From: Rhodanobacter thiooxydans
Lineage (GTDB): Bacteria; Pseudomonadota; Gammaproteobacteria; Xanthomonadales; Rhodanobacteraceae
Direction: 5' to 3'
DNA length: 64,000 bases
Assembly (NCBI RefSeq): GCF_021545845.1
Contig: NZ_CP088923.1
Location: 3,100,001-3,164,000, forward strand
The translations under genes were made by a program, and so were the position numbers. Positions 1 through 64,000 of this stretch are shown piece after piece (within the stretch, counting starts at the first letter, position 1; every line of letters starts with the position of its first letter). A model generated the notes under the pieces. The model saw only the letters and a list, made by a program, of their open reading frames with translations. It was not told where the DNA came from and did no database searches.

Positions 1-271
1 GCACCAGCTGGTCGTCGTCGAAGGTGGTCAGGATGATCGTCGGCGGCAGCTCGTTGCGGGCGGACAGCGCCTGCAGCACCTCCAGCCCGCTCATGTTCGG
101 CATGCGCAGGTCCAGTAGCACCACGTCCGGCTTGACCCGCGGAATGTCCTGCACGGCCTGGGCGCCGTCGGCGCACTCGGCCACCACGCGGATGTCCTCG
201 GCGAGGTCGAGCAGCGAGCGAACCCCCTGGCGCACCAGATTCTGGTCGTCGACGAGACAAACGGAAATCAT
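1..271 (-). CDS. NarL/FixJ-type response regulator, receiver domain (3' end outside window)
   Basis: The N-terminal 90 codons of a response regulator are present, and the gene runs off the left edge. The translation opens MISVCLVDDQ, giving the acidic pair D8/D9. The phosphoacceptor is D54 in VVLLDLRMP, and the conserved switch threonine lies in ILTTF. The output domain is not visible; a LuxR-type HTH is inferred because the adjacent upstream kinase is of the HisKA_3 type, which pairs with NarL-like regulators. It follows the kinase gene on the same strand with a 104-base gap, so the two are probably co-transcribed. The signal sensed cannot be told from the sequence. Confidence 0.9.
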   Translation of the reverse strand, partial: MISVCLVDDQNLVRQGVRSLLDLAEDIRVVAECADGAQAVQDIPRVKPDVVLLDLRMPNMSGLEVLQALSARNELPPTIILTTFDDDQLV

Positions 272-375
272 CGCGGATCCTCGGGCAGACATGACTCAAG
301 AAAGTGATGTTGACAGCCACCGGGCCGGACCGCTGCCGACACCGGCGCATTTTTGCGCGCCGCGCGGCTGCCAGA

Positions 376-1599
376 TTACGACACATTCAGCGCCGGCGGC
401 TCAAGCCGGGTCGGCGCGTGCGCCAGTGCGATGTGCTCACCCAGCGGCAGCCGCACGGTCAATGCAAAGCCCTGGCTGAGGCCGGTGTCCAGCACCACGC
501 TGCCGCCAAATTCGGCCAGCCGCTCGCGCATGCCGGACAGGCCGTTGCCCGGCTCGACGTTCTCCGCGCCGCGGCCGTCGTCGCGCGCGTGCAGGCCGAG
601 CAGGTTTTCCCCCGCGTAGGCGAAGTTCAGCCACAGGTTGCGCGCGCCGGCGTGCTTGGCGGTGTTGGTGATGATTTCCTGCGCGCAGCGCAGCAGCACC
701 TGCGCGCGGCGCGGGTCCTCCACGCTGAAGCGCGGCGGCATGATCACGTGCACATTCAGGCCGGGCACGCCTTCGGTGAGGCTGCGCAGCGCCTGGGTCA
801 GGTCGATCGCATCGTCCTGGCGCAGCTCGCTGACCACCTCGCGCACGTCGGCCAGCAGCAGCTTGGCCGTACCCTGTGCCTTGCGCACGTGCGCGCACGC
901 CGCCTCGTTGCTGAGGTGGCTGGCCACTTCGAGGTTCAGGCTCAGCGCGGTCAGGTGGTGGCCGATCAGGTCGTGCAGGTCGCGCGCGATGCGCATGCGC
1001 TCGGCGATCCGGCTGGACTCGGCCAGCAGCGCGCGGGTGGCGCGCAACTCGGAGTTCAGCCGACGCTGCACCTCGCGCTGCTCGGCCTGCTGGCTGGCCA
1101 CGGTCGAGGTGATGAACACCAGCACCGAGATGCCCAGGTAGATGCTGGCCTGGATGAAGCCCACCGCGATACTGTGGTCGTATTCGGGGAAGGTGGCGAA
1201 CACCGCCACCAGGCTCAGGTGCTGCAGCACCAGCCAGGAAGCGGCGAGCCAGAACGGCAGCAGCCACGGCAGCACCAGCGAGGCCACCACCATCAGCATC
1301 GCCGACAGGCCGCTGTGGCTGTACCAGCCCACCGCGACGGCCGCCGCGGTCATCAGGGTCAGCCCCAGCAATTTCAGCCCCGGATAGCGGCGCGAACCGA
1401 GGTTGCTGGTCAGCAGCCAGTACATCAGGCCGAAGATCAGGTAGCACAGCGTCCACAGCAGCAACGAGAAGTTCGGGCGATGCAGCTGGTCGAGCCTTTC
1501 GGTGGCCCAGCTGGTGACCAGCGGCGTGCCCGCCGACAGGTAGGTGAAGAAGCCCGCATAGCGGAGCAGGCGGATGTGGTTGATGAATGGCCAGCGCAT
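376..1599 (-). CDS. NarL-family sensor histidine kinase
   Basis: A 407-residue membrane sensor kinase. About five or six hydrophobic segments occupy residues 10-170. They are followed by a short linker and a HisKA_3 dimerisation box, RDLHDLIGHHLT, with the phosphorylated histidine at H209. The C-terminal HATPase domain shows an N box (QEIITNTAKHAG), DDGRG and a GLSGMRERL motif. It should autophosphorylate and pass phosphate to the regulator encoded next to it (1-271). There is no recognisable periplasmic sensor domain, so the stimulus is probably felt within or near the membrane. The last ~20 residues after the ATPase domain look disordered. The start at 1599 gives a normal first membrane segment. 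Confidence 0.9.
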   Translation of the reverse strand: MRWPFINHIRLLRYAGFFTYLSAGTPLVTSWATERLDQLHRPNFSLLLWTLCYLIFGLMYWLLTSNLGSRRYPGLKLLGLTLMTAAAVAVGWYSHSGLSAMLMVVASLVLPWLLPFWLAASWLVLQHLSLVAVFATFPEYDHSIAVGFIQASIYLGISVLVFITSTVASQQAEQREVQRRLNSELRATRALLAESSRIAERMRIARDLHDLIGHHLTALSLNLEVASHLSNEAACAHVRKAQGTAKLLLADVREVVSELRQDDAIDLTQALRSLTEGVPGLNVHVIMPPRFSVEDPRRAQVLLRCAQEIITNTAKHAGARNLWLNFAYAGENLLGLHARDDGRGAENVEPGNGLSGMRERLAEFGGSVVLDTGLSQGFALTVRLPLGEHIALAHAPTRLEPPALNVS

Positions 1600-1791
1600 C
1601 CGCGCATCATTGGTCGTGACGGGGCTTCGCGCAATGCGCGGGAAGTCATGCCGCGGGCGACGATGCCGGCTTTACGAAGCTTTTACATGTGCCCTTGCGA
1701 GATGTAAGGCTCACGGCCGCATGTCATAATGGGCCATTGCGCGAGGCTGTGGCCCGACCTCGCACCCGAATCCACCATTGCGGAGCAACGA

Positions 1792-2415
1792 ATGGCCCTT
1801 GCCATCCGCGACGTGCGCGAGCACGACCTGGATGCCGTACTGGCGCTCAACAATGCCGCCGGTCGCTCCATCCTCGCCCTCGATGCGGCCCAGCTGCGCT
1901 ATTTCTACGAGCACGCCGAGTATTTCCGCGTGGCCGAGATCGACGGCCACCTGGCCGGGTTCCTGATCGCCTTGCGCGAAGGCGGCGACTACGCCAGCCC
2001 GAACTACCGCTGGTTCGCCGAGCACTATCCGCAGTTCGTCTACATCGACCGCATCGTGATCGCCAACGCCTACCGCCGCCACGGCCTGGGCCGCATCTTC
2101 TATTGCGATGTGCACAGCTACGCCGAGGTGCGCGTGCCGCTGCTCACCTGCGAGGTGTTCCTGGAGCCGCGCGACGACGTGGTGGTGCTGTTCCATGGCA
2201 CCTACGGCTTCCAGGAAGTCGGCCAGCAGCGCATGGGCAAGCACGGCCCGCAGGTCAGCCTGCTCGCCCGCGACCTGCCCAGCTACGCCTACGTGCGCGA
2301 CACCTGGCTCGAACATGGCGGCCTGCCCGACGTGCCGTGGCTGGCCGAGCGCGAACGTCCTGCCCTGCACGACGCCACCACCCCGCGCCGCCTCGCCGGG
2401 GAGCGGCGCCCGTGA
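1792..2415 (+). CDS. GNAT-family N-acetyltransferase
   Basis: A 207-residue GNAT-fold protein beginning MALAIRDVREHDL. The acetyl-CoA-binding region reads VIANAYRRHGLGRIFY, equivalent to the R/Q-x-x-G-x-G/A loop. The ATG at 1792 is chosen over an upstream in-frame ATG at 1729 because GGAG lies about 10 bases before it and the upstream extension has no domain. The gene overlaps minC by four bases (GTGA), so translation is probably coupled. Similar acetyltransferases are found upstream of minC in related bacteria, but the substrate is unknown. Confidence 0.85.
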   Translation: MALAIRDVREHDLDAVLALNNAAGRSILALDAAQLRYFYEHAEYFRVAEIDGHLAGFLIALREGGDYASPNYRWFAEHYPQFVYIDRIVIANAYRRHGLGRIFYCDVHSYAEVRVPLLTCEVFLEPRDDVVVLFHGTYGFQEVGQQRMGKHGPQVSLLARDLPSYAYVRDTWLEHGGLPDVPWLAERERPALHDATTPRRLAGERRP

Positions 2416-3182
2416 ATGCAAAAGCAGAAGTCACCGATGCCTGCGACCTGCGCTTCGGCCAGGTCGGTATTGCCTGCGTGCGCGTGCGCCGGGTCGACGC
2501 CGCCGCGCTGTGCGACGAACTGGAGCGCCGCGTGCGCGCCGCCCCGCAGATGTTCGCCCGCGCTGCCGTGGTACTGGACCTGAGCCACCTGTCCGGCCTG
2601 CCCGACGATGGCGCCGTCGACGCGCTGCTGGAGGCGGTGCGCAGCGCCGGCATGCTGCCGGTGGGCCTGGCCTACGGCACCAGCGAGACCGAGGCGCTGG
2701 CCAAACGCATGGGCCTGCCGCTGATCGCCAAGTTCCGCGCCGCCTACGAGCCGGCCGCGGGCAGCGCGTCACCCGCCGAACCGGCGCCGCGCGCCGAACC
2801 GGCCCCGGCGGTGCAGCGCGAGCCGATCCTGTCCGCGCCGCCGTCCGGCAGCATGCACGGTGCCCAGCACCATGCCGGTTCGGTACGTTCGGGCCAGCAG
2901 GTCTATGCGCGCGAGCGCGACCTGATCGTCACCGGCGCCGTCGCCAACGGCGCCGAGGTGATCGCCGACGGCAACATCCACATCTACGGCAGCCTGCGCG
3001 GTCGCGCCATGGCCGGCGCACAGGGCGACGGCAAGGCGCGCATCTTCGTCTCCGACTTTCGCGCCGAACTGGTGGCGATTGCCGGGCAGTATCGCGTGTT
3101 CGAACAGATTCCCGGCGACCTCGAGGGCCAGTCCGTGCAATGCTGGCTCGAAGGCGACAAGCTGCTGATTGCCAGACTGTAG
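2412..3182 (+). CDS. minC: Septum site-determining protein MinC
   Basis: MinC inhibits FtsZ assembly away from midcell and is carried to the membrane by MinD. The 256-residue product has an N-terminal MinC domain (about 1-110) and a Pro/Ala-rich linker (about 115-150). The C-terminal beta-helix domain carries RDLIVTGAVANGAEVIADGN and then GNIHIYGSLRGRAMAG, typical of the MinD-binding surface. I place the start at the GTG at 2412: it overlaps the preceding stop as GTGA, and the nearby ATG is out of frame. minC, minD and minE follow in order and are presumably one operon. Confidence 0.95.
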   Translation: MNAKAEVTDACDLRFGQVGIACVRVRRVDAAALCDELERRVRAAPQMFARAAVVLDLSHLSGLPDDGAVDALLEAVRSAGMLPVGLAYGTSETEALAKRMGLPLIAKFRAAYEPAAGSASPAEPAPRAEPAPAVQREPILSAPPSGSMHGAQHHAGSVRSGQQVYARERDLIVTGAVANGAEVIADGNIHIYGSLRGRAMAGAQGDGKARIFVSDFRAELVAIAGQYRVFEQIPGDLEGQSVQCWLEGDKLLIARL

Positions 3183-3219
3183 CCACCCACAACAAGAACA
3201 ACTACGCGGAGATGGGCCC

Positions 3220-4035
3220 TTGACTGCTGAGATTATCGTTGTCACCTCCGGCAAAGGCGGCGTCGGCAAGACGACGACCAGCGCCTCGCTCGCCACCGGC
3301 CTGGCCATGGCCGGCAAGAAAACCGCGGTGATCGACTTCGACGTCGGCCTGCGCAACCTCGACCTGATCATGGGCTGCGAGCGGCGCGTGGTGTACGACT
3401 TCGTCAACGTCGTGCACGGCGAGGCCGCGCTGAAGCAGTCGCTGATCAAGGACAAGCGCTACGACAACCTGTACGTGCTGGCCGCCAGCCAGACCCGCGA
3501 CAAGGACGCGCTGACCATGGAGGGCGTCGAGAAGGTGCTCGACGGCCTGTCCGAAGAGGGCTTCGAGTACGTCGTGTGCGACTCCCCCGCCGGCATCGAG
3601 AAAGGCGCCCACCTGGCGATGTACTTCGCCGACCACGCGGTGGTGGTGGTCAACCCGGAAGTGTCCTCGGTGCGCGACTCCGACCGCATCCTTGGCCTGC
3701 TCGCCAGCAAGACCCGGCGCGCCGAGAAGGGCGAGAGCCCGGTCACCCAGCACCTGCTGCTGACCCGCTACAACCCCGCGCGCGTGGCCATCGGCGAGAT
3801 GCTCAGCGTGAAGGACGTCGAGGAGATCCTCGGCATCGAGGTGGTCGGCGTGATCCCCGAATCGGAGAACGTGCTGACCGCCTCCAACAACGGCATCCCG
3901 GTGATCGTCGACGCGGCCTCGCAGGCTGGCCAGGCCTACAGCGACACGGTCGCCCGCATCCTCGGCGAAGAGCGCCCGCTGCGCTTCATCGACGTACCGA
4001 AGAAAGGCTTTCTCCAGCGCGTATTCGGAGGTTGA
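3220..4035 (+). CDS. minD: Septum site-determining ATPase MinD
   Basis: A membrane-associated ATPase that recruits MinC and oscillates with MinE. The 271-residue product has the deviant Walker A GKGGVGKTT (residues 11-19) and the DFDVGLRNLD switch region. It also has VVCDSPAGIE, the Walker B-like strand. The C-terminal amphipathic membrane helix reads KGFLQRVFGG. No ATG fits the family N-terminus. A TTG at 3220, with GCGGAG about nine bases upstream, gives TAEIIVVTSGKGG, which matches MinD proteins, so a TTG start is proposed. It lies 37 bases after minC and five before minE. Confidence 0.96.
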   Translation: MTAEIIVVTSGKGGVGKTTTSASLATGLAMAGKKTAVIDFDVGLRNLDLIMGCERRVVYDFVNVVHGEAALKQSLIKDKRYDNLYVLAASQTRDKDALTMEGVEKVLDGLSEEGFEYVVCDSPAGIEKGAHLAMYFADHAVVVVNPEVSSVRDSDRILGLLASKTRRAEKGESPVTQHLLLTRYNPARVAIGEMLSVKDVEEILGIEVVGVIPESENVLTASNNGIPVIVDAASQAGQAYSDTVARILGEERPLRFIDVPKKGFLQRVFGG

Positions 4036-4040
4036 TCACG

Positions 4041-4337
4041 ATGGGCATTCTCGATTTCCTCAAGCGCAAGCCCGAAGCCACCGCCAGCGTGGCGCGCGAA
4101 CGCCTGCGCATCATCGTGGCGCAGGAGCGCTCCACCCGCGGTGCGCCTGACTACCTGCCGATGATGCGCAACGAGCTGCTCGAAGTGATCAAGAAGTATG
4201 TCCACGTCGACCTCGAGGCGATCAACATCAATTTCGAGCGCGACAGCGGCCACGAGATCCTCGAACTCTCGGTCACCCTGCCGGAAGGCAAGCAGGCCGC
4301 CAGCAGCGAAACCAAGGGCGAAGCCAAAACCGGCTGA
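4041..4337 (+). CDS. minE: Cell division topological specificity factor MinE
   Basis: MinE stimulates MinD ATPase and drives pole-to-pole oscillation. The 98-residue product starts MGILDFLKRKP, the membrane-targeting segment. The MinD-contact strand follows (RERLRIIVAQERS), then the dimerisation domain (YLPMMRNELLEVIKKY and INFERDSGHEILELSVTLP). Length and order match the family. It is five bases after minD. The upstream GGAGG (4027-4031), inside the end of minD, can serve as its ribosome binding site. The Ser/Glu/Lys-rich tail after residue 85 is not conserved. Confidence 0.96.
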   Translation: MGILDFLKRKPEATASVARERLRIIVAQERSTRGAPDYLPMMRNELLEVIKKYVHVDLEAININFERDSGHEILELSVTLPEGKQAASSETKGEAKTG

Positions 4338-4420
4338 GCCAGCGCCATTCCGTCCTTGGCGACGCCGCGTCGCCCGGTCCTCTCTTGCCCCGAAGCCACC
4401 TGCGCCCGTCGCGCACGCCC

Positions 4421-4921
4421 ATGCTCCCCGACACTCCTCCCGCCCGCGGCGACGACCCGGCCAGCAGCGTGCTGCGCCTGGGCCAGATCGGCTTCGATGC
4501 GCCTGCTGCCCTGCTCGATCGCTTCGGCCTCAAGCTCCAGCGCGTGGCGCCCGGTGAACCGATTCCAGGCAGCTTCTGGGGCGACGAGGAGGCCGGCATC
4601 ATCGGCAGCACCGTCTACGCCCGCGACGACACCCCGGTGCACTCGCTGCTGCACGAGGCCTGCCACCTGATCGTGCTGCCACCGGAAAGACGTCCAGACG
4701 TCCATACCGACGCCACCGATTCGATCGAGGAGGAGGACGCCACCTGCTGCCTGCAGATCGTGCTGGCCGACGAACTGCCCGACGTGGGGTGCGAGCGCCT
4801 GATGCGCGACATGGATGCCTGGGGCTACACGTTCCGGCTCGGCTCGGCGCGCGCCTGGTTCGAGCGCGACGCCGACAATGCCCGCGACTTCCTCAAGGCA
4901 CGCGGCCTGCCGCACGCGTGA
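4421..4921 (+). CDS. Conserved protein with HExxH-type motif
   Basis: A 166-residue soluble protein of no named family that I can recall. It contains VHSLLHEACHLIV, which places an HExxH zincin motif at H78-H82. A glutamate-rich run about 22 residues later (SIEEEDATCC) could supply a third ligand. This makes a small zinc metallopeptidase or metal-binding role possible but unproven; there is no signal peptide. The start at ATG 4421 is preferred over 4385 because the upstream residues look random. It lies downstream of minE in the same direction, 83 bases away. The C-terminus ends just before a GAATCCC repeat tract. Confidence 0.65.
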   Translation: MLPDTPPARGDDPASSVLRLGQIGFDAPAALLDRFGLKLQRVAPGEPIPGSFWGDEEAGIIGSTVYARDDTPVHSLLHEACHLIVLPPERRPDVHTDATDSIEEEDATCCLQIVLADELPDVGCERLMRDMDAWGYTFRLGSARAWFERDADNARDFLKARGLPHA

Positions 4922-4926
4922 CACGC

Positions 4927-4947
4927 GAATCCCGAATCCCGAATCCC
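4927..4947. repeat. Three GAATCCC heptamer repeats
   Basis: Three exact copies of GAATCCC lie between the convergent ends of the HExxH gene and chaB. The same heptamer recurs at 15644-15685 (6 copies), within 18046-18140 (4, one altered) and within 46932-47014 (2). At those loci it sits between inverted GTAGGAGCCCGCTCGCGGGC arms, which are absent here. Confidence 0.85.
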
Positions 4948-4949
4948 GG

Positions 4950-5177
4950 CTACCTGGCGTGCCAGTCGCCATCGCCGCCTTTCTCGTACTTCTTCTTGAC
5001 CGCGGCCCAGGCCACCTTGTGTGCGGCCTCCTCGCGCGACTCGCTGCCGCGGCGATGATCCTTGTCGGCGTAGTCGTCCCAGGCGCTGTTGAACGCCTCC
5101 TTGTAGATTTCCTGTGCATGTTTCGGCACGTGCTCGCGCACGCTGTCGGGCAGTTCGCTGATGGATGCGTAAGGCAC
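4950..5177 (-). CDS. chaB: ChaB family protein
   Basis: A 75-residue protein matching the ChaB family. It reads SISELPDSVREHVPKHAQEI, then YKEAFNSAWDDY, and later REEAAHKVAWAAVKKKYEK. ChaB was named as a regulator of the ChaA cation antiporter, but its biochemical role is poorly settled. No chaA is nearby. The start is taken as GTG 5177, giving MPYASISELP as in homologues; no suitable ATG exists. Its stop codon lies within a few bases of the GAATCCC repeat tract. Confidence 0.85.
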   Translation of the reverse strand: MPYASISELPDSVREHVPKHAQEIYKEAFNSAWDDYADKDHRRGSESREEAAHKVAWAAVKKKYEKGGDGDWHAR

Positions 5178-5281
5178 GGCGCGGACCCCGCAATGGACGA
5201 GTGATGCCGACCACCGTGGGCCATGCGCGATCAAGCCACCGTCAACCGCACGTGCTCGCCACGACAACACGGCGACGCCGT

Positions 5282-5872
5282 TCAGCGACGCGAGACGTGC
5301 GGCTCGCCCGGCACGTACCAGCGCCAGCGTTCGTCGGCCGCGCGGGTAATGCCGACGCGCGTAGTAGCCACCGGCGCAACGGGCGGCGGCACGCCATCGT
5401 CGACGATGCTGAAGCCGCCGGCGCCGCCGACCAGGTCGAGGCCATCCTGTGCGCGGCCGATGCCCATGGCCTGGCACAGCCGCGCCGGCCCGCGGCACAG
5501 GTCGCGGTCGTGGCGGCAACCGGGCCGCACCGCCCGCATCGCGGCCAGCCCGCCCAGCGGTGCCAGTGCACGCAGCAACACCGCGACGCCTTCGCCTTCC
5601 TCGCCGCACACCGGGTTGCAGCACCAGTGCATGCCGTAAGTGAAGTACACGTAGAGCAGCCCCGGCGTGCCGAACATCGTCGCGTTGCGCGCCGTGCGGC
5701 CGCGCCAGGAATGCGCGGCCGGATCCGCCACCCCGCAGTAGGCCTCGGTTTCCACGATGCGACCGCTGCGGCCGTCCGCATTCAACAGCACCTTGTTCAG
5801 CAGGTCGGGGGCGACCGCGCGCGGGTCGCGCCGGTAGAAGGCGCGACCCAGCGCTACGGGTCGGTCAGGCAT
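5282..5872 (-). CDS. mpg: 3-methyladenine DNA glycosylase (AAG/Mpg family)
   Basis: A base-excision-repair enzyme that removes alkylated purines. The 196-residue protein shows the AAG-fold signatures RIVETEAYCG, with the catalytic glutamate of VETEAY. It also has RTARNATMFGTPGLLYVYF and YGMHWCCNPVC. The family is normally about 190-210 residues, so the gene looks complete. It sits in a minus-strand group with the AhpD-like and PEP-mutase-like genes but is separated from them by short gaps. No regulatory site was seen. Confidence 0.92.
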   Translation of the reverse strand: MPDRPVALGRAFYRRDPRAVAPDLLNKVLLNADGRSGRIVETEAYCGVADPAAHSWRGRTARNATMFGTPGLLYVYFTYGMHWCCNPVCGEEGEGVAVLLRALAPLGGLAAMRAVRPGCRHDRDLCRGPARLCQAMGIGRAQDGLDLVGGAGGFSIVDDGVPPPVAPVATTRVGITRAADERWRWYVPGEPHVSRR

Positions 5873-5935
5873 GCCTGCGCGGCCACAGCGCGGAAGCCGG
5901 TGCCGGCCAGCGACGGGGCCGCAGCGGCGCCATGC

Positions 5936-6397
5936 TCAGCCCGCCGGCTTCGGCTGGTAGCTGCCCACGTCTGCGTGAAAACCGATCGCCAGCCGGTTCC
6001 AGCCGTTGATGGTGATGATGGCCAGGGTGAGGTCGACCATCGCCTTTTCGTCGAACTGCGCGCGCACCTCCTCGTACAGGGCATCGGGCAGTTCGTTCGT
6101 CGACACCAGGGTGACCGCCTCGGCCCAGGCCAGCGCGGCCCGCTCGCGTGCCGAGTAGAACGGCGCCTCGCGCCACGCCGCCAGCACGTGCAGGCGCTGC
6201 TCCGTCTCGCCGGCAGCGCGCGCGTCCTTGCTGTGCATGTCCAGGCAGTACGCGCAACCGTTGATCTGCGACACCCGCATCTTCACCAGCTCGACCAGCG
6301 AATGCTCCAGGCCGGAGCCCTGCACATACATCTCCAGGCCCAGCATGGCCTTCAGGCCCGTGGGTGCCACCTTGCCGTACTCGATACGCTTGCTCAC
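5936..6397 (-). CDS. Carboxymuconolactone decarboxylase / AhpD-like protein
   Basis: A 153-residue all-helical CMD-family protein. It contains the redox-type motif NGCAYCLDMHSKDAR, a CxxC followed by a histidine, as in AhpD-like peroxidase reductants. KMRVSQINGC before it is the usual family lead-in. Members act in peroxide or hydroperoxide reduction, but the substrate here is unknown. It lies 33 bases downstream of the PEP-mutase-like gene on the same strand, so they may be co-transcribed. A second, more divergent CMD gene lies at 26388-26942. Confidence 0.88.
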   Translation of the reverse strand: MSKRIEYGKVAPTGLKAMLGLEMYVQGSGLEHSLVELVKMRVSQINGCAYCLDMHSKDARAAGETEQRLHVLAAWREAPFYSARERAALAWAEAVTLVSTNELPDALYEEVRAQFDEKAMVDLTLAIITINGWNRLAIGFHADVGSYQPKPAG

Positions 6398-6430
6398 TAC
6401 AGACTCCTCGATGAAAAACTGCTGCGCCGC

Positions 6431-7276
6431 TCAGCCGCGCTCGAACAGCCGCTGTGCGTCCGCATAGGTGAAGGTGGCGGCCAAACCGTCGAAGCGACCG
6501 CTCTCCAGCAGCGCTGCCGCCGCGCGATCCACCGCCGCCAGCGCCAGCGTGGCAAAGCGCGTGGCCGTGCTGACGCGGGCCACGCCGAGCCGGGCCAGCT
6601 CGGCCAGGTCGGGCATGCCGGGGCCGGCGGCCACGTTGACCGCTGCGTCGACCGCGCGCACCAGCGCGGCCAGTGTGGCGCGGTCGCCCAGCCCGATCGG
6701 ATAGATGCCGTCGGCACCCGCCGCCAGATAAGCCTGCGCACGTTGCACGGCATCGGCAAGCGGCACGGCCGGGTCGGCGACGTGCTGCATCCAGTTGTCC
6801 ACCCGCGCGTTGATCACAATCGGCACGCCGGCCGCCTCGGCGGCGCCACGCGCAGCGCGAATCCGCGCCGCGGCTTCCGCGACGGGTCGCAGCGGGCCGT
6901 GGCCGGGACGGCCGTCTTCCAGGTTGATGCCCACCGCGCCGGCCGCGATCACCGCGCGCACCGTGGCGGCCACCGCCTCCGGTGTCTCGCCATAGCCGGT
7001 CTCGATGTCCGCCGTCACCGGCAGGTCGACCACCCGCACGATCCGCGCGATCGCCGCCAGCACCTCGGTCAGCGGTGCCTGCTCGCCGTCGGCGTAGCCG
7101 AGCGACCAGGCCATGCCGGCGCTGGTGGTGGCGATCGCCGCGAAGCCGCGCTGCGCGAACAGCTGCGCGCTGCCCGCATCCCACGCATTGGGCAGCAGCA
7201 GGATCGCCGTACGGTCATGCATCCTGCGGAACGCGTGCGCCTTGTCGACCTGCCTGTCCACCGTGGCGTCTGCCAT
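6431..7276 (-). CDS. Isocitrate lyase/PEP mutase superfamily protein
   Basis: A 281-residue TIM-barrel protein of the ICL/PEPM superfamily. It reads LLPNAWDAGSAQLFAQRGF, then IATTSAGMAWSLGY, VTADIETGYGE with metal-binding acidic residues, and GINLEDGRPG. It lacks the KKCGH-type catalytic loop of true isocitrate lyases. It therefore belongs to the broad group annotated as PEP phosphonomutase-like or oxaloacetate/2,3-dimethylmalate lyase-like; the substrate is not assignable. It precedes the AhpD-like gene on the minus strand. The intergenic region to the divergent DUF2235 gene is about 106 bases. Confidence 0.88.
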   Translation of the reverse strand: MADATVDRQVDKAHAFRRMHDRTAILLLPNAWDAGSAQLFAQRGFAAIATTSAGMAWSLGYADGEQAPLTEVLAAIARIVRVVDLPVTADIETGYGETPEAVAATVRAVIAAGAVGINLEDGRPGHGPLRPVAEAAARIRAARGAAEAAGVPIVINARVDNWMQHVADPAVPLADAVQRAQAYLAAGADGIYPIGLGDRATLAALVRAVDAAVNVAAGPGMPDLAELARLGVARVSTATRFATLALAAVDRAAAALLESGRFDGLAATFTYADAQRLFERG

Positions 7277-7382
7277 CGCCTGTTGTCAGGGCGCATAGAG
7301 TACACCTGCGGGCTGCGCCCGGCACTGGCCCGGCGCAGCACCGAGGCCTAGAGTTGCCCTGCGCAATCCCGCTGGAGGCACC

Positions 7383-8525
7383 ATGACCGCACGCCGGCTC
7401 GCACTGCTGTTCGACGGCACCTGGAACAAGCCCGAGTCGGACACCAACGTGGAGCGCCTGCGCCGGCTGATCGCGCCGCGCGATGGGGGCGGCCATGCGC
7501 AGCTGGTCAACTACATTCCCGGCGTGGGCGTAAAGCGCGGCATCGCCCACCTGCTTGGCGGCGCGTTCGGCTACGGCCTGTCCGGCAACGTGCTCGATGG
7601 CTACCGCTGGCTGTGCGAAACCTGGCAGCCCGGCGACCTGCTCTACCTGTTCGGCTTCAGCCGCGGCGCCTATACCGCACGCAGCCTCGGCGGGATGATC
7701 CGCAAATGCGGCCTGCTCCGCTGCGACCGCCACGGCAGCGTGGCCAGGGCCGACGTCGCTGCCGCGTACGACGTCTATCGCGACACCCGCTGCAGGCCCG
7801 ACGATCCGGTCGCGGTGGAATTCCGCGCCGACCATTCGATCGTGGTCGATATCCACTTCATCGGCGTGTGGGACACCGTCGGCTCGCTCGGCATCCCGGG
7901 CACCGCCTCGTGGTTTCCCTACGCGCGCAAGCGCTACCAGTTCCACGACACCGAACTCAGCAAGATCGTGAAGTACGCCTACCAGGCGCTGGCGCTGGAC
8001 GAGCACCGCGCCGACTTTGCGCCCACGGTATGGACGCGCAACCCGTACACGGTGAAGCCCGGCGAAACACTGACCTCCAAGAAGGCCGAGCAGATCGAAA
8101 TCGAGCAGCGCTGGTTCATCGGCGCGCACGCCGACGTCGGCGGCGGCAACGACTGCGACGGTGCCGGACGCCGACCCGACCCGCTGCCCGGGCTGCCGCT
8201 GGCCTGGCTGCAGCGCAAGGCGATCGCCGCCGGGCTGGCCTGCCATGCGCTGTTCATGCCGGAAGACGACGCCGCCAGCGGCGTGCCGCGCAATTCGTAC
8301 GCGGAATTCATGGACGGCCTCTACAAGGTATTCAAGCCACCGTTCGACCGCATGCTCGGCACCGGCGTCAACGAGAAAATCGACGGTTCGGTATGGCAAC
8401 GCTGGCTCGCCGATGGCAGCTATCGCTCGCCTTCGCTGGTCAGGGCCCTGGCCGACAGCAGCACACTGGTATTGACGGATGCCGTAGCGCGCGTCCCCGC
8501 GGCCATGCCGGATTCACCGGCGTAG
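7383..8525 (+). CDS. DUF2235 (T6SS phospholipase-like) alpha/beta hydrolase
   Basis: A 380-residue protein with the DUF2235 opening RRLALLFDGTWNKPESDTNV. The nucleophile elbow GFSRGAYTAR has its serine at S93. Later conserved segments are FIGVWDTVGSLG, and ALDEHRADFAPTVW with a possible catalytic acid. RWFIGAHADVGGG carries the likely catalytic histidine. The family includes Tle1-type type VI lipase effectors, but no immunity gene, VgrG or T6SS gene is nearby, and stand-alone members are common. No signal peptide. Start ATG 7383 follows a GGAGG (7374-7378). Confidence 0.85.
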   Translation: MTARRLALLFDGTWNKPESDTNVERLRRLIAPRDGGGHAQLVNYIPGVGVKRGIAHLLGGAFGYGLSGNVLDGYRWLCETWQPGDLLYLFGFSRGAYTARSLGGMIRKCGLLRCDRHGSVARADVAAAYDVYRDTRCRPDDPVAVEFRADHSIVVDIHFIGVWDTVGSLGIPGTASWFPYARKRYQFHDTELSKIVKYAYQALALDEHRADFAPTVWTRNPYTVKPGETLTSKKAEQIEIEQRWFIGAHADVGGGNDCDGAGRRPDPLPGLPLAWLQRKAIAAGLACHALFMPEDDAASGVPRNSYAEFMDGLYKVFKPPFDRMLGTGVNEKIDGSVWQRWLADGSYRSPSLVRALADSSTLVLTDAVARVPAAMPDSPA

Positions 8526-8552
8526 CCGGTGCGGCGACGCCTCAGAGCTTGT

Positions 8553-8646
8553 GAAGAAAACCACATCCTGTGGTTTTCTTCAGTCGCGAGTCCGGTACAC
8601 GCCCGGACTCGCTCACATGAAACAGTCACTGGCGTGACTGTTTCAT
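8553..8646. repeat. Three consecutive perfect stem-loops
   Basis: Directly after the DUF2235 gene lie three inverted repeats. They are GAAGAAAACCACA/TGTGGTTTTCTTC (8553-8581), GCGAGTCCG/CGGACTCGC (8586-8612) and ATGAAACAGTCAC/GTGACTGTTTCAT (8617-8646). None is followed by a T-run. They could form an extended transcript 3' end or be remnants of small repeat elements. They lie between convergent genes. Confidence 0.75.
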
Positions 8647-8656
8647 GCCCGGCCCT

Positions 8657-8728
8657 CGGGCAACCGCTCCTGCGTTGCCTCAACTCGGGCATCGGGCAAC
8701 CGCTCCCTGCGTTGCCTCAACTCGGGCA
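8657..8728. repeat. Tandem direct repeat, ~36 bp, two copies
   Basis: The unit TCGGGCAACCGCTCC..TGCGTTGCCTCAACTCGGGCA occurs twice end to end (about 8657-8692 and 8692-8728), with one extra C in the second copy. It sits in the same convergent intergenic region as the three stem-loops. Two copies without unique spacers do not make a CRISPR array. Confidence 0.8.
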
Positions 8729-8762
8729 TCCATGCCCTCGCCATGCCCTCGCCGTGGCCGGC

Positions 8763-8793
8763 CTGAGAGGTTGGAAAAATCACAACCTCTCAG
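8763..8793 (-). terminator. Stem-loop at the end of the MFS gene
   Basis: CTGAGAGGTTG pairs perfectly with CAACCTCTCAG around a nine-base A/T-rich loop, and the MFS stop codon lies inside the distal arm. Its position fits a transcript terminator or 3' stabiliser of the minus-strand gene, although no long T-run follows the stem. Confidence 0.55.
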
Positions 8794-10058
8794 CGCGGCT
8801 CGGCGATCCCCGCCTGGATCCCGGCGACCGTATCGACGTCGGCCAGCGGCTGCTCCAGCGCCCGGCGCGTGATGCGGTAGTACCACCACCACGCCAGCAC
8901 GCCGAGCAGGGTCAGCGCCGACGCGCCCAGCGCCAGCTGCAGCATGTCGCCCGACAGCAGCGGCGACATCACCCCCGCCACGAAGCTGCACAGCATCAGG
9001 CTGGCGAAGGCCTGCACCGAGGAGATCCCGCCGCGATGGTGCGGGAAGCGGTCCAGCAGCAGCAGCGTGAGCGTGGGGAATGCCAGCTGCACGCCGATGG
9101 CGTGCAGGATCAGCGGCAGCATCGACCACGGCAGCCGCGGCGCAGGCAGCGCCAGCGCCAGCAACAGGTGCGCCGCACACGCCAGCAGCATCACCGCATA
9201 ACCCAGGCTCACGGTGAACTTCGCGCTGCGGCGCTCGGCCATCCGGCCGGACAGCCAGGCGCCGCCGATCAGCCCGCTCACCACTGGCACGAACAACCAC
9301 GGAAAACCCTGCGCCGACAGCTGCAGCAGCCCGCGCACGATGTGCGGCGCCGAGGCGATGTACAGGAACAGGCCGGCGAAATTCACCGAGCTGGAAACCA
9401 GCAGCGGCCAGAACACCCGGTCGCGGCCGAACGACAGGTAGCCGGCCAGCAGCGGTCGCGGCGCAAACCGCGTGCGCCGTGCCGGCGGATGGGTTTCGTC
9501 CAGGAACCGCTGCAGGGCCAGCGCCAGCAACAGCGCGAACACGGCCAGCAGCCAGAAAATGCCGTGCCAGCCATCGAGCGACAGCAGCAGCGCGCCGACC
9601 ATCGGCGCGATCACCGGCGCCACCCCGAAGATCATCATCACCTGCGACATCAGCCGCTGCGCGGCCGGCCCTTCCAGGCTGTCGCGGATCACCGCCCGGC
9701 CCACCACCAGCCCGGCGCCGGCGGACATGCCCTGCAGCGCGCGGCAGGTCAGCAGCATGGCGAACGAGCTGGATACCGCCGCGCCCACCGACGCCGCCGC
9801 ATACACCAGCAGGCCGGCGACGATCACCGGCTTGCGCCCCACCGCGTCGGAGATCGCGCCATGGAACAGGCTCATCGCGGCGTAGGTGGCCAGGTACACG
9901 CTGATCAGCTGCTGCAGCGCCGCGGCATCCACGCCGAAACGCGCACCGACCAGCGGGAATGCCGGGAACACCGCGTCGATCGAGAACGGCCCGATCATCG
10001 ACAGCGCAGCCAGCAGCCACGGCAGGCTGCGGCGCACGGGACGGCGGGCTGGGGTCAT
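8790..10058 (-). CDS. Bcr/CflA-type MFS drug exporter
   Basis: A 422-residue, 12-TM major facilitator. It shows the drug/H+ antiporter signatures FHGAISDAVGRKPVI (loop 2-3, D-x-x-G-R-K/R), CRALQGMSAGAG in TM4, and VAPVIAPMVGALLL, a motif C-like run in TM5. This order is typical of Bcr/CflA proteins, which export chloramphenicol, bicyclomycin and similar compounds. The substrate here is unknown. Start ATG 10058 (MTPARRPVRRSL) puts a short basic tail before TM1; ATG 10073 is an alternative five codons upstream, and neither has a strong SD. It is divergent from the fluoride riboswitch-crcB unit. Confidence 0.88.
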   Translation of the reverse strand: MTPARRPVRRSLPWLLAALSMIGPFSIDAVFPAFPLVGARFGVDAAALQQLISVYLATYAAMSLFHGAISDAVGRKPVIVAGLLVYAAASVGAAVSSSFAMLLTCRALQGMSAGAGLVVGRAVIRDSLEGPAAQRLMSQVMMIFGVAPVIAPMVGALLLSLDGWHGIFWLLAVFALLLALALQRFLDETHPPARRTRFAPRPLLAGYLSFGRDRVFWPLLVSSSVNFAGLFLYIASAPHIVRGLLQLSAQGFPWLFVPVVSGLIGGAWLSGRMAERRSAKFTVSLGYAVMLLACAAHLLLALALPAPRLPWSMLPLILHAIGVQLAFPTLTLLLLDRFPHHRGGISSVQAFASLMLCSFVAGVMSPLLSGDMLQLALGASALTLLGVLAWWWYYRITRRALEQPLADVDTVAGIQAGIAEPR

Positions 10059-10140
10059 GGCGGCGCGGGGCATCGGCGGGGCCGCGCAGTATAGATGCCT
10101 GCGCTTGACGGCGGGGTCGCCGGATCGACTAGGATTCCCC

Positions 10141-10234
10141 ATCGGAGATGGCATGCCTCCCGTTCCGGCGTGCCCATGGGCACGCCGGAACCAACCGCTT
10201 AGCGCCCCGCGTCGAAGCTGATGATGCCTGCAGC
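10141..10234 (+). promoter_or_regulatory. Fluoride riboswitch (crcB RNA motif)
   Basis: The core GGAGATGGCATGCCTCC, then AACCGC, then GCTGATGATGCCTGCAG matches the published crcB/fluoride riboswitch pattern as I recall it from Pseudomonas. The first core begins at 10144 and the last ends at 10234. Between the first two cores sits an unusually long perfect hairpin, GTTCCGGCGTGCC/GGCACGCCGGAAC. The expression platform probably lies in the GC-rich stretch 10235-10300. It precedes crcB, the fluoride channel gene, which is the expected target. Confidence 0.88.
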
Positions 10235-10307
10235 CCCGGTTACCGGTGGCGCAGGCGTGCCTGCTGCCGCGGCAACCGGACACCTTGGATTGTCAGGAGG
10301 CATGCAC

Positions 10308-10694
10308 GTGGGCTTGAATGGATTTGTGGCAATCGGCATCGGCGGCGCCCTGGGATGCTGGCTGCGCTGGGGCTTGGGCGTGCTGCTCAACCCCGTCTTT
10401 CCCACCCTGCCGCTGGGCACACTGGCGGCGAACCTTGCCGGCGGCCTGCTGATGGGCTGCGTGATGGGCCTGTTCGACCACTTCCAGACACTGTCGCCGG
10501 CGCTGCGATTGTTCGTGTTCACCGGCTTCCTCGGCGGGCTGACCACGTTCTCTACCTTTTCGGCGGAGTCGGCCACCCTGCTGCTGCGCCAGCAATACCT
10601 GTGGTTCAGCGGCCACGTGGCGGTGCACGTGGCCGGCTCGCTGGCGATGACCGTGCTCGGCATCGCGCTCACCCGCAGCCTGCTGCGCCACTGA
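10308..10694 (+). CDS. crcB: Fluoride ion channel CrcB/Fluc
   Basis: A small four-TM protein that exports fluoride as a dual-topology dimer. Family signatures are GIGGALGCWLRW (TM1), PLGTLAANLAGG (TM2) and FTGFLGGLTTFSTFSAE (TM3 with the Phe/Thr track). AGGAGG lies at 10295-10300. It is seven bases before the GTG at 10308 but only one base before the ATG at 10302, so the GTG start (128 residues, normal family length) is preferred. A longer frame from 10221 would overlap the riboswitch and adds unconserved residues. A DUF190 gene follows 15 bases later. Confidence 0.93.
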   Translation: MGLNGFVAIGIGGALGCWLRWGLGVLLNPVFPTLPLGTLAANLAGGLLMGCVMGLFDHFQTLSPALRLFVFTGFLGGLTTFSTFSAESATLLLRQQYLWFSGHVAVHVAGSLAMTVLGIALTRSLLRH

Positions 10695-10709
10695 ACCCTG
10701 GAGCACCGC

Positions 10710-11048
10710 ATGAACCGGGAAACCCTGCAACATGGCGTGCATCTGACCTTCTACTGCCACTCGCGCGCGAAGCACGATGGCATGCTGCTGTCCGAGTGGC
10801 TGCTGGAACAGGCCCGGGCTCATGGCATCGGCGGCGGTTCGGTGTTCCGCGCCGTCACCGGCTTCGGCCGCCATGGCGTGCTGCACGAGGAGCAGTTCTT
10901 CGAGCTGGCCGACGACCTGCCGGTGAAGATCGAGTTCCTGCTGCGCGAAGAGCAGGCCGAGCTGCTGCTGCAACTGGTGCGCCGCGCCGGCGTCGACGCA
11001 ACGTATGCATATTCGCCGGCAAGCTTTGCGGTACTCGGCGGGCACTGA
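10710..11048 (+). CDS. DUF190 family protein
   Basis: A 112-residue soluble protein of the DUF190 family. It has SRAKHDGMLLSEWLLEQARA, then GIGGGSVFRAVTGFGRHG, and DLPVKIEFLLREEQAE, a GlnB-like alpha/beta pattern. Genes of this family commonly accompany crcB, and this one lies 15 bases downstream of it with GGAG before the ATG. Co-expression under the fluoride riboswitch is therefore likely. Its molecular role is not known to me; a regulatory or accessory role in fluoride tolerance is an inference from context. Confidence 0.87.
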   Translation: MNRETLQHGVHLTFYCHSRAKHDGMLLSEWLLEQARAHGIGGGSVFRAVTGFGRHGVLHEEQFFELADDLPVKIEFLLREEQAELLLQLVRRAGVDATYAYSPASFAVLGGH

Positions 11049-11080
11049 CCGCACGAGCCTTTCCTACAGCGAGGCCACGC

Positions 11081-12199
11081 ATGAGCCAGGACGACCTGAA
11101 GAATCGCGCCAGCGAGCTGCTCGAACACGCCGGCATCCGCATCGACGGCGACGCCCCGACCGACCTGCGCGTGCGCGACGAGCGCCTGTACGCGCGCGTG
11201 TTCGCGCACGGCTCGCTGGGCCTGGGCGAGGCCTACATGGACGGCTGGTGGGACGCCGACGACCTGCTCGCGCTGTTCACCCGCCTGCTCACCGCCGGGC
11301 TGGACCAGGAACTGAAGACGCTCGACACCCTGCTCGCCCACCTCAAGGCGCGCTTCGTCAACCTGCAGCGCGGCGAGCGCGCGTTCGAGATCGGCAAGGC
11401 CCACTACGACCTCGGCAACGACCTGTTCCAGGCCATGCTGGGCAAGCGCCTGGTGTACTCCTGCGGCTACTGGGCCAAGGCCGACAACCTCGACGACGCG
11501 CAGGCGGCCAAGCTCGACCTGGTCTGCCGCAAGCTGCAGCTGAAGACCGGCCAGCGCGTGCTGGACATCGGCTGCGGCTGGGGCGAGGCGCTGAAGTACG
11601 CAGCCGAACGCTACGGCGTCGAGGGCGTCGGCATCACCGTGTCGCAGCAGCAGGCCGACTACGCGCGCGAGCTGTGCGCCGGCCTGCCGATCGAGATCCG
11701 CCTCGAGGACTACCACGAGGTCAACGAACAGTTCGACGCGGTGTACTCGATCGGCATGTTCGAGCACGTCGGTGGCAGGAACTACCGCGCCTACTTCGAA
11801 ACCGTGCGCCGCTGCCTGAAGAACGGCGGCCTCTCGCTGCTGCATTGCATCGGCAGCAACGGCGCGCCGGCGCAGCCCGACCCGTGGATCGAGAAGTACA
11901 TCTTCCCGAACTCGATGATCCCCGCCGCCAGCCAGCTCACCGTCGCACTGGAGGACCTGTTCGTGGTCGAGGACTGGCACAACTTCGGTGCCGACTACGA
12001 CCGCACCCTGAGCGCCTGGCGCGCCAACATCGAAGCCGCCTGGCCCAGCCTGCCGGCCAGCTACGACGAACGCTTCCGGCGCATGTGGCGCTACTACCTG
12101 GCCGTCTCCGCCGCGGTGTTCCGCAGCCGCCGCGACCAGCTGTGGCAACTCACCTTGAGCCCGCACGGGGTGCCCGGCGGGTATCGCGTGCCGCGCTGA
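11081..12199 (+). CDS. cfa: Cyclopropane-fatty-acyl-phospholipid synthase
   Basis: A 372-residue SAM-dependent methyltransferase that converts unsaturated lipid acyl chains to cyclopropane chains, usually in stationary or acid stress. Signatures are LGEAYMDGWWDADDL near the N-terminus, KAHYDLGNDLFQAMLG, and YSCGYW. The SAM loop reads VLDIGCGWGEAL, followed by YSIGMFEHVG and the C-terminal SAWRANIEAAW. Length matches the E. coli-type enzyme. The start ATG 11081 is 32 bases after the DUF190 stop, so it may share that transcript or have its own promoter. Confidence 0.95.
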   Translation: MSQDDLKNRASELLEHAGIRIDGDAPTDLRVRDERLYARVFAHGSLGLGEAYMDGWWDADDLLALFTRLLTAGLDQELKTLDTLLAHLKARFVNLQRGERAFEIGKAHYDLGNDLFQAMLGKRLVYSCGYWAKADNLDDAQAAKLDLVCRKLQLKTGQRVLDIGCGWGEALKYAAERYGVEGVGITVSQQQADYARELCAGLPIEIRLEDYHEVNEQFDAVYSIGMFEHVGGRNYRAYFETVRRCLKNGGLSLLHCIGSNGAPAQPDPWIEKYIFPNSMIPAASQLTVALEDLFVVEDWHNFGADYDRTLSAWRANIEAAWPSLPASYDERFRRMWRYYLAVSAAVFRSRRDQLWQLTLSPHGVPGGYRVPR

Positions 12200-12202
12200 G
12201 CG

Positions 12203-12226
12203 GGCCGCGCGGTTGCCTGCGCGGCC
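12203..12226 (+). terminator. GC-rich hairpin after cfa
   Basis: GGCCGCGC and GCGCGGCC pair perfectly around an eight-base loop starting three bases after the cfa stop. There is no T-run behind it, so termination is only a possibility. Confidence 0.4.
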
Positions 12227-12423
12227 GTCATGGCAAAGAAACGCCACACGGCCAGTCCCTGTGCCGCCCGAACGGCGGCCGGATGGCGATGTACGATGAC
12301 CACTTGCGCCAGAAAGCCCCGGGGACACAAGACGCCCCTGCAAGCGAGGCAAGCGTGGCGTCAGAGGCGGCGCGATCTCGTTGTTGGACGACTGAATAAC
12401 CAGACGGGACTGGACAGAATGCC

Positions 12424-13779
12424 ATGACCGATACATACGACTATGACCTGCTCGTGATCGGCGCCGGCACCGGCGGCAATGGTGTCGCCCGGATGGCCGC
12501 GAAGGCGGGCTGGAACGTCGCCATCATCGACAGCCTGCCCTATGGTGGCACCTGTGCGTTGCGCGGGTGCGACCCCAAAAAGATGCTGATCGCCGTCACC
12601 GAAGGCGTGGAATGGGCGCACAACCTGAAGGGCAAAGGGCTTGACGCCCACACCTCGATCGACTGGCCCGCCATGATGGCGTTCAAGCGCAGCTTTACCG
12701 ATGTCATGCCGTCGCGGATCGAGGCGGGAATGCAGCGCGCAGGAGTGGCCACGCTGCACGGCGACGTGCGTTTTACCGGTCCGGATACGGTCGAGGTCAA
12801 CGGCGCCACGCTGCGCGCGAAGCACTTCCACCTGGCTACCGGCGCACGGCCGATGACGCTGAACATCCCCGGCGAAGATCTGCTGCTCACCAGCACCGAG
12901 TTTCTTGAGCTGCCGGAGACGCCACAGAAGATCGCCTTCGTCGGCGGCGGCTTCATCGCCATGGAGTTCGCCCATGTGGCCAAGCGGGCGGGAGCCAGCG
13001 AAGTCACCGTCCTGGAGATGGCCGAGCGCCCCTTGGGCAATTTCGATCCGGATCTGGTCGATCTCCTGGCCGATGCCACGACCGCATTGGGCATCCATCT
13101 GCAAACCCAGGCCAAGGTCCGGAAGATCGAGCAGACCGGCGAGGCATATACCGTGACCTATGAAACGCCCTTTGGCGTCGAGACCCTCACCTGCGAGCGT
13201 GTCGTGCATGGCGGCGGCCGGGTGCCGAACATCGAGCACCTGAATCTGGCGGCGGCGGGCGTCGAAAGCGGTCGGCGCGGCATCACGGTGAGTCCCTACA
13301 TGCGAACCACCAATCCCGCGATTTTCGCCGCCGGCGATTGCGCCGATAGCGGTCCGAACCTTACGCCGGTTTCGGCTTACGAGGCACGCATTGCGGGCAA
13401 GAACCTACTGGCCGGCAAAGACGAGCACGCGATCCGATACCCGCCGATCCCGAGTGTTGTGTTCACGTTGCCGCCGGTGGCCGCCGTCGGACTGTCCGAA
13501 GCCACGGCGCACGAGCGCGGCCTCCAATTCGACGTCAAATTCGAGAAAACCAGTGGCTGGTATTCCTCGCTGCGCGTCGGGGCGCGCAGAAGCGCTTACA
13601 AGACGCTCGTCGAGCGCGGGACGGGCCTGATCCTGGGCGCGCATGTGTTGGGGCCCGGTGCCGAGGAACAAATCAACCTGTTCGCGATGGCGATGGGTGC
13701 GGGCCTGACCGCCAAGCAGATCAAGGCCACCATCTTTGCCTATCCGAGCTTCGCCTCCGACATTAGTTCGATGGTGTAG
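12424..13779 (+). CDS. Pyridine nucleotide-disulfide oxidoreductase (mercuric/glutathione reductase-like)
   Basis: A 451-residue FAD flavoprotein. It has an N-terminal FAD loop VIGAGTGGNG and the redox disulfide GGTCALRGCDPKK (C44, C49). The NAD(P) loop is AFVGGGFIAMEFA, the second FAD motif is FAAGDCADSG, and there is a dimerisation domain from about 340. The family normally ends with an HPT-x-x-E/D catalytic motif. Here the equivalent reads FAYPSFASD, so the catalytic histidine is replaced by tyrosine. The substrate is therefore uncertain. It stands alone, next to an integrase fragment, and contains more A/T-rich codons than its neighbours. Confidence 0.85.
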   Translation: MTDTYDYDLLVIGAGTGGNGVARMAAKAGWNVAIIDSLPYGGTCALRGCDPKKMLIAVTEGVEWAHNLKGKGLDAHTSIDWPAMMAFKRSFTDVMPSRIEAGMQRAGVATLHGDVRFTGPDTVEVNGATLRAKHFHLATGARPMTLNIPGEDLLLTSTEFLELPETPQKIAFVGGGFIAMEFAHVAKRAGASEVTVLEMAERPLGNFDPDLVDLLADATTALGIHLQTQAKVRKIEQTGEAYTVTYETPFGVETLTCERVVHGGGRVPNIEHLNLAAAGVESGRRGITVSPYMRTTNPAIFAAGDCADSGPNLTPVSAYEARIAGKNLLAGKDEHAIRYPPIPSVVFTLPPVAAVGLSEATAHERGLQFDVKFEKTSGWYSSLRVGARRSAYKTLVERGTGLILGAHVLGPGAEEQINLFAMAMGAGLTAKQIKATIFAYPSFASDISSMV

Positions 13780-13924
13780 TTCCGGCGCGACGACGCGCTC
13801 GCGCGGGGCGAGCCGCCGATGCGAGAACGGCACGGCCAGTTCGGCGCGTACACCCGGCCACCTCGGGCAAGGCATCCGCTCCGTGGACCGACGCAGTAGT
13901 CAGGGGCGCCAAGATGATCGATAT

Positions 13925-14107
13925 ATGACGTCACACGACCGGTTGCCGCACGCCGATGCCCTTCCCATGCCGGATCCGGTCATGCTGGACGCCAGCGCGG
14001 CGGCGGCCGTGCACGACATCCTGACAGAAGCAGCGCCGGCCAATACCGCGCGAAGCTATGCCAACGCCCTGCGCTACTGGGTGGCATGGTTTGCCGGGCG
14101 CTACTGA
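13925..14107 (+). pseudogene. Truncated tyrosine recombinase/integrase N-terminus
   Basis: A 60-codon frame resembling the N-terminal SAM-like core-binding domain of phage-type integrases. It contains AAVHDILTEAAPANTARSYA followed by ALRYWVAWFAGRY and a stop. The catalytic domain is missing and no continuation is visible in the next kilobase. The rest of 13780-14223 holds nothing I can identify except an inverted repeat. It marks a likely integration or deletion scar beside the atypical flavoprotein gene. Confidence 0.6.
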
Positions 14108-14154
14108 AATAACGGAACGGAGGAAATCAAGTCGGCTCTTCGAGCAAAGTAGAG

Positions 14155-14184
14155 GCAGGTGATCAATTTGATTCAATCACCTGC
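14155..14184. repeat. Inverted repeat upstream of MAPEG gene
   Basis: GCAGGTGAT and ATCACCTGC form nine-base perfect arms around CAATTTGATTCA. It lies 40 bases before the MAPEG start and could be an operator, or the end of a lost mobile element given the integrase fragment just before it. Confidence 0.6.
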
Positions 14185-14223
14185 ACCCCCGAAACATCAC
14201 CACACGCGAATCGCAGACCGGAC

Positions 14224-14631
14224 ATGACCACCTCAGCCCTGATACTCACCCTGTTTCTCGCCTGGACGCTGCTCCTGCTGGCCGTCATGGAGGCGCTGCG
14301 CGGCTACCTCGTTGCCACGGGCCGCGTCCGTTCGAATGAGTTCAAGCCCGACAACTCGAATCTTTCGCCGTTCATGCAGCGGCTCGCCCGCGCACACGCC
14401 AACTGCGTCGAGAGCCTGCCGGTCTTCGGCGGCCTGCTGCTGGTCGCCATCGTGGTGGGCCGGACGGAAGTCACGGATACGCTCGCACCCTGGCTGCTGG
14501 GCGCCCGGATCGTCCAGTCCGGCATCCATCTGACCTCGACCAGCGTCATCGCCGTCAATGCCCGCTTCACCGCCTTCGCCATACAAATGGGCATCGGCCT
14601 CTACTGGACCTGGCTGCTGCTCGGCCTGTAG
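14224..14631 (+). CDS. MAPEG family membrane protein
   Basis: A 135-residue protein with four predicted membrane helices of the MAPEG family (membrane-associated eicosanoid and glutathione metabolism). It reads RGYLVATGRVRSNEFKPDN after TM1, then RLARAHANCVESLPVFGGL, which carries the family E-x-x-P/F pattern, and ARIVQSGIHLTS. Bacterial members may bind glutathione, but their substrates are mostly unknown. A second MAPEG gene, decayed and split by an IS, lies at about 24780-26313. There is no clear operon partner. Confidence 0.85.
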   Translation: MTTSALILTLFLAWTLLLLAVMEALRGYLVATGRVRSNEFKPDNSNLSPFMQRLARAHANCVESLPVFGGLLLVAIVVGRTEVTDTLAPWLLGARIVQSGIHLTSTSVIAVNARFTAFAIQMGIGLYWTWLLLGL

Positions 14632-14726
14632 TCGCGGATGGCCATCGAAAGCCGCGCGGGTTCGGTGCCGGGACTTTCTCCTCGCGGTCGATTGAACGGC
14701 GGTGGGCCAGCCGCGACACTCCCGGC

Positions 14727-15599
14727 ATGAAGACCACGCTCACCCTGCGCCTGCTCGCCTGCCTCACTCTGCTGCTCACCTGCACTTCGGTGCTGGCGAA
14801 ACCGGCCCTGTGGGTGGTGAAGGATGCCGATACCACCATCTACCTGTTCGGCACCGTGCACCTGATGCCGCGCGACGCCGGCTGGCACGACCCCGCGCTG
14901 GACCGGGCGCTGGCGAACAGCCGCACGCTGTACATCGAGCTGACCGACGACGACCCGGCGAACATGGCCGCGCTGGTGCTGCGCTACGGGATGGATGCGA
15001 CGCATCCGTTGTCCGCCCAGCTCAGCCCGTCGGAAGCGCATCGGCTGGACCTGCTGGCGAACAAGCTCGGCGTGCCCGGCGGCGTGCAGACGCTGAACGT
15101 GATGCGGCCGTGGCTGGCGGCGCTGACGCTGGCGGTGGTGCCGCTGCAGAAAGCCGGGCTCGACCCGGAGCACGGCGTGGACAAGCAGCTGAAGGCGCAG
15201 ATGAGCGCCGCCGGCAAGCCGGTGCTGGGGCTGGAAACCGCCGAGCAGCAGATCCGCTTTCTCGCCGACATGCCGCGCTCCGTTGAACTGGCGTTGCTGC
15301 GCTCGACCATGCGCGATGCCGACAAGGGTTCGATCCTGCTCACCGAACTGATCGACGCCTGGAAGGCCGGCAACGTGGACGCCATTGCCCGCATCGGCAA
15401 CGACGACATGCGCCGGCACGAACCGAAGCTGTACCAGTTGCTGCTGGTACAGCGCAACGAGGCGTGGGCAACGAAGATCGCCACCATGCTGCAGCAGCCG
15501 GGCACCGTCTTCATCGCGGTCGGCGCCGCCCACTTGGCCGGACCGGACAGCGTGCAGGCGCAGTTGCGGCAGATGGGCATCGAGGCCGTGCGCCAGTAA
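14727..15599 (+). CDS. TraB/GumN family secreted protein
   Basis: A 290-residue protein with an N-terminal signal peptide (hydrophobic residues 5-22, cleavage after SVLA). The TraB/GumN hallmarks are IYLFGTVHLMPRDAGW near the N-terminus and VFIAVGAAHLAGPDSV near the C-terminus. The middle contains DKQLKAQMSAAGKPVLGLET. This family is predicted to be a metal-dependent protease-like (Tiki-related) fold acting in the periplasm or cell envelope. The specific role is unknown. It is followed by a repeat element and then parC in the same direction. Confidence 0.87.
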   Translation: MKTTLTLRLLACLTLLLTCTSVLAKPALWVVKDADTTIYLFGTVHLMPRDAGWHDPALDRALANSRTLYIELTDDDPANMAALVLRYGMDATHPLSAQLSPSEAHRLDLLANKLGVPGGVQTLNVMRPWLAALTLAVVPLQKAGLDPEHGVDKQLKAQMSAAGKPVLGLETAEQQIRFLADMPRSVELALLRSTMRDADKGSILLTELIDAWKAGNVDAIARIGNDDMRRHEPKLYQLLLVQRNEAWATKIATMLQQPGTVFIAVGAAHLAGPDSVQAQLRQMGIEAVRQ

Positions 15600-15606
15600 G
15601 TCCCTC

Positions 15607-15720
15607 GTAGGAGTCCGCTCGCGGGCGACGCTTCTGCTCTTGCGAATCCCGAATCCCGAATCCCGAATCCCGAATCCCGAATCCCGGCCCCAACAGCATC
15701 GCCGGCCAGCGGGCTCCTAC
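15607..15720. repeat. REP-like inverted repeat with six GAATCCC heptamers
   Basis: The left arm GTAGGAGTCCGCTCGCGGGC and right arm GCCGGCCAGCGGGCTCCTAC flank a core with six tandem GAATCCC copies (15644-15685). The arms have diverged slightly compared with the copy at 18046. It sits between TraB and parC and may affect transcript termination or stability. Confidence 0.88.
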
Positions 15721-15793
15721 AAGAGCCCGCTGCTTTCTGGCACCATCGACCGGTTATCCCGCGCGTCGCGCGCCACTTCCCCGATGTAACCGC

Positions 15794-18031
15794 ATGAACC
15801 CGCAAGCCAATTACGAACAGATCCCGCTGAAGGAATACGCCGAGCGGGCCTATCTCGATTACTCCATGTACGTGGTGCTGGACCGCGCGCTGCCGTTCGT
15901 GGGCGACGGCCTGAAGCCGGTGCAGCGGCGCATCATCTACGCGATGAGCGAGCTGGGGCTGGCCGCCACGGCGAAGCCGAAGAAGTCGGCGCGCACCATC
16001 GGCGACGTGATCGGCAAGTTCCATCCGCACGGCGATTCCTCGTGCTACGAGGCGATGGTGCTGATGGCGCAGCCGTTCTCTTACCGCTACCCGCTGGTCG
16101 ACGGCCAGGGCAACTTCGGTTCGCCGGACGACCCGAAGAGCTTCGCGGCGATGCGCTACACCGAATCCAAGCTCAGCCCGATCGCCGAGGCGCTGCTGGG
16201 CGAGCTGGGCCAGGGCACGGTGGACTGGGTGCCGAACTTCGACGGCACGCTGGAGGAACCGAGCTGGCTGCCCGCGCGCGTGCCACACGTACTGCTGAAC
16301 GGCTCGATGGGCATCGCGGTGGGCATGGCAACCGACATTCCGCCGCACAACCTGCGCGAACTGGCCGCCGCCTGCATCCGTCTGCTGGACGAGCCGGACG
16401 CCAGCGTCGCCGAGCTGTGCGAGCACGTGCGCGGCCCGGACTACCCGACCGAGGCGGAGATCATCACCCCGCGCACCGACCTGCTGGCGATGTACCAGAG
16501 CGGCGGCGGTTCGGTGCGTGCCCGCGCGGTGTACCGGCGCGAGGAAGGCAACATCGTGATCACCGCGCTGCCGCACCAGGTCAGCCCGTCGAAGATCCTC
16601 GAACAGATCGCCGCGCAGATGCGCGCGAAGAAGCTGCCGATGATCGAGGACCTGCGCGACGAGTCCGACCACGAGAATCCGACCCGCCTGGTGATCGTGC
16701 TGTGCTCGAACCGCGTGGACGCCGACGAGACCATGCAGCACCTGTTCGCCACCACCGACCTGGAAAAGAGCTTCCGCATCAACCTCAACATGATCGGCCT
16801 GGACGGCCGGCCCCAGGTGAAGGACCTGAAGAAGATCCTCACCGAATGGCTGGCGTTCCGTACCAACACGGTCACCCGTCGGCTCAACCATCGCCTGGCC
16901 AAGGTCGAGCGCCGCCTGCACCTGCTGGAAGGCCTGCGCATCGCCTACCTCAACCTCGACGAAGTGATCCGCATCGTGCGCAGCGAGGACGAACCCAGGC
17001 CAGTGCTGATGGCGCGCTTCAGGCTCAGCGAGGAGCAGACCGACTACATCCTGGAGACCCGCCTGCGCCAGCTGGCCCGCCTGGAGGAAATGAAGATCAA
17101 CGCCGAGCGCGACCAGCTCGAAGAGGAGCGCGCACGCATCAACGTGTTGCTGAAATCGCCGGCCAAGCTGAAGGGTTTGATCAAGGACGAGCTGCGCGCG
17201 GACGCGGCGAAATTCGGCGACGAGCGCCGCTCGCCGCTGGTCGAGCGCGAGGTGGCGCATGCGCTGGACGAGAGCGCGCTGGTGGCCAGCGAGCCGGTCA
17301 CCGTGGTGCTCTCGCAGAAAGGCTGGGCGCGCGCGGCGAAGGGCCACGACGTCGACGCCGATGCGCTCAACTACCGCGAGGGCGATGGCCTGCTCGCCGC
17401 GGTGAAGGCGCGCACCACGCAGCAGGTGGCGTTCATCGACTCCACCGGCCGCGCCTATTCCACGCTGGCGCACACGCTACCCTCGGCGCGCGGCAATGGC
17501 GAGCCGCTGACCGGTCGCTTCAGCCCCGCCGCGGGTGCCAGCTTCGACGCGCTGATCGCCGGCGACAACGACACCCGGCTGGTGCTCGCCACCGACTTCG
17601 GCTACGGCTTCGTCACCCGCTTCGAAGCGCTCACCGGCCGCAACAAGGCCGGCAAGCAAATCATCTCGCTCAGCGACGGCGCGAAGGTGCTGGCGCCGCA
17701 GGCCAGCGCCGACCCGGCGCGCGACCGCATCGTGGTGGTCAGCAGCGAAGGCCACCTGCTGATGTTCTCGGTGGCCGAGCTGCCGGAACTGGACAAGGGC
17801 AAAGGCAACAAGCTGATCGAGATTCCGAAGAAGCAGCTGGCGGAAGGCGAACGCGTGGCCGGCGTCGCGGTGGTCAGCGAGGGCAAGGGCGAAGTCACCA
17901 TGTACGCCGGCGCGCGCAAGCTCACCCTGAAATGGGCCGACCTGGTCGAATACGGCGGCGCCCGCGCCAGCCGCGGCGGCCTGCTGCCGCGCGGCCTGCG
18001 CCGCGTCGAGCGGATCGAGACCACCAGCTGA
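15794..18031 (+). CDS. parC: DNA topoisomerase IV subunit A
   Basis: ParC is the DNA-cleaving subunit of topoisomerase IV, which decatenates chromosomes. The 745-residue product has the breakage-reunion domain with [13 protein letters not shown] and the catalytic tyrosine Y122 in AAMRYTES. The C-terminal domain has six-bladed propeller repeats, for example [18 protein letters not shown] and [10 protein letters not shown]. The quinolone-resistance positions equivalent to E. coli S80 and E84 are unaltered (S82, E86). The product is close to the E. coli-type ParC length; GyrA proteins are longer and carry a QRRGGKG box, which is absent. parE is not in the window. Confidence 0.95.
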
Positions 18032-18045
18032 ACCACGCACCCGTT

Positions 18046-18140
18046 GTAGGAGCCCGCTCGCGGGCGATGCTTTTGCGAATCCCGAATCCCGAATGCCGAA
18101 TCCCGGCCCTCAAAAGCATCGCCCGCGAGCGGGCTCCTAC
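18046..18140. repeat. REP-like perfect inverted repeat with GAATCCC core
   Basis: The arms GTAGGAGCCCGCTCGCGGGC..GATGCTTTT and AAAAGCATC..GCCCGCGAGCGGGCTCCTAC pair perfectly over about 29 bases. The core has four heptamers, the third altered to GAATGCC. It starts 15 bases after the parC stop, so it probably folds at the 3' end of that transcript. Confidence 0.92.
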
Positions 18141-18236
18141 GATGGAAAGGAACTTGCCGTCGTTGCGCCTTTCCAACAGGGATGTACACGCCGACGCAGC
18201 CTCGCGCGTTGGATACGTGACAGTCTCGGAGCACAC

Positions 18237-18662
18237 ATGAACATCCCACGTTTTCTTCCCGCCCTGCTGGCCGTACTGCTCGCCGCGCCGGCCGGGGCGC
18301 AGAGCACCGGCAAACCGCTGAACCTGAAACTGCCGCCCAGCAGCCTGCCTGCCGCCAGCAGCACCGCCGCAGCAACCGCCCGCGACGCCCCCGGCACGTA
18401 CTACGGCGACACCAGCGGGCGCATGGGCAACGCCGACGTCGCTGGCAGCAAGCGCCCCGACTGCGACGACTCCACCTACAACCAGCCGCAGATGCACGGC
18501 AGCGTCGGCATGGGCGTGTTCGGCGGCAACCACGTGAGCGGCAATTACCAGACCGGCACGGTGAACCTCCGCCAGGCGTTCGGCAGCTGCGACCACCCGA
18601 GCGGTGGCGTCAGCATCTCGGTCGGCGCCGGCAGCGGCCACTTCCACGATCGCGGTCATTGA
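18237..18662 (+). CDS. Secreted protein of unknown function
   Basis: A 141-residue protein with a clear signal peptide (MNIPRFLPALLAVLLAAPAGA, cleavage near residue 21). A low-complexity Ala/Ser/Pro stretch follows, then a region rich in Gly, Asp, Asn and His: GTYYGDTSGRMGNAD, RPDCDDSTYNQPQMHGSVG, and the end VGAGSGHFHDRGH. Two cysteines (in RPDCDD and GSCDH) could form a disulfide. I do not recognise the family. A shortened second copy of the same sequence lies at 19578-19748, so the toxin-antitoxin pair is bracketed by two copies. Confidence 0.7.
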   Translation: MNIPRFLPALLAVLLAAPAGAQSTGKPLNLKLPPSSLPAASSTAAATARDAPGTYYGDTSGRMGNADVAGSKRPDCDDSTYNQPQMHGSVGMGVFGGNHVSGNYQTGTVNLRQAFGSCDHPSGGVSISVGAGSGHFHDRGH

Positions 18663-18870
18663 ATGTGGTGGTAGTGGCGCGTGTACCCAGGCGGCGCTTC
18701 GACTTCGTTCGCTGGCGCGAACTACGCTCAGCGTGACCGGTGCGGGGCGGCGGGTTTTCCCCGAGCCAGCCGCAAGGCTTCATGCTGCGCCCTGTGTAAA
18801 TGGGCTCATCGCGGATCAGTGGGGGCGGATCGATCGCCACGCCCACATCGCCGCGCGCTATGCTGCCGCC

Positions 18871-19194
18871 ATGAACATCGACGCGCCCTCACTGCAGCAT
18901 CTGCAGGCCCACCGGGAGGGCCTGGCCACGCTGTGCCGCCGCCACCACGTGCGCCGACTGGCAGTGTTCGGCTCGGCGGCACGGGGCGAGGCCAAGGCCG
19001 GCAGCGATTACGACTTCCTGGTGGAGTTCGATACCTTGCCGCCGGGTGCTTACGCCACGGCTTTCTTCGGTCTGCATGAGGATTTGCAGGCGTTGCTGGG
19101 CGCGCCGGTCGAGCTGGTCGTGGAGCGCGCCATCCGCAACCCGTACTTCCGCCAGTCGGTACAAGCACAGCGCCAGGAGTTGTATGCGGCTTGA
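18871..19194 (+). CDS. mntA: MntA-type minimal nucleotidyltransferase antitoxin
   Basis: A 107-residue minimal nucleotidyltransferase. The active-site motif GSAARGEAKAGSDYDFLVEF gives G34-S35 and catalytic acids D46 and D48. In MntA/HepT systems this protein AMPylates a tyrosine of the HepT RNase and so neutralises it. The gene overlaps the downstream hepT-like reading frame by 11 bases, the usual arrangement. The antitoxin looks intact although the toxin is broken. The start at 18871 matches the usual N-terminal length. Confidence 0.85.
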   Translation: MNIDAPSLQHLQAHREGLATLCRRHHVRRLAVFGSAARGEAKAGSDYDFLVEFDTLPPGAYATAFFGLHEDLQALLGAPVELVVERAIRNPYFRQSVQAQRQELYAA

Positions 19195-19525
19195 AACCGC
19201 CAAATATCTGTACGACGTGCAGAGCGCAGCCACTGCGCTGGCCGGGTTCGTGGACGGATACGACTAGGCGGGATACCAGCGCAATGCCATGCTGCGCGCC
19301 GCCGTGGAACGCCAGTTCGAAATCATCGGCGAGGCGCTAGCCCAGCTCTCCCGCCACGATATGGCGCTGCTGGCGTAGATCGAACACCACCGCCAGATCA
19401 TCGCATTCCGCAACATACTGATCCATGGCTACGCGGAGGTCGACGATGCCCTGGTCTGGGATGTGGTGCAGTCACGACTGGAGCCGTTGCGCCGGCAGAT
19501 AGACGAGCTGCTCGCGGGTCGCTGA
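19184..19525 (+). pseudogene. hepT: HepT-like RNase toxin interrupted by two in-frame TAG codons
   Basis: The 113-codon frame reads MRLETAKYLYDVQSAATALA, then stops at TAG 19265. It resumes as GYQRNAMLRAAVERQFEIIG and stops again at TAG 19376. It then continues through IIAFRNILIHGYAEVDDALV to a TGA at 19523. The RNase motif R-x4-H-x-Y is intact in RNILIHGY. No frameshift is needed, only the two amber codons, each one base change from a sense codon. In a standard code this is a dead toxin. Both stops being amber leaves suppression as a remote alternative. Confidence 0.85.
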
Positions 19526-19577
19526 TGGCGGCGCGGGGTCACACCACAGCGCCGCCACCACAACGCCGCGCAACCCG

Positions 19578-19748
19578 CCGGGCGTCTACTACGGCGACAC
19601 CAGCGGGCGCATGGGCAACGCCGACGTCGCCGGCAGCGAGCGCCCCGACTGCGACGACTCCACCTACAACCAGCCGCAGATGTACGGCAGCGTCGGCATG
19701 GGCGCGGTCGGCGCCGGCAGCGGCCACTTCCACGACCGTGGCCACTGA
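19578..19748 (+). pseudogene. Partial duplicate of the secreted protein gene
   Basis: In frame, this reads PGVYYGDTSGRMGNADVAG, then RPDCDDSTYNQPQMYGSVGM and VGAGSGHFHDRGH with a TGA at 19746. It repeats the 18237-18662 protein but lacks the signal peptide and an internal segment of about 35 residues (VFGGNH to GVSIS). No start codon lies in this frame close upstream. It is a non-functional second copy located directly behind the HepT remnant. Confidence 0.8.
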
Positions 19749-19793
19749 CCGGGCAAAGCTATAATCACCGGATCACGCAAGGGACGCATCTCG

Positions 19794-20084
19794 ATGCACG
19801 GCGAATACAAGATGCCCGGCGGCAAGCTGGTGGTGATCGACCTTGAGCTGCGCGACGGCCGCCTTGCCGACGTGCAGCTCAGCGGCGATTTCTTCCTCGA
19901 ACCGGACGCCGCGCTGGGCGCGATCAACGGCGCGCTGACAGGCCAGCCCGAGCATGCCGACGAAGCCGCGCTTGCCGCCGCCGTGCGCGAGGCGCTCGCC
20001 GCCGACGTCATGATGTACGGCATTTCCCCGCAAGCCATCGCGGTGGCCGTGCGCCGCGCCCTGCACAAGGAATCTGCCGCATGA
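19794..20084 (+). CDS. Lipoate-protein ligase C-terminal-type subunit (LplB-like)
   Basis: A 96-residue protein equal to the small C-terminal accessory domain of lipoate-protein ligase. It reads GEYKMPGGKLVVIDLELRDG, then LSGDFFLEPDAALGAINGAL and MYGISPQAIAVAVRRAL. In Thermoplasma this domain is a separate protein (LplB) that, as I recall, is needed for lipoyl-adenylate formation. Here it directly precedes the catalytic gene, overlapping it by four bases (ATGA). The two products should work as one two-part ligase. Confidence 0.82.
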   Translation: MHGEYKMPGGKLVVIDLELRDGRLADVQLSGDFFLEPDAALGAINGALTGQPEHADEAALAAAVREALAADVMMYGISPQAIAVAVRRALHKESAA

Positions 20085-20857
20085 TACGTACCGACTGGCG
20101 CGACCACGACTGGCAGCTGATCCACACCGTACCGCAATCGCCCACCCTGCACATGGCGCTGGACGACGTGCTGACCCACGAGGTCGGCGCCGGTCGCCGC
20201 GCGCCCACCCTGCGCATCTGGGAATGGGCGTCGCCGGCGGTGGTGATCGGCCGCTTCCAGTCGCTGCGCAACGAGGTGGACGGCGCCGCGGCGCGGCGCC
20301 ACGGCATCGAGGTGGTGCGCCGGGTCTCCGGCGGCGGCGCGATGTTCATCGAACCGGGCAACACCATCACCTACTCGATCTATGCGCCGCAGTCGCTGGT
20401 CAAGGGGCTGTCGTTCCAGGAGGCCTATGCATTCCTTGACGAATGGGTGCTCGAAGCGCTTGGCGAGCTGGGCATCAAGGCGTGGTACCAGCCGCTCAAC
20501 GACATCACCTCCGAGGGCGGCAAGATCGCCGGCGCGGCCCAGGTGCACCGCGGCGGCGCGGTGCTGCACCACGTCACCATGGCCTACGACATCGACGCGG
20601 CGAAGATGCTGGACGTGCTGCGCATCGGGCGCGAAAAGCTCTCCGACAAAGGCACGCAGAGCGCCGCCAAACGCGTCGACCCGCTGCGCAGCCAGACCGG
20701 CCTGCCGCGCGAGGCGGTGATCGAACGCATGATCGCCACCTTCCGCCGTCTGCACGGCCTCACCGACGACTACCTGAGCGCCGAGGAGCTGGCCCAGGCC
20801 GAAGCGCTCGCACAAGGCAAATTCGGCAGTCCGGCGTGGCTCGCCGACGTGGCGTGA
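20081..20857 (+). CDS. lplA: Lipoate-protein ligase A, catalytic domain
   Basis: A 258-residue protein of the LplA/BPL fold that attaches lipoate to E2 and GcvH domains. Signatures are LRIWEWASPAVVIGRFQS, the lipoate-binding RRVSGGGAMFIEPGNTITYS, and NDITSEGGKIAGAAQ with the K-I-x-G-x-A-Q adenylate lysine. It lacks the C-terminal accessory domain, which is encoded by the gene overlapping upstream. The ATGA overlap indicates coupled translation. Substrate preference (lipoate or octanoate) cannot be read from the sequence. Confidence 0.88.
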   Translation: MIRTDWRDHDWQLIHTVPQSPTLHMALDDVLTHEVGAGRRAPTLRIWEWASPAVVIGRFQSLRNEVDGAAARRHGIEVVRRVSGGGAMFIEPGNTITYSIYAPQSLVKGLSFQEAYAFLDEWVLEALGELGIKAWYQPLNDITSEGGKIAGAAQVHRGGAVLHHVTMAYDIDAAKMLDVLRIGREKLSDKGTQSAAKRVDPLRSQTGLPREAVIERMIATFRRLHGLTDDYLSAEELAQAEALAQGKFGSPAWLADVA

Positions 20858-20884
20858 TCGCGGGCGACAACTCCGACGCTTCAC

Positions 20885-21373
20885 TCACAACCGGCTGTAC
20901 GACCACGACTGCATGCGGCCATCCTTGTACGGCATCACGCCATGGAACGGGCGCGGGTCCGCGTCGAACACCAGTGGCAGGAAGTGGCGGTCGCCCTCCC
21001 ACATCGGCAGTTCCATCAGGCGCACGCGCGGCACCCACTCCAGCGTGCCCTCGTGGTTGCCCTGGTACGGCTCGCCGCTGAAGCCGTCGATCAGGAAGAT
21101 GAAGCCCAGCCAGTCCTCGCCCTGCTTGCCGAAACCCGGCCAGTTCAGGGTACCGCGCAGCTGCATCGATTCGCATTCGATGCCGGCCTCCTCGCGGATC
21201 TCGCGGCGCATGCAGGCGGCGATGTCCTCGCCCGGTTCCATCTTGCCGCCGAGGCCGTTGTACTTGCCCAGGTGCAGGTCGTCCGGGCGGGCGTTGCGAT
21301 GGATCATCAGTACTTTGCCGCGGTCGGGCGACAGCACGTAGCCGAGCGTCGCCACTATCGGGGTATAGGGCAT
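20885..21373 (-). CDS. Nudix hydrolase (MutT/8-oxo-dGTP diphosphatase-like)
   Basis: A 162-residue Nudix protein. The Nudix box runs from GGKMEPGEDIAA through RREIREEAGI, with the metal-binding REEAG. The N-terminal ATLGYVLSPDRGKVLMIHRN and the tail WEGDRHFLPLVFDADPRPFH resemble 8-oxo-dGTP/8-oxo-purine diphosphatases of the MTH1-like kind. The substrate remains inferred. It is convergent with lplA and divergent from the phosphodiester glycosidase gene. Confidence 0.88.
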   Translation of the reverse strand: MPYTPIVATLGYVLSPDRGKVLMIHRNARPDDLHLGKYNGLGGKMEPGEDIAACMRREIREEAGIECESMQLRGTLNWPGFGKQGEDWLGFIFLIDGFSGEPYQGNHEGTLEWVPRVRLMELPMWEGDRHFLPLVFDADPRPFHGVMPYKDGRMQSWSYSRL

Positions 21374-21469
21374 GGGCGGGCACCGCGAAAAAGAACCATT
21401 TTAGCGGCAGCCGTCGCGTCGTGCAGGGACGGGCTTGCACCGGCACGGCCGGGCGGCGACCATTGACGG

Positions 21470-22282
21470 ATGCGCGCCTCCGTTTTCCCGTCCCGGCCAT
21501 TTCCGCTCCGACCGTCGCGGCGTGTGCTGCTGTCCCTGCTGCTTGCCGGCGTGTGCGGCTGTACCACGGGCGCGTCGGCGCTGGACAGCCGCGAGCTGGC
21601 GTTCGAAGGCCAGAACTACCGCGTGGTGCACATCAACCTGAAGCGCGAGCAGCTGAGTCTGCACTGGCGCGAGTCCGCCAGCGGCCAGCCGTTCGGCAGC
21701 ATCGAGGCGCTGCGCCAGTGGGGCGAGCAGCGTGGCCGGCGGCTGCTGTTTGCGGCAAACGCGGGCATCTACGACCACAAGTTTGCGCCGCTGGGCCTGC
21801 ACGTGGAGAACGGCAGGACCGTGGTGCCGCTGAACCTGGCGCACGGCAACCCCGCCTCCGGCAATTTCTCACTGCTGCCGAACGGCGTGTTCGTGGTGTA
21901 CCCGGACGGCGATGCCGCGGTGCGCACCAGCACCGCGTTCAAGGCCGACAGCAGGAGCGCGCAGTGGGCGACCCAGTCCGGGCCGATGCTGCTGATCGAC
22001 GGCAAGCTCAATGACCAGTTCCTCGACGACTCGTCCAGCCTGAAATGGCGCAGCGGCGTCTGCGCGAAAACCCCCACCGAGGTGGTATTTGCCGTGAGCG
22101 AGACCCCCGTGAACTTCCACGCGTTTGGACGGCTGTTCCGCGACAAGCTGGGCTGCCGCGACGCGCTGTACCTGGACGGCAGCATCTCGCAGCTGTACGT
22201 CGACGGCAAAGGCTACGCCGGGGCGCCGGCGTTCATGGTCAAGCCATACGCGGGCATCTTCGCGGTGTTTGCCAAGCCATGA
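21470..22282 (+). CDS. Phosphodiester glycosidase (NAGPA-domain) exported protein
   Basis: A 270-residue protein with an N-terminal export signal (hydrophobic residues about 19-36, then VCGC, a possible but non-canonical lipobox). The rest matches the NAGPA-like domain: LLFAANAGIYDHKFAPLGLH, SLLPNGVFVVYPDGDAAV, QSGPMLLIDGKLN, and YLDGSISQLYVDG. The family includes the enzyme that uncovers mannose-6-phosphate; bacterial members probably act on phosphodiester-linked sugars in the envelope. Its stop overlaps the acylase start (ATGA), so the two are one transcription unit. Confidence 0.83.
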   Translation: MRASVFPSRPFPLRPSRRVLLSLLLAGVCGCTTGASALDSRELAFEGQNYRVVHINLKREQLSLHWRESASGQPFGSIEALRQWGEQRGRRLLFAANAGIYDHKFAPLGLHVENGRTVVPLNLAHGNPASGNFSLLPNGVFVVYPDGDAAVRTSTAFKADSRSAQWATQSGPMLLIDGKLNDQFLDDSSSLKWRSGVCAKTPTEVVFAVSETPVNFHAFGRLFRDKLGCRDALYLDGSISQLYVDGKGYAGAPAFMVKPYAGIFAVFAKP

Positions 22283-24705
22283 CGACAACCTCAAGGAGGA
22301 AATCCCGCTGGCGCATCCTGCGTGCCCTGTCGCTGGCCTTGCTGGCGCTGCTGGCGATTGCCTTCGTCGTGCTGTGGTGGCTGCTCGCCGGCAGCCGTGC
22401 GCAGCTTGACGGCACGCGCCAGGCCGCTGGCCTGACAGCGCCGGTCAGCCTCGACCGCGACGCGCTGGGCACGGTCACCCTCGCGGGGAAAAGCCGCGCC
22501 GACCTCAGCTACGCGCTGGGCTACGTGCATGCGCAGGAGCGCTTCTTCGCGATGGACCTGATGCGTCGCGTGAGCGCCGGCGAGTTGTCCGCGCTGGTCG
22601 GGCCGGCCGCGCTGAAGGCCGATCTTGACCATCGCCGCCATCGCCTGCGCGCCGTGGCCGCGGCCGTCTACGCGCAATTGCCGCCCACGGAGCAGCACCA
22701 GCTGGATCGTTACCGCGACGGCGTCAACGCCGGCCTGGCCGACCTGCGTGTGCGGCCGTGGGAATACCTGCTGCTGGGCAGTCGGCCGCAGCCGTGGCGT
22801 TCGGAAGACAGCATGCTGTTGATCGCCGCGATGTACCTGGACTTGAACAGCGACGGCCGCAACGAACGCGAACTGCGCATGGCGCAGATGCGCGCGGTGC
22901 TGCCCGGCGCACTGGTGGATTTCCTGCTGGCGCCCGACCCTGACTGGGAGGCACCGCTGAGCGGACAGCTGTCGCACCCGCTGGTGGTTCCGGACGCTGA
23001 CGTGTTCGACCTGCATCGGCTGCCGACCGCTACGGCCTCGACCAGCCTGGCCGCCGCGCTGGCGCCGGCACTGGATGCGCCACGCGCCGGCAGCAACAAC
23101 TTCGCCGTGACCGGTACGCTCACCGGCAACGGCGCAGCGATGCTGGCGAACGACATGCACCTGGGCCTGCGCGTGCCGAACATCTGGTTCCGCACCCGCC
23201 TGCGTTATCCCGATCCCACCGCACCGGGCAGCCAGCGTGACGTCAACGGCGTCAGCCTGCCAGGCACGCCGGCGATCATTGTCGGCTCCAACGGCCAGAT
23301 CGCCTGGGGCTTCACCAACAGCTACGGCGACTGGCAGGACTGGGTACGCGTGTTGCGCGATCCGGCCGATGCTTCCCGCTACAAGGTGCCTGATGGCTGG
23401 GCCCGCGTCGAAAGCCACGACGAGCACATCCAGGTCAAGGGCCAGCCCGACACCATCCTCAAGGTCGAGGACACCCGCTGGGGTCCGATCATGGGCGCCG
23501 ACACCGACGGCACGCCACTGGCGCTGGCCTGGGTCGGCGGCCGCACGCACGGCTACAACCTCGAGCTGATGCAGCTGGAGCGCGCGCCCGACGTGGCCGC
23601 GGCACTCGAGCTGGCGCCGCGGCTCGGCATACCGCCGCAGAACCTGCTGGTGGCCGATCGCGCCGGCCACATCGGCTGGACCATCGTCGGCAACAGCATC
23701 CCGCTGCGCGCCGGCATCGATCCGCGACTGCCGTCGGACTGGTCCAGGCCCGGCAGCGGCTGGCAGGGCTGGGCCACGCCGGCGCAGTACCCGCGCATCG
23801 AGAACCCCGCCGACGGCCGGTTGTGGACGGCGAACAACCGCACCGTCGACGGCGAGGCGCTGGCCCTGCTCGGCAACGGCGGCCATGACCTCGGCGCCCG
23901 CACCCAGCAGATTCGCGACGACCTGCGTGCCCGCGCCAGCTTCACCCCCGGCACCCTGCTCGACATCCAGCTCGACGACCGTGCGCTGTTCCTCGCCCGC
24001 TGGCAGCGCCTGCTGCAGGACACCCTGGCCGACAGCCGCGACCCTTCACTGCAGCCGCTGCGCCGACTCACCGCCACATGGCACGGCCGGGCCGCCGTCG
24101 ACAGCGTCGATTACCGCCTGGTACGCGCCTTCCGCAACCAGGTCGGCGAAGCGGTGCTGGCGCCGTTCGCCGCCCGGGTGCAGCAGCGCTACGCGGATTT
24201 CAGCTGGCCCCGCGAGACCAGCGCCGAGGCGGCGGTGTGGGCCCTGGTCCATCAGCAGCCGGCGGCATGGCTCGATCCGAAATATCCGGATTGGCATGCC
24301 CTGCTCATCGACGCGGCGAAGCAGGTGGCGGACGAACTCGGCCGGCAACCCGGCGGTCTCGCTGCGCGCAGCTGGGGCGAACAAAACCGCACCGGCATCC
24401 GCCACCCGTTGTCCGCCGCGTTGCCATCGTGGCTGGGCCACTTCATCGACATGCCCGACCAGCCGATCTCCGGCGACAACAACATGCCGCACGTCGCCGC
24501 GCCCGGCTTCGGTGCCTCCGAGCACCTGGTCGTGGCTCCCGGCCAGGAGGCCCGCGGCATCCTCAACATGCCCGGCGGCCAGAGCGACCACCCACTGTCA
24601 CCGTATTTCGGCGCGGGCCACGCGGACTGGGTCGAGGGAAGGCCCACGCCACTGCTGCCAGGGCCGGAGCAGCACCGCCTGATCCTGGTGCCGATGCGCC
24701 CCTGA
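22279..24705 (+). CDS. Penicillin acylase (Ntn-hydrolase) family protein
   Basis: An 808-residue precursor of the penicillin G acylase/AHL acylase family, cut autocatalytically into alpha and beta chains. An N-terminal membrane or signal segment (about residues 12-35) is followed by the alpha part with YALGYVHAQERFFAMDLMRR. The beta-chain nucleophile is S272 in RAGSNNFAV. Later motifs are MLANDMHLGLRVPNIWF and SNGQIAWGFTNSYGDWQD. It could act on beta-lactams, acyl-homoserine lactones or other amides. Codons from about 453 to near the end are nearly identical to 33230-34265, but the final ~14 residues differ between the copies. Confidence 0.88.
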   Translation: MTTTSRRKSRWRILRALSLALLALLAIAFVVLWWLLAGSRAQLDGTRQAAGLTAPVSLDRDALGTVTLAGKSRADLSYALGYVHAQERFFAMDLMRRVSAGELSALVGPAALKADLDHRRHRLRAVAAAVYAQLPPTEQHQLDRYRDGVNAGLADLRVRPWEYLLLGSRPQPWRSEDSMLLIAAMYLDLNSDGRNERELRMAQMRAVLPGALVDFLLAPDPDWEAPLSGQLSHPLVVPDADVFDLHRLPTATASTSLAAALAPALDAPRAGSNNFAVTGTLTGNGAAMLANDMHLGLRVPNIWFRTRLRYPDPTAPGSQRDVNGVSLPGTPAIIVGSNGQIAWGFTNSYGDWQDWVRVLRDPADASRYKVPDGWARVESHDEHIQVKGQPDTILKVEDTRWGPIMGADTDGTPLALAWVGGRTHGYNLELMQLERAPDVAAALELAPRLGIPPQNLLVADRAGHIGWTIVGNSIPLRAGIDPRLPSDWSRPGSGWQGWATPAQYPRIENPADGRLWTANNRTVDGEALALLGNGGHDLGARTQQIRDDLRARASFTPGTLLDIQLDDRALFLARWQRLLQDTLADSRDPSLQPLRRLTATWHGRAAVDSVDYRLVRAFRNQVGEAVLAPFAARVQQRYADFSWPRETSAEAAVWALVHQQPAAWLDPKYPDWHALLIDAAKQVADELGRQPGGLAARSWGEQNRTGIRHPLSAALPSWLGHFIDMPDQPISGDNNMPHVAAPGFGASEHLVVAPGQEARGILNMPGGQSDHPLSPYFGAGHADWVEGRPTPLLPGPEQHRLILVPMRP
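23635..24670 (+). repeat. Direct repeat unit 1 (acylase 3' half)
   Basis: About 1.03 kb here matches 33230-34265 in the same orientation with only scattered single-base differences by eye. The match starts at CCGCAGAACCTG and fades in the last ~40 bases of the gene. The two copies enclose the 24.7-33.2 kb accessory segment and offer a substrate for homologous recombination. Confidence 0.92.
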
Positions 24706-25035
24706 TCCGCACGCAGGTCTGGAACCCGCCGCCGCAAGCGCATCGACATGCGTTCGCCCACAACACCTTCGTTTTGGCCGGGAGAGCCACTGCGTCTCCG
24801 AACAGCGCGGCAAGCAGCAGCACAATACCGACCAGACTTGTTGTCCACATCATCGTGCGCAGGTAGGGATGCCTGCCGCATAGGCCGGAACATAGGCCAG
24901 CCATGCCAAGAGGTAGAGTTGGGCGCTCAGCGCGGTCATGCCATCGTGGTGCTGCAGCGCATAACCGACCAACACGACCGCGGCGAACAGCGGAAAGGTT
25001 TTCAGGAGATTGCCCGCTGGCGCGATCGAATCATA

Positions 25036-26160
25036 CCAACTTGCGTTCAATAAACTAGATATACTCTTGCCATCGCCTGGAAGGGAGATGGCAAGTGAAG
25101 ACACTGATCGGCAACGACAAGGCCACGGTGAAGCGACTGGCGGAGCGACTGAAGCAAGCCGGATCGCATCGCGAGTACCAGCGAATCCAGTGCGTGCTGC
25201 TACGGGCCACACTGGGGAGCTCGGCGCAGGAGATTGCCCAGATCCTGGGATGGTCGGCGTCGACCGTCCATACGATCCATTCGCGCTGGGCCAAGGAAGG
25301 TGAGGCGATCTTCGCGCTGAACGAGCGTGGCGGCCGCCATCATCAGTACTTGAGCGAGGAAGAGGAGAAGGCACTGCTGGAGCCGTTTGTGCGACAGGCC
25401 GAGATGGGTGGGATGTTGCGTGCCTTGGACATCCGGCAGGCATATGCGGCACGGGTCGGCAAACCGGTGGCGCTGTCGACGATCTATCGCCTGTTGGAGC
25501 GGCATGGTTGGCGCAAGGTGATTCCACGGCCCCGCCACCCGAAGGCAGACGTTTCGGCCCAAGCGGCATATAAAAAAACTGCGGCGCTGCGTTCGCGCCG
25601 AGGTCGCGCGTCAGGCTAGGTGCGGTCGCCCGGTTCGCTTGATGTTCCAGGACGAGGGGCGGTTTGGCCTGCTCGGCTCGCCACGGCGATGTTGGGCGCC
25701 CTCACCGACACGTCCTGTCGTGGGGGCGCGGCTGGAACGTCAATACATCTACGCCTTCGCCGCCGTGAGTCCTCACGACGGCGTCCTCGACAGTCTCATC
25801 TTGCCGTGGGTCAATGCCGAGGCCATGTCCCTGTTCCTGGCCGAAGTGGCCGGTCGCCATCCTGGCGAGTTCATTCTCATGGTCATGGATCAAGCCGGCT
25901 GGCATCAGGCAAACGCCCTGGTCGTTCCCGACTCCATGCGCCTGGTGTTCCTTCCCCCCTATAGCCCCGAGCTCAACCCAGCCGAGCATCTCTGGAAGGC
26001 CTTGCGCGAGCAAGACTTCGGCAACGAGGTCTTCAAGAACCTCGATGCCGTCGAAACGACCCTAGCCGGCGGATTGCGCGCACTGGAAGTCGATCACGAC
26101 CAAACCCAGTCTTTGACCGGCTTCAAGTGGATAACTTCTATATCATTGAACGCAAATTAG
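25036..26160 (+). mobile_element. IS630-family insertion sequence
   Basis: A 1,125-base element bounded by TA dinucleotides at 25034-25035 and 26161-26162, the normal IS630/Tc1 target duplication. The terminal inverted repeats are CCAACTTGCGTTCAAT at the left and CTAATTTGCGTTCAAT (complement of the right end), with two mismatches. It carries one transposase encoded in two overlapping frames. It has inserted into a MAPEG gene. Confidence 0.9.
25095..26160 (+). CDS. IS630-family transposase, two frames joined at an A7 tract
   Basis: The first frame (25095-25619, 174 residues) holds the HTH region: QEIAQILGWSASTVHTIHSRW and RQAYAARVGKPVALSTIYRLL. The second carries the DDE core: MFQDEGRFGLLGSPRRCW, FILMVMDQAGWHQ, and LPPYSPELNPAEHLWKALRE. 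The frames meet at AAAAAAA (25572-25578). Shifting +1 there gives KKLRRCVRAEVARQARCGRP leading straight into the second frame. IS630 elements often use such slippage, so the element may still be active. The stop codon lies in the right terminal repeat. Confidence 0.85.
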
Positions 26161-26387
26161 TATCACACGCTGATCTTGCCGAGCGGTTTCGATCCTACGT
26201 CCCGCGGACCGGCAGCCCAGCCCTCGCTAACCGATCGCGCCGATGGCGGCAACCGCAATCTGCGCCAGCCCCAGCACGACACTCCAGACCAGCATCCGCA
26301 ACTCGATACTCATCGTGCTTTCCCTTGTTGTGGTGGAGGGATGATGAAGCCGCGCATTCGTCCGTGCCGGGAGTACTCGCCGCGCGG

Positions 26388-26942
26388 CTATTGCCCGGGC
26401 GGCGGCAGCTGGCAGAACCCCTGGGCCGGCACGTCGAGGGCGCTGTTGAATTTGCTCGACATGTTCTGGAAGGCGATCAGCCCGGTCAGTTCCACGAGAG
26501 CGTCGTCGTCGAAATGTTTCGACAGCCGCGCCACCAGCTCGTCCGTCACCTGGCGGTCGCTGCAAGTCATCGCTTCGGCGTATTCCAGCGCTGCCGCCTC
26601 GACGTCGTCGTACAGGTCGCTATGGCGCCAATCGGCCAATGCCAGCACTTTCTCCATCGAGCCGGTGCGCTTGGCGAGCGTCGCGGAATTGACATCCACG
26701 CAGAAACGGCACCAATTGATCTGCGACACCCGCACGGTCACCAGCGAACGCAGTGCCGGACTCAGCGGCGACCGCTTCCTGTCCAGCACGCCGTACAGGA
26801 GCGCGACCGCCATGAACATCCGCGGAGACCTGCCCCAGAGCAGCCCCGGCTTCAGCACCTGCCCGTATTTCCTCTTCTGCTTCCAGAAGAACAGGCCCAG
26901 AATCCAGGGGTATTGCCGCAGCGGCTTCTCCGGGACTCTCAT
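26388..26942 (-). CDS. Carboxymuconolactone decarboxylase-like protein
   Basis: A 184-residue CMD/AhpD-like helical protein with the redox motif INWCRFCVDVNSA (CxxC) and an N-terminal hydrophobic extension, PRMFMAVALLYGVLD. It is the third gene of the cytochrome operon: its ATG at 26942 overlaps the stop of the 758-residue cytochrome gene (ATGA), so translation is coupled. The start is set by this overlap; upstream in-frame codons lie within the other gene. It may reduce a peroxide or disulfide for the operon, but this is inference. Confidence 0.82.
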   Translation of the reverse strand: MRVPEKPLRQYPWILGLFFWKQKRKYGQVLKPGLLWGRSPRMFMAVALLYGVLDRKRSPLSPALRSLVTVRVSQINWCRFCVDVNSATLAKRTGSMEKVLALADWRHSDLYDDVEAAALEYAEAMTCSDRQVTDELVARLSKHFDDDALVELTGLIAFQNMSSKFNSALDVPAQGFCQLPPPGQ

Positions 26943-29215
26943 TTGGCCACCGCCTGCTTGTCGGGTTCGGCTCCGTGCAGTCCGCGGATGTAGTCCACCA
27001 CCCTGCCGATCTCGTCGGCGGTGAGCACGCCGCCCCACGTCGGCATGCCGACACCGACGCGACCGTCGGTCACCGTCCGGATGACGCCGTCGCGGCCGGT
27101 AAGCTGCACGAACGAGTTGTCGATCAGCGTCGGCCCTTCGGTGCCGACGCCGCCCTTGCCGTGGCAGACCTCGCAGTTGGCGGCAAAAATCTGCTCGCCG
27201 GTGACCGGATGCGGACGCGCCGGCGCGGCGACCGGGTGTTGCGCCGGCTGGCCCAGATCGAAGGCGACCTTCGACGCAAAGACCGAGTCGATCCCGCTGG
27301 TGCCGACGAACGGGATACCGTCGCCGTCGCTGTCCGTGTCGCCAGTGCGCACCTGCCTGATGTCCTCGCCGGTGTAGAGGTCCTCGGCCTGCTGCAGGCC
27401 GCTGGAATCCACGGCCTGGACGAAAAACTTCTTGAAACGGTCGAGCAAATGCATGTCGCGGTCGACCAGCACCAGCTCGCGCAGCGCGCCGAGCGTGGCC
27501 GCCACGTCCACCGGCGTGTAGACCACCTGATCCGATTCCGGCGTATTGCGGTACAGCCAGGCCGATTTGTCCCAGAATTTGCTGTTCCAGTTCGCGCTGG
27601 CCCGATGCGCCGCATCCAGATAGCGTTTGTCGCCCAGTGCGTGGTATGCCACCAGCATGGCGCGGATGCCGAAGGCCTGGCTGGTGCTGTCCGGTTCACC
27701 CGACGGCCTGGCGCCGGGAACCTGGTACTCGGAAACGAAGGAACCGTCCGCCGCCTGGGCGCCGAGCAGAAAATCGGCCTGCTGCTGCAGCAACTGTTTG
27801 GCATCCTGCTCCCGGGCCGGTTCCAGGTCCATGTTTCGCCCGAAGTCGTCGAGCGCCACCATGGCCAGGGCCAGATCCGAAATCCTGACGCTGTGGCCGG
27901 GGCCCTTGCCGGGCTGCCAGGACGACACCAGTACGCCGTCGACCCGATGCATCGCCTTCATGTTGTCGAGCACGACATTGGCCATGTCCTGCGCCAGCAG
28001 CGCATATTTCTGCGGCAGGATGCTGCCGTCGTAAGGGGTCTGGTACCCGAATACGTTGTTCCAGTTGTCGCGCTTGCGAGGGTTGGAAAAGTCGAAGTAT
28101 TCCGAGGTCGCCCATAGCCAGGACGCCTGGTCCCACAGCTGGCTGGAAACGTCCTTCGTCGAGAAATCGTACTGGCGCACCGGAAGGTCGCCGATGTAGG
28201 TCAGGGTCGGATGGATCTCGTGCGGAATGTAGCGCAGGCCCGCGTCGGGGTGGTAGCTACGCGGATCGATGCCGACCAGCTTCAGCGTGTGGAACGTCGG
28301 CGGCAGATGGGATTCGCGGTGCGAAGGATCGACGAACAGTGCCGCCTTGGTCATCATCATGGTGGAGAGGGAAGCCAGGGCAAGCATGCCGCCGCGGAAC
28401 CCGTCCTCGGCATTGTTGCCAAGGAACACCTCGCCGGGGAAATCGATGTCGGTATGGTTGCGGCGCAGGAAGAACTTGGACCACAGCACCTTTTTAAGCA
28501 TGGCCTGGCCGACACCGCCCATATCGATGTTGTGGTCCATGCTGTCGTTGGACCAGCGCAGCGATTCGAAATCGTCGAGGTAGGTTGGACGTCCGTACTT
28601 GTCTATCTTGGTATTCACGGGCATCACAAATTTCGGATCGCCCGACTTGAACTCGAGCATGGTCGGCACCGCGTTGTCGAACTGGTACGGCATGCCGGAG
28701 CGCTTCAGAAAGGATCCGACCACATCCGACAGCATCACCTGCTTGTTGGACTCCACCAGCTCGCCGCGATCGCGGCCGAACCGGTTGAGACGGGTTTGCG
28801 ACTTCGCCAGCAGATCGATGTACGGACCGTTGACCAAGCCGATGCCCAGGCGGGCGCGGATCGTGGGTCCGACCAGGTTGTAGCGCGAGTACCAGTACGC
28901 CTCGATATTGGCGATGTACGCAAACTGGCGGTCATGGGCGATCGGCAGCTTGCGTTCACCGGCGCGCAGGAAGAATTCCGTGCCCGACAGGTACATCTCG
29001 TTGGCGAGATATTCGCCTTCATTGGTGTTGAAGCGGCGGTCGAGTACATGGCCCCTCATGCCGCTCTTCAGGCTGGACAGATCCAGCTGGGGATTGGCCT
29101 GCACCACGCGCACGCGGCGGCCATCGGGCCAGGTCACGTAATCGAAAGCCACAGCGGCGGACACACATCCCGCCAGCAGGGCCGAAGCAATCAGGAAACG
29201 AAGATCGAGGCGCAT
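26939..29215 (-). CDS. Large exported protein with C-terminal cytochrome c domain
   Basis: A 758-residue protein with a signal peptide (hydrophobic residues 8-22, cleavage near AVAF). Its long N-terminal part (about 25-660) matches no family I can name. Helical segments such as DLALAMVALDDFGRNMDLE, LLGAQAADGSFVSEYQVPG and AFGIRAMLVAYHALGDKRYL suggest an alpha/alpha-barrel like those of carbohydrate-active enzymes. The C-terminus is a class I cytochrome c with CEVCH at C681-H685 and the axial methionine M724 in GMPTWGG. An aspartate run (GDTDSDGDGIPFVG) just before it resembles a calcium loop. It starts four bases after the cytochrome-barrel gene stop. Confidence 0.78.
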   Translation of the reverse strand: MRLDLRFLIASALLAGCVSAAVAFDYVTWPDGRRVRVVQANPQLDLSSLKSGMRGHVLDRRFNTNEGEYLANEMYLSGTEFFLRAGERKLPIAHDRQFAYIANIEAYWYSRYNLVGPTIRARLGIGLVNGPYIDLLAKSQTRLNRFGRDRGELVESNKQVMLSDVVGSFLKRSGMPYQFDNAVPTMLEFKSGDPKFVMPVNTKIDKYGRPTYLDDFESLRWSNDSMDHNIDMGGVGQAMLKKVLWSKFFLRRNHTDIDFPGEVFLGNNAEDGFRGGMLALASLSTMMMTKAALFVDPSHRESHLPPTFHTLKLVGIDPRSYHPDAGLRYIPHEIHPTLTYIGDLPVRQYDFSTKDVSSQLWDQASWLWATSEYFDFSNPRKRDNWNNVFGYQTPYDGSILPQKYALLAQDMANVVLDNMKAMHRVDGVLVSSWQPGKGPGHSVRISDLALAMVALDDFGRNMDLEPAREQDAKQLLQQQADFLLGAQAADGSFVSEYQVPGARPSGEPDSTSQAFGIRAMLVAYHALGDKRYLDAAHRASANWNSKFWDKSAWLYRNTPESDQVVYTPVDVAATLGALRELVLVDRDMHLLDRFKKFFVQAVDSSGLQQAEDLYTGEDIRQVRTGDTDSDGDGIPFVGTSGIDSVFASKVAFDLGQPAQHPVAAPARPHPVTGEQIFAANCEVCHGKGGVGTEGPTLIDNSFVQLTGRDGVIRTVTDGRVGVGMPTWGGVLTADEIGRVVDYIRGLHGAEPDKQAVAK

Positions 29216-29219
29216 GGAA

Positions 29220-30866
29220 TTACTCCCCTCCCCGGTAAAGACCCGAGGCGAATGTATAGGTGAACGAGGCGTTGATCACGTACGGCGGCGACGGTCCCAG
29301 ACTGGGCTTGGCGACGCGCACCAGTGCCCCCAGGGATACCTTGAACAGGGGGTTGGGAATCACCACGACGCTGGCGGACACGAACTGGGTGGTGCCGCCG
29401 GAGAACGACGGACGGTCGATGATCTTGAAGCCGACCGGGGCCGGGCTCGGAAGGCCCGGCATCGGCGGAATCATGCTGGGCGGAATCGGCATGCCGCCGG
29501 ACAGCGGCCCGGTCGTCGCCATGGGATTGATCGGCTGGAAGAGCTTGCCGTCGTAGGAATCCGTCTGCTGGTGAAACCCGAGGTAGGTCAGGTCGAGCGA
29601 GACGTTGTCGTGCCAGATCGGCTTGACGAACGTGACGAACCAGCGCACGACGTCACCCGGATCGACACCGTCGGCCTTCGGCCTGATTTCGTACAGCGAG
29701 CCGACGTGCAGCGCGCCGCGACCGAAGAAGCTGCTGCCTTCCAGCTGGCGGCTCGCGAACACCCCCAGGTAGCCGCCGAGCGTGCCCAGACCGGGCTGTA
29801 GCGGCGCTGGCAGGCGGCCGTCGTTCGAGAACCGCCGGAAGATGCCGTCGCCGATCGTGCTCATGTCCGGGTTTCCGTTGCCGTCGATGGCCGGGAACGG
29901 AAAGATCATCTTCATGCCCATCAGCGATGCGGTGGTGCCGGGGTCGAACTTTTCCTTGTTGGATCCGGTCGGGAACCGCAGACCGGCGACGCCGGCGATG
30001 CCGACCGGGAAATTGCCCTGGTCGACGAACTTCTTTTTCAGGAACACGCTCAAGTCACCGACCGCCGAGGTGCTGCCCTGTGGAAACGCCGAGATCATGT
30101 TGATGAACTGCGGGTTGAGCTCCGCCTGCATCCGCGAACTCTGGATCGGCAGGTTGAAGCGCAGGGTCATGTTGTGGTCCAGTCCGAGGACCAGGTCCAG
30201 GTCCGTGAACTGGCGATTGAGGTGAAAACTGTTGAAGTGCCCCTGGATGTCCAGCTGGCCGGCGACGTCGCTCGCGTCCAGCGCGCCCACTTGGCGGTAG
30301 CCCAGTTGGACGCGCAACGCGCCAGGCGGAAGCACGAAGGCGGATTCGGTCACCGCCGGTTCGTAGACCGGCGGAATGAAGCTCTGGATCTGATCCTGGA
30401 TATTGCCCCGTTGCACCTTCACATACGACTCGTGCACGCCGAGATCCAGATAATTGTTCTCGGGCGACTTGGGGTCGAGATCCGGAGGATTACTCTTGAC
30501 CTCGCCCGTCGAGGTCATGACGACCGGCCGCGCCGGGCGCACGCCGGAGTTCAGTGACGTTAGGTAGAACGTCAGCTGCGCGCGCTCGTCGTCGGTCAAG
30601 TGCAGATTCGGCATGTTAGTGTCGGGCTTGACCGCCGGCGGATCCTTCAGCCACTTGTAGATCCACTCTGCCGACAGGCGGTCGCCGACGTTGTCCAGGA
30701 TCGGCCCCACGTGACCGCCCTGACCGCCGATCGTGTGGCAGCCGGAGCAGCCCTTGCTCTGGAACAACCTGGCTCCCGGCTGCTCCTGTCCAGCCAGCAC
30801 CCCGGCAGGATGGAGCAATGCGAACAGGAGGCTGGCTATAACAAAACGACGATTGAAGAGATGCAT
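29220..30866 (-). CDS. Cytochrome c fused to an outer-membrane beta-barrel
   Basis: A 548-residue protein: signal peptide (cleavage near VLAG, residue 26), cytochrome c domain (about 30-100) and beta-barrel (about 170-548). The heme motif is CSGCH (C40-H44) with axial M85 in NMPNLHL. The remainder alternates polar and hydrophobic residues in strand pairs, for example GALRVQLGYRQVGALDAS, FTDLDLVLGLDHNMTLRFNL and VINASFTYTFASGLY, like phenol-degradation MetA-type outer-membrane proteins. The layout recalls Cyc2 iron oxidases, though the heme domain here is larger and of ordinary class I type. It heads a three-gene operon preceded by an FNR-like box. Confidence 0.82.
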   Translation of the reverse strand: MHLFNRRFVIASLLFALLHPAGVLAGQEQPGARLFQSKGCSGCHTIGGQGGHVGPILDNVGDRLSAEWIYKWLKDPPAVKPDTNMPNLHLTDDERAQLTFYLTSLNSGVRPARPVVMTSTGEVKSNPPDLDPKSPENNYLDLGVHESYVKVQRGNIQDQIQSFIPPVYEPAVTESAFVLPPGALRVQLGYRQVGALDASDVAGQLDIQGHFNSFHLNRQFTDLDLVLGLDHNMTLRFNLPIQSSRMQAELNPQFINMISAFPQGSTSAVGDLSVFLKKKFVDQGNFPVGIAGVAGLRFPTGSNKEKFDPGTTASLMGMKMIFPFPAIDGNGNPDMSTIGDGIFRRFSNDGRLPAPLQPGLGTLGGYLGVFASRQLEGSSFFGRGALHVGSLYEIRPKADGVDPGDVVRWFVTFVKPIWHDNVSLDLTYLGFHQQTDSYDGKLFQPINPMATTGPLSGGMPIPPSMIPPMPGLPSPAPVGFKIIDRPSFSGGTTQFVSASVVVIPNPLFKVSLGALVRVAKPSLGPSPPYVINASFTYTFASGLYRGGE

Positions 30867-31035
30867 GGTCCGTTCTCCACACCGCGTCCTTTCACTTGCA
30901 GATGAAAGTATCGTCGGCGCTAGCTGTAAAAGAAAATCCTAGGAGATGCGACGGATAATCCGCCATACCTTTCGCTATTGGATGTGCTGTCCTGCTGGTG
31001 CGCCGAAATCATCAATGGAACGTAGGTAATTAATC

Positions 31036-31049
31036 TTGATCCGGGTCAA
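31036..31049. promoter_or_regulatory. FNR/DNR-type box upstream of the cytochrome operon
   Basis: TTGATCCGGGTCAA matches TTGAT-N4-ATCAA with one mismatch. Toward the minus-strand operon, a GATGAT hexamer (31013-31008) falls where -10 belongs if the box is centred at -41.5. Toward the plus strand, an extended -10 (TGCGATAAT, 31074-31082) is about five bases too far. Anaerobic or NO-responsive control of the cytochrome operon is likely. Confidence 0.65.
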
Positions 31050-31155
31050 ATAGACGTCCACAAATTATATTTCTGCGATAATCTATCTCATTCCTGAATC
31101 CAGGGTACTCCGGCAAGCAATTCAATATCGCCAAAGCAGATGACCGAGGTGAAAG

Positions 31156-31317
31156 ATGGGCAAACACAAAGTTCATGCAGCAGGCATTTCTCTAGTACCC
31201 AAAGAATTGAAAAATCTTCGTGGAAGCTTATGCAATAGCCATGCTACCCGCGAACAAAAAATAGCGACGCAGGCATTTCGCACTGCGTCGCGTGCCCAAT
31301 GTCTATGGCGAAATTAA
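31156..31317 (+). CDS. Possible small protein, 53 residues
   Basis: An open frame starting MGKHKVHAAGISLVPKELKN with GAGGTG five bases before the ATG and an extended -10-like TGCGATAAT about 75 bases upstream. The product is basic, ends CLWRN, and resembles nothing I know. The surrounding 30.9-31.5 kb is much richer in A/T than the rest of the window and holds no other gene, so this could be foreign or non-coding DNA. The plausible ribosome binding site is the main support. Confidence 0.35.
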   Translation: MGKHKVHAAGISLVPKELKNLRGSLCNSHATREQKIATQAFRTASRAQCLWRN

Positions 31318-31492
31318 ACCCGATCCGCGACGCGCCCTTTGAGAAGTTTTGATTTCACATGGATAGAAAATCAGGTATGCGTGCAAGTCTGGCCTTTCGT
31401 TCCATACTTGCCATCAAGGCAAAAAGGGGTAGCAATACAATAATTTTTTGTCAGGCAAGTGCCCTCGCAAAGCCGGGTGCTTTAGTTGTGTG

Positions 31493-31735
31493 AGCCGCTC
31501 AAAGCGGCTGAATCGGGATCGCTAACGCGATCCCACAGTGCGACGACGGCATTTGGGTATGAACATCACGTGGTACAGGCATTCCCATTGCGTGTGATTT
31601 AAGCTCTCATACTCGTCCATCGGGACTGTGTGCTTGGCGGATCAGCGGCTCACGGACGGAGTTTCCCCGGTGGACTCCCGCATGCGTCAAACTTCTACGG
31701 CCTCCCCGGCAGAGCCGGGGGGACTCCCTTGCTGG
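31493..31735 (-). mobile_element. IS200/IS605-type remnant, internally deleted
   Basis: A 32-codon minus-strand fragment at 31522-31620 reads MDEYESLNHTQWECLYHVMF then IPKCRRRT before diverging into a stop. This is the start of IS200-type TnpA, whose HUH and tyrosine motifs are missing. Hairpins AGCCGCT/AGCGGCT (31493-31509) and CCCCGGC/GCCGGGG (31704-31720) lie at either side, as the ends of IS200 elements are small stem-loops. It looks like an element that lost its middle but kept its ends. Confidence 0.6.
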
Positions 31736-31736
31736 T

Positions 31737-32411
31737 CTAGAACAGATCCAGCAGGAAGTGTCGCGGCGCATGCTTGGAGCGTTGCGTGATCCAACCGACC
31801 ATCGCCCCATAGACGATATGGGCCAGATAGACGGTCGCGGGAAAACGCACCGGAGCGAAATCATGACCGAAGACCCCAGCGCCAATGATGTCCATCACGG
31901 GGCTCAGCATGAAAGCGGTGGCGATGCCCATGGCATACAAGACGCCTACCCACCAACGCTGGTGGCCGAACACCGCGATGTAGATGAACGCGAAACCAAT
32001 GCCGTTCCAGACATGATCACCCCACTCAATCAGGTTCGACCAGAGATCGGGGCCACTCATGAACTGATCGGTCAGCTGCACGCCGATCAGCATGGGCAAC
32101 GAACCGGGCATGGCCTCGAACACCCTGAAACCGATCGAGCGCACCACTTCCATCACCAATGTGCCAAGCACACCGGCAAGCAGCGCCAGCAGGCCCGCGG
32201 AGGTCAAGCGGCGCCAGCGCATGGCGAAAGCGAGCACTACGAAAAACACCCAGGCCACCAATCCCGGCAATATGGCGACTTCGCCAAGGCGGTGCATCGT
32301 GATGATTCCGCTTGCCGAAATGGTGAATGCCAGCGGTGACACCGATGCCGCAGCCAGTGCCAGCAAGGTGGCAAGAAGTTCTCCCAGCGACATCCTCGCA
32401 AAAAGCTGCAT
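31737..32411 (-). CDS. Multi-pass membrane protein of unknown function
   Basis: A 224-residue protein with about six hydrophobic segments, for example LLATLLALAAASVSPLAF, AILPGLVAWVFFVVLAFAM and LLALLAGVLGTLVMEVV. Conserved-looking polar residues in the loops include DHVWNGIGFAFIY and VYLAHIVYGAMVGW. The ATG at 32411 has GGAGG about 11 bases upstream and is preferred to the ATG at 32438. I do not recognise the family. It follows the DUF302 gene on the same strand by 75 bases, so both may be one unit. Confidence 0.7.
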   Translation of the reverse strand: MQLFARMSLGELLATLLALAAASVSPLAFTISASGIITMHRLGEVAILPGLVAWVFFVVLAFAMRWRRLTSAGLLALLAGVLGTLVMEVVRSIGFRVFEAMPGSLPMLIGVQLTDQFMSGPDLWSNLIEWGDHVWNGIGFAFIYIAVFGHQRWWVGVLYAMGIATAFMLSPVMDIIGAGVFGHDFAPVRFPATVYLAHIVYGAMVGWITQRSKHAPRHFLLDLF

Positions 32412-32486
32412 GACTGCTACCTCCTCGTGATTGCGCAAGGCGCAGATAAAGACGAGCGGATGCCAGGCATCCGCCCGCGGCTCGGG

Positions 32487-32951
32487 TTACTTCGCAGCCT
32501 GGTTCGCCACCATGTCCAGCTTCTTGTCGAGCATGCCGCCCATCATCTCGAAGCCGGGAGAAATTGCACTGAGCTGGACCGACGGCTTGAAGTAGCCGAT
32601 GTAGGTGTTGCCCTTGTCGGACCACACGTATACGCGGGCCGGCAGCACGGCACCGGCTGCCGGACTCATGCCGAACGCCTGCTTGCCCATCTGCGGATTG
32701 CCGACCAGGAAAGTCTGGGCACCCTCAAGCTTGAGGCCTGTCATCGACATCACCTTGGCCTGATCGATATGGCCCATCACCATCATTTGATTGCTAGCCA
32801 CCGCTTTTTGCAGGGCACTTACCGTGGCGCTGAAGTTCTGGTGCGACGCCACCTGGACGAAGGACGGCGTGCCCTGCGCCGATACGACAGTCGCACAGGC
32901 GAGCGCCGCTACGGCCACGGCGGAAAGGATGGAACTCTTATTGATGCGCAT
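32487..32951 (-). CDS. Exported DUF302 domain protein
   Basis: A 154-residue protein with a signal peptide (MRINKSSILSAVAVAALACA, cleavage after VSAQ or nearby) and a DUF302 domain. It reads SFVQVASHQNFSATVSALQK, then MVMGHIDQAKVMSMTGLKLEG, FLVGNPQMGKQAFG, and PARVYVWSDKGNTYIGYFKP. DUF302 proteins are small alpha/beta proteins of unclear function, often exported and sometimes near redox genes. Start ATG 32951 is chosen because it begins the signal peptide; a longer frame from 33044 adds an unlikely leader. Confidence 0.85.
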   Translation of the reverse strand: MRINKSSILSAVAVAALACATVVSAQGTPSFVQVASHQNFSATVSALQKAVASNQMMVMGHIDQAKVMSMTGLKLEGAQTFLVGNPQMGKQAFGMSPAAGAVLPARVYVWSDKGNTYIGYFKPSVQLSAISPGFEMMGGMLDKKLDMVANQAAK

Positions 32952-33084
32952 GACTTTTTCCCTCTCTCGTGATGAAAAGAACGGATGGATCGCCTCCGCG
33001 GCCCATCCGTCATAGAGAGGTGTCGAGTGCGCAAATGAATTCAACGATTGACTGTGGCAATTTGTCGCACGATCGAAGGCGATG

Positions 33085-33229
33085 AAAGAGGCCGCCGGGG
33101 AACGCGCCGCGATGTTTGGTGAGTCCGCGCAGACCGTAGTTCACTGACTCGACAGCGTTGGTGGTGTAGATCACCTTGCGGATCTCCGGCGGGTAGTTGA
33201 AGAACAGAACCGGACGCGGCCAGTTGCGC
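33085..33229 (-). pseudogene. IS256-family (mutator-type) transposase fragment
   Basis: On the minus strand this reads FFNYPPEIRKVIYTTNAVES and NYGLRGLTKHRGAFPGG, the conserved C-terminal region of IS256/mutator transposases (IRKVIYTTNAIESLN...RGAFP). The rest of the transposase and the terminal repeats are missing. It ends exactly where the second acylase copy begins (33230), so it marks a recombination junction. Confidence 0.75.
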
Positions 33230-34300
33230 CCGCAGAACCTGCTGGTGGCCGATCGCGCCGGTCACATCGGCTGGACCATCGTCGGCAACAGCATCCCGCT
33301 GCGCGCCGGCATCGATCCGCGACTGCCGTCGGACTGGTCCAGGCCCGGCAGCGGCTGGCAGGGCTGGGCCACGCCGGCGCAGTACCCGCGCATCGAGAAC
33401 CCCGCCGACGGCCGGTTGTGGACGGCGAACAACCGCACCGTCGACGGCGAGGCGCTGGCCCTGCTCGGCAACGGCGGCCATGACCTCGGCGCCCGCGCCC
33501 AGCAGATCCGCGACGACCTGCGTGCCCGCGCCAGCTTCACCCCCGGCACCCTGCTCGACATCCAGCTCGACGACCGTGCGCTGTTCCTCGCCCGCTGGCA
33601 GCGCCTGCTGCAGGACACCCTGGCCGACAGCCGCGACCCTTCACTGCAGCCGCTGCGCCAACTCACCGCCACATGGCACGGCCGGGCCGCCGTCGACAGC
33701 GTCGATTACCGCCTGGTACGCGCCTTCCGCAACCAGGTCGGCGAAGCGGTGCTGGCGCCGTTCGCCGCCCGGGTGCAGCAGCGCTACGCGGATTTCAGCT
33801 GGCCCCGCGAGACCAGCGCCGAGGCGGCGGTGTGGGCCCTGGTCCATCAGCAGCCGGCGGCATGGCTCGATCCGAAATATCCGGATTGGCATGCCCTGCT
33901 CATCGACGCGGCGAAGCAGGTGGCGGACGAACTCGGCCGGCAACCCGGCGGTCTCGCTGCGCGCAGCTGGGGCGAACAAAACCGCACCGGCATCCGCCAC
34001 CCGTTGTCCGCCGCGTTGCCATCGTGGCTGGGCCACTTCATCGACATGCCCGACCAGCCGATCTCCGGCGACAACAACATACCGCACGTCGCCGCGCCCG
34101 GCTTCGGTGCCTCCGAGCACCTGGTCGTGGCTCCCGGCCAGGAGGCCCGCGCCATCCTCAACATACCCGGCGGCCAGAGCGACCACCCGCTGTCACCGTC
34201 TTTCGGCGCGGGCCACGCGGACTGGGTCGAGGGAAGGCCCACGCCGCTGCTGCCGGGACTGCCGCAGCACACGCTGGTGCTGCAACCGGCCGCACGCTGA
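33230..34300 (+). pseudogene. 5'-truncated second copy of the penicillin acylase gene
   Basis: The frame carries the acylase sequence from residue ~453 to the stop, nearly identical to 23635-24670. It lacks the signal, the alpha chain and the nucleophile serine, so it cannot make an active enzyme. Its last residues (GLPQHTLVLQPAAR) differ from the full-length copy (GPEQHRLILVPMRP). An apparent start 33 bases upstream lies in the IS256 remnant and is not credible. It is the right-hand direct repeat of the accessory segment. Confidence 0.88.
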
Positions 34301-34369
34301 CGCGCCGACCGGCGTCGACCGATCGGCCGTCCATGCGGCATTCGACCGCACAAATCGCCGCCGGCGCAG

Positions 34370-34383
34370 CTGATCGAAATCAA
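34370..34383 (+). promoter_or_regulatory. FNR/DNR-type box upstream of the nos operon
   Basis: CTGATCGAAATCAA differs by one base from TTGAT-N4-ATCAA. Its centre is about 60 bases before the first nos-operon start, so a transcript starting 41.5 bases downstream would begin about 19 bases before the ATG. DNR/FNR control of nos genes is well known in denitrifiers. Confidence 0.6.
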
Positions 34384-34436
34384 AAGCACCGCCCTGATGG
34401 GCGCGCATGATCCCCGTCCACACGGCGGATTCATTA

Positions 34437-35516
34437 ATGATCAACTGCGACACCGTCATCATTGGGGCTGGCCCGGTCGGCCTGTTCCAGGTTTTCGAGC
34501 TGGGCCTGCTGGGGCTGGATGCGCACGTGATCGATGCCGTACCGCATGCCGGCGGCCAGTGCGTCGAGCTGTATCCGGACAAGCCGATCTACGACATCCC
34601 GGCGCTGCCGGTGTGCAGTGGGCGCGAGCTGATCGAGCGCCTGCAGCAGCAGATCCGCCCGTTCGCGCCGCAGTTCCACCTGGGTCACACCGTCACCTCG
34701 CTGCAGCGCATGGACAACGGCCGCTTTCACCTGCAGACCAGTGGCGGTCTGGCCTTCGACGCCGGCGTGGTGATCATTGCCGGCGGCCTGGGCGCGTTCG
34801 CGCCGCGCACGCTGGACCTGCCGGAAGCCGCGCCGCTGGTGGGCCGCACGCTGCACTACAAGGTGACGCAGCCGGCGCTGTGCGACGACCAGGACATCGT
34901 GATCGCCGGCGGCGGCGACGCAGCGCTGGATTGGGCGCTGGCCCTGGTCGAGCGGGTGCGCAGCCTGGTGCTGGTGCACCGCTCGTCCAGCTTCCGCGCG
35001 GCACCGGCCAGCGTGGCGCGCATGCAGGCGCTGTGCGACGAGGGCCGCATGCAGTTCTGCGAAGGCGACATCGTCGGACTGGAGACGGCCGCTGGCGCGC
35101 TGTCGCAGGTGCGCGTGCGCACACGCAGCGGCATGGTCCAGCGCATCGAGGCGTCGCATCTGCTGGTGTTCTGGGGCCTGCATCCGGCGCTGGGGCCGAT
35201 CGCCGACTGGGGACTGGCGCTGGAGCGCCAGCAGCTGGTCGTGGATCCGTCGACGCTGCAGACCTCCGTGCCCGGCATCTTCGCCGTAGGCGACATCAAT
35301 ACCTATCCCGGCAAGAAGAAGCTGATCCTGTCGGGTTTCCACGAAACCGCGCTGTGCGCGTTCGCCGCGCATGCGCACCTGCATCCTGGCGACAAGGTGA
35401 ACCTGCAGTACACGACCACCAGCCCGGCACTGCAGCGGCGCCTGGGCGTGCGCGATGCCAAAGGCGCCGATGTCGTGGCACAACCGCCGTCAAGGGTCGA
35501 AGCCAGCGCGGCCTGA
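34437..35516 (+). CDS. Ferredoxin/flavodoxin-NADP+ reductase (thioredoxin reductase-like type)
   Basis: A 359-residue flavoprotein with the FAD loop VIIGAGPVGLFQVFELGLLG, the NADP loop IVIAGGGDAALDWALALVE and the second FAD motif IFAVGDINTYPGKKKLILSG. It lacks the CxxC of thioredoxin reductases, which places it with TrxB-like ferredoxin-NADP reductases. It heads the nos cluster and could feed electrons to NosR's iron-sulfur centres or reduce flavin for ApbE/NosR; both ideas rest on context. The start at 34437 (MINCDTVIIGAG) is preferred over 34407. Confidence 0.85.
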   Translation: MINCDTVIIGAGPVGLFQVFELGLLGLDAHVIDAVPHAGGQCVELYPDKPIYDIPALPVCSGRELIERLQQQIRPFAPQFHLGHTVTSLQRMDNGRFHLQTSGGLAFDAGVVIIAGGLGAFAPRTLDLPEAAPLVGRTLHYKVTQPALCDDQDIVIAGGGDAALDWALALVERVRSLVLVHRSSSFRAAPASVARMQALCDEGRMQFCEGDIVGLETAAGALSQVRVRTRSGMVQRIEASHLLVFWGLHPALGPIADWGLALERQQLVVDPSTLQTSVPGIFAVGDINTYPGKKKLILSGFHETALCAFAAHAHLHPGDKVNLQYTTTSPALQRRLGVRDAKGADVVAQPPSRVEASAA

Positions 35517-35568
35517 CGCTCCACATCTTTTCGCATTCGCACCAAAACGCACACCGGGAGGTCCTCCC

Positions 35569-36636
35569 ATGCACCGCTCCATCGAACCCACCGAACCGCG
35601 CTCGCCCGAGCGCCGGCAACTGCTGCGGCAGGCCGGCCAGCTCGCCATCGCCGGCAGCCTGTTGGCCGGCGGCGGCTGGGCGGTGCTCAAGCGCAAGCAG
35701 AACCTGTGGCAGGTGCGCCGCGAGCGCACGCTGATGCAGACCTCGGTGGCGGTGACCTGCCTGAGCGACGACGTGCAGGCGGCCGGCGAGGCGATCGAGG
35801 CGGCGTTCACGCGCATGGCCACCACGGCGACCGAGTTGACCCGCTTCGATCCGGCCAGCCCGCTGGCGCGGCTGAACCGCTACGGCCGGCTGGCGCTAGT
35901 GCCGTCGAACCTGCACGCGGTGTTGCGCGAGGCACTGGCGCTGTCGGCGCTCACCGGCGGCGCATTCGACGTCACCGTGCTGCCGGTGCTGCGCTACTTC
36001 GAGACGCTGCGCGGCGTCGACGGCACCGATGCGCGCGAGCAGCGCGTGGCCGAGGACCGCGACGCGCTGGTCGGCTACCGCGACCTCGTGCTGGACGCTC
36101 GCGGCGTGCGGCTGCTGCGGCCGGGCATGGCGATCACGCTGGACGGCATCGCCAAGGGCCACGTGGTCGACCAGGGCATCGCGGCGCTGCGCGGCGCCGG
36201 CATCGAGTACGGCCTGATCGACGCCGGCGGCGACATCCAGGCGATCAGCGGCAACGATCCCGGGCGGCACTGGAACGTGGGCATCGTCGACCCGCGCGAC
36301 ACGGGCCGGGTGGCGGCGGTGGTGCAGCTGCGCAACGCGGCGCTGTCCACCTCCGGCAACTACCGCGTGTTCTTCTCCAGCGACCGGCGCCTGTTCCACA
36401 TCGTCGATCCGCGCACCGGCTGGTCGCCGCAGAGTTATTCCAGCGTAACCGTGGTGGCGCAGCGCTCGGTGCTGGCCGACGGCATGAGCACGGCGGCGTT
36501 CTCGCTGGAGCTGCCGCGGCTGTCCGCGCTGATGGCGGCACAGGACCACCAGTGGCTGGCGTTCTCGCGCAGCGGCGAGCAGCGCTGGCGCTCGCGCGAG
36601 CTGCCGCTGATCGCCGGCACGGCGGAGCTGGCCTGA
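35569..36636 (+). CDS. apbE: FAD:protein FMN transferase (NosX/ApbE)
   Basis: A 355-residue ApbE-family protein that attaches FMN to a threonine of flavoproteins such as NosR. It has a twin-arginine-type leader (RRQLLRQAGQLAIAGSLLAG), then AFTRMATTATELTRFDPAS, TLDGIAKGHVVDQGI and IDAGGDIQAISGND. DGMSTAAFSLEL is the metal/FAD site near the C-terminus. It lies directly before nosR; the nosR ATG shares the last base of its TGA. In nos clusters this protein is called NosX. Start ATG 35569 follows GGGAGG. Confidence 0.9.
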   Translation: MHRSIEPTEPRSPERRQLLRQAGQLAIAGSLLAGGGWAVLKRKQNLWQVRRERTLMQTSVAVTCLSDDVQAAGEAIEAAFTRMATTATELTRFDPASPLARLNRYGRLALVPSNLHAVLREALALSALTGGAFDVTVLPVLRYFETLRGVDGTDAREQRVAEDRDALVGYRDLVLDARGVRLLRPGMAITLDGIAKGHVVDQGIAALRGAGIEYGLIDAGGDIQAISGNDPGRHWNVGIVDPRDTGRVAAVVQLRNAALSTSGNYRVFFSSDRRLFHIVDPRTGWSPQSYSSVTVVAQRSVLADGMSTAAFSLELPRLSALMAAQDHQWLAFSRSGEQRWRSRELPLIAGTAELA

Positions 36637-38831
36637 TGCGCGGCGCACGTCCACGCTCCCTCATCGCCAGACTGCTGCTCGCGCTGCTGTTGCTGGCGCC
36701 CGCCTCGGTGGCGCTGGCCAGCATCGACGCAAAGTATCCGCAGCTGCACCAGGTGTTCCCCGAGGCCGAACGCTACGGCGACATCGAGGGCACCCCGCCT
36801 GCGGCGGCCGTGTACCACGGCGACAAGGTGATCGGCTACGTGTTCGAGACGGTGATGGTGGCGCCGGTGCCGGCCTACTCCGGGGCGCCGATCAACATCC
36901 TGGTGTCGATCGGCACCGACGGCACCATCCGCGACGCCCGCGTGCTGGAACAGCACGAACCGATCCTGCTGGTCGGCATTCCGGTGCAGAGGCTGTACGA
37001 CTTCGTGGCGCGCTACATCGGCCACCGCGTGGACGACAAGATCGTGGTCGGCGGCGGCGCCAGCGGCAGCGTGCGCATCGACGCGATCAGCAGCGCCACG
37101 GTGACCTCGATGGTGGCCAACGAGACGATCATGAACTCGGCGCTGAAGGTGGCCGCCTCGCGCAAGCTGATCGCCGGTGCGGCCGACACCGGCGCGGCCG
37201 CCGCGCAGGTGCGCGCCGACTACTTCGTGCCAGCCGACTGGCAGACGCTGACCGGCAACGGCACGATCGGCCACCTGCGGCTGGCGCGGCAGGCGATCGC
37301 CGACGCCTTCAAGGGCCAGCCGGAAAGCGGCCTGGTCGACGACCCCACCGCGCCGGCGCCCGGCCACGGCGCGGACACCTTCATCGACCTGTACTTCGCC
37401 GACGTCACCCCGCCCACGGTGGGCCGCAACCTGCTCGGCCCCACCGCCCACGCCGACCTGATGAAGCAGCTCAAGCCCGGCGACTCGGCGATCGCGGTGA
37501 TGGCCAACGGCATCTACTCGTTCAAGGGCGTGGGCTACGTGCGCGGCGGCATCTTCGACCGCGTGCACCTGCTGCAGGACGGCAAGCTGGTGCTGTTCAA
37601 GGACAGCGACCTGGTGCAGTTGAACGACACCCCGCTGCGCGGCAAGCCAGCCTTCGCCGAGCAGGCGATCTTCATCGTGCGCAACGGCGGCAGCGGCTTC
37701 GACGCCACCCGGCCGTGGACGCTGCAGCTGCTGGTGAACCGCCAGGTCGGCCCGCTGCAAAGCATCTACCACACCTTCACCCGCGACTACCGCATGCCGG
37801 CGGCCTACACCACACGCCCTGAAGCGGCGGCCGAGGCGGACGCCGACGCACTGCCGGCCGACGCGCCGCTGTGGCAGAAGGTATGGCACGGGCGCCGGCT
37901 GGACATCGCGTTGCTGGTGGCGGGGCTCACCGTGCTCACGCTGATCCTGATGTTCCAGGACTGGATCGTGACGCGCCCGCACCTGCTCGAACGCCTGCGC
38001 GTGGGTTTCCTGATCTACACGCTGGTGTTCATCGGCTGGTATGGGCTGGCGCAGCTGTCGGTGGTGAACATCCTCACCTTCATCCAGGCGATGCTGCACG
38101 GCTTCCACTGGTCCACCTTCCTGATGGACCCGCTGGTGTTCATCCTGTGGGTGTTCGTGGCCGCCACCCTGCTGCTGCTCGGACGTGGCATCTACTGCGG
38201 CTGGCTGTGCCCGTTCGGCGCGCTGCAGGTGCTGGTGAACAAGCTGGCGCGCCGGCTGCACGTGCCGCAATTCGAGGTGCCGCAGTACCTGCACGAACGG
38301 CTGTGGGCAATCAAGTACATCGTGCTGCTGGTGCTGTTCGGGATGTCGCTGCAGTCGCTCAACATGGCCGAGCGCTACGCCGAGATCGAGCCGTTCAAGA
38401 CCGCCATCACCCTGCACTTCGCCCGCTCCTGGAGCTACGTGCTCTACGCGCTGGCGCTGGTGGTGGTGGCGGCATTCAACAACAAGTTCTACTGCCGCTA
38501 CGTGTGCCCGCTGGGCGCCGGGCTGGCGGTGTCCGGCCGCTTCCACCTGTTCGAATGGCTGCGCCGTCGCAAGGAATGCGGCCGCCCCTGCCAGATCTGC
38601 GCCAACGAATGCGAAGTGAAGGCGATCAACGCGATCGGCCAGATCAACTTCAACGAATGCCACTACTGCCTGGACTGCCAGGTCACCTACGCCAACGACC
38701 AGAAATGCCCGCCACTGGTGGAACGCCGCAAGAAGCGTGAACGCGCCGCGCGACCGCTGCCCACCCCGGTGTTGACGATCACCCCGGCCGCCACGCCGGA
38801 AACCAACGAGCCGGCGAAGGTCGCCGACTGA
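36636..38831 (+). CDS. nosR: NosR, membrane flavo/iron-sulfur protein for N2O reduction
   Basis: A 731-residue protein needed for NosZ expression or activity. It has an N-terminal signal and a periplasmic FMN-binding domain with DAISSATVTSMVANETIM, whose S/T-x-A-T threonine is the FMN site. Membrane helices follow, with CGWLCPFGA (from C521) and CRYVCPLGAG (from C620). The cytoplasmic end has two ferredoxin-type [4Fe-4S] clusters: CGRPCQICANECEVKAI (from C648) and CHYCLDCQVTYANDQKCPP. All canonical motifs are present. It is translated directly after apbE, with stop and start overlapping as TGATG. Confidence 0.95.
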   Translation: MRGARPRSLIARLLLALLLLAPASVALASIDAKYPQLHQVFPEAERYGDIEGTPPAAAVYHGDKVIGYVFETVMVAPVPAYSGAPINILVSIGTDGTIRDARVLEQHEPILLVGIPVQRLYDFVARYIGHRVDDKIVVGGGASGSVRIDAISSATVTSMVANETIMNSALKVAASRKLIAGAADTGAAAAQVRADYFVPADWQTLTGNGTIGHLRLARQAIADAFKGQPESGLVDDPTAPAPGHGADTFIDLYFADVTPPTVGRNLLGPTAHADLMKQLKPGDSAIAVMANGIYSFKGVGYVRGGIFDRVHLLQDGKLVLFKDSDLVQLNDTPLRGKPAFAEQAIFIVRNGGSGFDATRPWTLQLLVNRQVGPLQSIYHTFTRDYRMPAAYTTRPEAAAEADADALPADAPLWQKVWHGRRLDIALLVAGLTVLTLILMFQDWIVTRPHLLERLRVGFLIYTLVFIGWYGLAQLSVVNILTFIQAMLHGFHWSTFLMDPLVFILWVFVAATLLLLGRGIYCGWLCPFGALQVLVNKLARRLHVPQFEVPQYLHERLWAIKYIVLLVLFGMSLQSLNMAERYAEIEPFKTAITLHFARSWSYVLYALALVVVAAFNNKFYCRYVCPLGAGLAVSGRFHLFEWLRRRKECGRPCQICANECEVKAINAIGQINFNECHYCLDCQVTYANDQKCPPLVERRKKRERAARPLPTPVLTITPAATPETNEPAKVAD

Positions 38832-38859
38832 CCCACCACAATCAGAATGGACGAATGCC

Positions 38860-40809
38860 ATGCACGACGAATCGAGCAACCAACCCGGCCAGTCCGGTCA
38901 GTCCGCGGAACCGGGCAACCCCGCGCGCCGCAACTTCATGAAGACCAGCGCGTTGGCCGGCCTCGCCGGCGCGGCGGGACTGGCGCTGGCAGGCTGCGGC
39001 AGGAAGGGTGACCCGGCCGGCGCGACAGTCGCCGGCGCCGCCGCCGAACCGGCCAAGGCGACCTCGGCCACCGGCGAACTCTCCGACCACGTGCTGCCCG
39101 GCCAGCTCGACGAGTACTACGGCTTCTGGAGCGGCGGCCAGTCCGGCGAGGTGCGCCTGGTCGGCGTGCCTTCGATGCGCGAGCTGATGCGCATCCCGGT
39201 ATTCAACCCCGACTTCACCATCGGCTGGGGCGTCACCAACGAGAGCAAGCGCGTGCTCGGGCCGAACTTCCCGCCCGGCGGCGACTGCCACCACCCGCAC
39301 ATGAGCCAGACCGACGGCCACTACGACGGCCGCTACATCTTCATCAACGACAAGGCGCACACCCGCGTTGCACGCATCCGTTGCGACGTGATGCGCACCG
39401 ACCGCATCACCGACGTGCCCAACGTCCAGGCGATCCACGGCCTGCGCGTGCAGCGTGCGCCGCGCACCGGTTACGTGTTCGCCAACGCCGAATTCCTGGT
39501 CCCGGCGCCGAACGACGGCCGCGACCTGGACGATCCGGCCAAGTACCAGACCATGTTCAGCGCGCTCGACGGCGACACCATGGAAGTCGCCTGGCAGGTG
39601 CTGGTGGACGGCAACCTGGACAACACCGAAGTCGACTACGCCGGCAAGTACGCCATCTCCACCTGCTACAACAGCGAAAAGGCCGTGGACCTGCCCGGCA
39701 CGATGCAGGCCGAGCGCGACTGGGCGGTGGTGTTCAACCTCGCGCGCATCGAGGAGGCGGTGAAGAAGGGCGAGTTCAAGACCATCGGCAGCTCCAAGGT
39801 GCCGGTGCTGGACGGCCGCCACGGCTCGTCGTTCACGCTGTACATCCCGATTCCGAAGAATCCGCACGGCATCAACGCCAGCCCCGACGGCAAGTACGTG
39901 GTAGCCAACGGCAAGCTCTCGCCCACCGTCACCGTGATGGAATGGAGCCGCATCGACGACTGGTTCGCCGGCAAGCTCAAGGATCCGCGCGACGTGGTGG
40001 TGGCCGAGCCGGAGCTGGGCCTGGGGCCGTTGCACACCGCCTACGACGGCCGCGGCAACGGCTACACCGCCCTGTTCATCGACAGCCAGATCGCCAAGTG
40101 GAACATCGCCGACGCGATCGCCGCCCACGGCGGCAAGAAGGTGAACTACCTGCGCCAGAAGATCGACGTGGCCTACCAGCCCGGGCACTGCCATACCTCG
40201 ATGGGCGAGACGCGCGATGCCGACGGCAAGTGGCTGGTGTCGCTGAACAAGTTCTCCAAGGACCGCTTCCTGCCCACCGGCCCGCTGCACCCGGACAACG
40301 ACCAGCTGATCGACATCTCCGGCGAGACCATGAAGCTGGTCGCCGACGGCCCGGTCTACGCCGAGCCGCACGACGTGATCCTGCTACACCGCCGGCTGCT
40401 GATCGACAAGGTCAAGAAGAGCTGGGACCGCGACGACCCGTTCTTCGCCGAGACGGTGGCGATGGCCAAGCGCCACGGCATCAACGTGCTGACCGACAGC
40501 AAGGTCATCCGCGAGGGCAACAAGGTGTTCGTGTACATGACCTCGGCTGCGCCGCTCTTCGGCCTGGGCAGCTTCAAGGTGAAGAAGGGCGACGAGGTGA
40601 CCGTGGTGGTGACCAACATCGACGCAGTGGAGGACGTGAGCCACGGCTTCTGCATCACCAACTACGGCATCAACATGGAGATCAGCCCCGGCGCCACCGC
40701 CTCGGCCACCTTCACCGCCGACAAGGCGGGGGTGTTCTGGTACTACTGCACGTTCTTCTGCCATGCGATGCACATGGAGATGAGCGGGCGGATGCTGGTG
40801 GAGGCCTGA
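38860..40809 (+). CDS. nosZ: Nitrous-oxide reductase, clade I (Tat-exported)
   Basis: The periplasmic copper enzyme reducing N2O to N2. The 649-residue precursor has a Tat signal (ARRNFMKTSALAGLAG), which places it in clade I. The seven-bladed propeller carries CuZ histidines in DCHHPHMSQTDG and NDKAHTRVARIRCDVM. The C-terminal cupredoxin has the CuA site CTFFCHAMHMEM with C630, C634, H638 and M641. Upstream of it, DVSHGFCITNYGINMEI provides another CuA histidine. Length and motifs are complete, so a working enzyme is expected. Confidence 0.97.
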   Translation: MHDESSNQPGQSGQSAEPGNPARRNFMKTSALAGLAGAAGLALAGCGRKGDPAGATVAGAAAEPAKATSATGELSDHVLPGQLDEYYGFWSGGQSGEVRLVGVPSMRELMRIPVFNPDFTIGWGVTNESKRVLGPNFPPGGDCHHPHMSQTDGHYDGRYIFINDKAHTRVARIRCDVMRTDRITDVPNVQAIHGLRVQRAPRTGYVFANAEFLVPAPNDGRDLDDPAKYQTMFSALDGDTMEVAWQVLVDGNLDNTEVDYAGKYAISTCYNSEKAVDLPGTMQAERDWAVVFNLARIEEAVKKGEFKTIGSSKVPVLDGRHGSSFTLYIPIPKNPHGINASPDGKYVVANGKLSPTVTVMEWSRIDDWFAGKLKDPRDVVVAEPELGLGPLHTAYDGRGNGYTALFIDSQIAKWNIADAIAAHGGKKVNYLRQKIDVAYQPGHCHTSMGETRDADGKWLVSLNKFSKDRFLPTGPLHPDNDQLIDISGETMKLVADGPVYAEPHDVILLHRRLLIDKVKKSWDRDDPFFAETVAMAKRHGINVLTDSKVIREGNKVFVYMTSAAPLFGLGSFKVKKGDEVTVVVTNIDAVEDVSHGFCITNYGINMEISPGATASATFTADKAGVFWYYCTFFCHAMHMEMSGRMLVEA

Positions 40810-40863
40810 GCCGTGCCGTGCCGTCGCGCATCCCGCGGCGGCACGGCCGGATCGTCCGGTGCC

Positions 40864-42150
40864 ATGCATACGCTTCGCCGCCTCGCCATCCTGCTCCTGC
40901 TCGCGCTGCCGGCGCTGTCGGCGCATGCGCGCGAGACGCTGGAACAGGTCGTGGCCGCGGCGCCGCCCGGCACCGCGGTCAATGTGCCGGCCGGCGTGCA
41001 TGCGGTGCACCTGCGGCTGGACAAACCCATCACGCTGATCGGCGAGCCCGGCGCGATTCTCGACGGCGGCGGCAGCGGCGACGTCGTGCGCATCGGCGCG
41101 TCGAACGTCACCGTGCGCGGCCTGACCGTGCGCCGCAGCGGCACCGACCTCACCGCAATGAACGCGGGCATCTTCGTCGAGCGCCAGGCGCGCGAGGTCA
41201 CGCTCGAGGGCAACCGCATCGAGGAAAGCCTGTTCGGCATCTACCTCGACGGCGCGGCCAACGTGCGCGTCGCGCACAACGTGGTCCGCGGCATGCGCTC
41301 GCTGCGCGTGGCCGATCGCGGCGACGGCATCCACTTGTGGAACGACACCGGCTGCACCATCGAGGGCAACGACGTGGCCGATTCGCGCGACGGCATCTAC
41401 GTCTACGTCAGCCCGCACAACACGATTGCGCGCAACGTGGTGCACGACGTGCGCTACGGCATCCACTACATGTACTCCCAGGACAACCTGCTGCTGGACA
41501 ACGTCAGCCGCGGCAACCTGGCCGGCTATGCGCTGATGTCCTCGCACCACCTGAAGGTGATCGGCAACAGCTCCGAGGACGAGAAGTCCTACGGCTTCCT
41601 GCTCAACTACATCGCGCACAGCGAGATCGCCGGCAACCGCGTGCACCGCATCAGCGGCCAGAGCGACGACGCCGGCGGCACCGTGGAAGGCACCGAGGGC
41701 AAGGGCCTGTTCGTCTACCTGTCGCAGTTCAACGACCTCCACGACAACCTCGTCACCGACTCGCAGATCGGCATCCACGTGACCGCTGGCTCGGAAAACA
41801 ACCGCCTGTGGAGCAACCGCTTCATGGACAACCGCATCCAGGTGAAATACGTGCAGAACCTCGCCCAGGAATGGTCGGCGCACGGTCGCGGCAATTTCTG
41901 GAGCGATTACCTCGGCTGGGACCTGAACGCCGACGGCATCGGCGACGTGCCGTTCCGCCCCAACGACGGCGTCGACGTGCTGTTGTGGAAATACCCCACC
42001 GCACGCAACCTGATGTCCAGCCCCGCGGTGCTGCTGCTGCGCTACGTGCAGCGCGCGTTCCCGGTGTTCACGCCGCCGTCGGTACAGGACAGCCACCCGC
42101 TGATGAAGGCCCCAACTCCCCTCCGGTCCGACCATGAACCACGCGATTGA
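40864..42150 (+). CDS. nosD: NosD, periplasmic copper-insertion protein
   Basis: A 428-residue protein with a signal peptide (LRRLAILLLLALPALSAHA) and a right-handed beta-helix made of repeats such as NAGIFVERQAREVTLEGNRI and DGIYVYVSPHNTIARNVV. NosD works with the NosF/NosY ABC transporter to assemble the CuZ site of NosZ. The start is placed at ATG 40864 because it opens the signal peptide; an earlier ATG (40813) adds 17 unlikely residues. Its end overlaps nosF by 17 bases. Confidence 0.93.
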   Translation: MHTLRRLAILLLLALPALSAHARETLEQVVAAAPPGTAVNVPAGVHAVHLRLDKPITLIGEPGAILDGGGSGDVVRIGASNVTVRGLTVRRSGTDLTAMNAGIFVERQAREVTLEGNRIEESLFGIYLDGAANVRVAHNVVRGMRSLRVADRGDGIHLWNDTGCTIEGNDVADSRDGIYVYVSPHNTIARNVVHDVRYGIHYMYSQDNLLLDNVSRGNLAGYALMSSHHLKVIGNSSEDEKSYGFLLNYIAHSEIAGNRVHRISGQSDDAGGTVEGTEGKGLFVYLSQFNDLHDNLVTDSQIGIHVTAGSENNRLWSNRFMDNRIQVKYVQNLAQEWSAHGRGNFWSDYLGWDLNADGIGDVPFRPNDGVDVLLWKYPTARNLMSSPAVLLLRYVQRAFPVFTPPSVQDSHPLMKAPTPLRSDHEPRD

Positions 42151-43063
42151 ATTCGAGGCACTGACCAAACGCTACGGCGCGCTCGCCGCGCTCGACGGCG
42201 TCAGCGCCTGCGTACCGCGCGGCCAGGTGATCGGCCTGCTCGGTCACAACGGCGCCGGCAAGTCCACGCTGATCAAACTCATTCTTGGCCTGATCGCGCC
42301 CAGCGGTGGCCGCCTCGAAGTGCTCGGCCAGTCGCCGTGGCGCGCGTACGCGCTGCGCCGGCGCATCGGCTACCTGCCCGAGAGCGCCACCTTCTACGCC
42401 AGCCTGAGCGGGCGCGAGCTGCTCGACTACCTGGCCCGGCTGAAGCAGGCGCCGCGCAGCCAGGTATCGGCGCTGCTGGAGCGCGTCGGCCTGGCACACG
42501 CCGCCGACCGTCGCATCGGCACCTACTCCAAGGGCATGCGTCAGCGCCTCGGCCTGGCCCAGACGCTGCTGGGTTCGCCGGAACTGGTGCTGCTGGACGA
42601 ACCGACCACCGGGCTCGACCCGCAGGCCTCGCGCGAGCTGTACCGCATCGTCGGCGAGCTGCGCGCGGACGGGCGCAGCGTGCTGCTCTCCTCGCACCTG
42701 CTGGCCGAGCTGGAGCCGCACATCGACGGTGCGCTGATCCTGCGCCAGGGCAGGTTGCTTGCGGCCGGCAGCCTGCATGCGCTGGGCGAGCAGGCCGCGC
42801 TGCCGGCGCAGGTGCTGGTGCGTCCGCGCGAGCAGGCGATGCCCGAACTGATTGCGCGCCTCGAAACGGGCGGCCTGTCGGCGCAGCCGCGTCCCGATGG
42901 CCAGCTGGAACTGCAGGTACCTCGCGCCAGCAAACTGCACATGCTGCGCGAATTGCTGGCCGATCCCGCGATCGTCGACCTCGATGTGCGCGAACCCACC
43001 CTGGCGCAGCTCTACGACTGGCTCGGCGCCGGTCCGCAATCCAGCGCAAAGGTGGCCGCATGA
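42134..43063 (+). CDS. nosF: NosF, ABC transporter ATPase for NosZ maturation
   Basis: A 309-residue ABC ATPase with Walker A GHNGAGKSTLIKL, signature YSKGMRQRLGLAQ and Walker B ELVLLDEPTTGLDP followed by a switch histidine in LLSSHLLAELE. Together with NosY it powers maturation of the Cu-S cluster of NosZ, probably supplying a sulfur species to NosD. It overlaps nosD upstream and nosY downstream (ATGA), showing tight translational coupling. Confidence 0.94.
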   Translation: MNHAIEFEALTKRYGALAALDGVSACVPRGQVIGLLGHNGAGKSTLIKLILGLIAPSGGRLEVLGQSPWRAYALRRRIGYLPESATFYASLSGRELLDYLARLKQAPRSQVSALLERVGLAHAADRRIGTYSKGMRQRLGLAQTLLGSPELVLLDEPTTGLDPQASRELYRIVGELRADGRSVLLSSHLLAELEPHIDGALILRQGRLLAAGSLHALGEQAALPAQVLVRPREQAMPELIARLETGGLSAQPRPDGQLELQVPRASKLHMLRELLADPAIVDLDVREPTLAQLYDWLGAGPQSSAKVAA

Positions 43064-43893
43064 ACCCGATCCTCACCGTCGCCGCCAAGGAGTTCCGCGA
43101 CGACTTCCGCAACCGCTGGACGGTCGCATTGACCATCCTGTTCGCGCTGCTGGCATTGGGCATCGCCTGGTTCGGCAGCGCCGCGGCCGGGCGCGTGGGC
43201 TTCACCTCGTTCGACGCCACGCTGGCCAGCCTGACCACGCTGGGCGCGTTCGTGATCCCGCTGATCGGCCTGCTGATCGCCTACGACACCATCGTCGGCG
43301 AACGCGACGACGGCACCCTGCTGCTGATGCTCAGCTACCCGCTGGCGCGCGGCCAGCTGGTGGCCGGCAAGTTCCTCGGCCACTGCGGCGCGCTGGCTGC
43401 CGCCACGCTGGTCGGCTTCGGGCTGGCGGTGGCGATCATGCAGTGGATGCAGCCGCCCGCGCAGACGCTGCAGGCGTGGCTGCACATCGGCCGCTTCATC
43501 CTCAGCGCCTCGCTGCTGGGTGCCTGCTTCGTCGGGCTGGCCTGCCTGATCAGCGTGCAGACCGCCGACAAGTCGCGCGCCGCCGGCCTGGCGCTGATCG
43601 GCTGGCTGCTCAGCGTGGTGCTGTTCGACCTCGCACTGCTGGCGCTGCTGGTGGTCAGCGGCGGCAATCCGCTGGAGCGGGCGGTGTATCCGTACCTGCT
43701 GCTGCTCAACCCGGTCGACGTGTTCCGGCTGGTCAACCTCACCGCGCTGGGCGACGGCGCCGGCAACGACCTACTCACCGGCATGACCGCCCACCACAGC
43801 TACCCGCCGCTGCTGCTGGGCCTGGTGATGCTGGTCTGGGCGGTGCTGCCGTTCACGTGGGCGATGCTCGCGTTCCGGCGCAAGGAAGTCTGA
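43060..43893 (+). CDS. nosY: NosY, ABC transporter permease
   Basis: A 277-residue ABC-2-type permease with six predicted helices. The N-terminal AAKEFRDDFRNRWTVALTIL and the loop YDTIVGERDDGTLLLMLSYP (ERDxGTLLLxLSYP) are typical of NosY. It pairs with NosF, whose stop overlaps its start. The final helix ends in FRRKEV, a usual cytoplasmic tail. Confidence 0.93.
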   Translation: MNPILTVAAKEFRDDFRNRWTVALTILFALLALGIAWFGSAAAGRVGFTSFDATLASLTTLGAFVIPLIGLLIAYDTIVGERDDGTLLLMLSYPLARGQLVAGKFLGHCGALAAATLVGFGLAVAIMQWMQPPAQTLQAWLHIGRFILSASLLGACFVGLACLISVQTADKSRAAGLALIGWLLSVVLFDLALLALLVVSGGNPLERAVYPYLLLLNPVDVFRLVNLTALGDGAGNDLLTGMTAHHSYPPLLLGLVMLVWAVLPFTWAMLAFRRKEV

Positions 43894-43903
43894 GGATAAC
43901 CGC

Positions 43904-44566
43904 ATGCGCATCCGCCCCACGCTCCGCTCCGTCCGCCCGGCCGTGCTGGCCCTTGCGCTGGCCCTGCTCGCCGGCTGCGGCGGCAGCCACGCACCCGCAC
44001 AGCACGCGGTCGACACCCATCCGGACGACGCCTGCGCCGTGTGCGGCATGTACCTGGATGGTTCGCCGGGCCCGCGCGCGGAAGCGTGGGTGAGCGGACG
44101 CACCAAGCCGCTGGTGTTCGACTCCACCCGCGACTTCTTCGCCTACGTGCTGCAGCCGGAAAACCAGTCCGCGCTGCAGGAACTGTACGTGCAGGACAGC
44201 GCCCACCTCGACTGGCAGCAGCCCAGCCACGCCGCGGTCAGCTTCATCGACGCGCGCCGCGCCTTCTACGTGGCCTGGCAGCCGCTGCCCGGTTCGATGG
44301 GACCGACCCTGGCGCCGTTCGCCACCCGCGCGGCGGCGGAAGCCTTCGTGCACGAACACGGCGGGGCCGTGCTCGGCTTCGACGAGGTCACCCCCGCCAT
44401 GGTGGCCGCGCTGGACTACCGTTGCCCCGGCCAGGCCGCCGGCAGTCTCGGCCCGCAACAATGCCTGGCTCCGCCGGCGCCGTCCCTCGGCCTGTCGGCC
44501 CATCCGCAACCAGCGTTTCCTCCGGCGCCGCAACCGCAGCCGGCTCATCCACACCCACATCCGTAA
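43904..44566 (+). CDS. nosL: NosL, copper-binding lipoprotein
   Basis: A 220-residue lipoprotein (lipobox LLAGC at about residue 25) that delivers Cu(I) to apo-NosZ. The family motif is CAVCGMYLDGSPGP with C-x-x-C-G-M. Further matches are VFDSTRDFFAYVL and FATRAAAEAFVHEHGG. Family members are usually nearer 180 residues; here about 35 extra residues form a Pro/His-rich tail ending HPQPAFPPAPQPQPAHPHPH. That tail could bind extra copper but may also be unstructured. It lies 10 bases after nosY. Confidence 0.92.
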   Translation: MRIRPTLRSVRPAVLALALALLAGCGGSHAPAQHAVDTHPDDACAVCGMYLDGSPGPRAEAWVSGRTKPLVFDSTRDFFAYVLQPENQSALQELYVQDSAHLDWQQPSHAAVSFIDARRAFYVAWQPLPGSMGPTLAPFATRAAAEAFVHEHGGAVLGFDEVTPAMVAALDYRCPGQAAGSLGPQQCLAPPAPSLGLSAHPQPAFPPAPQPQPAHPHPHP

Positions 44567-44580
44567 CGGGAATCCGGAAC

Positions 44581-44784
44581 ATGCTCGGACTGAACAGTTT
44601 TTCGCATTGGATCGTGCTGCTCGTACTGGTACTGCTGGTGTTCGGCACCGGCAAGCTGCGCAACGTCGGCCGCGACCTCGGCGGTGCCATCGGCGATTTC
44701 CGCAAGGGACTCAAGGACGGCCAGCCGGACGAAACCGTGCCGCAGGCGGTGCGGCTGGATGTCGATGGCGAACAACGACACTGA
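44581..44784 (+). CDS. Twin-arginine translocase TatA/TatE-type subunit
   Basis: A 67-residue protein with one N-terminal helix (SHWIVLLVLVLLVFG) and the amphipathic segment KLRNVGRDLGGAIGDFRKGL, typical of TatA/TatE pore subunits. It is the last gene of the nos operon, 14 bases after nosL. A similar tatE-like gene ends some other nos clusters. It would help export folded Tat substrates, here NosZ and possibly ApbE. No tatB or tatC is present in the window. Confidence 0.92.
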   Translation: MLGLNSFSHWIVLLVLVLLVFGTGKLRNVGRDLGGAIGDFRKGLKDGQPDETVPQAVRLDVDGEQRH

Positions 44785-44854
44785 TGCGCTGATTTGCCTG
44801 GTGCGGGCACCGCAACGGCGGCCGGCAATCGCCGGTTGAAACGTCATCGCCCGG

Positions 44855-45994
44855 TCAGGTCCCGGCCAACAGCCGCTCGCACACCGCCCGATACACCGCC
44901 GGCAGCTTCTCCAGCTCCGCCACATCCACACACTCGTCCACCTTGTGGATGGTCGCGTTGACCGGGCCGAGCTCGACCACCTCGGCACCCAGCAGCGCGA
45001 TGAAGCGGCCGTCGGAGGTGCCGCCGCCGGTGCTTTGCTCGGGGTCGATGCCGCACAGGTCGCGGCAGACGGCCACCACGGTTTCACGCAGGATGCCGCC
45101 GGGCGGGGTGAGGAACGGTTCGCCGGAGAGGTTCCAGTCCAGCGTGAAGTCCAGGCCGTGTCGCTGCAGGATCGCCTCGGCGCGCGCGCGCAGGTCGTCG
45201 GCGCGGCTGGCGGTGCAGTAGCGGAAGTTGACCAGTGCGACGAGCTCGCCGGGGATCACGTTGTTCGCGCCGGTGCCGGCGTTGAGATTGGAAACCTGGA
45301 ACGAGGTGGGCGGAAAGTCGGCGTTGCCGTTGTCCCAGCGCGTGGCGGCCAGTTCGGCCAGCGCGGGGGCGAACGCGTGGATCGGGTTCAACGCCTTCTC
45401 CGGATAGGCCACGTGGCCCTGCACGCCACGCACGCTGAGCGTGCCGGAAAGCGAGCCACGGCGGCCCACGCGGATCAGGTCGCCGAGCCGTTCCCTCGCC
45501 GACGGCTCGCCGACCACGCACCAGTCGATCCGCTCGCCGGTGGCGCGGAAGCGTTCCGCCACCTTGCGCACGCCGTCGAGATTGGTCGGACCTTCCTCGT
45601 CGCTGGTCAGCAGCAAGCCGACCCGGCCGCGATGATCCGGATGCGTCGCCACGAACTGCTCCAGCGCCACTACCATCGCCGCTACCGAACCCTTCATGTC
45701 AGCCGCACCACGACCGTATAGACGGCCATCGCGAACGACCGGCTCGAACGGCGGGCTTTGCCATGCCGCCTCCGGGCCGCTCGGCACCACATCCGTATGA
45801 CCGAGGAAGATCAGCGTGGGATCACCCGTGCCGTGCGTCGCCCACAGGTTGTCCACATCCCCGTAGCGCAAATGCTCGACGACAAAGCTGGCATGTGCCA
45901 GTCGTTCGCCGATCAAAGGCAGACAACCGGCATCGTCAGGCGTCACCGAGCGGCGGCGGATCAGGTCACGGGTGAGTTCGAGGACATCGGACAT
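44855..45994 (-). CDS. dapE: Succinyl-diaminopimelate desuccinylase
   Basis: A 379-residue M20-family zinc amidohydrolase of the lysine/DAP pathway. Metal-site motifs are [30 protein letters not shown] and [32 protein letters not shown] and [20 protein letters not shown] complete the family pattern. The start at ATG 45994 ([12 protein letters not shown]) matches the family; an in-frame ATG at 46003 is three codons earlier. dapD, catalysing an earlier step, lies about 1 kb away in the same direction. It converges with the nos operon. Confidence 0.95.
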
Positions 45995-46058
45995 GGGGTT
46001 CATGGAACAGGCAGCAGGCATCGGTGCAGCATAGCAAGCGCACCACGCGGCAGCGCCT

Positions 46059-46559
46059 TCAGTGGTCGCCTTCCGCGTCACTCTGACCCAGATAGAGCAG
46101 CGCCGCCAGCAGCATCACCACGAAGCGGAAGGCGCTGGCCAGGCCGTTCCACTGCGTGGACATCCACATGCCGAACCATTCGCCGCCGATCGCCAAGAAG
46201 CCGCCCAGCCACAGCAGCACGCCTAGCGTGAGCCCGGCCACGGCGAGCCGCATGGCACGCTGGAACGTCGCCGCCGGGGTGCGACGCGCGCGCCACATGC
46301 GCCAGGCTCCGGTGCCGCACAGCACGGCGGCCAGCGTTTCGACGGCGATGATCAGCACGTAGGCCGCATGCTGCAGCAGCGGCGCACGGATCGCGCGGTA
46401 GTGAATGCCGGCGTCGGGAAAGATCGAGTCCATCGCCAGCACGTGCTGCACGAAGGCGAGGTTGCTGCGGTAGTCGGTGAGGTTGCCGAACGCGACCAGC
46501 GCCAGCCACAGCGCGATCGTCGCCACCAGCGCGACTTTCGAGCAGCGCGCCGTCGGCAT
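46059..46559 (-). CDS. DUF2165 family small membrane protein
   Basis: A 166-residue protein with four predicted membrane helices: [20 protein letters not shown], then [40 protein letters not shown] and [35 protein letters not shown] after TM1 fits DUF2165. Function unknown. It begins one base after the stop of the ArsC-like gene and lies between dapD and dapE, so all four minus-strand genes may be co-transcribed. Confidence 0.85.
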
Positions 46560-46560
46560 G

Positions 46561-46914
46561 TCAGCGCCCGAACAGTTTCTTGAAGCCGTTGTCGGTGAAG
46601 CCCACGCTCACCGTACCGTCCGGCTGCACTACCATCGGGCGGCGGATCAGCGCGGGATACTCCTTCAGCAGCAGCGTCCATTCCGGATCGCTGCCGGGGT
46701 TCTTGCGCTGTGGCAGCAGGTTGCGCCAGGTGGTGGAGGACTTGTTGACCAGCTTCTCCCAACCGCCGAGCTGCGCCGCCCAGTCCTTCAGCGTTGCCGC
46801 CGGCACCGGGTTGGTGCGGTAGTCGACGAAATCGTGCGCCACCTCGAAGCGGGCCAGCCAGTTGCGCGCCTTGCGGCAGGTGTCGCAGGTGGGCAGTCCG
46901 TACAGAGTCGTCAT
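46561..46914 (-). CDS. ArsC/Spx-like (YffB-type) thioredoxin-fold protein
   Basis: A 117-residue ArsC-family protein. It reads LYGLPTCDTCRKARNWL with a Cys-x-x-Cys pair, then HDFVDYRTNPVPAATLKDW and LIRRPMVVQPDGTVSVGF. The K-x(4)-Y/F tail of arsenate reductases is only loosely present and there are no ars genes nearby, so it is closer to the E. coli YffB type. Arsenate reduction is unlikely to be its main role. It sits between the DUF2165 gene and the dapD-proximal repeat. Confidence 0.85.
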   Translation of the reverse strand: MTTLYGLPTCDTCRKARNWLARFEVAHDFVDYRTNPVPAATLKDWAAQLGGWEKLVNKSSTTWRNLLPQRKNPGSDPEWTLLLKEYPALIRRPMVVQPDGTVSVGFTDNGFKKLFGR

Positions 46915-46931
46915 CCCGGTTTTTCCTTCCT

Positions 46932-47010
46932 GTAGGAGCCCGCTCGCGGGCGATGCTCTTGCTCTTGCGAATCCCGAATCCCGCCAAAGGCATCGCCCGC
47001 AAGCGGGCTC

Positions 47011-47014
<4 letters not shown>
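46932..47014. repeat. REP-like inverted repeat with two GAATCCC heptamers
   Basis: The arms GTAGGAGCCCGCTCGCGGGC and GCCCGCAAGCGGGCTCCTAC flank a core containing two heptamers. The right arm ends inside dapD: its CTAC supplies the TAG stop of dapD on the minus strand. It therefore lies directly at the 3' end of the dapD coding region. Confidence 0.9.
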
Positions 47015-47838
<824 letters not shown>

Positions 47839-48105
47839 GGGACTCGTTCGTCTGTGGCAGCCGCCGGATGCGGCGGGAGTATGTGTCGCGGCAATGGCGC
47901 CCCGGGCTGGATCCAGCCATCCGCAGCGGCAGGTTCCCCATTCTTCCACAGCCGGCCCGGAAGCTGTGAATGACGTTGCAATCGGCCCGACGCGAGACAT
48001 GTTTTTCACCACTTCAAGACGACGGCTATGCCCATCATGCGCCGCGGCCCGCCAAGCATCCGCCGGGCGGGGTCCCTCCGCCAACCCGCCCTGGGGAATC
48101 GTGAC

Positions 48106-48384
48106 ATGCACGAACAGATCAACGAGGGTTCCATGGTTTTCGTCACCGACGGCAGCGATGGCATCGGTTCCGTCCGCGAGATCCGGCACGGCCTGCCCGA
48201 ACTGCTCGTCTACATCGAGAACGCCGGCGACTTCGTGGTGCCGATGTCGGCCGTCAAGGCGGTCCACTCCGGCAAGGTCGTCCTCGACTTCGACCACCTC
48301 GACCTGCGCCTGCGCAACGCCATCCGCCATGCGCGCGACTCGGAGGATCCGACCTACACCCCGCCCTCGTCGGAGGATGAATAG
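48106..48384 (+). CDS. Small hypothetical protein, possibly DUF2171/PRC-barrel-like
   Basis: A 92-residue soluble protein. [20 protein letters not shown] followed by [20 protein letters not shown] looks like the strand pattern of DUF2171 or PRC-barrel-type proteins, which bind unknown partners. The C-terminus ([15 protein letters not shown]) is acidic. The start at 48106 is chosen over ATG 48028 because the upstream residues are Pro/Arg-rich and unconserved. It has no clear operon partner apart from the small membrane protein 86 bases downstream. Confidence 0.65.
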
Positions 48385-48469
48385 GGAGTGTATCCGCCAC
48401 CCGCCACCGGCGGCAGCTGCGGGGTTGCCGATACGATAGGCGTCTTCGTGGAAGGCTTGCCCGCGCAAC

Positions 48470-48787
48470 ATGACCGACAAAGACGTAGACGGGCTCAACC
48501 GGCGACTCGATCGCTTCGAGCGAGAGCTGCCGCGGAGTGTCAGGCAAAGCCTGCGCTGGTTGCGCGGACCGTCGGCACGCTGGGTACGCATTCCCGCAGG
48601 GTTGCTGTTCATCGCGGGCGGCATCTTCAGCATCCTGCCGGTGCTGGGCTTCTGGATGCTGCCGCTCGGGCTGCTGCTGCTGGCGCAGGACCTGTCATTC
48701 CTGCGCCGCCCGATGCGGCGGGCTGTGCTGTGGATGGAACGCCGCTGGGCGCGATGGAAACGCCGGCATCAACGTGCAAGCGGGTAG
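48470..48787 (+). CDS. Small membrane protein of unknown function
   Basis: A 105-residue protein with a charged N-terminus ([18 protein letters not shown]), one or two hydrophobic helices ([20 protein letters not shown] and [16 protein letters not shown]) and a highly basic tail ([13 protein letters not shown]). I recall similar short proteins in Xanthomonadales, but no function is known to me. It lies 86 bases after the DUF2171-like gene. Confidence 0.7.
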
Positions 48788-48898
48788 TCACCGGGGCATG
48801 CTGCCCAATGAATATGGCCACACTCGGGGCGGGGTCAGTCGCCACCAGAAGCAGAAACGGCGCCAAGCCCGAAAGCCGCGCCGTTGCTGGGTTCAAGG

Positions 48899-48973
48899 TG
48901 GTGGGCGGTACAAGGATCGAACTTGTGACCCCTACCATGTCAAGGTAGTGCTCTACCGCTGAGCTAACCGCCC
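48899..48973 (-). tRNA. tRNA-Val (anticodon GAC)
   Basis: On the minus strand, the acceptor GGGCGGT pairs with ACCGCCC and is followed by encoded ACCA. The D arm contains AGCTCAGCGGTAGAGC. The anticodon arm is CTACC-TTGACAT-GGTAG with GAC in the loop. The T arm is ACAAG-TTCGATC-CTTGT. All four stems are intact and the length (75 with CCA) is normal. Confidence 0.95.
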
Positions 48974-49064
48974 GCTTCGCGCCGATGTACCGGCTACGCG
49001 AGCCGCGCAGTATACGGGAGCCGCCGGCGCCCGACAATATCCCGCGAGGGGCGACGCCACCGGC

Positions 49065-51089
<2,025 letters not shown>

Positions 51090-51242
51090 CGGCTACAGAT
51101 GTGGGTGCGACGGGCCATTTTAAATCGCCCCTGCTGACAGCACGCGTCAGCAGGGACCGACATGCGGATGGCGAGCGGACGGCTGTCCGGGCGAAAGCGG
51201 CGTCCTAGCATGAAGGTCCATGACCCCGCAGGAAGCGATGCC

Positions 51243-51803
51243 GTGTCGACTTCGAGGAATCCCGGCCTGTTGCGCAGGCAGCGCGGCGTGACCCTGATCG
51301 AGCAGATCATGGTGCTCGCCATCATCGCGGTGCTGCTTGGCATCGCCACGCCGCCCTTGCGGCAATTGCTGGGCCGCAACGCGCTGCGGGTGGCGCAGAA
51401 CGACTTCATCGCCGCCCTGCACCACGCCCGCGAAGCCGCCGTCATGAGCGGCAAGCGCACGTTGTTCTGCCCCAGCCGGGACGGCAACCGCTGTAGCGGG
51501 GGCACCCAGTGGGAGCGCGGCTGGCTGCTCGGCCGCGACGGCGACGGCGACGACCAACCCGACGACCGCCCCCTGCACGTCGGCAGCGGCTACGACGGCA
51601 AGCTGATCATCCGCAGCAGCAGCGGCCGACAGCTGGTGCGCTTCCGCCCTGACGGCAGCGCCAGGGGCAGCAACATCACCCTGCTGTTCTGTCAGCCCTC
51701 CAACGCGAAGGACGCGCTCACCGTGGCCGTCTCCATGGCCGGCCGCATCCGCGGCGCTCCAGCCAACGCTGGCCAGATCGCCAGCTGCGCCCAGCTGAAC
51801 TGA
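51243..51803 (+). CDS. Type IV pilin-like protein (FimT/GspH family)
   Basis: A minor pseudopilin with a class III signal. The prepilin peptidase site is RRQRG/VTLIEQIMVLAIIAV with E5 conserved. The body has GspH-type features: AQNDFIAALHHAREAAVMSG, followed by two cysteine pairs (FCPSRDGNRC, and FCQPS with the final SC). The GTG at 51243, with AGGAAG seven bases upstream, gives a 15-residue leader and is preferred. ATG 51210 would give 26 residues and lacks an SD. No other pilus genes are near, so it may be an orphan minor pilin. Confidence 0.83.
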   Translation: MSTSRNPGLLRRQRGVTLIEQIMVLAIIAVLLGIATPPLRQLLGRNALRVAQNDFIAALHHAREAAVMSGKRTLFCPSRDGNRCSGGTQWERGWLLGRDGDGDDQPDDRPLHVGSGYDGKLIIRSSSGRQLVRFRPDGSARGSNITLLFCQPSNAKDALTVAVSMAGRIRGAPANAGQIASCAQLN

Positions 51804-51842
51804 ATCGCGGCGGCGCCGCCCGCGCGGCGGCACGGCGTTCCC

Positions 51843-51856
51843 TTGACTCCAGTCAA
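51843..51856 (+). promoter_or_regulatory. FNR/DNR-like palindrome upstream of SDR-UspA-ATPase cluster
   Basis: TTGACTCCAGTCAA is a perfect TTGAC-N4-GTCAA palindrome, a variant of the FNR/ANR half-site. Its centre is 63 bases before the SDR start, which would put the transcript start about 22 bases before the ATG for a -41.5 position. UspA genes are frequent ANR/FNR targets. Confidence 0.6.
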
Positions 51857-51912
51857 CACCGGCATGTACCGCTGCACCCATGCTAGGGTTCGATTCCCGA
51901 GGAGACACGGCC

Positions 51913-52674
51913 ATGGACAGATTGAGCGGCAAAGTGGCACTGGTGACCGGCGCCGCCGTGGGTATCGGGGCTGCCTGCGCGCGGCGGCTGCTGGAGGCGG
52001 GTGCGCGGGTGGCCCTGGTCGACCTGCACGACGAACCGGGGCAACGGCTGGCGGCGGAGTTCGGCGCCGATGCGCGCTACTTCCATGCCGACGTCTCGGT
52101 GGAAGCCGAGGTGGCCGCGGCGGTGGCTGGCACCGTGGCCGCGTTTGGACGGCTGGACGTCCTCGTCAACAATGCCGGCATCGCCGGCGCGAACAAGCCG
52201 ACCCACGAACTCACCGAGGCCGAATGGGACCGGGTGCAGTCGATCAACGTGAAGGGCGTGTTCTTCTGCACCAAGCACGCCATCGCGCCGTTGCGCGCTG
52301 CCGGCGGCGGCAGCATCATCAACCTGTCGTCGATCTACGGGCTGGTCGGCGCGGCCGATTCGCCGCCCTACCATGCGTCCAAGGGAGCGGTGCGGCTGAT
52401 GAGCAAGACCGACGCCATGCTTTATGCGGCCGACCGCATCCGGGTCAACTCGGTGCACCCCGGCTTCATCCGCACGCCGATGGTGGAACAGCACCTGGCT
52501 GCGATGGGCGGCGACTCCGAGCAGCACCGCCGCGATACCGGCGCGCTGCATCCGCTGGGCCACCTGGGCGAGCCGGACGACATCGCCTGGGGCGTGGTGT
52601 ATCTGGCTTCCGACGAATCGAAATTCGTGACCGGCAGCGAGCTGGTCATCGACGGCGGCTACACCTGCCGCTGA
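51913..52674 (+). CDS. Short-chain dehydrogenase/reductase (SDR)
   Basis: A 253-residue classical SDR. It has the cofactor loop TGAAVGIGAAC and NNAG in VLVNNAGIAGANKP. The catalytic serine lies in IINLSSIYG and the Y-x-x-x-K in PPYHASKGAV. The C-terminal GSELVIDGGYTCR is typical. Acidic VDLHDE after strand 2 points to NAD(H) preference. GAGGAG lies just before ATG 51913, which is preferred over 51880. It is followed by uspA 25 bases later. The substrate is unknown. Confidence 0.88.
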   Translation: MDRLSGKVALVTGAAVGIGAACARRLLEAGARVALVDLHDEPGQRLAAEFGADARYFHADVSVEAEVAAAVAGTVAAFGRLDVLVNNAGIAGANKPTHELTEAEWDRVQSINVKGVFFCTKHAIAPLRAAGGGSIINLSSIYGLVGAADSPPYHASKGAVRLMSKTDAMLYAADRIRVNSVHPGFIRTPMVEQHLAAMGGDSEQHRRDTGALHPLGHLGEPDDIAWGVVYLASDESKFVTGSELVIDGGYTCR

Positions 52675-52699
52675 TCACCCCGCGCAAGAGGAGTTCACC

Positions 52700-53137
52700 A
52701 TGTTCAAGCATATCCTGCTGCCCACCGACGGTTCCGAACTATCCCTGCGTGCGGTCGACGCCGGCATCGAACTGGCCGCCAAGCTGGGCGCCAGCGTGTA
52801 CGCGTTCCACGTCATCGCGCCGTTCCCCGCCTCGGTCTACTTTGCCGAGTTCGTCGTGGCCAACGAGCCGAACTACACCCGCGAGGCCATCACCAACGCC
52901 GAACATTATCTGGCCGACGTGCACCAACGTGCGCAGGCCGCCGGCGTTCCCAGCGATGGCAGCCACGAGATCGATGCACGCCCCTACTCGGCCATCGTCG
53001 GCGCTGCCCGCAAGCAGCAGTGCGACCTGATCGTGATGGCCTCGCACGGCTGGCGCGGTTTCGACCGCCTGCTGCTGGGCAGCGAGACGCACAAGGTGAT
53101 CCTCAACGGCGACGTGCCGGTGCTGGTTTGGCGCTGA
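52700..53137 (+). CDS. Universal stress protein (UspA family)
   Basis: A 145-residue single-domain USP. It reads MFKHILLPTDGSELSLRAVD and then LIVMASHGWRGFDRLLLGSE, followed by VPVLVWR. The ATP-binding pattern G-x2-G-x9-G-(S/T) is only partly kept (GWRGFDRLLLGSE), so nucleotide binding is plausible. USPs help survival in growth arrest and low oxygen. It sits between SDR and P-type ATPase genes in one probable operon (gaps of 25 and 49 bases). Confidence 0.9.
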   Translation: MFKHILLPTDGSELSLRAVDAGIELAAKLGASVYAFHVIAPFPASVYFAEFVVANEPNYTREAITNAEHYLADVHQRAQAAGVPSDGSHEIDARPYSAIVGAARKQQCDLIVMASHGWRGFDRLLLGSETHKVILNGDVPVLVWR

Positions 53138-53186
53138 CGCACCCCCGCCCATCGCACCTCGCCCGACGCGGGCTGCAGGCACACGC

Positions 53187-55718
53187 GTGAGCACCATCCG
53201 CTCGCCCCAGCCCGCCAGCCTGGCCGGGCTGGAGCCGGTCGAGGCCGCGCGCCGGCTGGCCGAACACGGACCAAACCTGCTGCCGGGCAGCGCGCCGCGC
53301 ACGCTTTGGTCGATGGTCGCCGGCGTGCTGCTGGAGCCGATGTTCCTGATGCTGCTGGTGGCCGGCGGCCTGTACCTGGCGCTGGGCGACCGCGCCGAGG
53401 CGGCGTTCCTGCTGTCGTTCGTATTCGTGGTCATCGGCATCACGCTGGCGCAGGAGTACAAGACCCAGCGCGCGCTGGAGTCGCTGCGCGAGCTGTCCGC
53501 ACCGCGCGCGCTGGTAGTCCGCGGCGGCGAGGAGATCCGCGTACCCGGCCGCGAGGTGGTGGTCGGCGACCTGCTGGTGCTGCACGAAGGCGATCGCATC
53601 GCCGCCGATGCCGTGCTGCTGGACGGCCACCTGGACGTCAACGAGTCGCTGCTCACCGGCGAGGCGGTGCCGGTCACCAAGCTGGCAGGCGAGGAGGCCG
53701 GACAGCTGTTCGCCAGCACCGTGGTGACCAAGGGCGTCGGCGTCGCCGAGGTTCATGCCATCGCCGGCGCCACCGCGGTCGGCCGCATCGGCCAGGCGCT
53801 GGCCGATACGGTCGAGCCGGTGTCCGGCCTGCAACTGGCCTCGCGCCGTCTGATCCGCAACCTTACCGTCGGCGGCCTGCTGCTGGCCACAGCCTACGCA
53901 CTGCTCGGCTGGTTATGGGACGGCCATGGCCTGCTCGAGAGCGTACTGGCCGGCATCGCGCTGACCATGGCGATCCTGCCGGAGGAGATTCCGGTGATCC
54001 TCACCGTGTTCCTCGCGCTGGGCGCGTGGCGGATCTCGAAGCACAAGGTGCTGACCCGCCGCGTGCCGGCGGTGGAGGCGCTGGGCGCCATCTCGGTGCT
54101 GGCGGCCGACAAGACCGGCACGCTGACGCAGAATCGCATGCAGGTGGCCGAGCTGCGCCTGACCGACGACAGCGCGCACGGCGAAGGCGCTACCGAATTG
54201 CCCGAGCCGTTCCACGAACTGGTCGAGTTCGCCATGCTGGCCACGCCGGCCGACCCGTTCGACCCGATGGAGAAGGCGATCCAGCAGTTCGGCCTGCACT
54301 GGCTCACCGACACCGAGCACGTGCACGCCGAGTGGGCGCCCGAGTTCGAGTACGCGCTGTCGCCGGACATCCTGGCGATGACCCATGTGTTCCGTGGCGA
54401 CGCGCGCCATGCGCACCTGCTGGCCACCAAGGGTGCGCCGGAGGCGGTGATCGACCTGTGCCACCTGCCCGATGCCGAGGCAGCGGCGATCCTACGCCAG
54501 GTGGAGGCGATGGCCGAACGCGGTCTGCGCGTGCTCGGCGTGGCTCGTGGCGAGTGGCAGGGCGCGGCGTGGCCGCGCAGCCAGCACGACTTCGACTTCC
54601 GCTTCCTCGGCCTGGTCGGTTTCGTCGACCCGCCGCGACCGGAGGTGCCGGCGGCGATCGCCGAGTGCCGCGGCGCCGGCGTGCGCGTCATCATGATGAC
54701 CGGCGACCACCCTGCCACGGCGCGGGCGATCGCCCGCCAGGTGGGCTTGAGCGAACGTGCCGAGGTGATCACCGGCGCGGAGATGACCGCACTGGATGAC
54801 GCCGCGCTGCGCGAACGGCTGCGCCATGTCGACCTGTGCGCGCGGCTCAAGCCCGAGCAGAAGCTGCGCTTGGTGCAACTGCTGCGCGAGGACGGCGAGG
54901 TGGTGGCGATGACCGGCGACGGCGTCAACGACGCGCCTGCGCTGAAGGCCGCCGACGTCGGCGTGGCGATGGGCGAGCGCGGCACCGACGTGGCGCGCGA
55001 GGCGGCCGCGCTGGTGCTGCTGGACGACAGCTTCGCCAGCATCGTCAGCGCGATCCGCCAGGGCCGGCGCATCTACGACAACATCACCAAGGCCACCCGC
55101 TTCGTGTTCGCCGTGCACATGCCGATCATCGCGCTGGCGCTGGTGCCCACCCTGCTGCACTGGCCGGTGCTGCTGATGCCAGTGCACATCGTGCTGCTGG
55201 AGCTACTGATCGACCCGGCCTGCTCGGTGGTGTACGAGGCCGACCCCGCCGCCGACGACATCATGCGGCGGCCGCCGCGCGCGCCGTCGGACTCGCCGTT
55301 CGCCGCCGCCAACCTGCGCCATGCAGTAATCCAGGGACTGGGCTTTGCCGCCATCCTGCTACTCGGCTACGGCCTGCTGCTCGGTCAAGGCCTGGATGCC
55401 GCGCAAAGCCGCAGCGCGGTGTTCATCGCGCTCGTGCTCGGCCTGTTCCTGCTGACCCTGGCCAACCGCGACCTGTCCCGTCCGGCGCTGGCCCGCCTGC
55501 CGGCGCGCAATCCCTGGCTGCCGCGGATGTTCGGCGCCGTGGCGCTGATGCTGGCGGCCGTGGTCGGGCTGCCGTTCCTGCGCGGCGTTATGGGGTTGGC
55601 GGTACCGGGCGCACTCGCGCTGCTCGCCACCATCGGCATGCTGGCCGTCGCCGTCGTCTGGCTGGAACTGCTGCGCCGCACGGCGCGCGGAACGGCACGG
55701 AAAGCCGCGGCGCGCTGA
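53187..55718 (+). CDS. Cation-translocating P-type ATPase
   Basis: An 843-residue P-type ATPase. It has the actuator LLTGEAVPV and TM4 motif AILPEEIPVILTVFLALG. The phosphorylation site is DKTGTLTQNRM with D308; the hinge is MTGDGVNDAPALKAADVGVAMG. About ten membrane helices are present. The TM4 PEEIP differs from Ca2+ pumps (PEGL) and from heavy-metal pumps (CPC), so the ion is not assignable; there is no N-terminal metal-binding domain. Start GTG 53187. It probably shares the FNR-like promoter of the SDR-UspA genes. Confidence 0.88.
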   Translation: MSTIRSPQPASLAGLEPVEAARRLAEHGPNLLPGSAPRTLWSMVAGVLLEPMFLMLLVAGGLYLALGDRAEAAFLLSFVFVVIGITLAQEYKTQRALESLRELSAPRALVVRGGEEIRVPGREVVVGDLLVLHEGDRIAADAVLLDGHLDVNESLLTGEAVPVTKLAGEEAGQLFASTVVTKGVGVAEVHAIAGATAVGRIGQALADTVEPVSGLQLASRRLIRNLTVGGLLLATAYALLGWLWDGHGLLESVLAGIALTMAILPEEIPVILTVFLALGAWRISKHKVLTRRVPAVEALGAISVLAADKTGTLTQNRMQVAELRLTDDSAHGEGATELPEPFHELVEFAMLATPADPFDPMEKAIQQFGLHWLTDTEHVHAEWAPEFEYALSPDILAMTHVFRGDARHAHLLATKGAPEAVIDLCHLPDAEAAAILRQVEAMAERGLRVLGVARGEWQGAAWPRSQHDFDFRFLGLVGFVDPPRPEVPAAIAECRGAGVRVIMMTGDHPATARAIARQVGLSERAEVITGAEMTALDDAALRERLRHVDLCARLKPEQKLRLVQLLREDGEVVAMTGDGVNDAPALKAADVGVAMGERGTDVAREAAALVLLDDSFASIVSAIRQGRRIYDNITKATRFVFAVHMPIIALALVPTLLHWPVLLMPVHIVLLELLIDPACSVVYEADPAADDIMRRPPRAPSDSPFAAANLRHAVIQGLGFAAILLLGYGLLLGQGLDAAQSRSAVFIALVLGLFLLTLANRDLSRPALARLPARNPWLPRMFGAVALMLAAVVGLPFLRGVMGLAVPGALALLATIGMLAVAVVWLELLRRTARGTARKAAAR

Positions 55719-55891
55719 AGCGGCCGCGGCGCGCCGCCGGAGCGATTCCGCTCGCCATCGCGCCCATCCAGGCCGCCCGGCTCGCCGCGCTGCACGAGCA
55801 TGCGGACCGCAGCGGCAGCGTGACCCGCTAGAAACCGACCACTGAAAAGCCGCGTCACTTCTGTTGACAACGGCTGCGATCTGCGTAAGCT

Positions 55892-55905
55892 AGTAATTAA
55901 TTACT
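55892..55905. promoter_or_regulatory. Palindromic operator upstream of tetR
   Basis: AGTAATTAATTACT is a perfect 14-base palindrome 13 bases before the TetR start, next to direct ACTT repeats and downstream of TTGACA (55864-55869). It is the likely binding site of the TetR regulator, which would repress its own operon. The -10 element is not certain. Confidence 0.65.
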
Positions 55906-55918
55906 TACTTACCGAGTC

Positions 55919-56533
55919 ATGACCATGGACATCCAGCGCAAACACCTGCCTGCGGACGAACGCCGCGCGGTCACCATCGAGGCGGTCATCAAACTGGCGG
56001 CCGAGCAGAACCCCAGCGAGATCACCACCGCGGCGATCGCCACCTCGATGAAGCTGACCCAGGGCGCCCTGTTCCGCCATTTCCCGAGCAAGGACGCGAT
56101 CTGGCAGGCGGTGATGGAATGGGTGGCCGACCATCTGCTGGCGCGGGTCGAGCGCGCGGCACGCGACGCTCCCGGCCCGCTGGCCGCGCTGGAGGCGATG
56201 TTCATGGCGCATATCGCGTTCGTCGCCGAGCACGCCGGCGTGCCGCGCATGCTGTTCGGCGAGCTGCAGCGGGCCGAGAACACCGCCGCCAAGCGGATGG
56301 TGCAGACCATGATCCGTCGCTACGGCGAGCGCCTGCGCACGTTGATCGAGGAGGGCAAGGCTGCCGGCGAACTGGACCCGCAGCTGGACCCGACCGCGGC
56401 GGCCACGCTGTTCATCGGCAGCATCCAGGGCCTGGTTATGCAGGCGCTGCTGGCCGGCGATACCCGCCACATGCGCCAGGAAGCGGCGGGCGCGTTTGCG
56501 ATCTACCGGCGCGGCATCGCGCGTGCCGCATGA
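55919..56533 (+). CDS. TetR-family transcriptional regulator (CecR-like)
   Basis: A 204-residue TetR regulator. The N-terminal HTH (ITTAAIATSMKLTQGALFRHFPSK, residues 35-58) includes the family's ALFRHF recognition helix, followed by an all-helical ligand domain. It stands at the head of an efflux operon with HlyD, a two-domain ABC ATPase, two permeases and an outer-membrane factor. The gene order is as I recall for E. coli cecR-ybhGFSR. It probably represses the operon through the palindrome in front of it and responds to a drug. Confidence 0.9.
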   Translation: MTMDIQRKHLPADERRAVTIEAVIKLAAEQNPSEITTAAIATSMKLTQGALFRHFPSKDAIWQAVMEWVADHLLARVERAARDAPGPLAALEAMFMAHIAFVAEHAGVPRMLFGELQRAENTAAKRMVQTMIRRYGERLRTLIEEGKAAGELDPQLDPTAAATLFIGSIQGLVMQALLAGDTRHMRQEAAGAFAIYRRGIARAA

Positions 56534-56579
56534 AGCGCTTTCCATCCTGCCGCCGGGACACCCCGACGAACCGAGGACC

Positions 56580-57005
56580 ATGAAGATGACCGCTCACCCG
56601 CAACGCAGCGTTTGGACCTGGCTGATGTCCCTGTTCGCCATCGGCTTCGGCCTGCTGACCCTCCGGGAAGGCGGCGCGGTGCTGTTTGTCGACGGCGCCG
56701 CGCGCCACGCCGCCGGCCACTACGTGCCGTTCGTGGTCTGGTTCAATTTCCTGGCTGGGTTCGCCTACGTCATCGCTGGCATCGGGCTGTGGCTGCGTCG
56801 GCGCTGGGCGGCACGGCTGGCGCTGGCCATCGCCGTCGCCACGGCGCTCGTGTTCCTCGCCTTCGCCATGCATGTGGCTCTGGGTGGCGCCTGGGAGCAC
56901 CGCACGCCGATCGCCATGACCCTGCGCACGATGGTGTGGATGGGCATCGCGATCCTGGCCCGGCGCCTGGCAGCAACCGCTGCGCCGGCGGCGCCCGCGC
57001 ACTGA
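56580..57005 (+). CDS. Small multi-pass membrane protein of unknown function
   Basis: A 141-residue protein with four predicted helices: LMSLFAIGFGLLTLREGGAV, VWFNFLAGFAYVIAGIGLWL, LALAIAVATALVFLAFAMHV and TMVWMGIAILARRLAA. ATG 56580 is preceded by GAGG. It lies between tetR and hlyD in the efflux operon, which suggests co-regulation. Its role in efflux is unknown and I cannot name the family. Confidence 0.7.
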   Translation: MKMTAHPQRSVWTWLMSLFAIGFGLLTLREGGAVLFVDGAARHAAGHYVPFVVWFNFLAGFAYVIAGIGLWLRRRWAARLALAIAVATALVFLAFAMHVALGGAWEHRTPIAMTLRTMVWMGIAILARRLAATAAPAAPAH

Positions 57006-57077
57006 ACACTCCCCTCTCAAGCGGAACCCCGTCGCGATGAAAATGCCGCCCCCCCCACTGGAAAGACCCGCTGGATC

Positions 57078-58070
57078 GTGATCGCCGTCGTCGTGATCGC
57101 CATCGGTGGCGCACTGGCGTTCTGGCGGTTGCACGACCATGGCGACCAAAATGCGTTGCGCCTGTACGGCAACGTCGACATCCGCGAGGTGGAGCTGGCC
57201 TTTCGCCAGCCCGGCCGCCTGACCCACATGGCGTTCGACGAAGGCGACGCCGTCACCACCGGCGCAGTCATGGCGCAGCTCGACGCCACACCGTACCGCG
57301 AGAAGCTAGCGGCGGCCGAAGCCGAGCTCCAGGCGGCGCAGGCGCAGCTGGACAAGCTGCACAGCGGCAACCGCCCGCAGGAAATCGCCCAGGCCCGCGA
57401 GCAGGTGCGCCAGGCGCAGGCAAGCGCCAACGAGGCCGCGCGCAACTTCGAGCGCCAGAACACCCTGCTCGCATCGGGCGCCAGCAGTCAGCGCCTGGTC
57501 GACGCCGCGCGCGCCGCCCGCGACCAGTCCGCCGCCAACCTGGCCGCGGCGCAGGCATCGCTGTCGCTGGCCACCGCCGGCTTCCGCCGCGAGGACATCG
57601 CCGCCGGCCAGGCGCGCGTTGCCGCGGCCGAGGCCGCGCTGACCCAGGCGCGCACCGCGGTGGCCGACACGACGCTGATCGCTCCCAGCGACGGCATCGT
57701 GATCGCCCGCGTGCGCGAACCGGGCAGCATGGTGGCGAACAGCACGCCGGTGTACAGCCTGAGCCTGCGCGATCCGGTGTACCTGCGGGCGTATGTCGAC
57801 GAAGCGGAGCTGGGCCGCATCGCACCGGGCACCAAGGTACGCATCCATACCGATTCCTCCACCACCGTCTATCACGGCCAGATCGGCTTCATCTCGCCGC
57901 GCGCGGAATTCACGCCGAAGACGGTGGAGACTACCGACCTGCGAACCGACCTGGTCTACCGCCTGCGCGTGGTGGTGTCCGACGCCGACCAGGGTCTGCG
58001 CCAGGGCATGCCGGTGACGGTCGACGTCGACACTGCCGGTGCGGCCGGCAAACCCGCGCGTGGAAGCTGA
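57078..58070 (+). CDS. HlyD-family periplasmic adaptor (YbhG-like)
   Basis: A membrane-fusion protein linking inner-membrane ABC permeases to an outer-membrane channel. One N-terminal helix (VVVIAIGGALAFW) is followed by a lipoyl half (GNVDIREVELAFRQPGRLTH). A long coiled-coil hairpin spans about residues 75-185, then the second lipoyl half (TLIAPSDGIVIARVREPGSM). From GTG 57078 the product is 330 residues. A better start, ATG 57037, is out of frame by one base because of a C8 tract (57049-57056). Nine C residues would give MKMPPPPTGKTRWIVIAVV, a normal N-terminus. Confidence 0.85.
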   Translation: MIAVVVIAIGGALAFWRLHDHGDQNALRLYGNVDIREVELAFRQPGRLTHMAFDEGDAVTTGAVMAQLDATPYREKLAAAEAELQAAQAQLDKLHSGNRPQEIAQAREQVRQAQASANEAARNFERQNTLLASGASSQRLVDAARAARDQSAANLAAAQASLSLATAGFRREDIAAGQARVAAAEAALTQARTAVADTTLIAPSDGIVIARVREPGSMVANSTPVYSLSLRDPVYLRAYVDEAELGRIAPGTKVRIHTDSSTTVYHGQIGFISPRAEFTPKTVETTDLRTDLVYRLRVVVSDADQGLRQGMPVTVDVDTAGAAGKPARGS

Positions 58071-58071
58071 G

Positions 58072-59837
<1,766 letters not shown>

Positions 59838-59841
<4 letters not shown>

Positions 59842-61007
59842 ACGCCGCCGCAAAGCGCAACGACCGGAATGGCGCGATGCCGGCCGGGTTGCGTCGTTTC
59901 GACCTGCACCGCCTGATGGCGCTGGTGGCCAAGGAAAGCCACCAGGCCCTGCGCGACCCGTCGACGCTGCTGATCGCGTTCGTGTTGCCGGTGGTGCTGC
60001 TGTTCCTGTTTGCCTATGCGGTGTCGCTGGATGCCAAGGAGGTCCGCATCGGTGTGGTGCTGGAATCGCCCGGCGCGTCCGCCCAGTCCCTGGCCGCCGC
60101 TTTCACCGGCACCCGTTTCCTCGATGCGCGCGTCGTGCAGGACCGGCGCGAAGTAGCCGACCAGCTGGTCTCCGGCGACCTGCGCGGCTACGTGGTGATC
60201 CCGCAGGATTTCGAGCAGCGCCTGGCCCGGCGCGGCAGCGAGCCGCTGGTGCAGATCATCACCGACGGCTCCTACCCCAATACCGCCAACTACGTCGAGA
60301 ACTACGCCCGCGGCGTGGTGCAGACCTGGCGCGCCGGGCTCGGCGCCGCATCGCCCGTGCAGGCCGTGGTGCTGGAGCCGCGCTACTGGTTCAACCCCGA
60401 ACTGGAGAGCCGCCGCGCGCTGATCCCTGGCGCCATCGCCATCGTCATGACCATCATCGGCACCATGCTCACCGCGCTGGTGGTGGCACGCGAATGGGAG
60501 CGCGGCACGATGGAGGCGGTGCTCTCCACGCCCGCCTCGGTGGCCGAGATCCTGATCGGCAAGCTGCTGCCCTATTTCGTGCTCGGCATGCTGTCCACGC
60601 TGGGCGCCGCGGCGCTGGCCGTGTTCGTGTTCGGCGTGCCGCTGCACGGCTCACTGGCGGCATTGCTGCTGTTGTCGGCGGTGTTCATGGTGCCAGCGCT
60701 GGGTCAGGGCCTGCTGATCTCGTCGTTGGCACGCAACCAGTTCCTGGCAGCACAGATAGCACTGTTCACCGGCTTCCTGCCGGCCTTCATGCTGTCGGGT
60801 TTTTTATACGAGATCGACGCCATGCCGGCGCCGATCCGCGCCATAACGAGGCTGATCCCGGCGCGCTATTTCGTCGAATCGCTGAAGACGGTGTTCCTGG
60901 CCGGCGACATCTGGGCGGTATTCGTGCCCAACCTGCTGGCGATGACGGCCATCGGCGCGGTGTTCTTCGTGCTGGCCAAGCGCGCCACGCGCAAGAACCT
61001 GGAGTAG
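59838..61007 (+). CDS. ABC-2 type permease (YbhS-like)
   Basis: A 389-residue ABC-2 permease: one N-terminal helix (LLIAFVLPVVLLFLFAYAVS), a large periplasmic domain (about 60-190) and a five-helix C-terminal half. It also contains AREWERGTMEAVLSTPAS, the ABC-2 coupling signature, and FMLSGFLYEIDAMP. It pairs with the second permease encoded next and with the double ATPase upstream. The ATG overlaps the ATPase stop. Confidence 0.92.
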
Positions 61008-61012
61008 CGCCC

Positions 61013-62131
61013 ATGTCCGGCTCCCTGCTCAGCTTCACCCGCCTGCGCGCGCAGTTCGTCAAGGAAGTCCTGAGCATCCTGCGCGACCCGCGCAGTCGCA
61101 TGGTGGTGTTCGTGCCGCCGATCCTGCAGCTGCTGGTCTTTGCGTTCGCCGCCACGCTCGAGGTGCGCAACGTCGATATCGCCGTGTACAACCAGGACGC
61201 GGGTCGCTGGTCGTACGAGCTGGTGCAGCGGCTGGACAGCGCCCATTTCATCACCCGCGTCCGGCACGTGGACAGCGAGCGGCAGCTGCGCCAACTGATC
61301 GACCGCGGCGAGGTCATCGCGGCGCTGGCCATTCCGGCGGATTTCTCGCGGGTGATCGCCGCCGGAGGCAGCGGCCGCGCGCAGGTGCTGGTCGATGGCC
61401 GGCGCAGCAACTCCGGCCAGATCACCGTCGCCTATCTCTCGACCATTGCCGCCGAGGTCGGCGCCTTGGTCGTGCCGGGCGCGCAGGCGCCGAACCCGGT
61501 GGTCGTGCGCCACTGGTTCAACCCGAACCTGGTCTATCGCTGGTTCATCGTGCCCGGCCTGACCGGCATCCTGGCGCTGTTCAGCGCGCTGCTGATCACC
61601 TCGCTGTCGATCGCACGCGAACGCGAGCTGGGCACCTTCGACCAATTGCTGGTGTCGCCCACCTCGACGCCGGAAATCATCATTTCCAAATCGCTGCCGG
61701 CGCTGGCGATCGGCACCCTGCTGGGCCTGTTCATGATCAGCGCGGGCGTGTTCCTGTTCGGCATCCCCTTTACCGGCTCGTTTGGCCTGCTGCTGGCGAG
61801 CCTGCTGCTGTTCATCCTGTCGGTGGTCGGCATCGGGCTGATGATTTCCGCGGTCAGCGCGACGCAGCAGCAGGCCATCCTCGGCGCCTTCGCCATCGGC
61901 GTGCCGGCGGTGCTGATGTCCGGCTTCGCCACGCCGGTGGAAAACATGCCGGTGGCGCTGCAATGGATGGCGCAGGCGATTCCGCTCACCCACTTCCTGG
62001 TCATCGTCGAAGGCACCTTCCTCAAGACGATGCCGGCGATGGACGTCCTCGCCAACCTCTGGCCACTGGCCGTGATCGCGCTGGTGACGCTGACCCTGGC
62101 CACGCTGCTGGTACGCAGTCGCCTGCAGTGA
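61013..62131 (+). CDS. ABC-2 type permease (YbhR-like)
   Basis: A 372-residue ABC-2 permease with the same plan as its neighbour: helix 1 (VFVPPILQLLVFAFAAT), a periplasmic domain, and a C-terminal membrane half. The half contains ARERELGTFDQLLVSPTSTP, the coupling helix, and VLMSGFATPVENMPVALQ. The two different permeases probably form a heterodimer. It starts five bases after the first permease. Export of antibiotics or other small molecules is expected, but the substrate is unknown. Confidence 0.92.
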   Translation: MSGSLLSFTRLRAQFVKEVLSILRDPRSRMVVFVPPILQLLVFAFAATLEVRNVDIAVYNQDAGRWSYELVQRLDSAHFITRVRHVDSERQLRQLIDRGEVIAALAIPADFSRVIAAGGSGRAQVLVDGRRSNSGQITVAYLSTIAAEVGALVVPGAQAPNPVVVRHWFNPNLVYRWFIVPGLTGILALFSALLITSLSIARERELGTFDQLLVSPTSTPEIIISKSLPALAIGTLLGLFMISAGVFLFGIPFTGSFGLLLASLLLFILSVVGIGLMISAVSATQQQAILGAFAIGVPAVLMSGFATPVENMPVALQWMAQAIPLTHFLVIVEGTFLKTMPAMDVLANLWPLAVIALVTLTLATLLVRSRLQ

Positions 62132-62161
62132 CCGCCCCAAGCCATGCATGAAGGAGTTGCC

Positions 62162-63676
62162 ATGACCCGCTCATCGAATCGCCGCTGCCGTGTGCCACGC
62201 GTGGCGGCCGTCGCGCTGGGCACGCTGCTGCTCGGCGCGTGCGCGGCAGGCCCCGACTACCGCGAGCCGCCGAAGGTCGACACCGGCAGCGGCTGGACGC
62301 AGCCGGACACCGCCGCGCAGGCGCCAGCCGCCCTGTCGACCTGGTGGACCTCGCTGGGCGATCCGACGCTGGAGCGGCTGGTCGCCGCCGCGTTGTCGGA
62401 CAACCTCGACGTGCGCCAGGCGCAGGCGCGTATCGCCGAGGAGCGTGCCCTGCGCGATCGCGCCGCCGGCGGCTACGCGCCCTCCGTCGGCGTCAGCGGC
62501 AGCGTGACCCGACGCCGGCAGAGCAAGAACGGTCCGCTGCCGATCGGCTCCATTCCCGGACTGGCACGGGACCAGACCATCCATGACGCCGGCTTCGACG
62601 CCGGCTGGGAAATCGACCTGTTCGGCGGCACCCGGCGCGCCGTACAAGGTGCCGAGGCCAGCATGCAGGCCACGCAGGAAGATGCCGCGGGCGTGCGCAT
62701 CAGCGTCGCCGCCGAAGTGGCGCGCAGTTATCTCAGCCTGCGCGGCGCGCAACGCGAACTGGCCGCACGCGAAGCCTCGGTGCAGGCGCTCGCGCAAACG
62801 GCCGACCTCGTCGGCAAACGCTTCGACGCAGGTGACGCGGCGCAAGCGGATGTCGATGCCGCGCAGGCGCGGCTGGACGCCGCCGCTGCCGGCCTGCCTG
62901 CCATCCAGGCGCGCCTGCGTGCCGCGGCACTGGGCCTGGGCGTGTTGCTGGGCGCGCCGCCCGAGCGCGAGCTGGCCCTGCTCGACACGACCGCCGCGGA
63001 GATCACGCTGGCGCCGATCCCGGTCGGCCAACGTGCCGACATCCTGCGTCGCCGGCCGGACGTGCGTGCGGCCGAGCGACGCCTGGCGGCACGCAACGCC
63101 GACATCGGCGTGGCGACGGCGGAGCTGTTCCCGAAGCTGTCGATCGGCGCCAGCGGCGGCTTCCAGGCACTGGATGCGAGCCAGCTGTTCGACTCGGCCA
63201 GCCAGCGGTTCTCGATCGTGCCGCTGATCTCCTGGCGCGTGTTCGATGGCGGCCGCGTACGCGCGGAGATCCGCGCCAGCGAGGCACGCGAGCAGCAGGC
63301 CGCGTTCGCCTACGAGAAGGCCGTGCTGGCGGCGCTGGGCGATGCGGAGCGCGCACTGAGCGACTACCAGTTGGACCTGGACGCGGTGCGACGCCAGCAG
63401 GCCGCACTCGACGCCGCGCGGCGCAGCTACGTCCACGCGCAGACGCGCTACGCCGCCGGCGACATCGCGCTGACCGAGCTGCTGGCCGAAGAGCGCGTGC
63501 TGCGCGACGCCGAAGACGGCTACGTGCGCACGCATACCGCTGCCGCGATCGACCTGGTGGCGCTGTTCAAGGCGCTGGGCGGCGGCTGGGATTCCGCCGC
63601 CACCGCCGATGCGCGCGGCAAGGGCGTAGCCGGGCCGCAGCCGCCGGCACGACACGAGGAGCCACGCCGTGGGTGA
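62162..63676 (+). CDS. Outer-membrane efflux lipoprotein (NodT/OprM family)
   Basis: A 504-residue TolC-like outer-membrane factor with a lipobox (LLLGAC, about residue 27), completing the tripartite pump. Signatures are STWWTSLGDPTLERLVAAAL, GFDAGWEIDLFGGTRRAV and RADILRRRPDVRAAERRLAA, typical of NodT-type proteins. The two repeats of the OEP domain and long coiled-coil segments are present. ATG 62162 with GGAG upstream is preferred over 62144. It lies 30 bases after the last permease and overlaps the following gene by eight bases. Confidence 0.92.
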   Translation: MTRSSNRRCRVPRVAAVALGTLLLGACAAGPDYREPPKVDTGSGWTQPDTAAQAPAALSTWWTSLGDPTLERLVAAALSDNLDVRQAQARIAEERALRDRAAGGYAPSVGVSGSVTRRRQSKNGPLPIGSIPGLARDQTIHDAGFDAGWEIDLFGGTRRAVQGAEASMQATQEDAAGVRISVAAEVARSYLSLRGAQRELAAREASVQALAQTADLVGKRFDAGDAAQADVDAAQARLDAAAAGLPAIQARLRAAALGLGVLLGAPPERELALLDTTAAEITLAPIPVGQRADILRRRPDVRAAERRLAARNADIGVATAELFPKLSIGASGGFQALDASQLFDSASQRFSIVPLISWRVFDGGRVRAEIRASEAREQQAAFAYEKAVLAALGDAERALSDYQLDLDAVRRQQAALDAARRSYVHAQTRYAAGDIALTELLAEERVLRDAEDGYVRTHTAAAIDLVALFKALGGGWDSAATADARGKGVAGPQPPARHEEPRRG

Positions 63677-64000
63677 AGGGCTGCCGCGGCAACCCCTGCG
63701 CGGACATGGCCCGCGCGCCGCCGGCGCGCGCCGGGCCGGCACGGCGCCGCGGCGCATCCATTCCGGATGCCCGCGATGGGCCCTGCTCGTGTTCCTGCTG
63801 GTTGCGGCGTTGGCCGGAGCGCCGCCGTCCAGCGCGCACGCCGCGGCCGGGGACACGCACCGCCCCCGCGCCGCCGCCCAGCGTCAGCTCCAGCTCGACC
63901 GCGGCCAGCGATGGCCTGCCGATGCCGCGCTGCGCGAAGGCATGCGGCGCATCCGCGCGGTCGCGCTCTGGATGCAGCAGGCGCAGGCCGACGGCCCGCT
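63669..64000 (+). CDS. Exported protein of unknown function (3' end outside window)
   Basis: An open frame from GTG 63669 runs to the right edge (about 110 residues visible). It has an arginine-rich start, a hydrophobic signal-like segment (WALLVFLLVAALAGAPPSSA, cleavage near AHAAA), and then LDRGQRWPADAALREGMRRI and AVALWMQQAQADGP. The layout resembles small periplasmic DnrO-like proteins, but I am unsure. The eight-base overlap with the efflux gene suggests it is part of the operon. Confidence 0.55.
   Translation, partial: MGEGLPRQPLRGHGPRAAGARRAGTAPRRIHSGCPRWALLVFLLVAALAGAPPSSAHAAAGDTHRPRAAAQRQLQLDRGQRWPADAALREGMRRIRAVALWMQQAQADGP

Follow-up and report, generated by a model that had tools for sequence, protein, structure and literature searches.

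Fusions of a cytochrome c to an outer-membrane barrel are usually interpreted, after Cyc2, as serving iron oxidation. According to excerpts of PMC8406198, Cyc2 carries an AXPXFAR[Q/K][T/Y] motif ahead of CXXCH and is proposed to function through a single heme, Fe(II) being admitted into the pore, and MtrCAB/MtoAB systems have ten hemes and a 26-stranded barrel. In channels of the COG4313 type, the lumen is closed by an N-terminal segment (Pput2725, structure 4rl8; excerpts of PMC4493636). Here we analyze a locus in a 64,000-nucleotide stretch of the Rhodanobacter thiooxydans genome (the window) that encodes two adjacent proteins, P1 and P2 (Table 1). The P1-P2 pair is a pairing of known folds that is Cyc2-like in plan and no member of Cyc2, and no pair like it was found among the matches listed for open-licence PMC papers on cytochrome-porin fusions, COG4313 channels and cytochrome-carbohydrate-enzyme fusions.

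Table 1. Features of the P1-P2 locus, in window coordinates.
Feature	Position	Strand	Basis
P3, CMD/AhpD-like, 184 aa, adjacent; judged outside conserved unit	26388-26942	-	ORF, Pfam, comparison
P2, predicted secreted toroid protein with C-terminal cytochrome c, 758 aa	26939-29215	-	ORF, Pfam, predicted model
P2 cytochrome c domain, residues 671-745	26981-27205	-	CxxCH at 27161-27175, Met724
P2 predicted (alpha/alpha)6 toroid, residues 54-657	27245-29056	-	predicted model, structure matches
P1, predicted cytochrome c-outer-membrane barrel fusion, 548 aa	29220-30866	-	ORFs, Pfam, predicted model
P1 predicted barrel with leading segment, residues 171-540, COG4313/FapF type	29247-30356	-	predicted model, structure matches
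P1 class I cytochrome c domain, residues 28-105	30552-30785	-	CxxCH at 30735-30749, Met85
FNR/ANR-type box TTGATCCGGGTCAA, ~170 bp before P1 start	31036-31049	.	motif scan

P1 resembles Cyc2 in having an N-terminal export signal (assessed by eye, as for P2), one CxxCH and a fusion to an outer-membrane barrel. The coordinates, the heme motif (C40-H44, Met ligand M85) and a Pfam match to Cytochrom_C (1.1e-9) agree with what an earlier note on this DNA had described, and structure prediction makes the C-terminal part of P1 the barrel that the note had proposed, with 12 strands of at least 10 residues and seven short ones. In the P1 alignment, which includes the window row and from which P0137-P0144 had been excluded beforehand (matched in the cytochrome only), CxxCH is present in 50 of 57 rows and the Met ligand in 51; the seven rows without CxxCH are two short sequences (P0130, P0131) and five barrels without a cytochrome (P0132-P0136). 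The likeness to Cyc2 that the note had drawn goes no further than this general plan. The Cyc2 motif, searched as P.FAR[QK][TY], occurs in 0 of the 57 rows, including the 50 with CxxCH; Cyc2 has PXL 4 residues after CXXCH, whereas PIL follows CXXCH in P1 after 10 intervening residues (window protein only); and Cyc2 has a 16-stranded OprO/OprP-like barrel, whereas the predicted barrel of P1, with its 12 long strands, is nearest to COG4313/FapF, the best solved-structure matches being 4rl8 and FapF (the absence of OprP from these matches being uninformative by itself). P1 differs from Cyc2 also in its full class I cytochrome c domain, which has a Met ligand and is akin to NorC and cbb3 subunits, and in its recurrent toroid partner. 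With the motif missing and the barrel of another type, we reject membership of P1 in Cyc2.

The predicted model agrees with the 12-stranded barrel of COG4313/Phenol_MetA_deg channels. In the structure matches, residues from 161-171 onward align with the chain starts of 4rl8 and FapF, and the segment ahead of the first strand (~residues 156-182) is well conserved, including in the cytochrome-less barrels P0132-P0136. Unlike those channels and FapF, P1 carries a cytochrome c ahead of the N-terminal segment, and no cytochrome fusion to a COG4313-type channel was among the matches listed for open-licence PMC papers. The earlier note had proposed comparing the barrel with Cyc2 and MetA profiles; besides the absence of the Cyc2 motif, the PF13557 profile matches 19 of 57 P1 rows at E <=0.1 (best 4.5e-6) and leaves the window P1 unmatched. 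As part of the overall explanation that we hold tentatively (see below), P1 is predicted to be an outer-membrane channel of COG4313 type with a cytochrome c before its first strand, and because of that placement the cytochrome would lie on the periplasmic side.

P2 carries a C-terminal cytochrome c, as the earlier note had read from the sequence (CxxCH at C681-H685, Met ligand M724; Cytochrome_CBB3 match, 6.7e-13), and begins with an ATG separated by 4 bases from the P1 stop. The remainder, which the note had called a large unknown helical domain, is indeed helical, but its fold is known: the predicted model, matched to structures, is an (alpha/alpha)6 toroid, as in sugar epimerases and glycoside hydrolases. 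In the P2 alignment (window row included; P0046, P0048 and P0049 excluded beforehand as short), CxxCH and the Met ligand are each present in 63 of 76 rows, at least one of the 13 rows without CxxCH (P0079, 561 aa) being a short piece, and acidic, His, Tyr and Trp residues are invariant in 76/76 rows. The AGE/cellobiose 2-epimerase superfamily, which likewise has an (alpha/alpha)6 toroid, uses a His pair, an Arg and a Glu as catalytic residues; conserved His, Arg and Glu are present in the P2 alignment. Compared by overall fold with N-acylglucosamine/cellobiose 2-epimerase and with GH76/GH105 toroids, P2 shows ~10% identity and large insertions, and differs from them in its C-terminal cytochrome c and its recurrent outer-membrane partner. 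A lipoprotein assignment was rejected, and ordinary export preferred, because the LAGC of P2 is missing from its nearest relatives (P0002, P0003, P0011). Within the same tentative explanation, P2 would be a secreted toroid of sugar-enzyme fold with its own cytochrome c.

Protein searches found 79 clusters for P2 and 65 for P1, numbers that are lower bounds because only the ~8000 candidates sharing most words were scored. Scoring a P2 cluster as paired with a P1 cluster where their longest contigs were identical in size to the base, we find 21 of 79 P2 clusters paired. All 21 belong to the 49 close clusters, the own cluster included; none of the 30 distant clusters is paired. Control pairings with sizes jittered by up to 50 bases gave a mean of 0.4 and a maximum of 3 coincidences. 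Two of these paired contigs were read directly: L003, a contig of MAG REEB218, has the pair with the same 4-base gap, and contig 19 of G787 has it with a 4-base overlap. Across all 21 paired clusters, the P1 distance correlates with the P2 distance (r 0.82; 0 of 5000 permutations as high), which shows joint inheritance and is not evidence of contact. We conclude from these sequence comparisons that P1-P2 is a real, conserved two-gene module recurring in other bacteria. A candidate pairing may extend to Planctomycetes with heme on one partner only: one of the barrels P0132-P0136 comes from a Fuerstiella MAG, and P0071, another Fuerstiella protein, is a toroid with a cytochrome.

In genome sets that overlap one another, P2 was found in 1 of 60 genomes overall, its own, and in 0 of the 35 other genomes of the genus. 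Only its own genome had it among 369 of the class and among 299 of the phylum; the 398 genomes of the order gave two, its own and G787. P2 was in 0 of 274 genomes around G640, of the same class, and in 1 of 85 of L003's order, namely L003's genome itself. P1 was found in 1 of 39 genomes of G787's family, G787 itself, and one scan of genome contigs gave L003 as its sole find. Because it is missing from the other 35 genomes of the genus, P2 was probably acquired by this genome. Among viral contigs, 12 pattern matches included no relative. A plasmid search gave six records, one a cytochrome-only match and five toroids without cytochrome at 26-27% identity (Aeromonas 4, Anoxybacillus 1; for example L008:11929-13929 and L009:11875-13935), and a search with the Aeromonas toroid as query gave 8 records; the Anoxybacillus toroid adjoins a gene annotated as a beta-propeller lactonase. 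A further protein search, scored under the same limit, gave at least 192 proteins, the best 120 of which include Acidobacteria, Gemmatimonadota and others, many of them without a cytochrome domain by Pfam.

The earlier note had placed a third gene in the unit. P3 has the features it described: a CRFC motif, a CMD match (1.8e-11) and a start that overlaps the P2 stop as ATGA. That overlap favors a unit of three genes, with the CMD/AhpD protein removing peroxide produced by P1-P2, and P3 may be co-transcribed with the pair in the R. thiooxydans genome. Against such a unit, P3 relatives at 75-76% protein identity occur in G010 and G020, two of the 21 genomes of the genus covered by a DNA search, both of which lack P2, and the pair-bearing G787 and L003's genome hold only relatives at 29-39%, located elsewhere. 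No P3-type gene lies beside the pair in G787, the sole clean test, or in L003, which is not a clean test because P2 is followed there by an ORF that we take to be transposase-like. We therefore reject the three-gene module, regard joint peroxide removal as highly improbable, and see in these comparisons no sign that P3 belongs to the conserved P1-P2 unit.

In the window, P1-P2 lies within an island of ~8.6 kb. A 1041-bp piece from the 3' part of a penicillin acylase gene flanks the island on both sides as a direct repeat (23635-24675 and 33230-34270; 98.6% identical); relative G002 has a single unbroken match across 33230-35500. Upstream of P1 within the island (31737-33044) are genes for a DUF302 protein and for a membrane protein that weakly matches DUF6789; neither was found in the L003 or G787 stretches. 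An IS630-type element (25031-26188; at least 5 further near-identical copies in the genome) interrupts a small gene (24796-26348), both pieces of which match close together in several same-genus genomes, and pieces 83-90% similar to a dispersed repeat at 31467-31751 occur at two other genomic sites and in relatives. The island precedes genes for a flavoprotein, ApbE, a presumably NosR-like protein (judged by domain content), NosZ, NosD, an ABC ATPase and NosL. Of the three pair-bearing genomes, just one has PF18793, the nosZ propeller family, which gave a match in 0 of 14 controls; we therefore reject a functional tie of the pair to the nos cluster and consider this neighborhood probably incidental. 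Neighbors of the pair vary among the three loci: L003 has a TolC/HlyD/RND efflux set, and G787, by eye, has an ORF resembling a methyltransferase along with other genes.

The earlier note had also pointed to an adjacent FNR-like box indicating use at low oxygen, and a box precedes P1 in 3/3 loci, weakly in one. The window box, TTGATCCGGGTCAA, differs from TTGATNNNNATCAA by one mismatch; with up to one mismatch, TTGATNNNNATCAA has 2 matches in the window against 0.33 expected, a number reached in 4 of 100 shuffles. In the FNR/ANR consensus, the second half-site starts with either A or G. With a relaxed box permitting both bases there, the 200 bases before P1 contain boxes with 0, 1 and 1 mismatches in the window, L003 and G787, respectively, equaled in 1, 17 and 119 of 2000 shuffles. 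By itself the G787 box is weak evidence; together, the three boxes favor FNR/ANR-type control, and the pair may be turned on at low oxygen. Another FNR-like box, CTGATCGAAATCAA, with one mismatch, lies at 34370-34383, directly ahead of the genes for the flavoprotein, ApbE and the NosR-like protein.

Like MtrCAB/MtoAB, the locus combines cytochrome and outer-membrane barrel, but P1 and P2 have one CxxCH each and a 12-strand-type barrel in place of a decaheme and 26 strands. The electron conduit across the outer membrane that the earlier note had envisaged thus finds nothing here that would span the membrane: a single heme on a narrow barrel makes transmembrane electron transfer unlikely, and therefore, we infer, substrate must reach the heme or P2. 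Our best explanation, which we advance tentatively and at somewhat less than an even chance, is that P1 as channel and P2 as toroid couple substrate uptake and conversion to respiration through their hemes at low oxygen. At low oxygen, a substrate (a glycan or hydrophobic compound) would enter via P1, bind in the P2 toroid and be converted there. Electrons would be exchanged between the heme of P2, the heme of P1 or a soluble carrier, and respiration in the periplasm; their direction is the least certain part of this scheme. Anatomy, linkage and box rest on sequence and prediction; we infer the substrate and electron steps.

Other readings give the same parts different work. FapF exports amyloid, and by analogy P2 could process a polymer or fiber leaving via P1, in the manner of an epimerase, lyase or hydrolase, with the hemes serving assembly, anchoring or redox gating. 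We consider this a live but unlikely rival: no synthase, fiber or glycosyltransferase family appears among 10 L003 ORFs scanned (three of them without a family and perhaps in wrong frames) or, by eye, in the G787 downstream flank, and sugar-polymer-type genes in G787 start ~7 kb upstream (by eye). Extracellular electron transfer of the Cyc2 kind, in which the P1 heme takes electrons from an external donor, for instance Fe(II), admitted into the barrel while P2 is accessory, draws on the shared plan of one CxxCH N-terminal to a barrel and on the single-heme pore proposed for Cyc2 (excerpts of PMC8406198), but the missing motif, the non-16-stranded barrel, the full class I cytochrome and the constant sugar-fold partner make it quite improbable. 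It is also conceivable, though very unlikely, that the hemes are non-catalytic and report or set the state of a plug in P1, with P2 as substrate-binding protein: the conservation of the P1 segment at ~156-182, even in barrels lacking the cytochrome, and the closure of the COG4313 lumen by such a segment (excerpts of PMC4493636) fit a redox-gated uptake channel, but the invariant P2 residues look catalytic, not just binding.

Because P1 recurs in metagenomes with another barrel and a carbohydrate-fold partner, a cytochrome and a barrel alone should not be read as iron oxidation. P1-P2 could possibly, if rather doubtfully, represent a second class of fusions between a cytochrome and an outer-membrane channel that evolved independently, one in which two monoheme cytochromes link a toroid of sugar-enzyme fold to respiration at low oxygen and the (alpha/alpha)6 fold performs or supplies redox chemistry. 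Should the redox reading be correct, a known hydrolase/epimerase fold would gain an electron-transfer role, and the pair would provide a new way of coupling outer-membrane transport with respiration.
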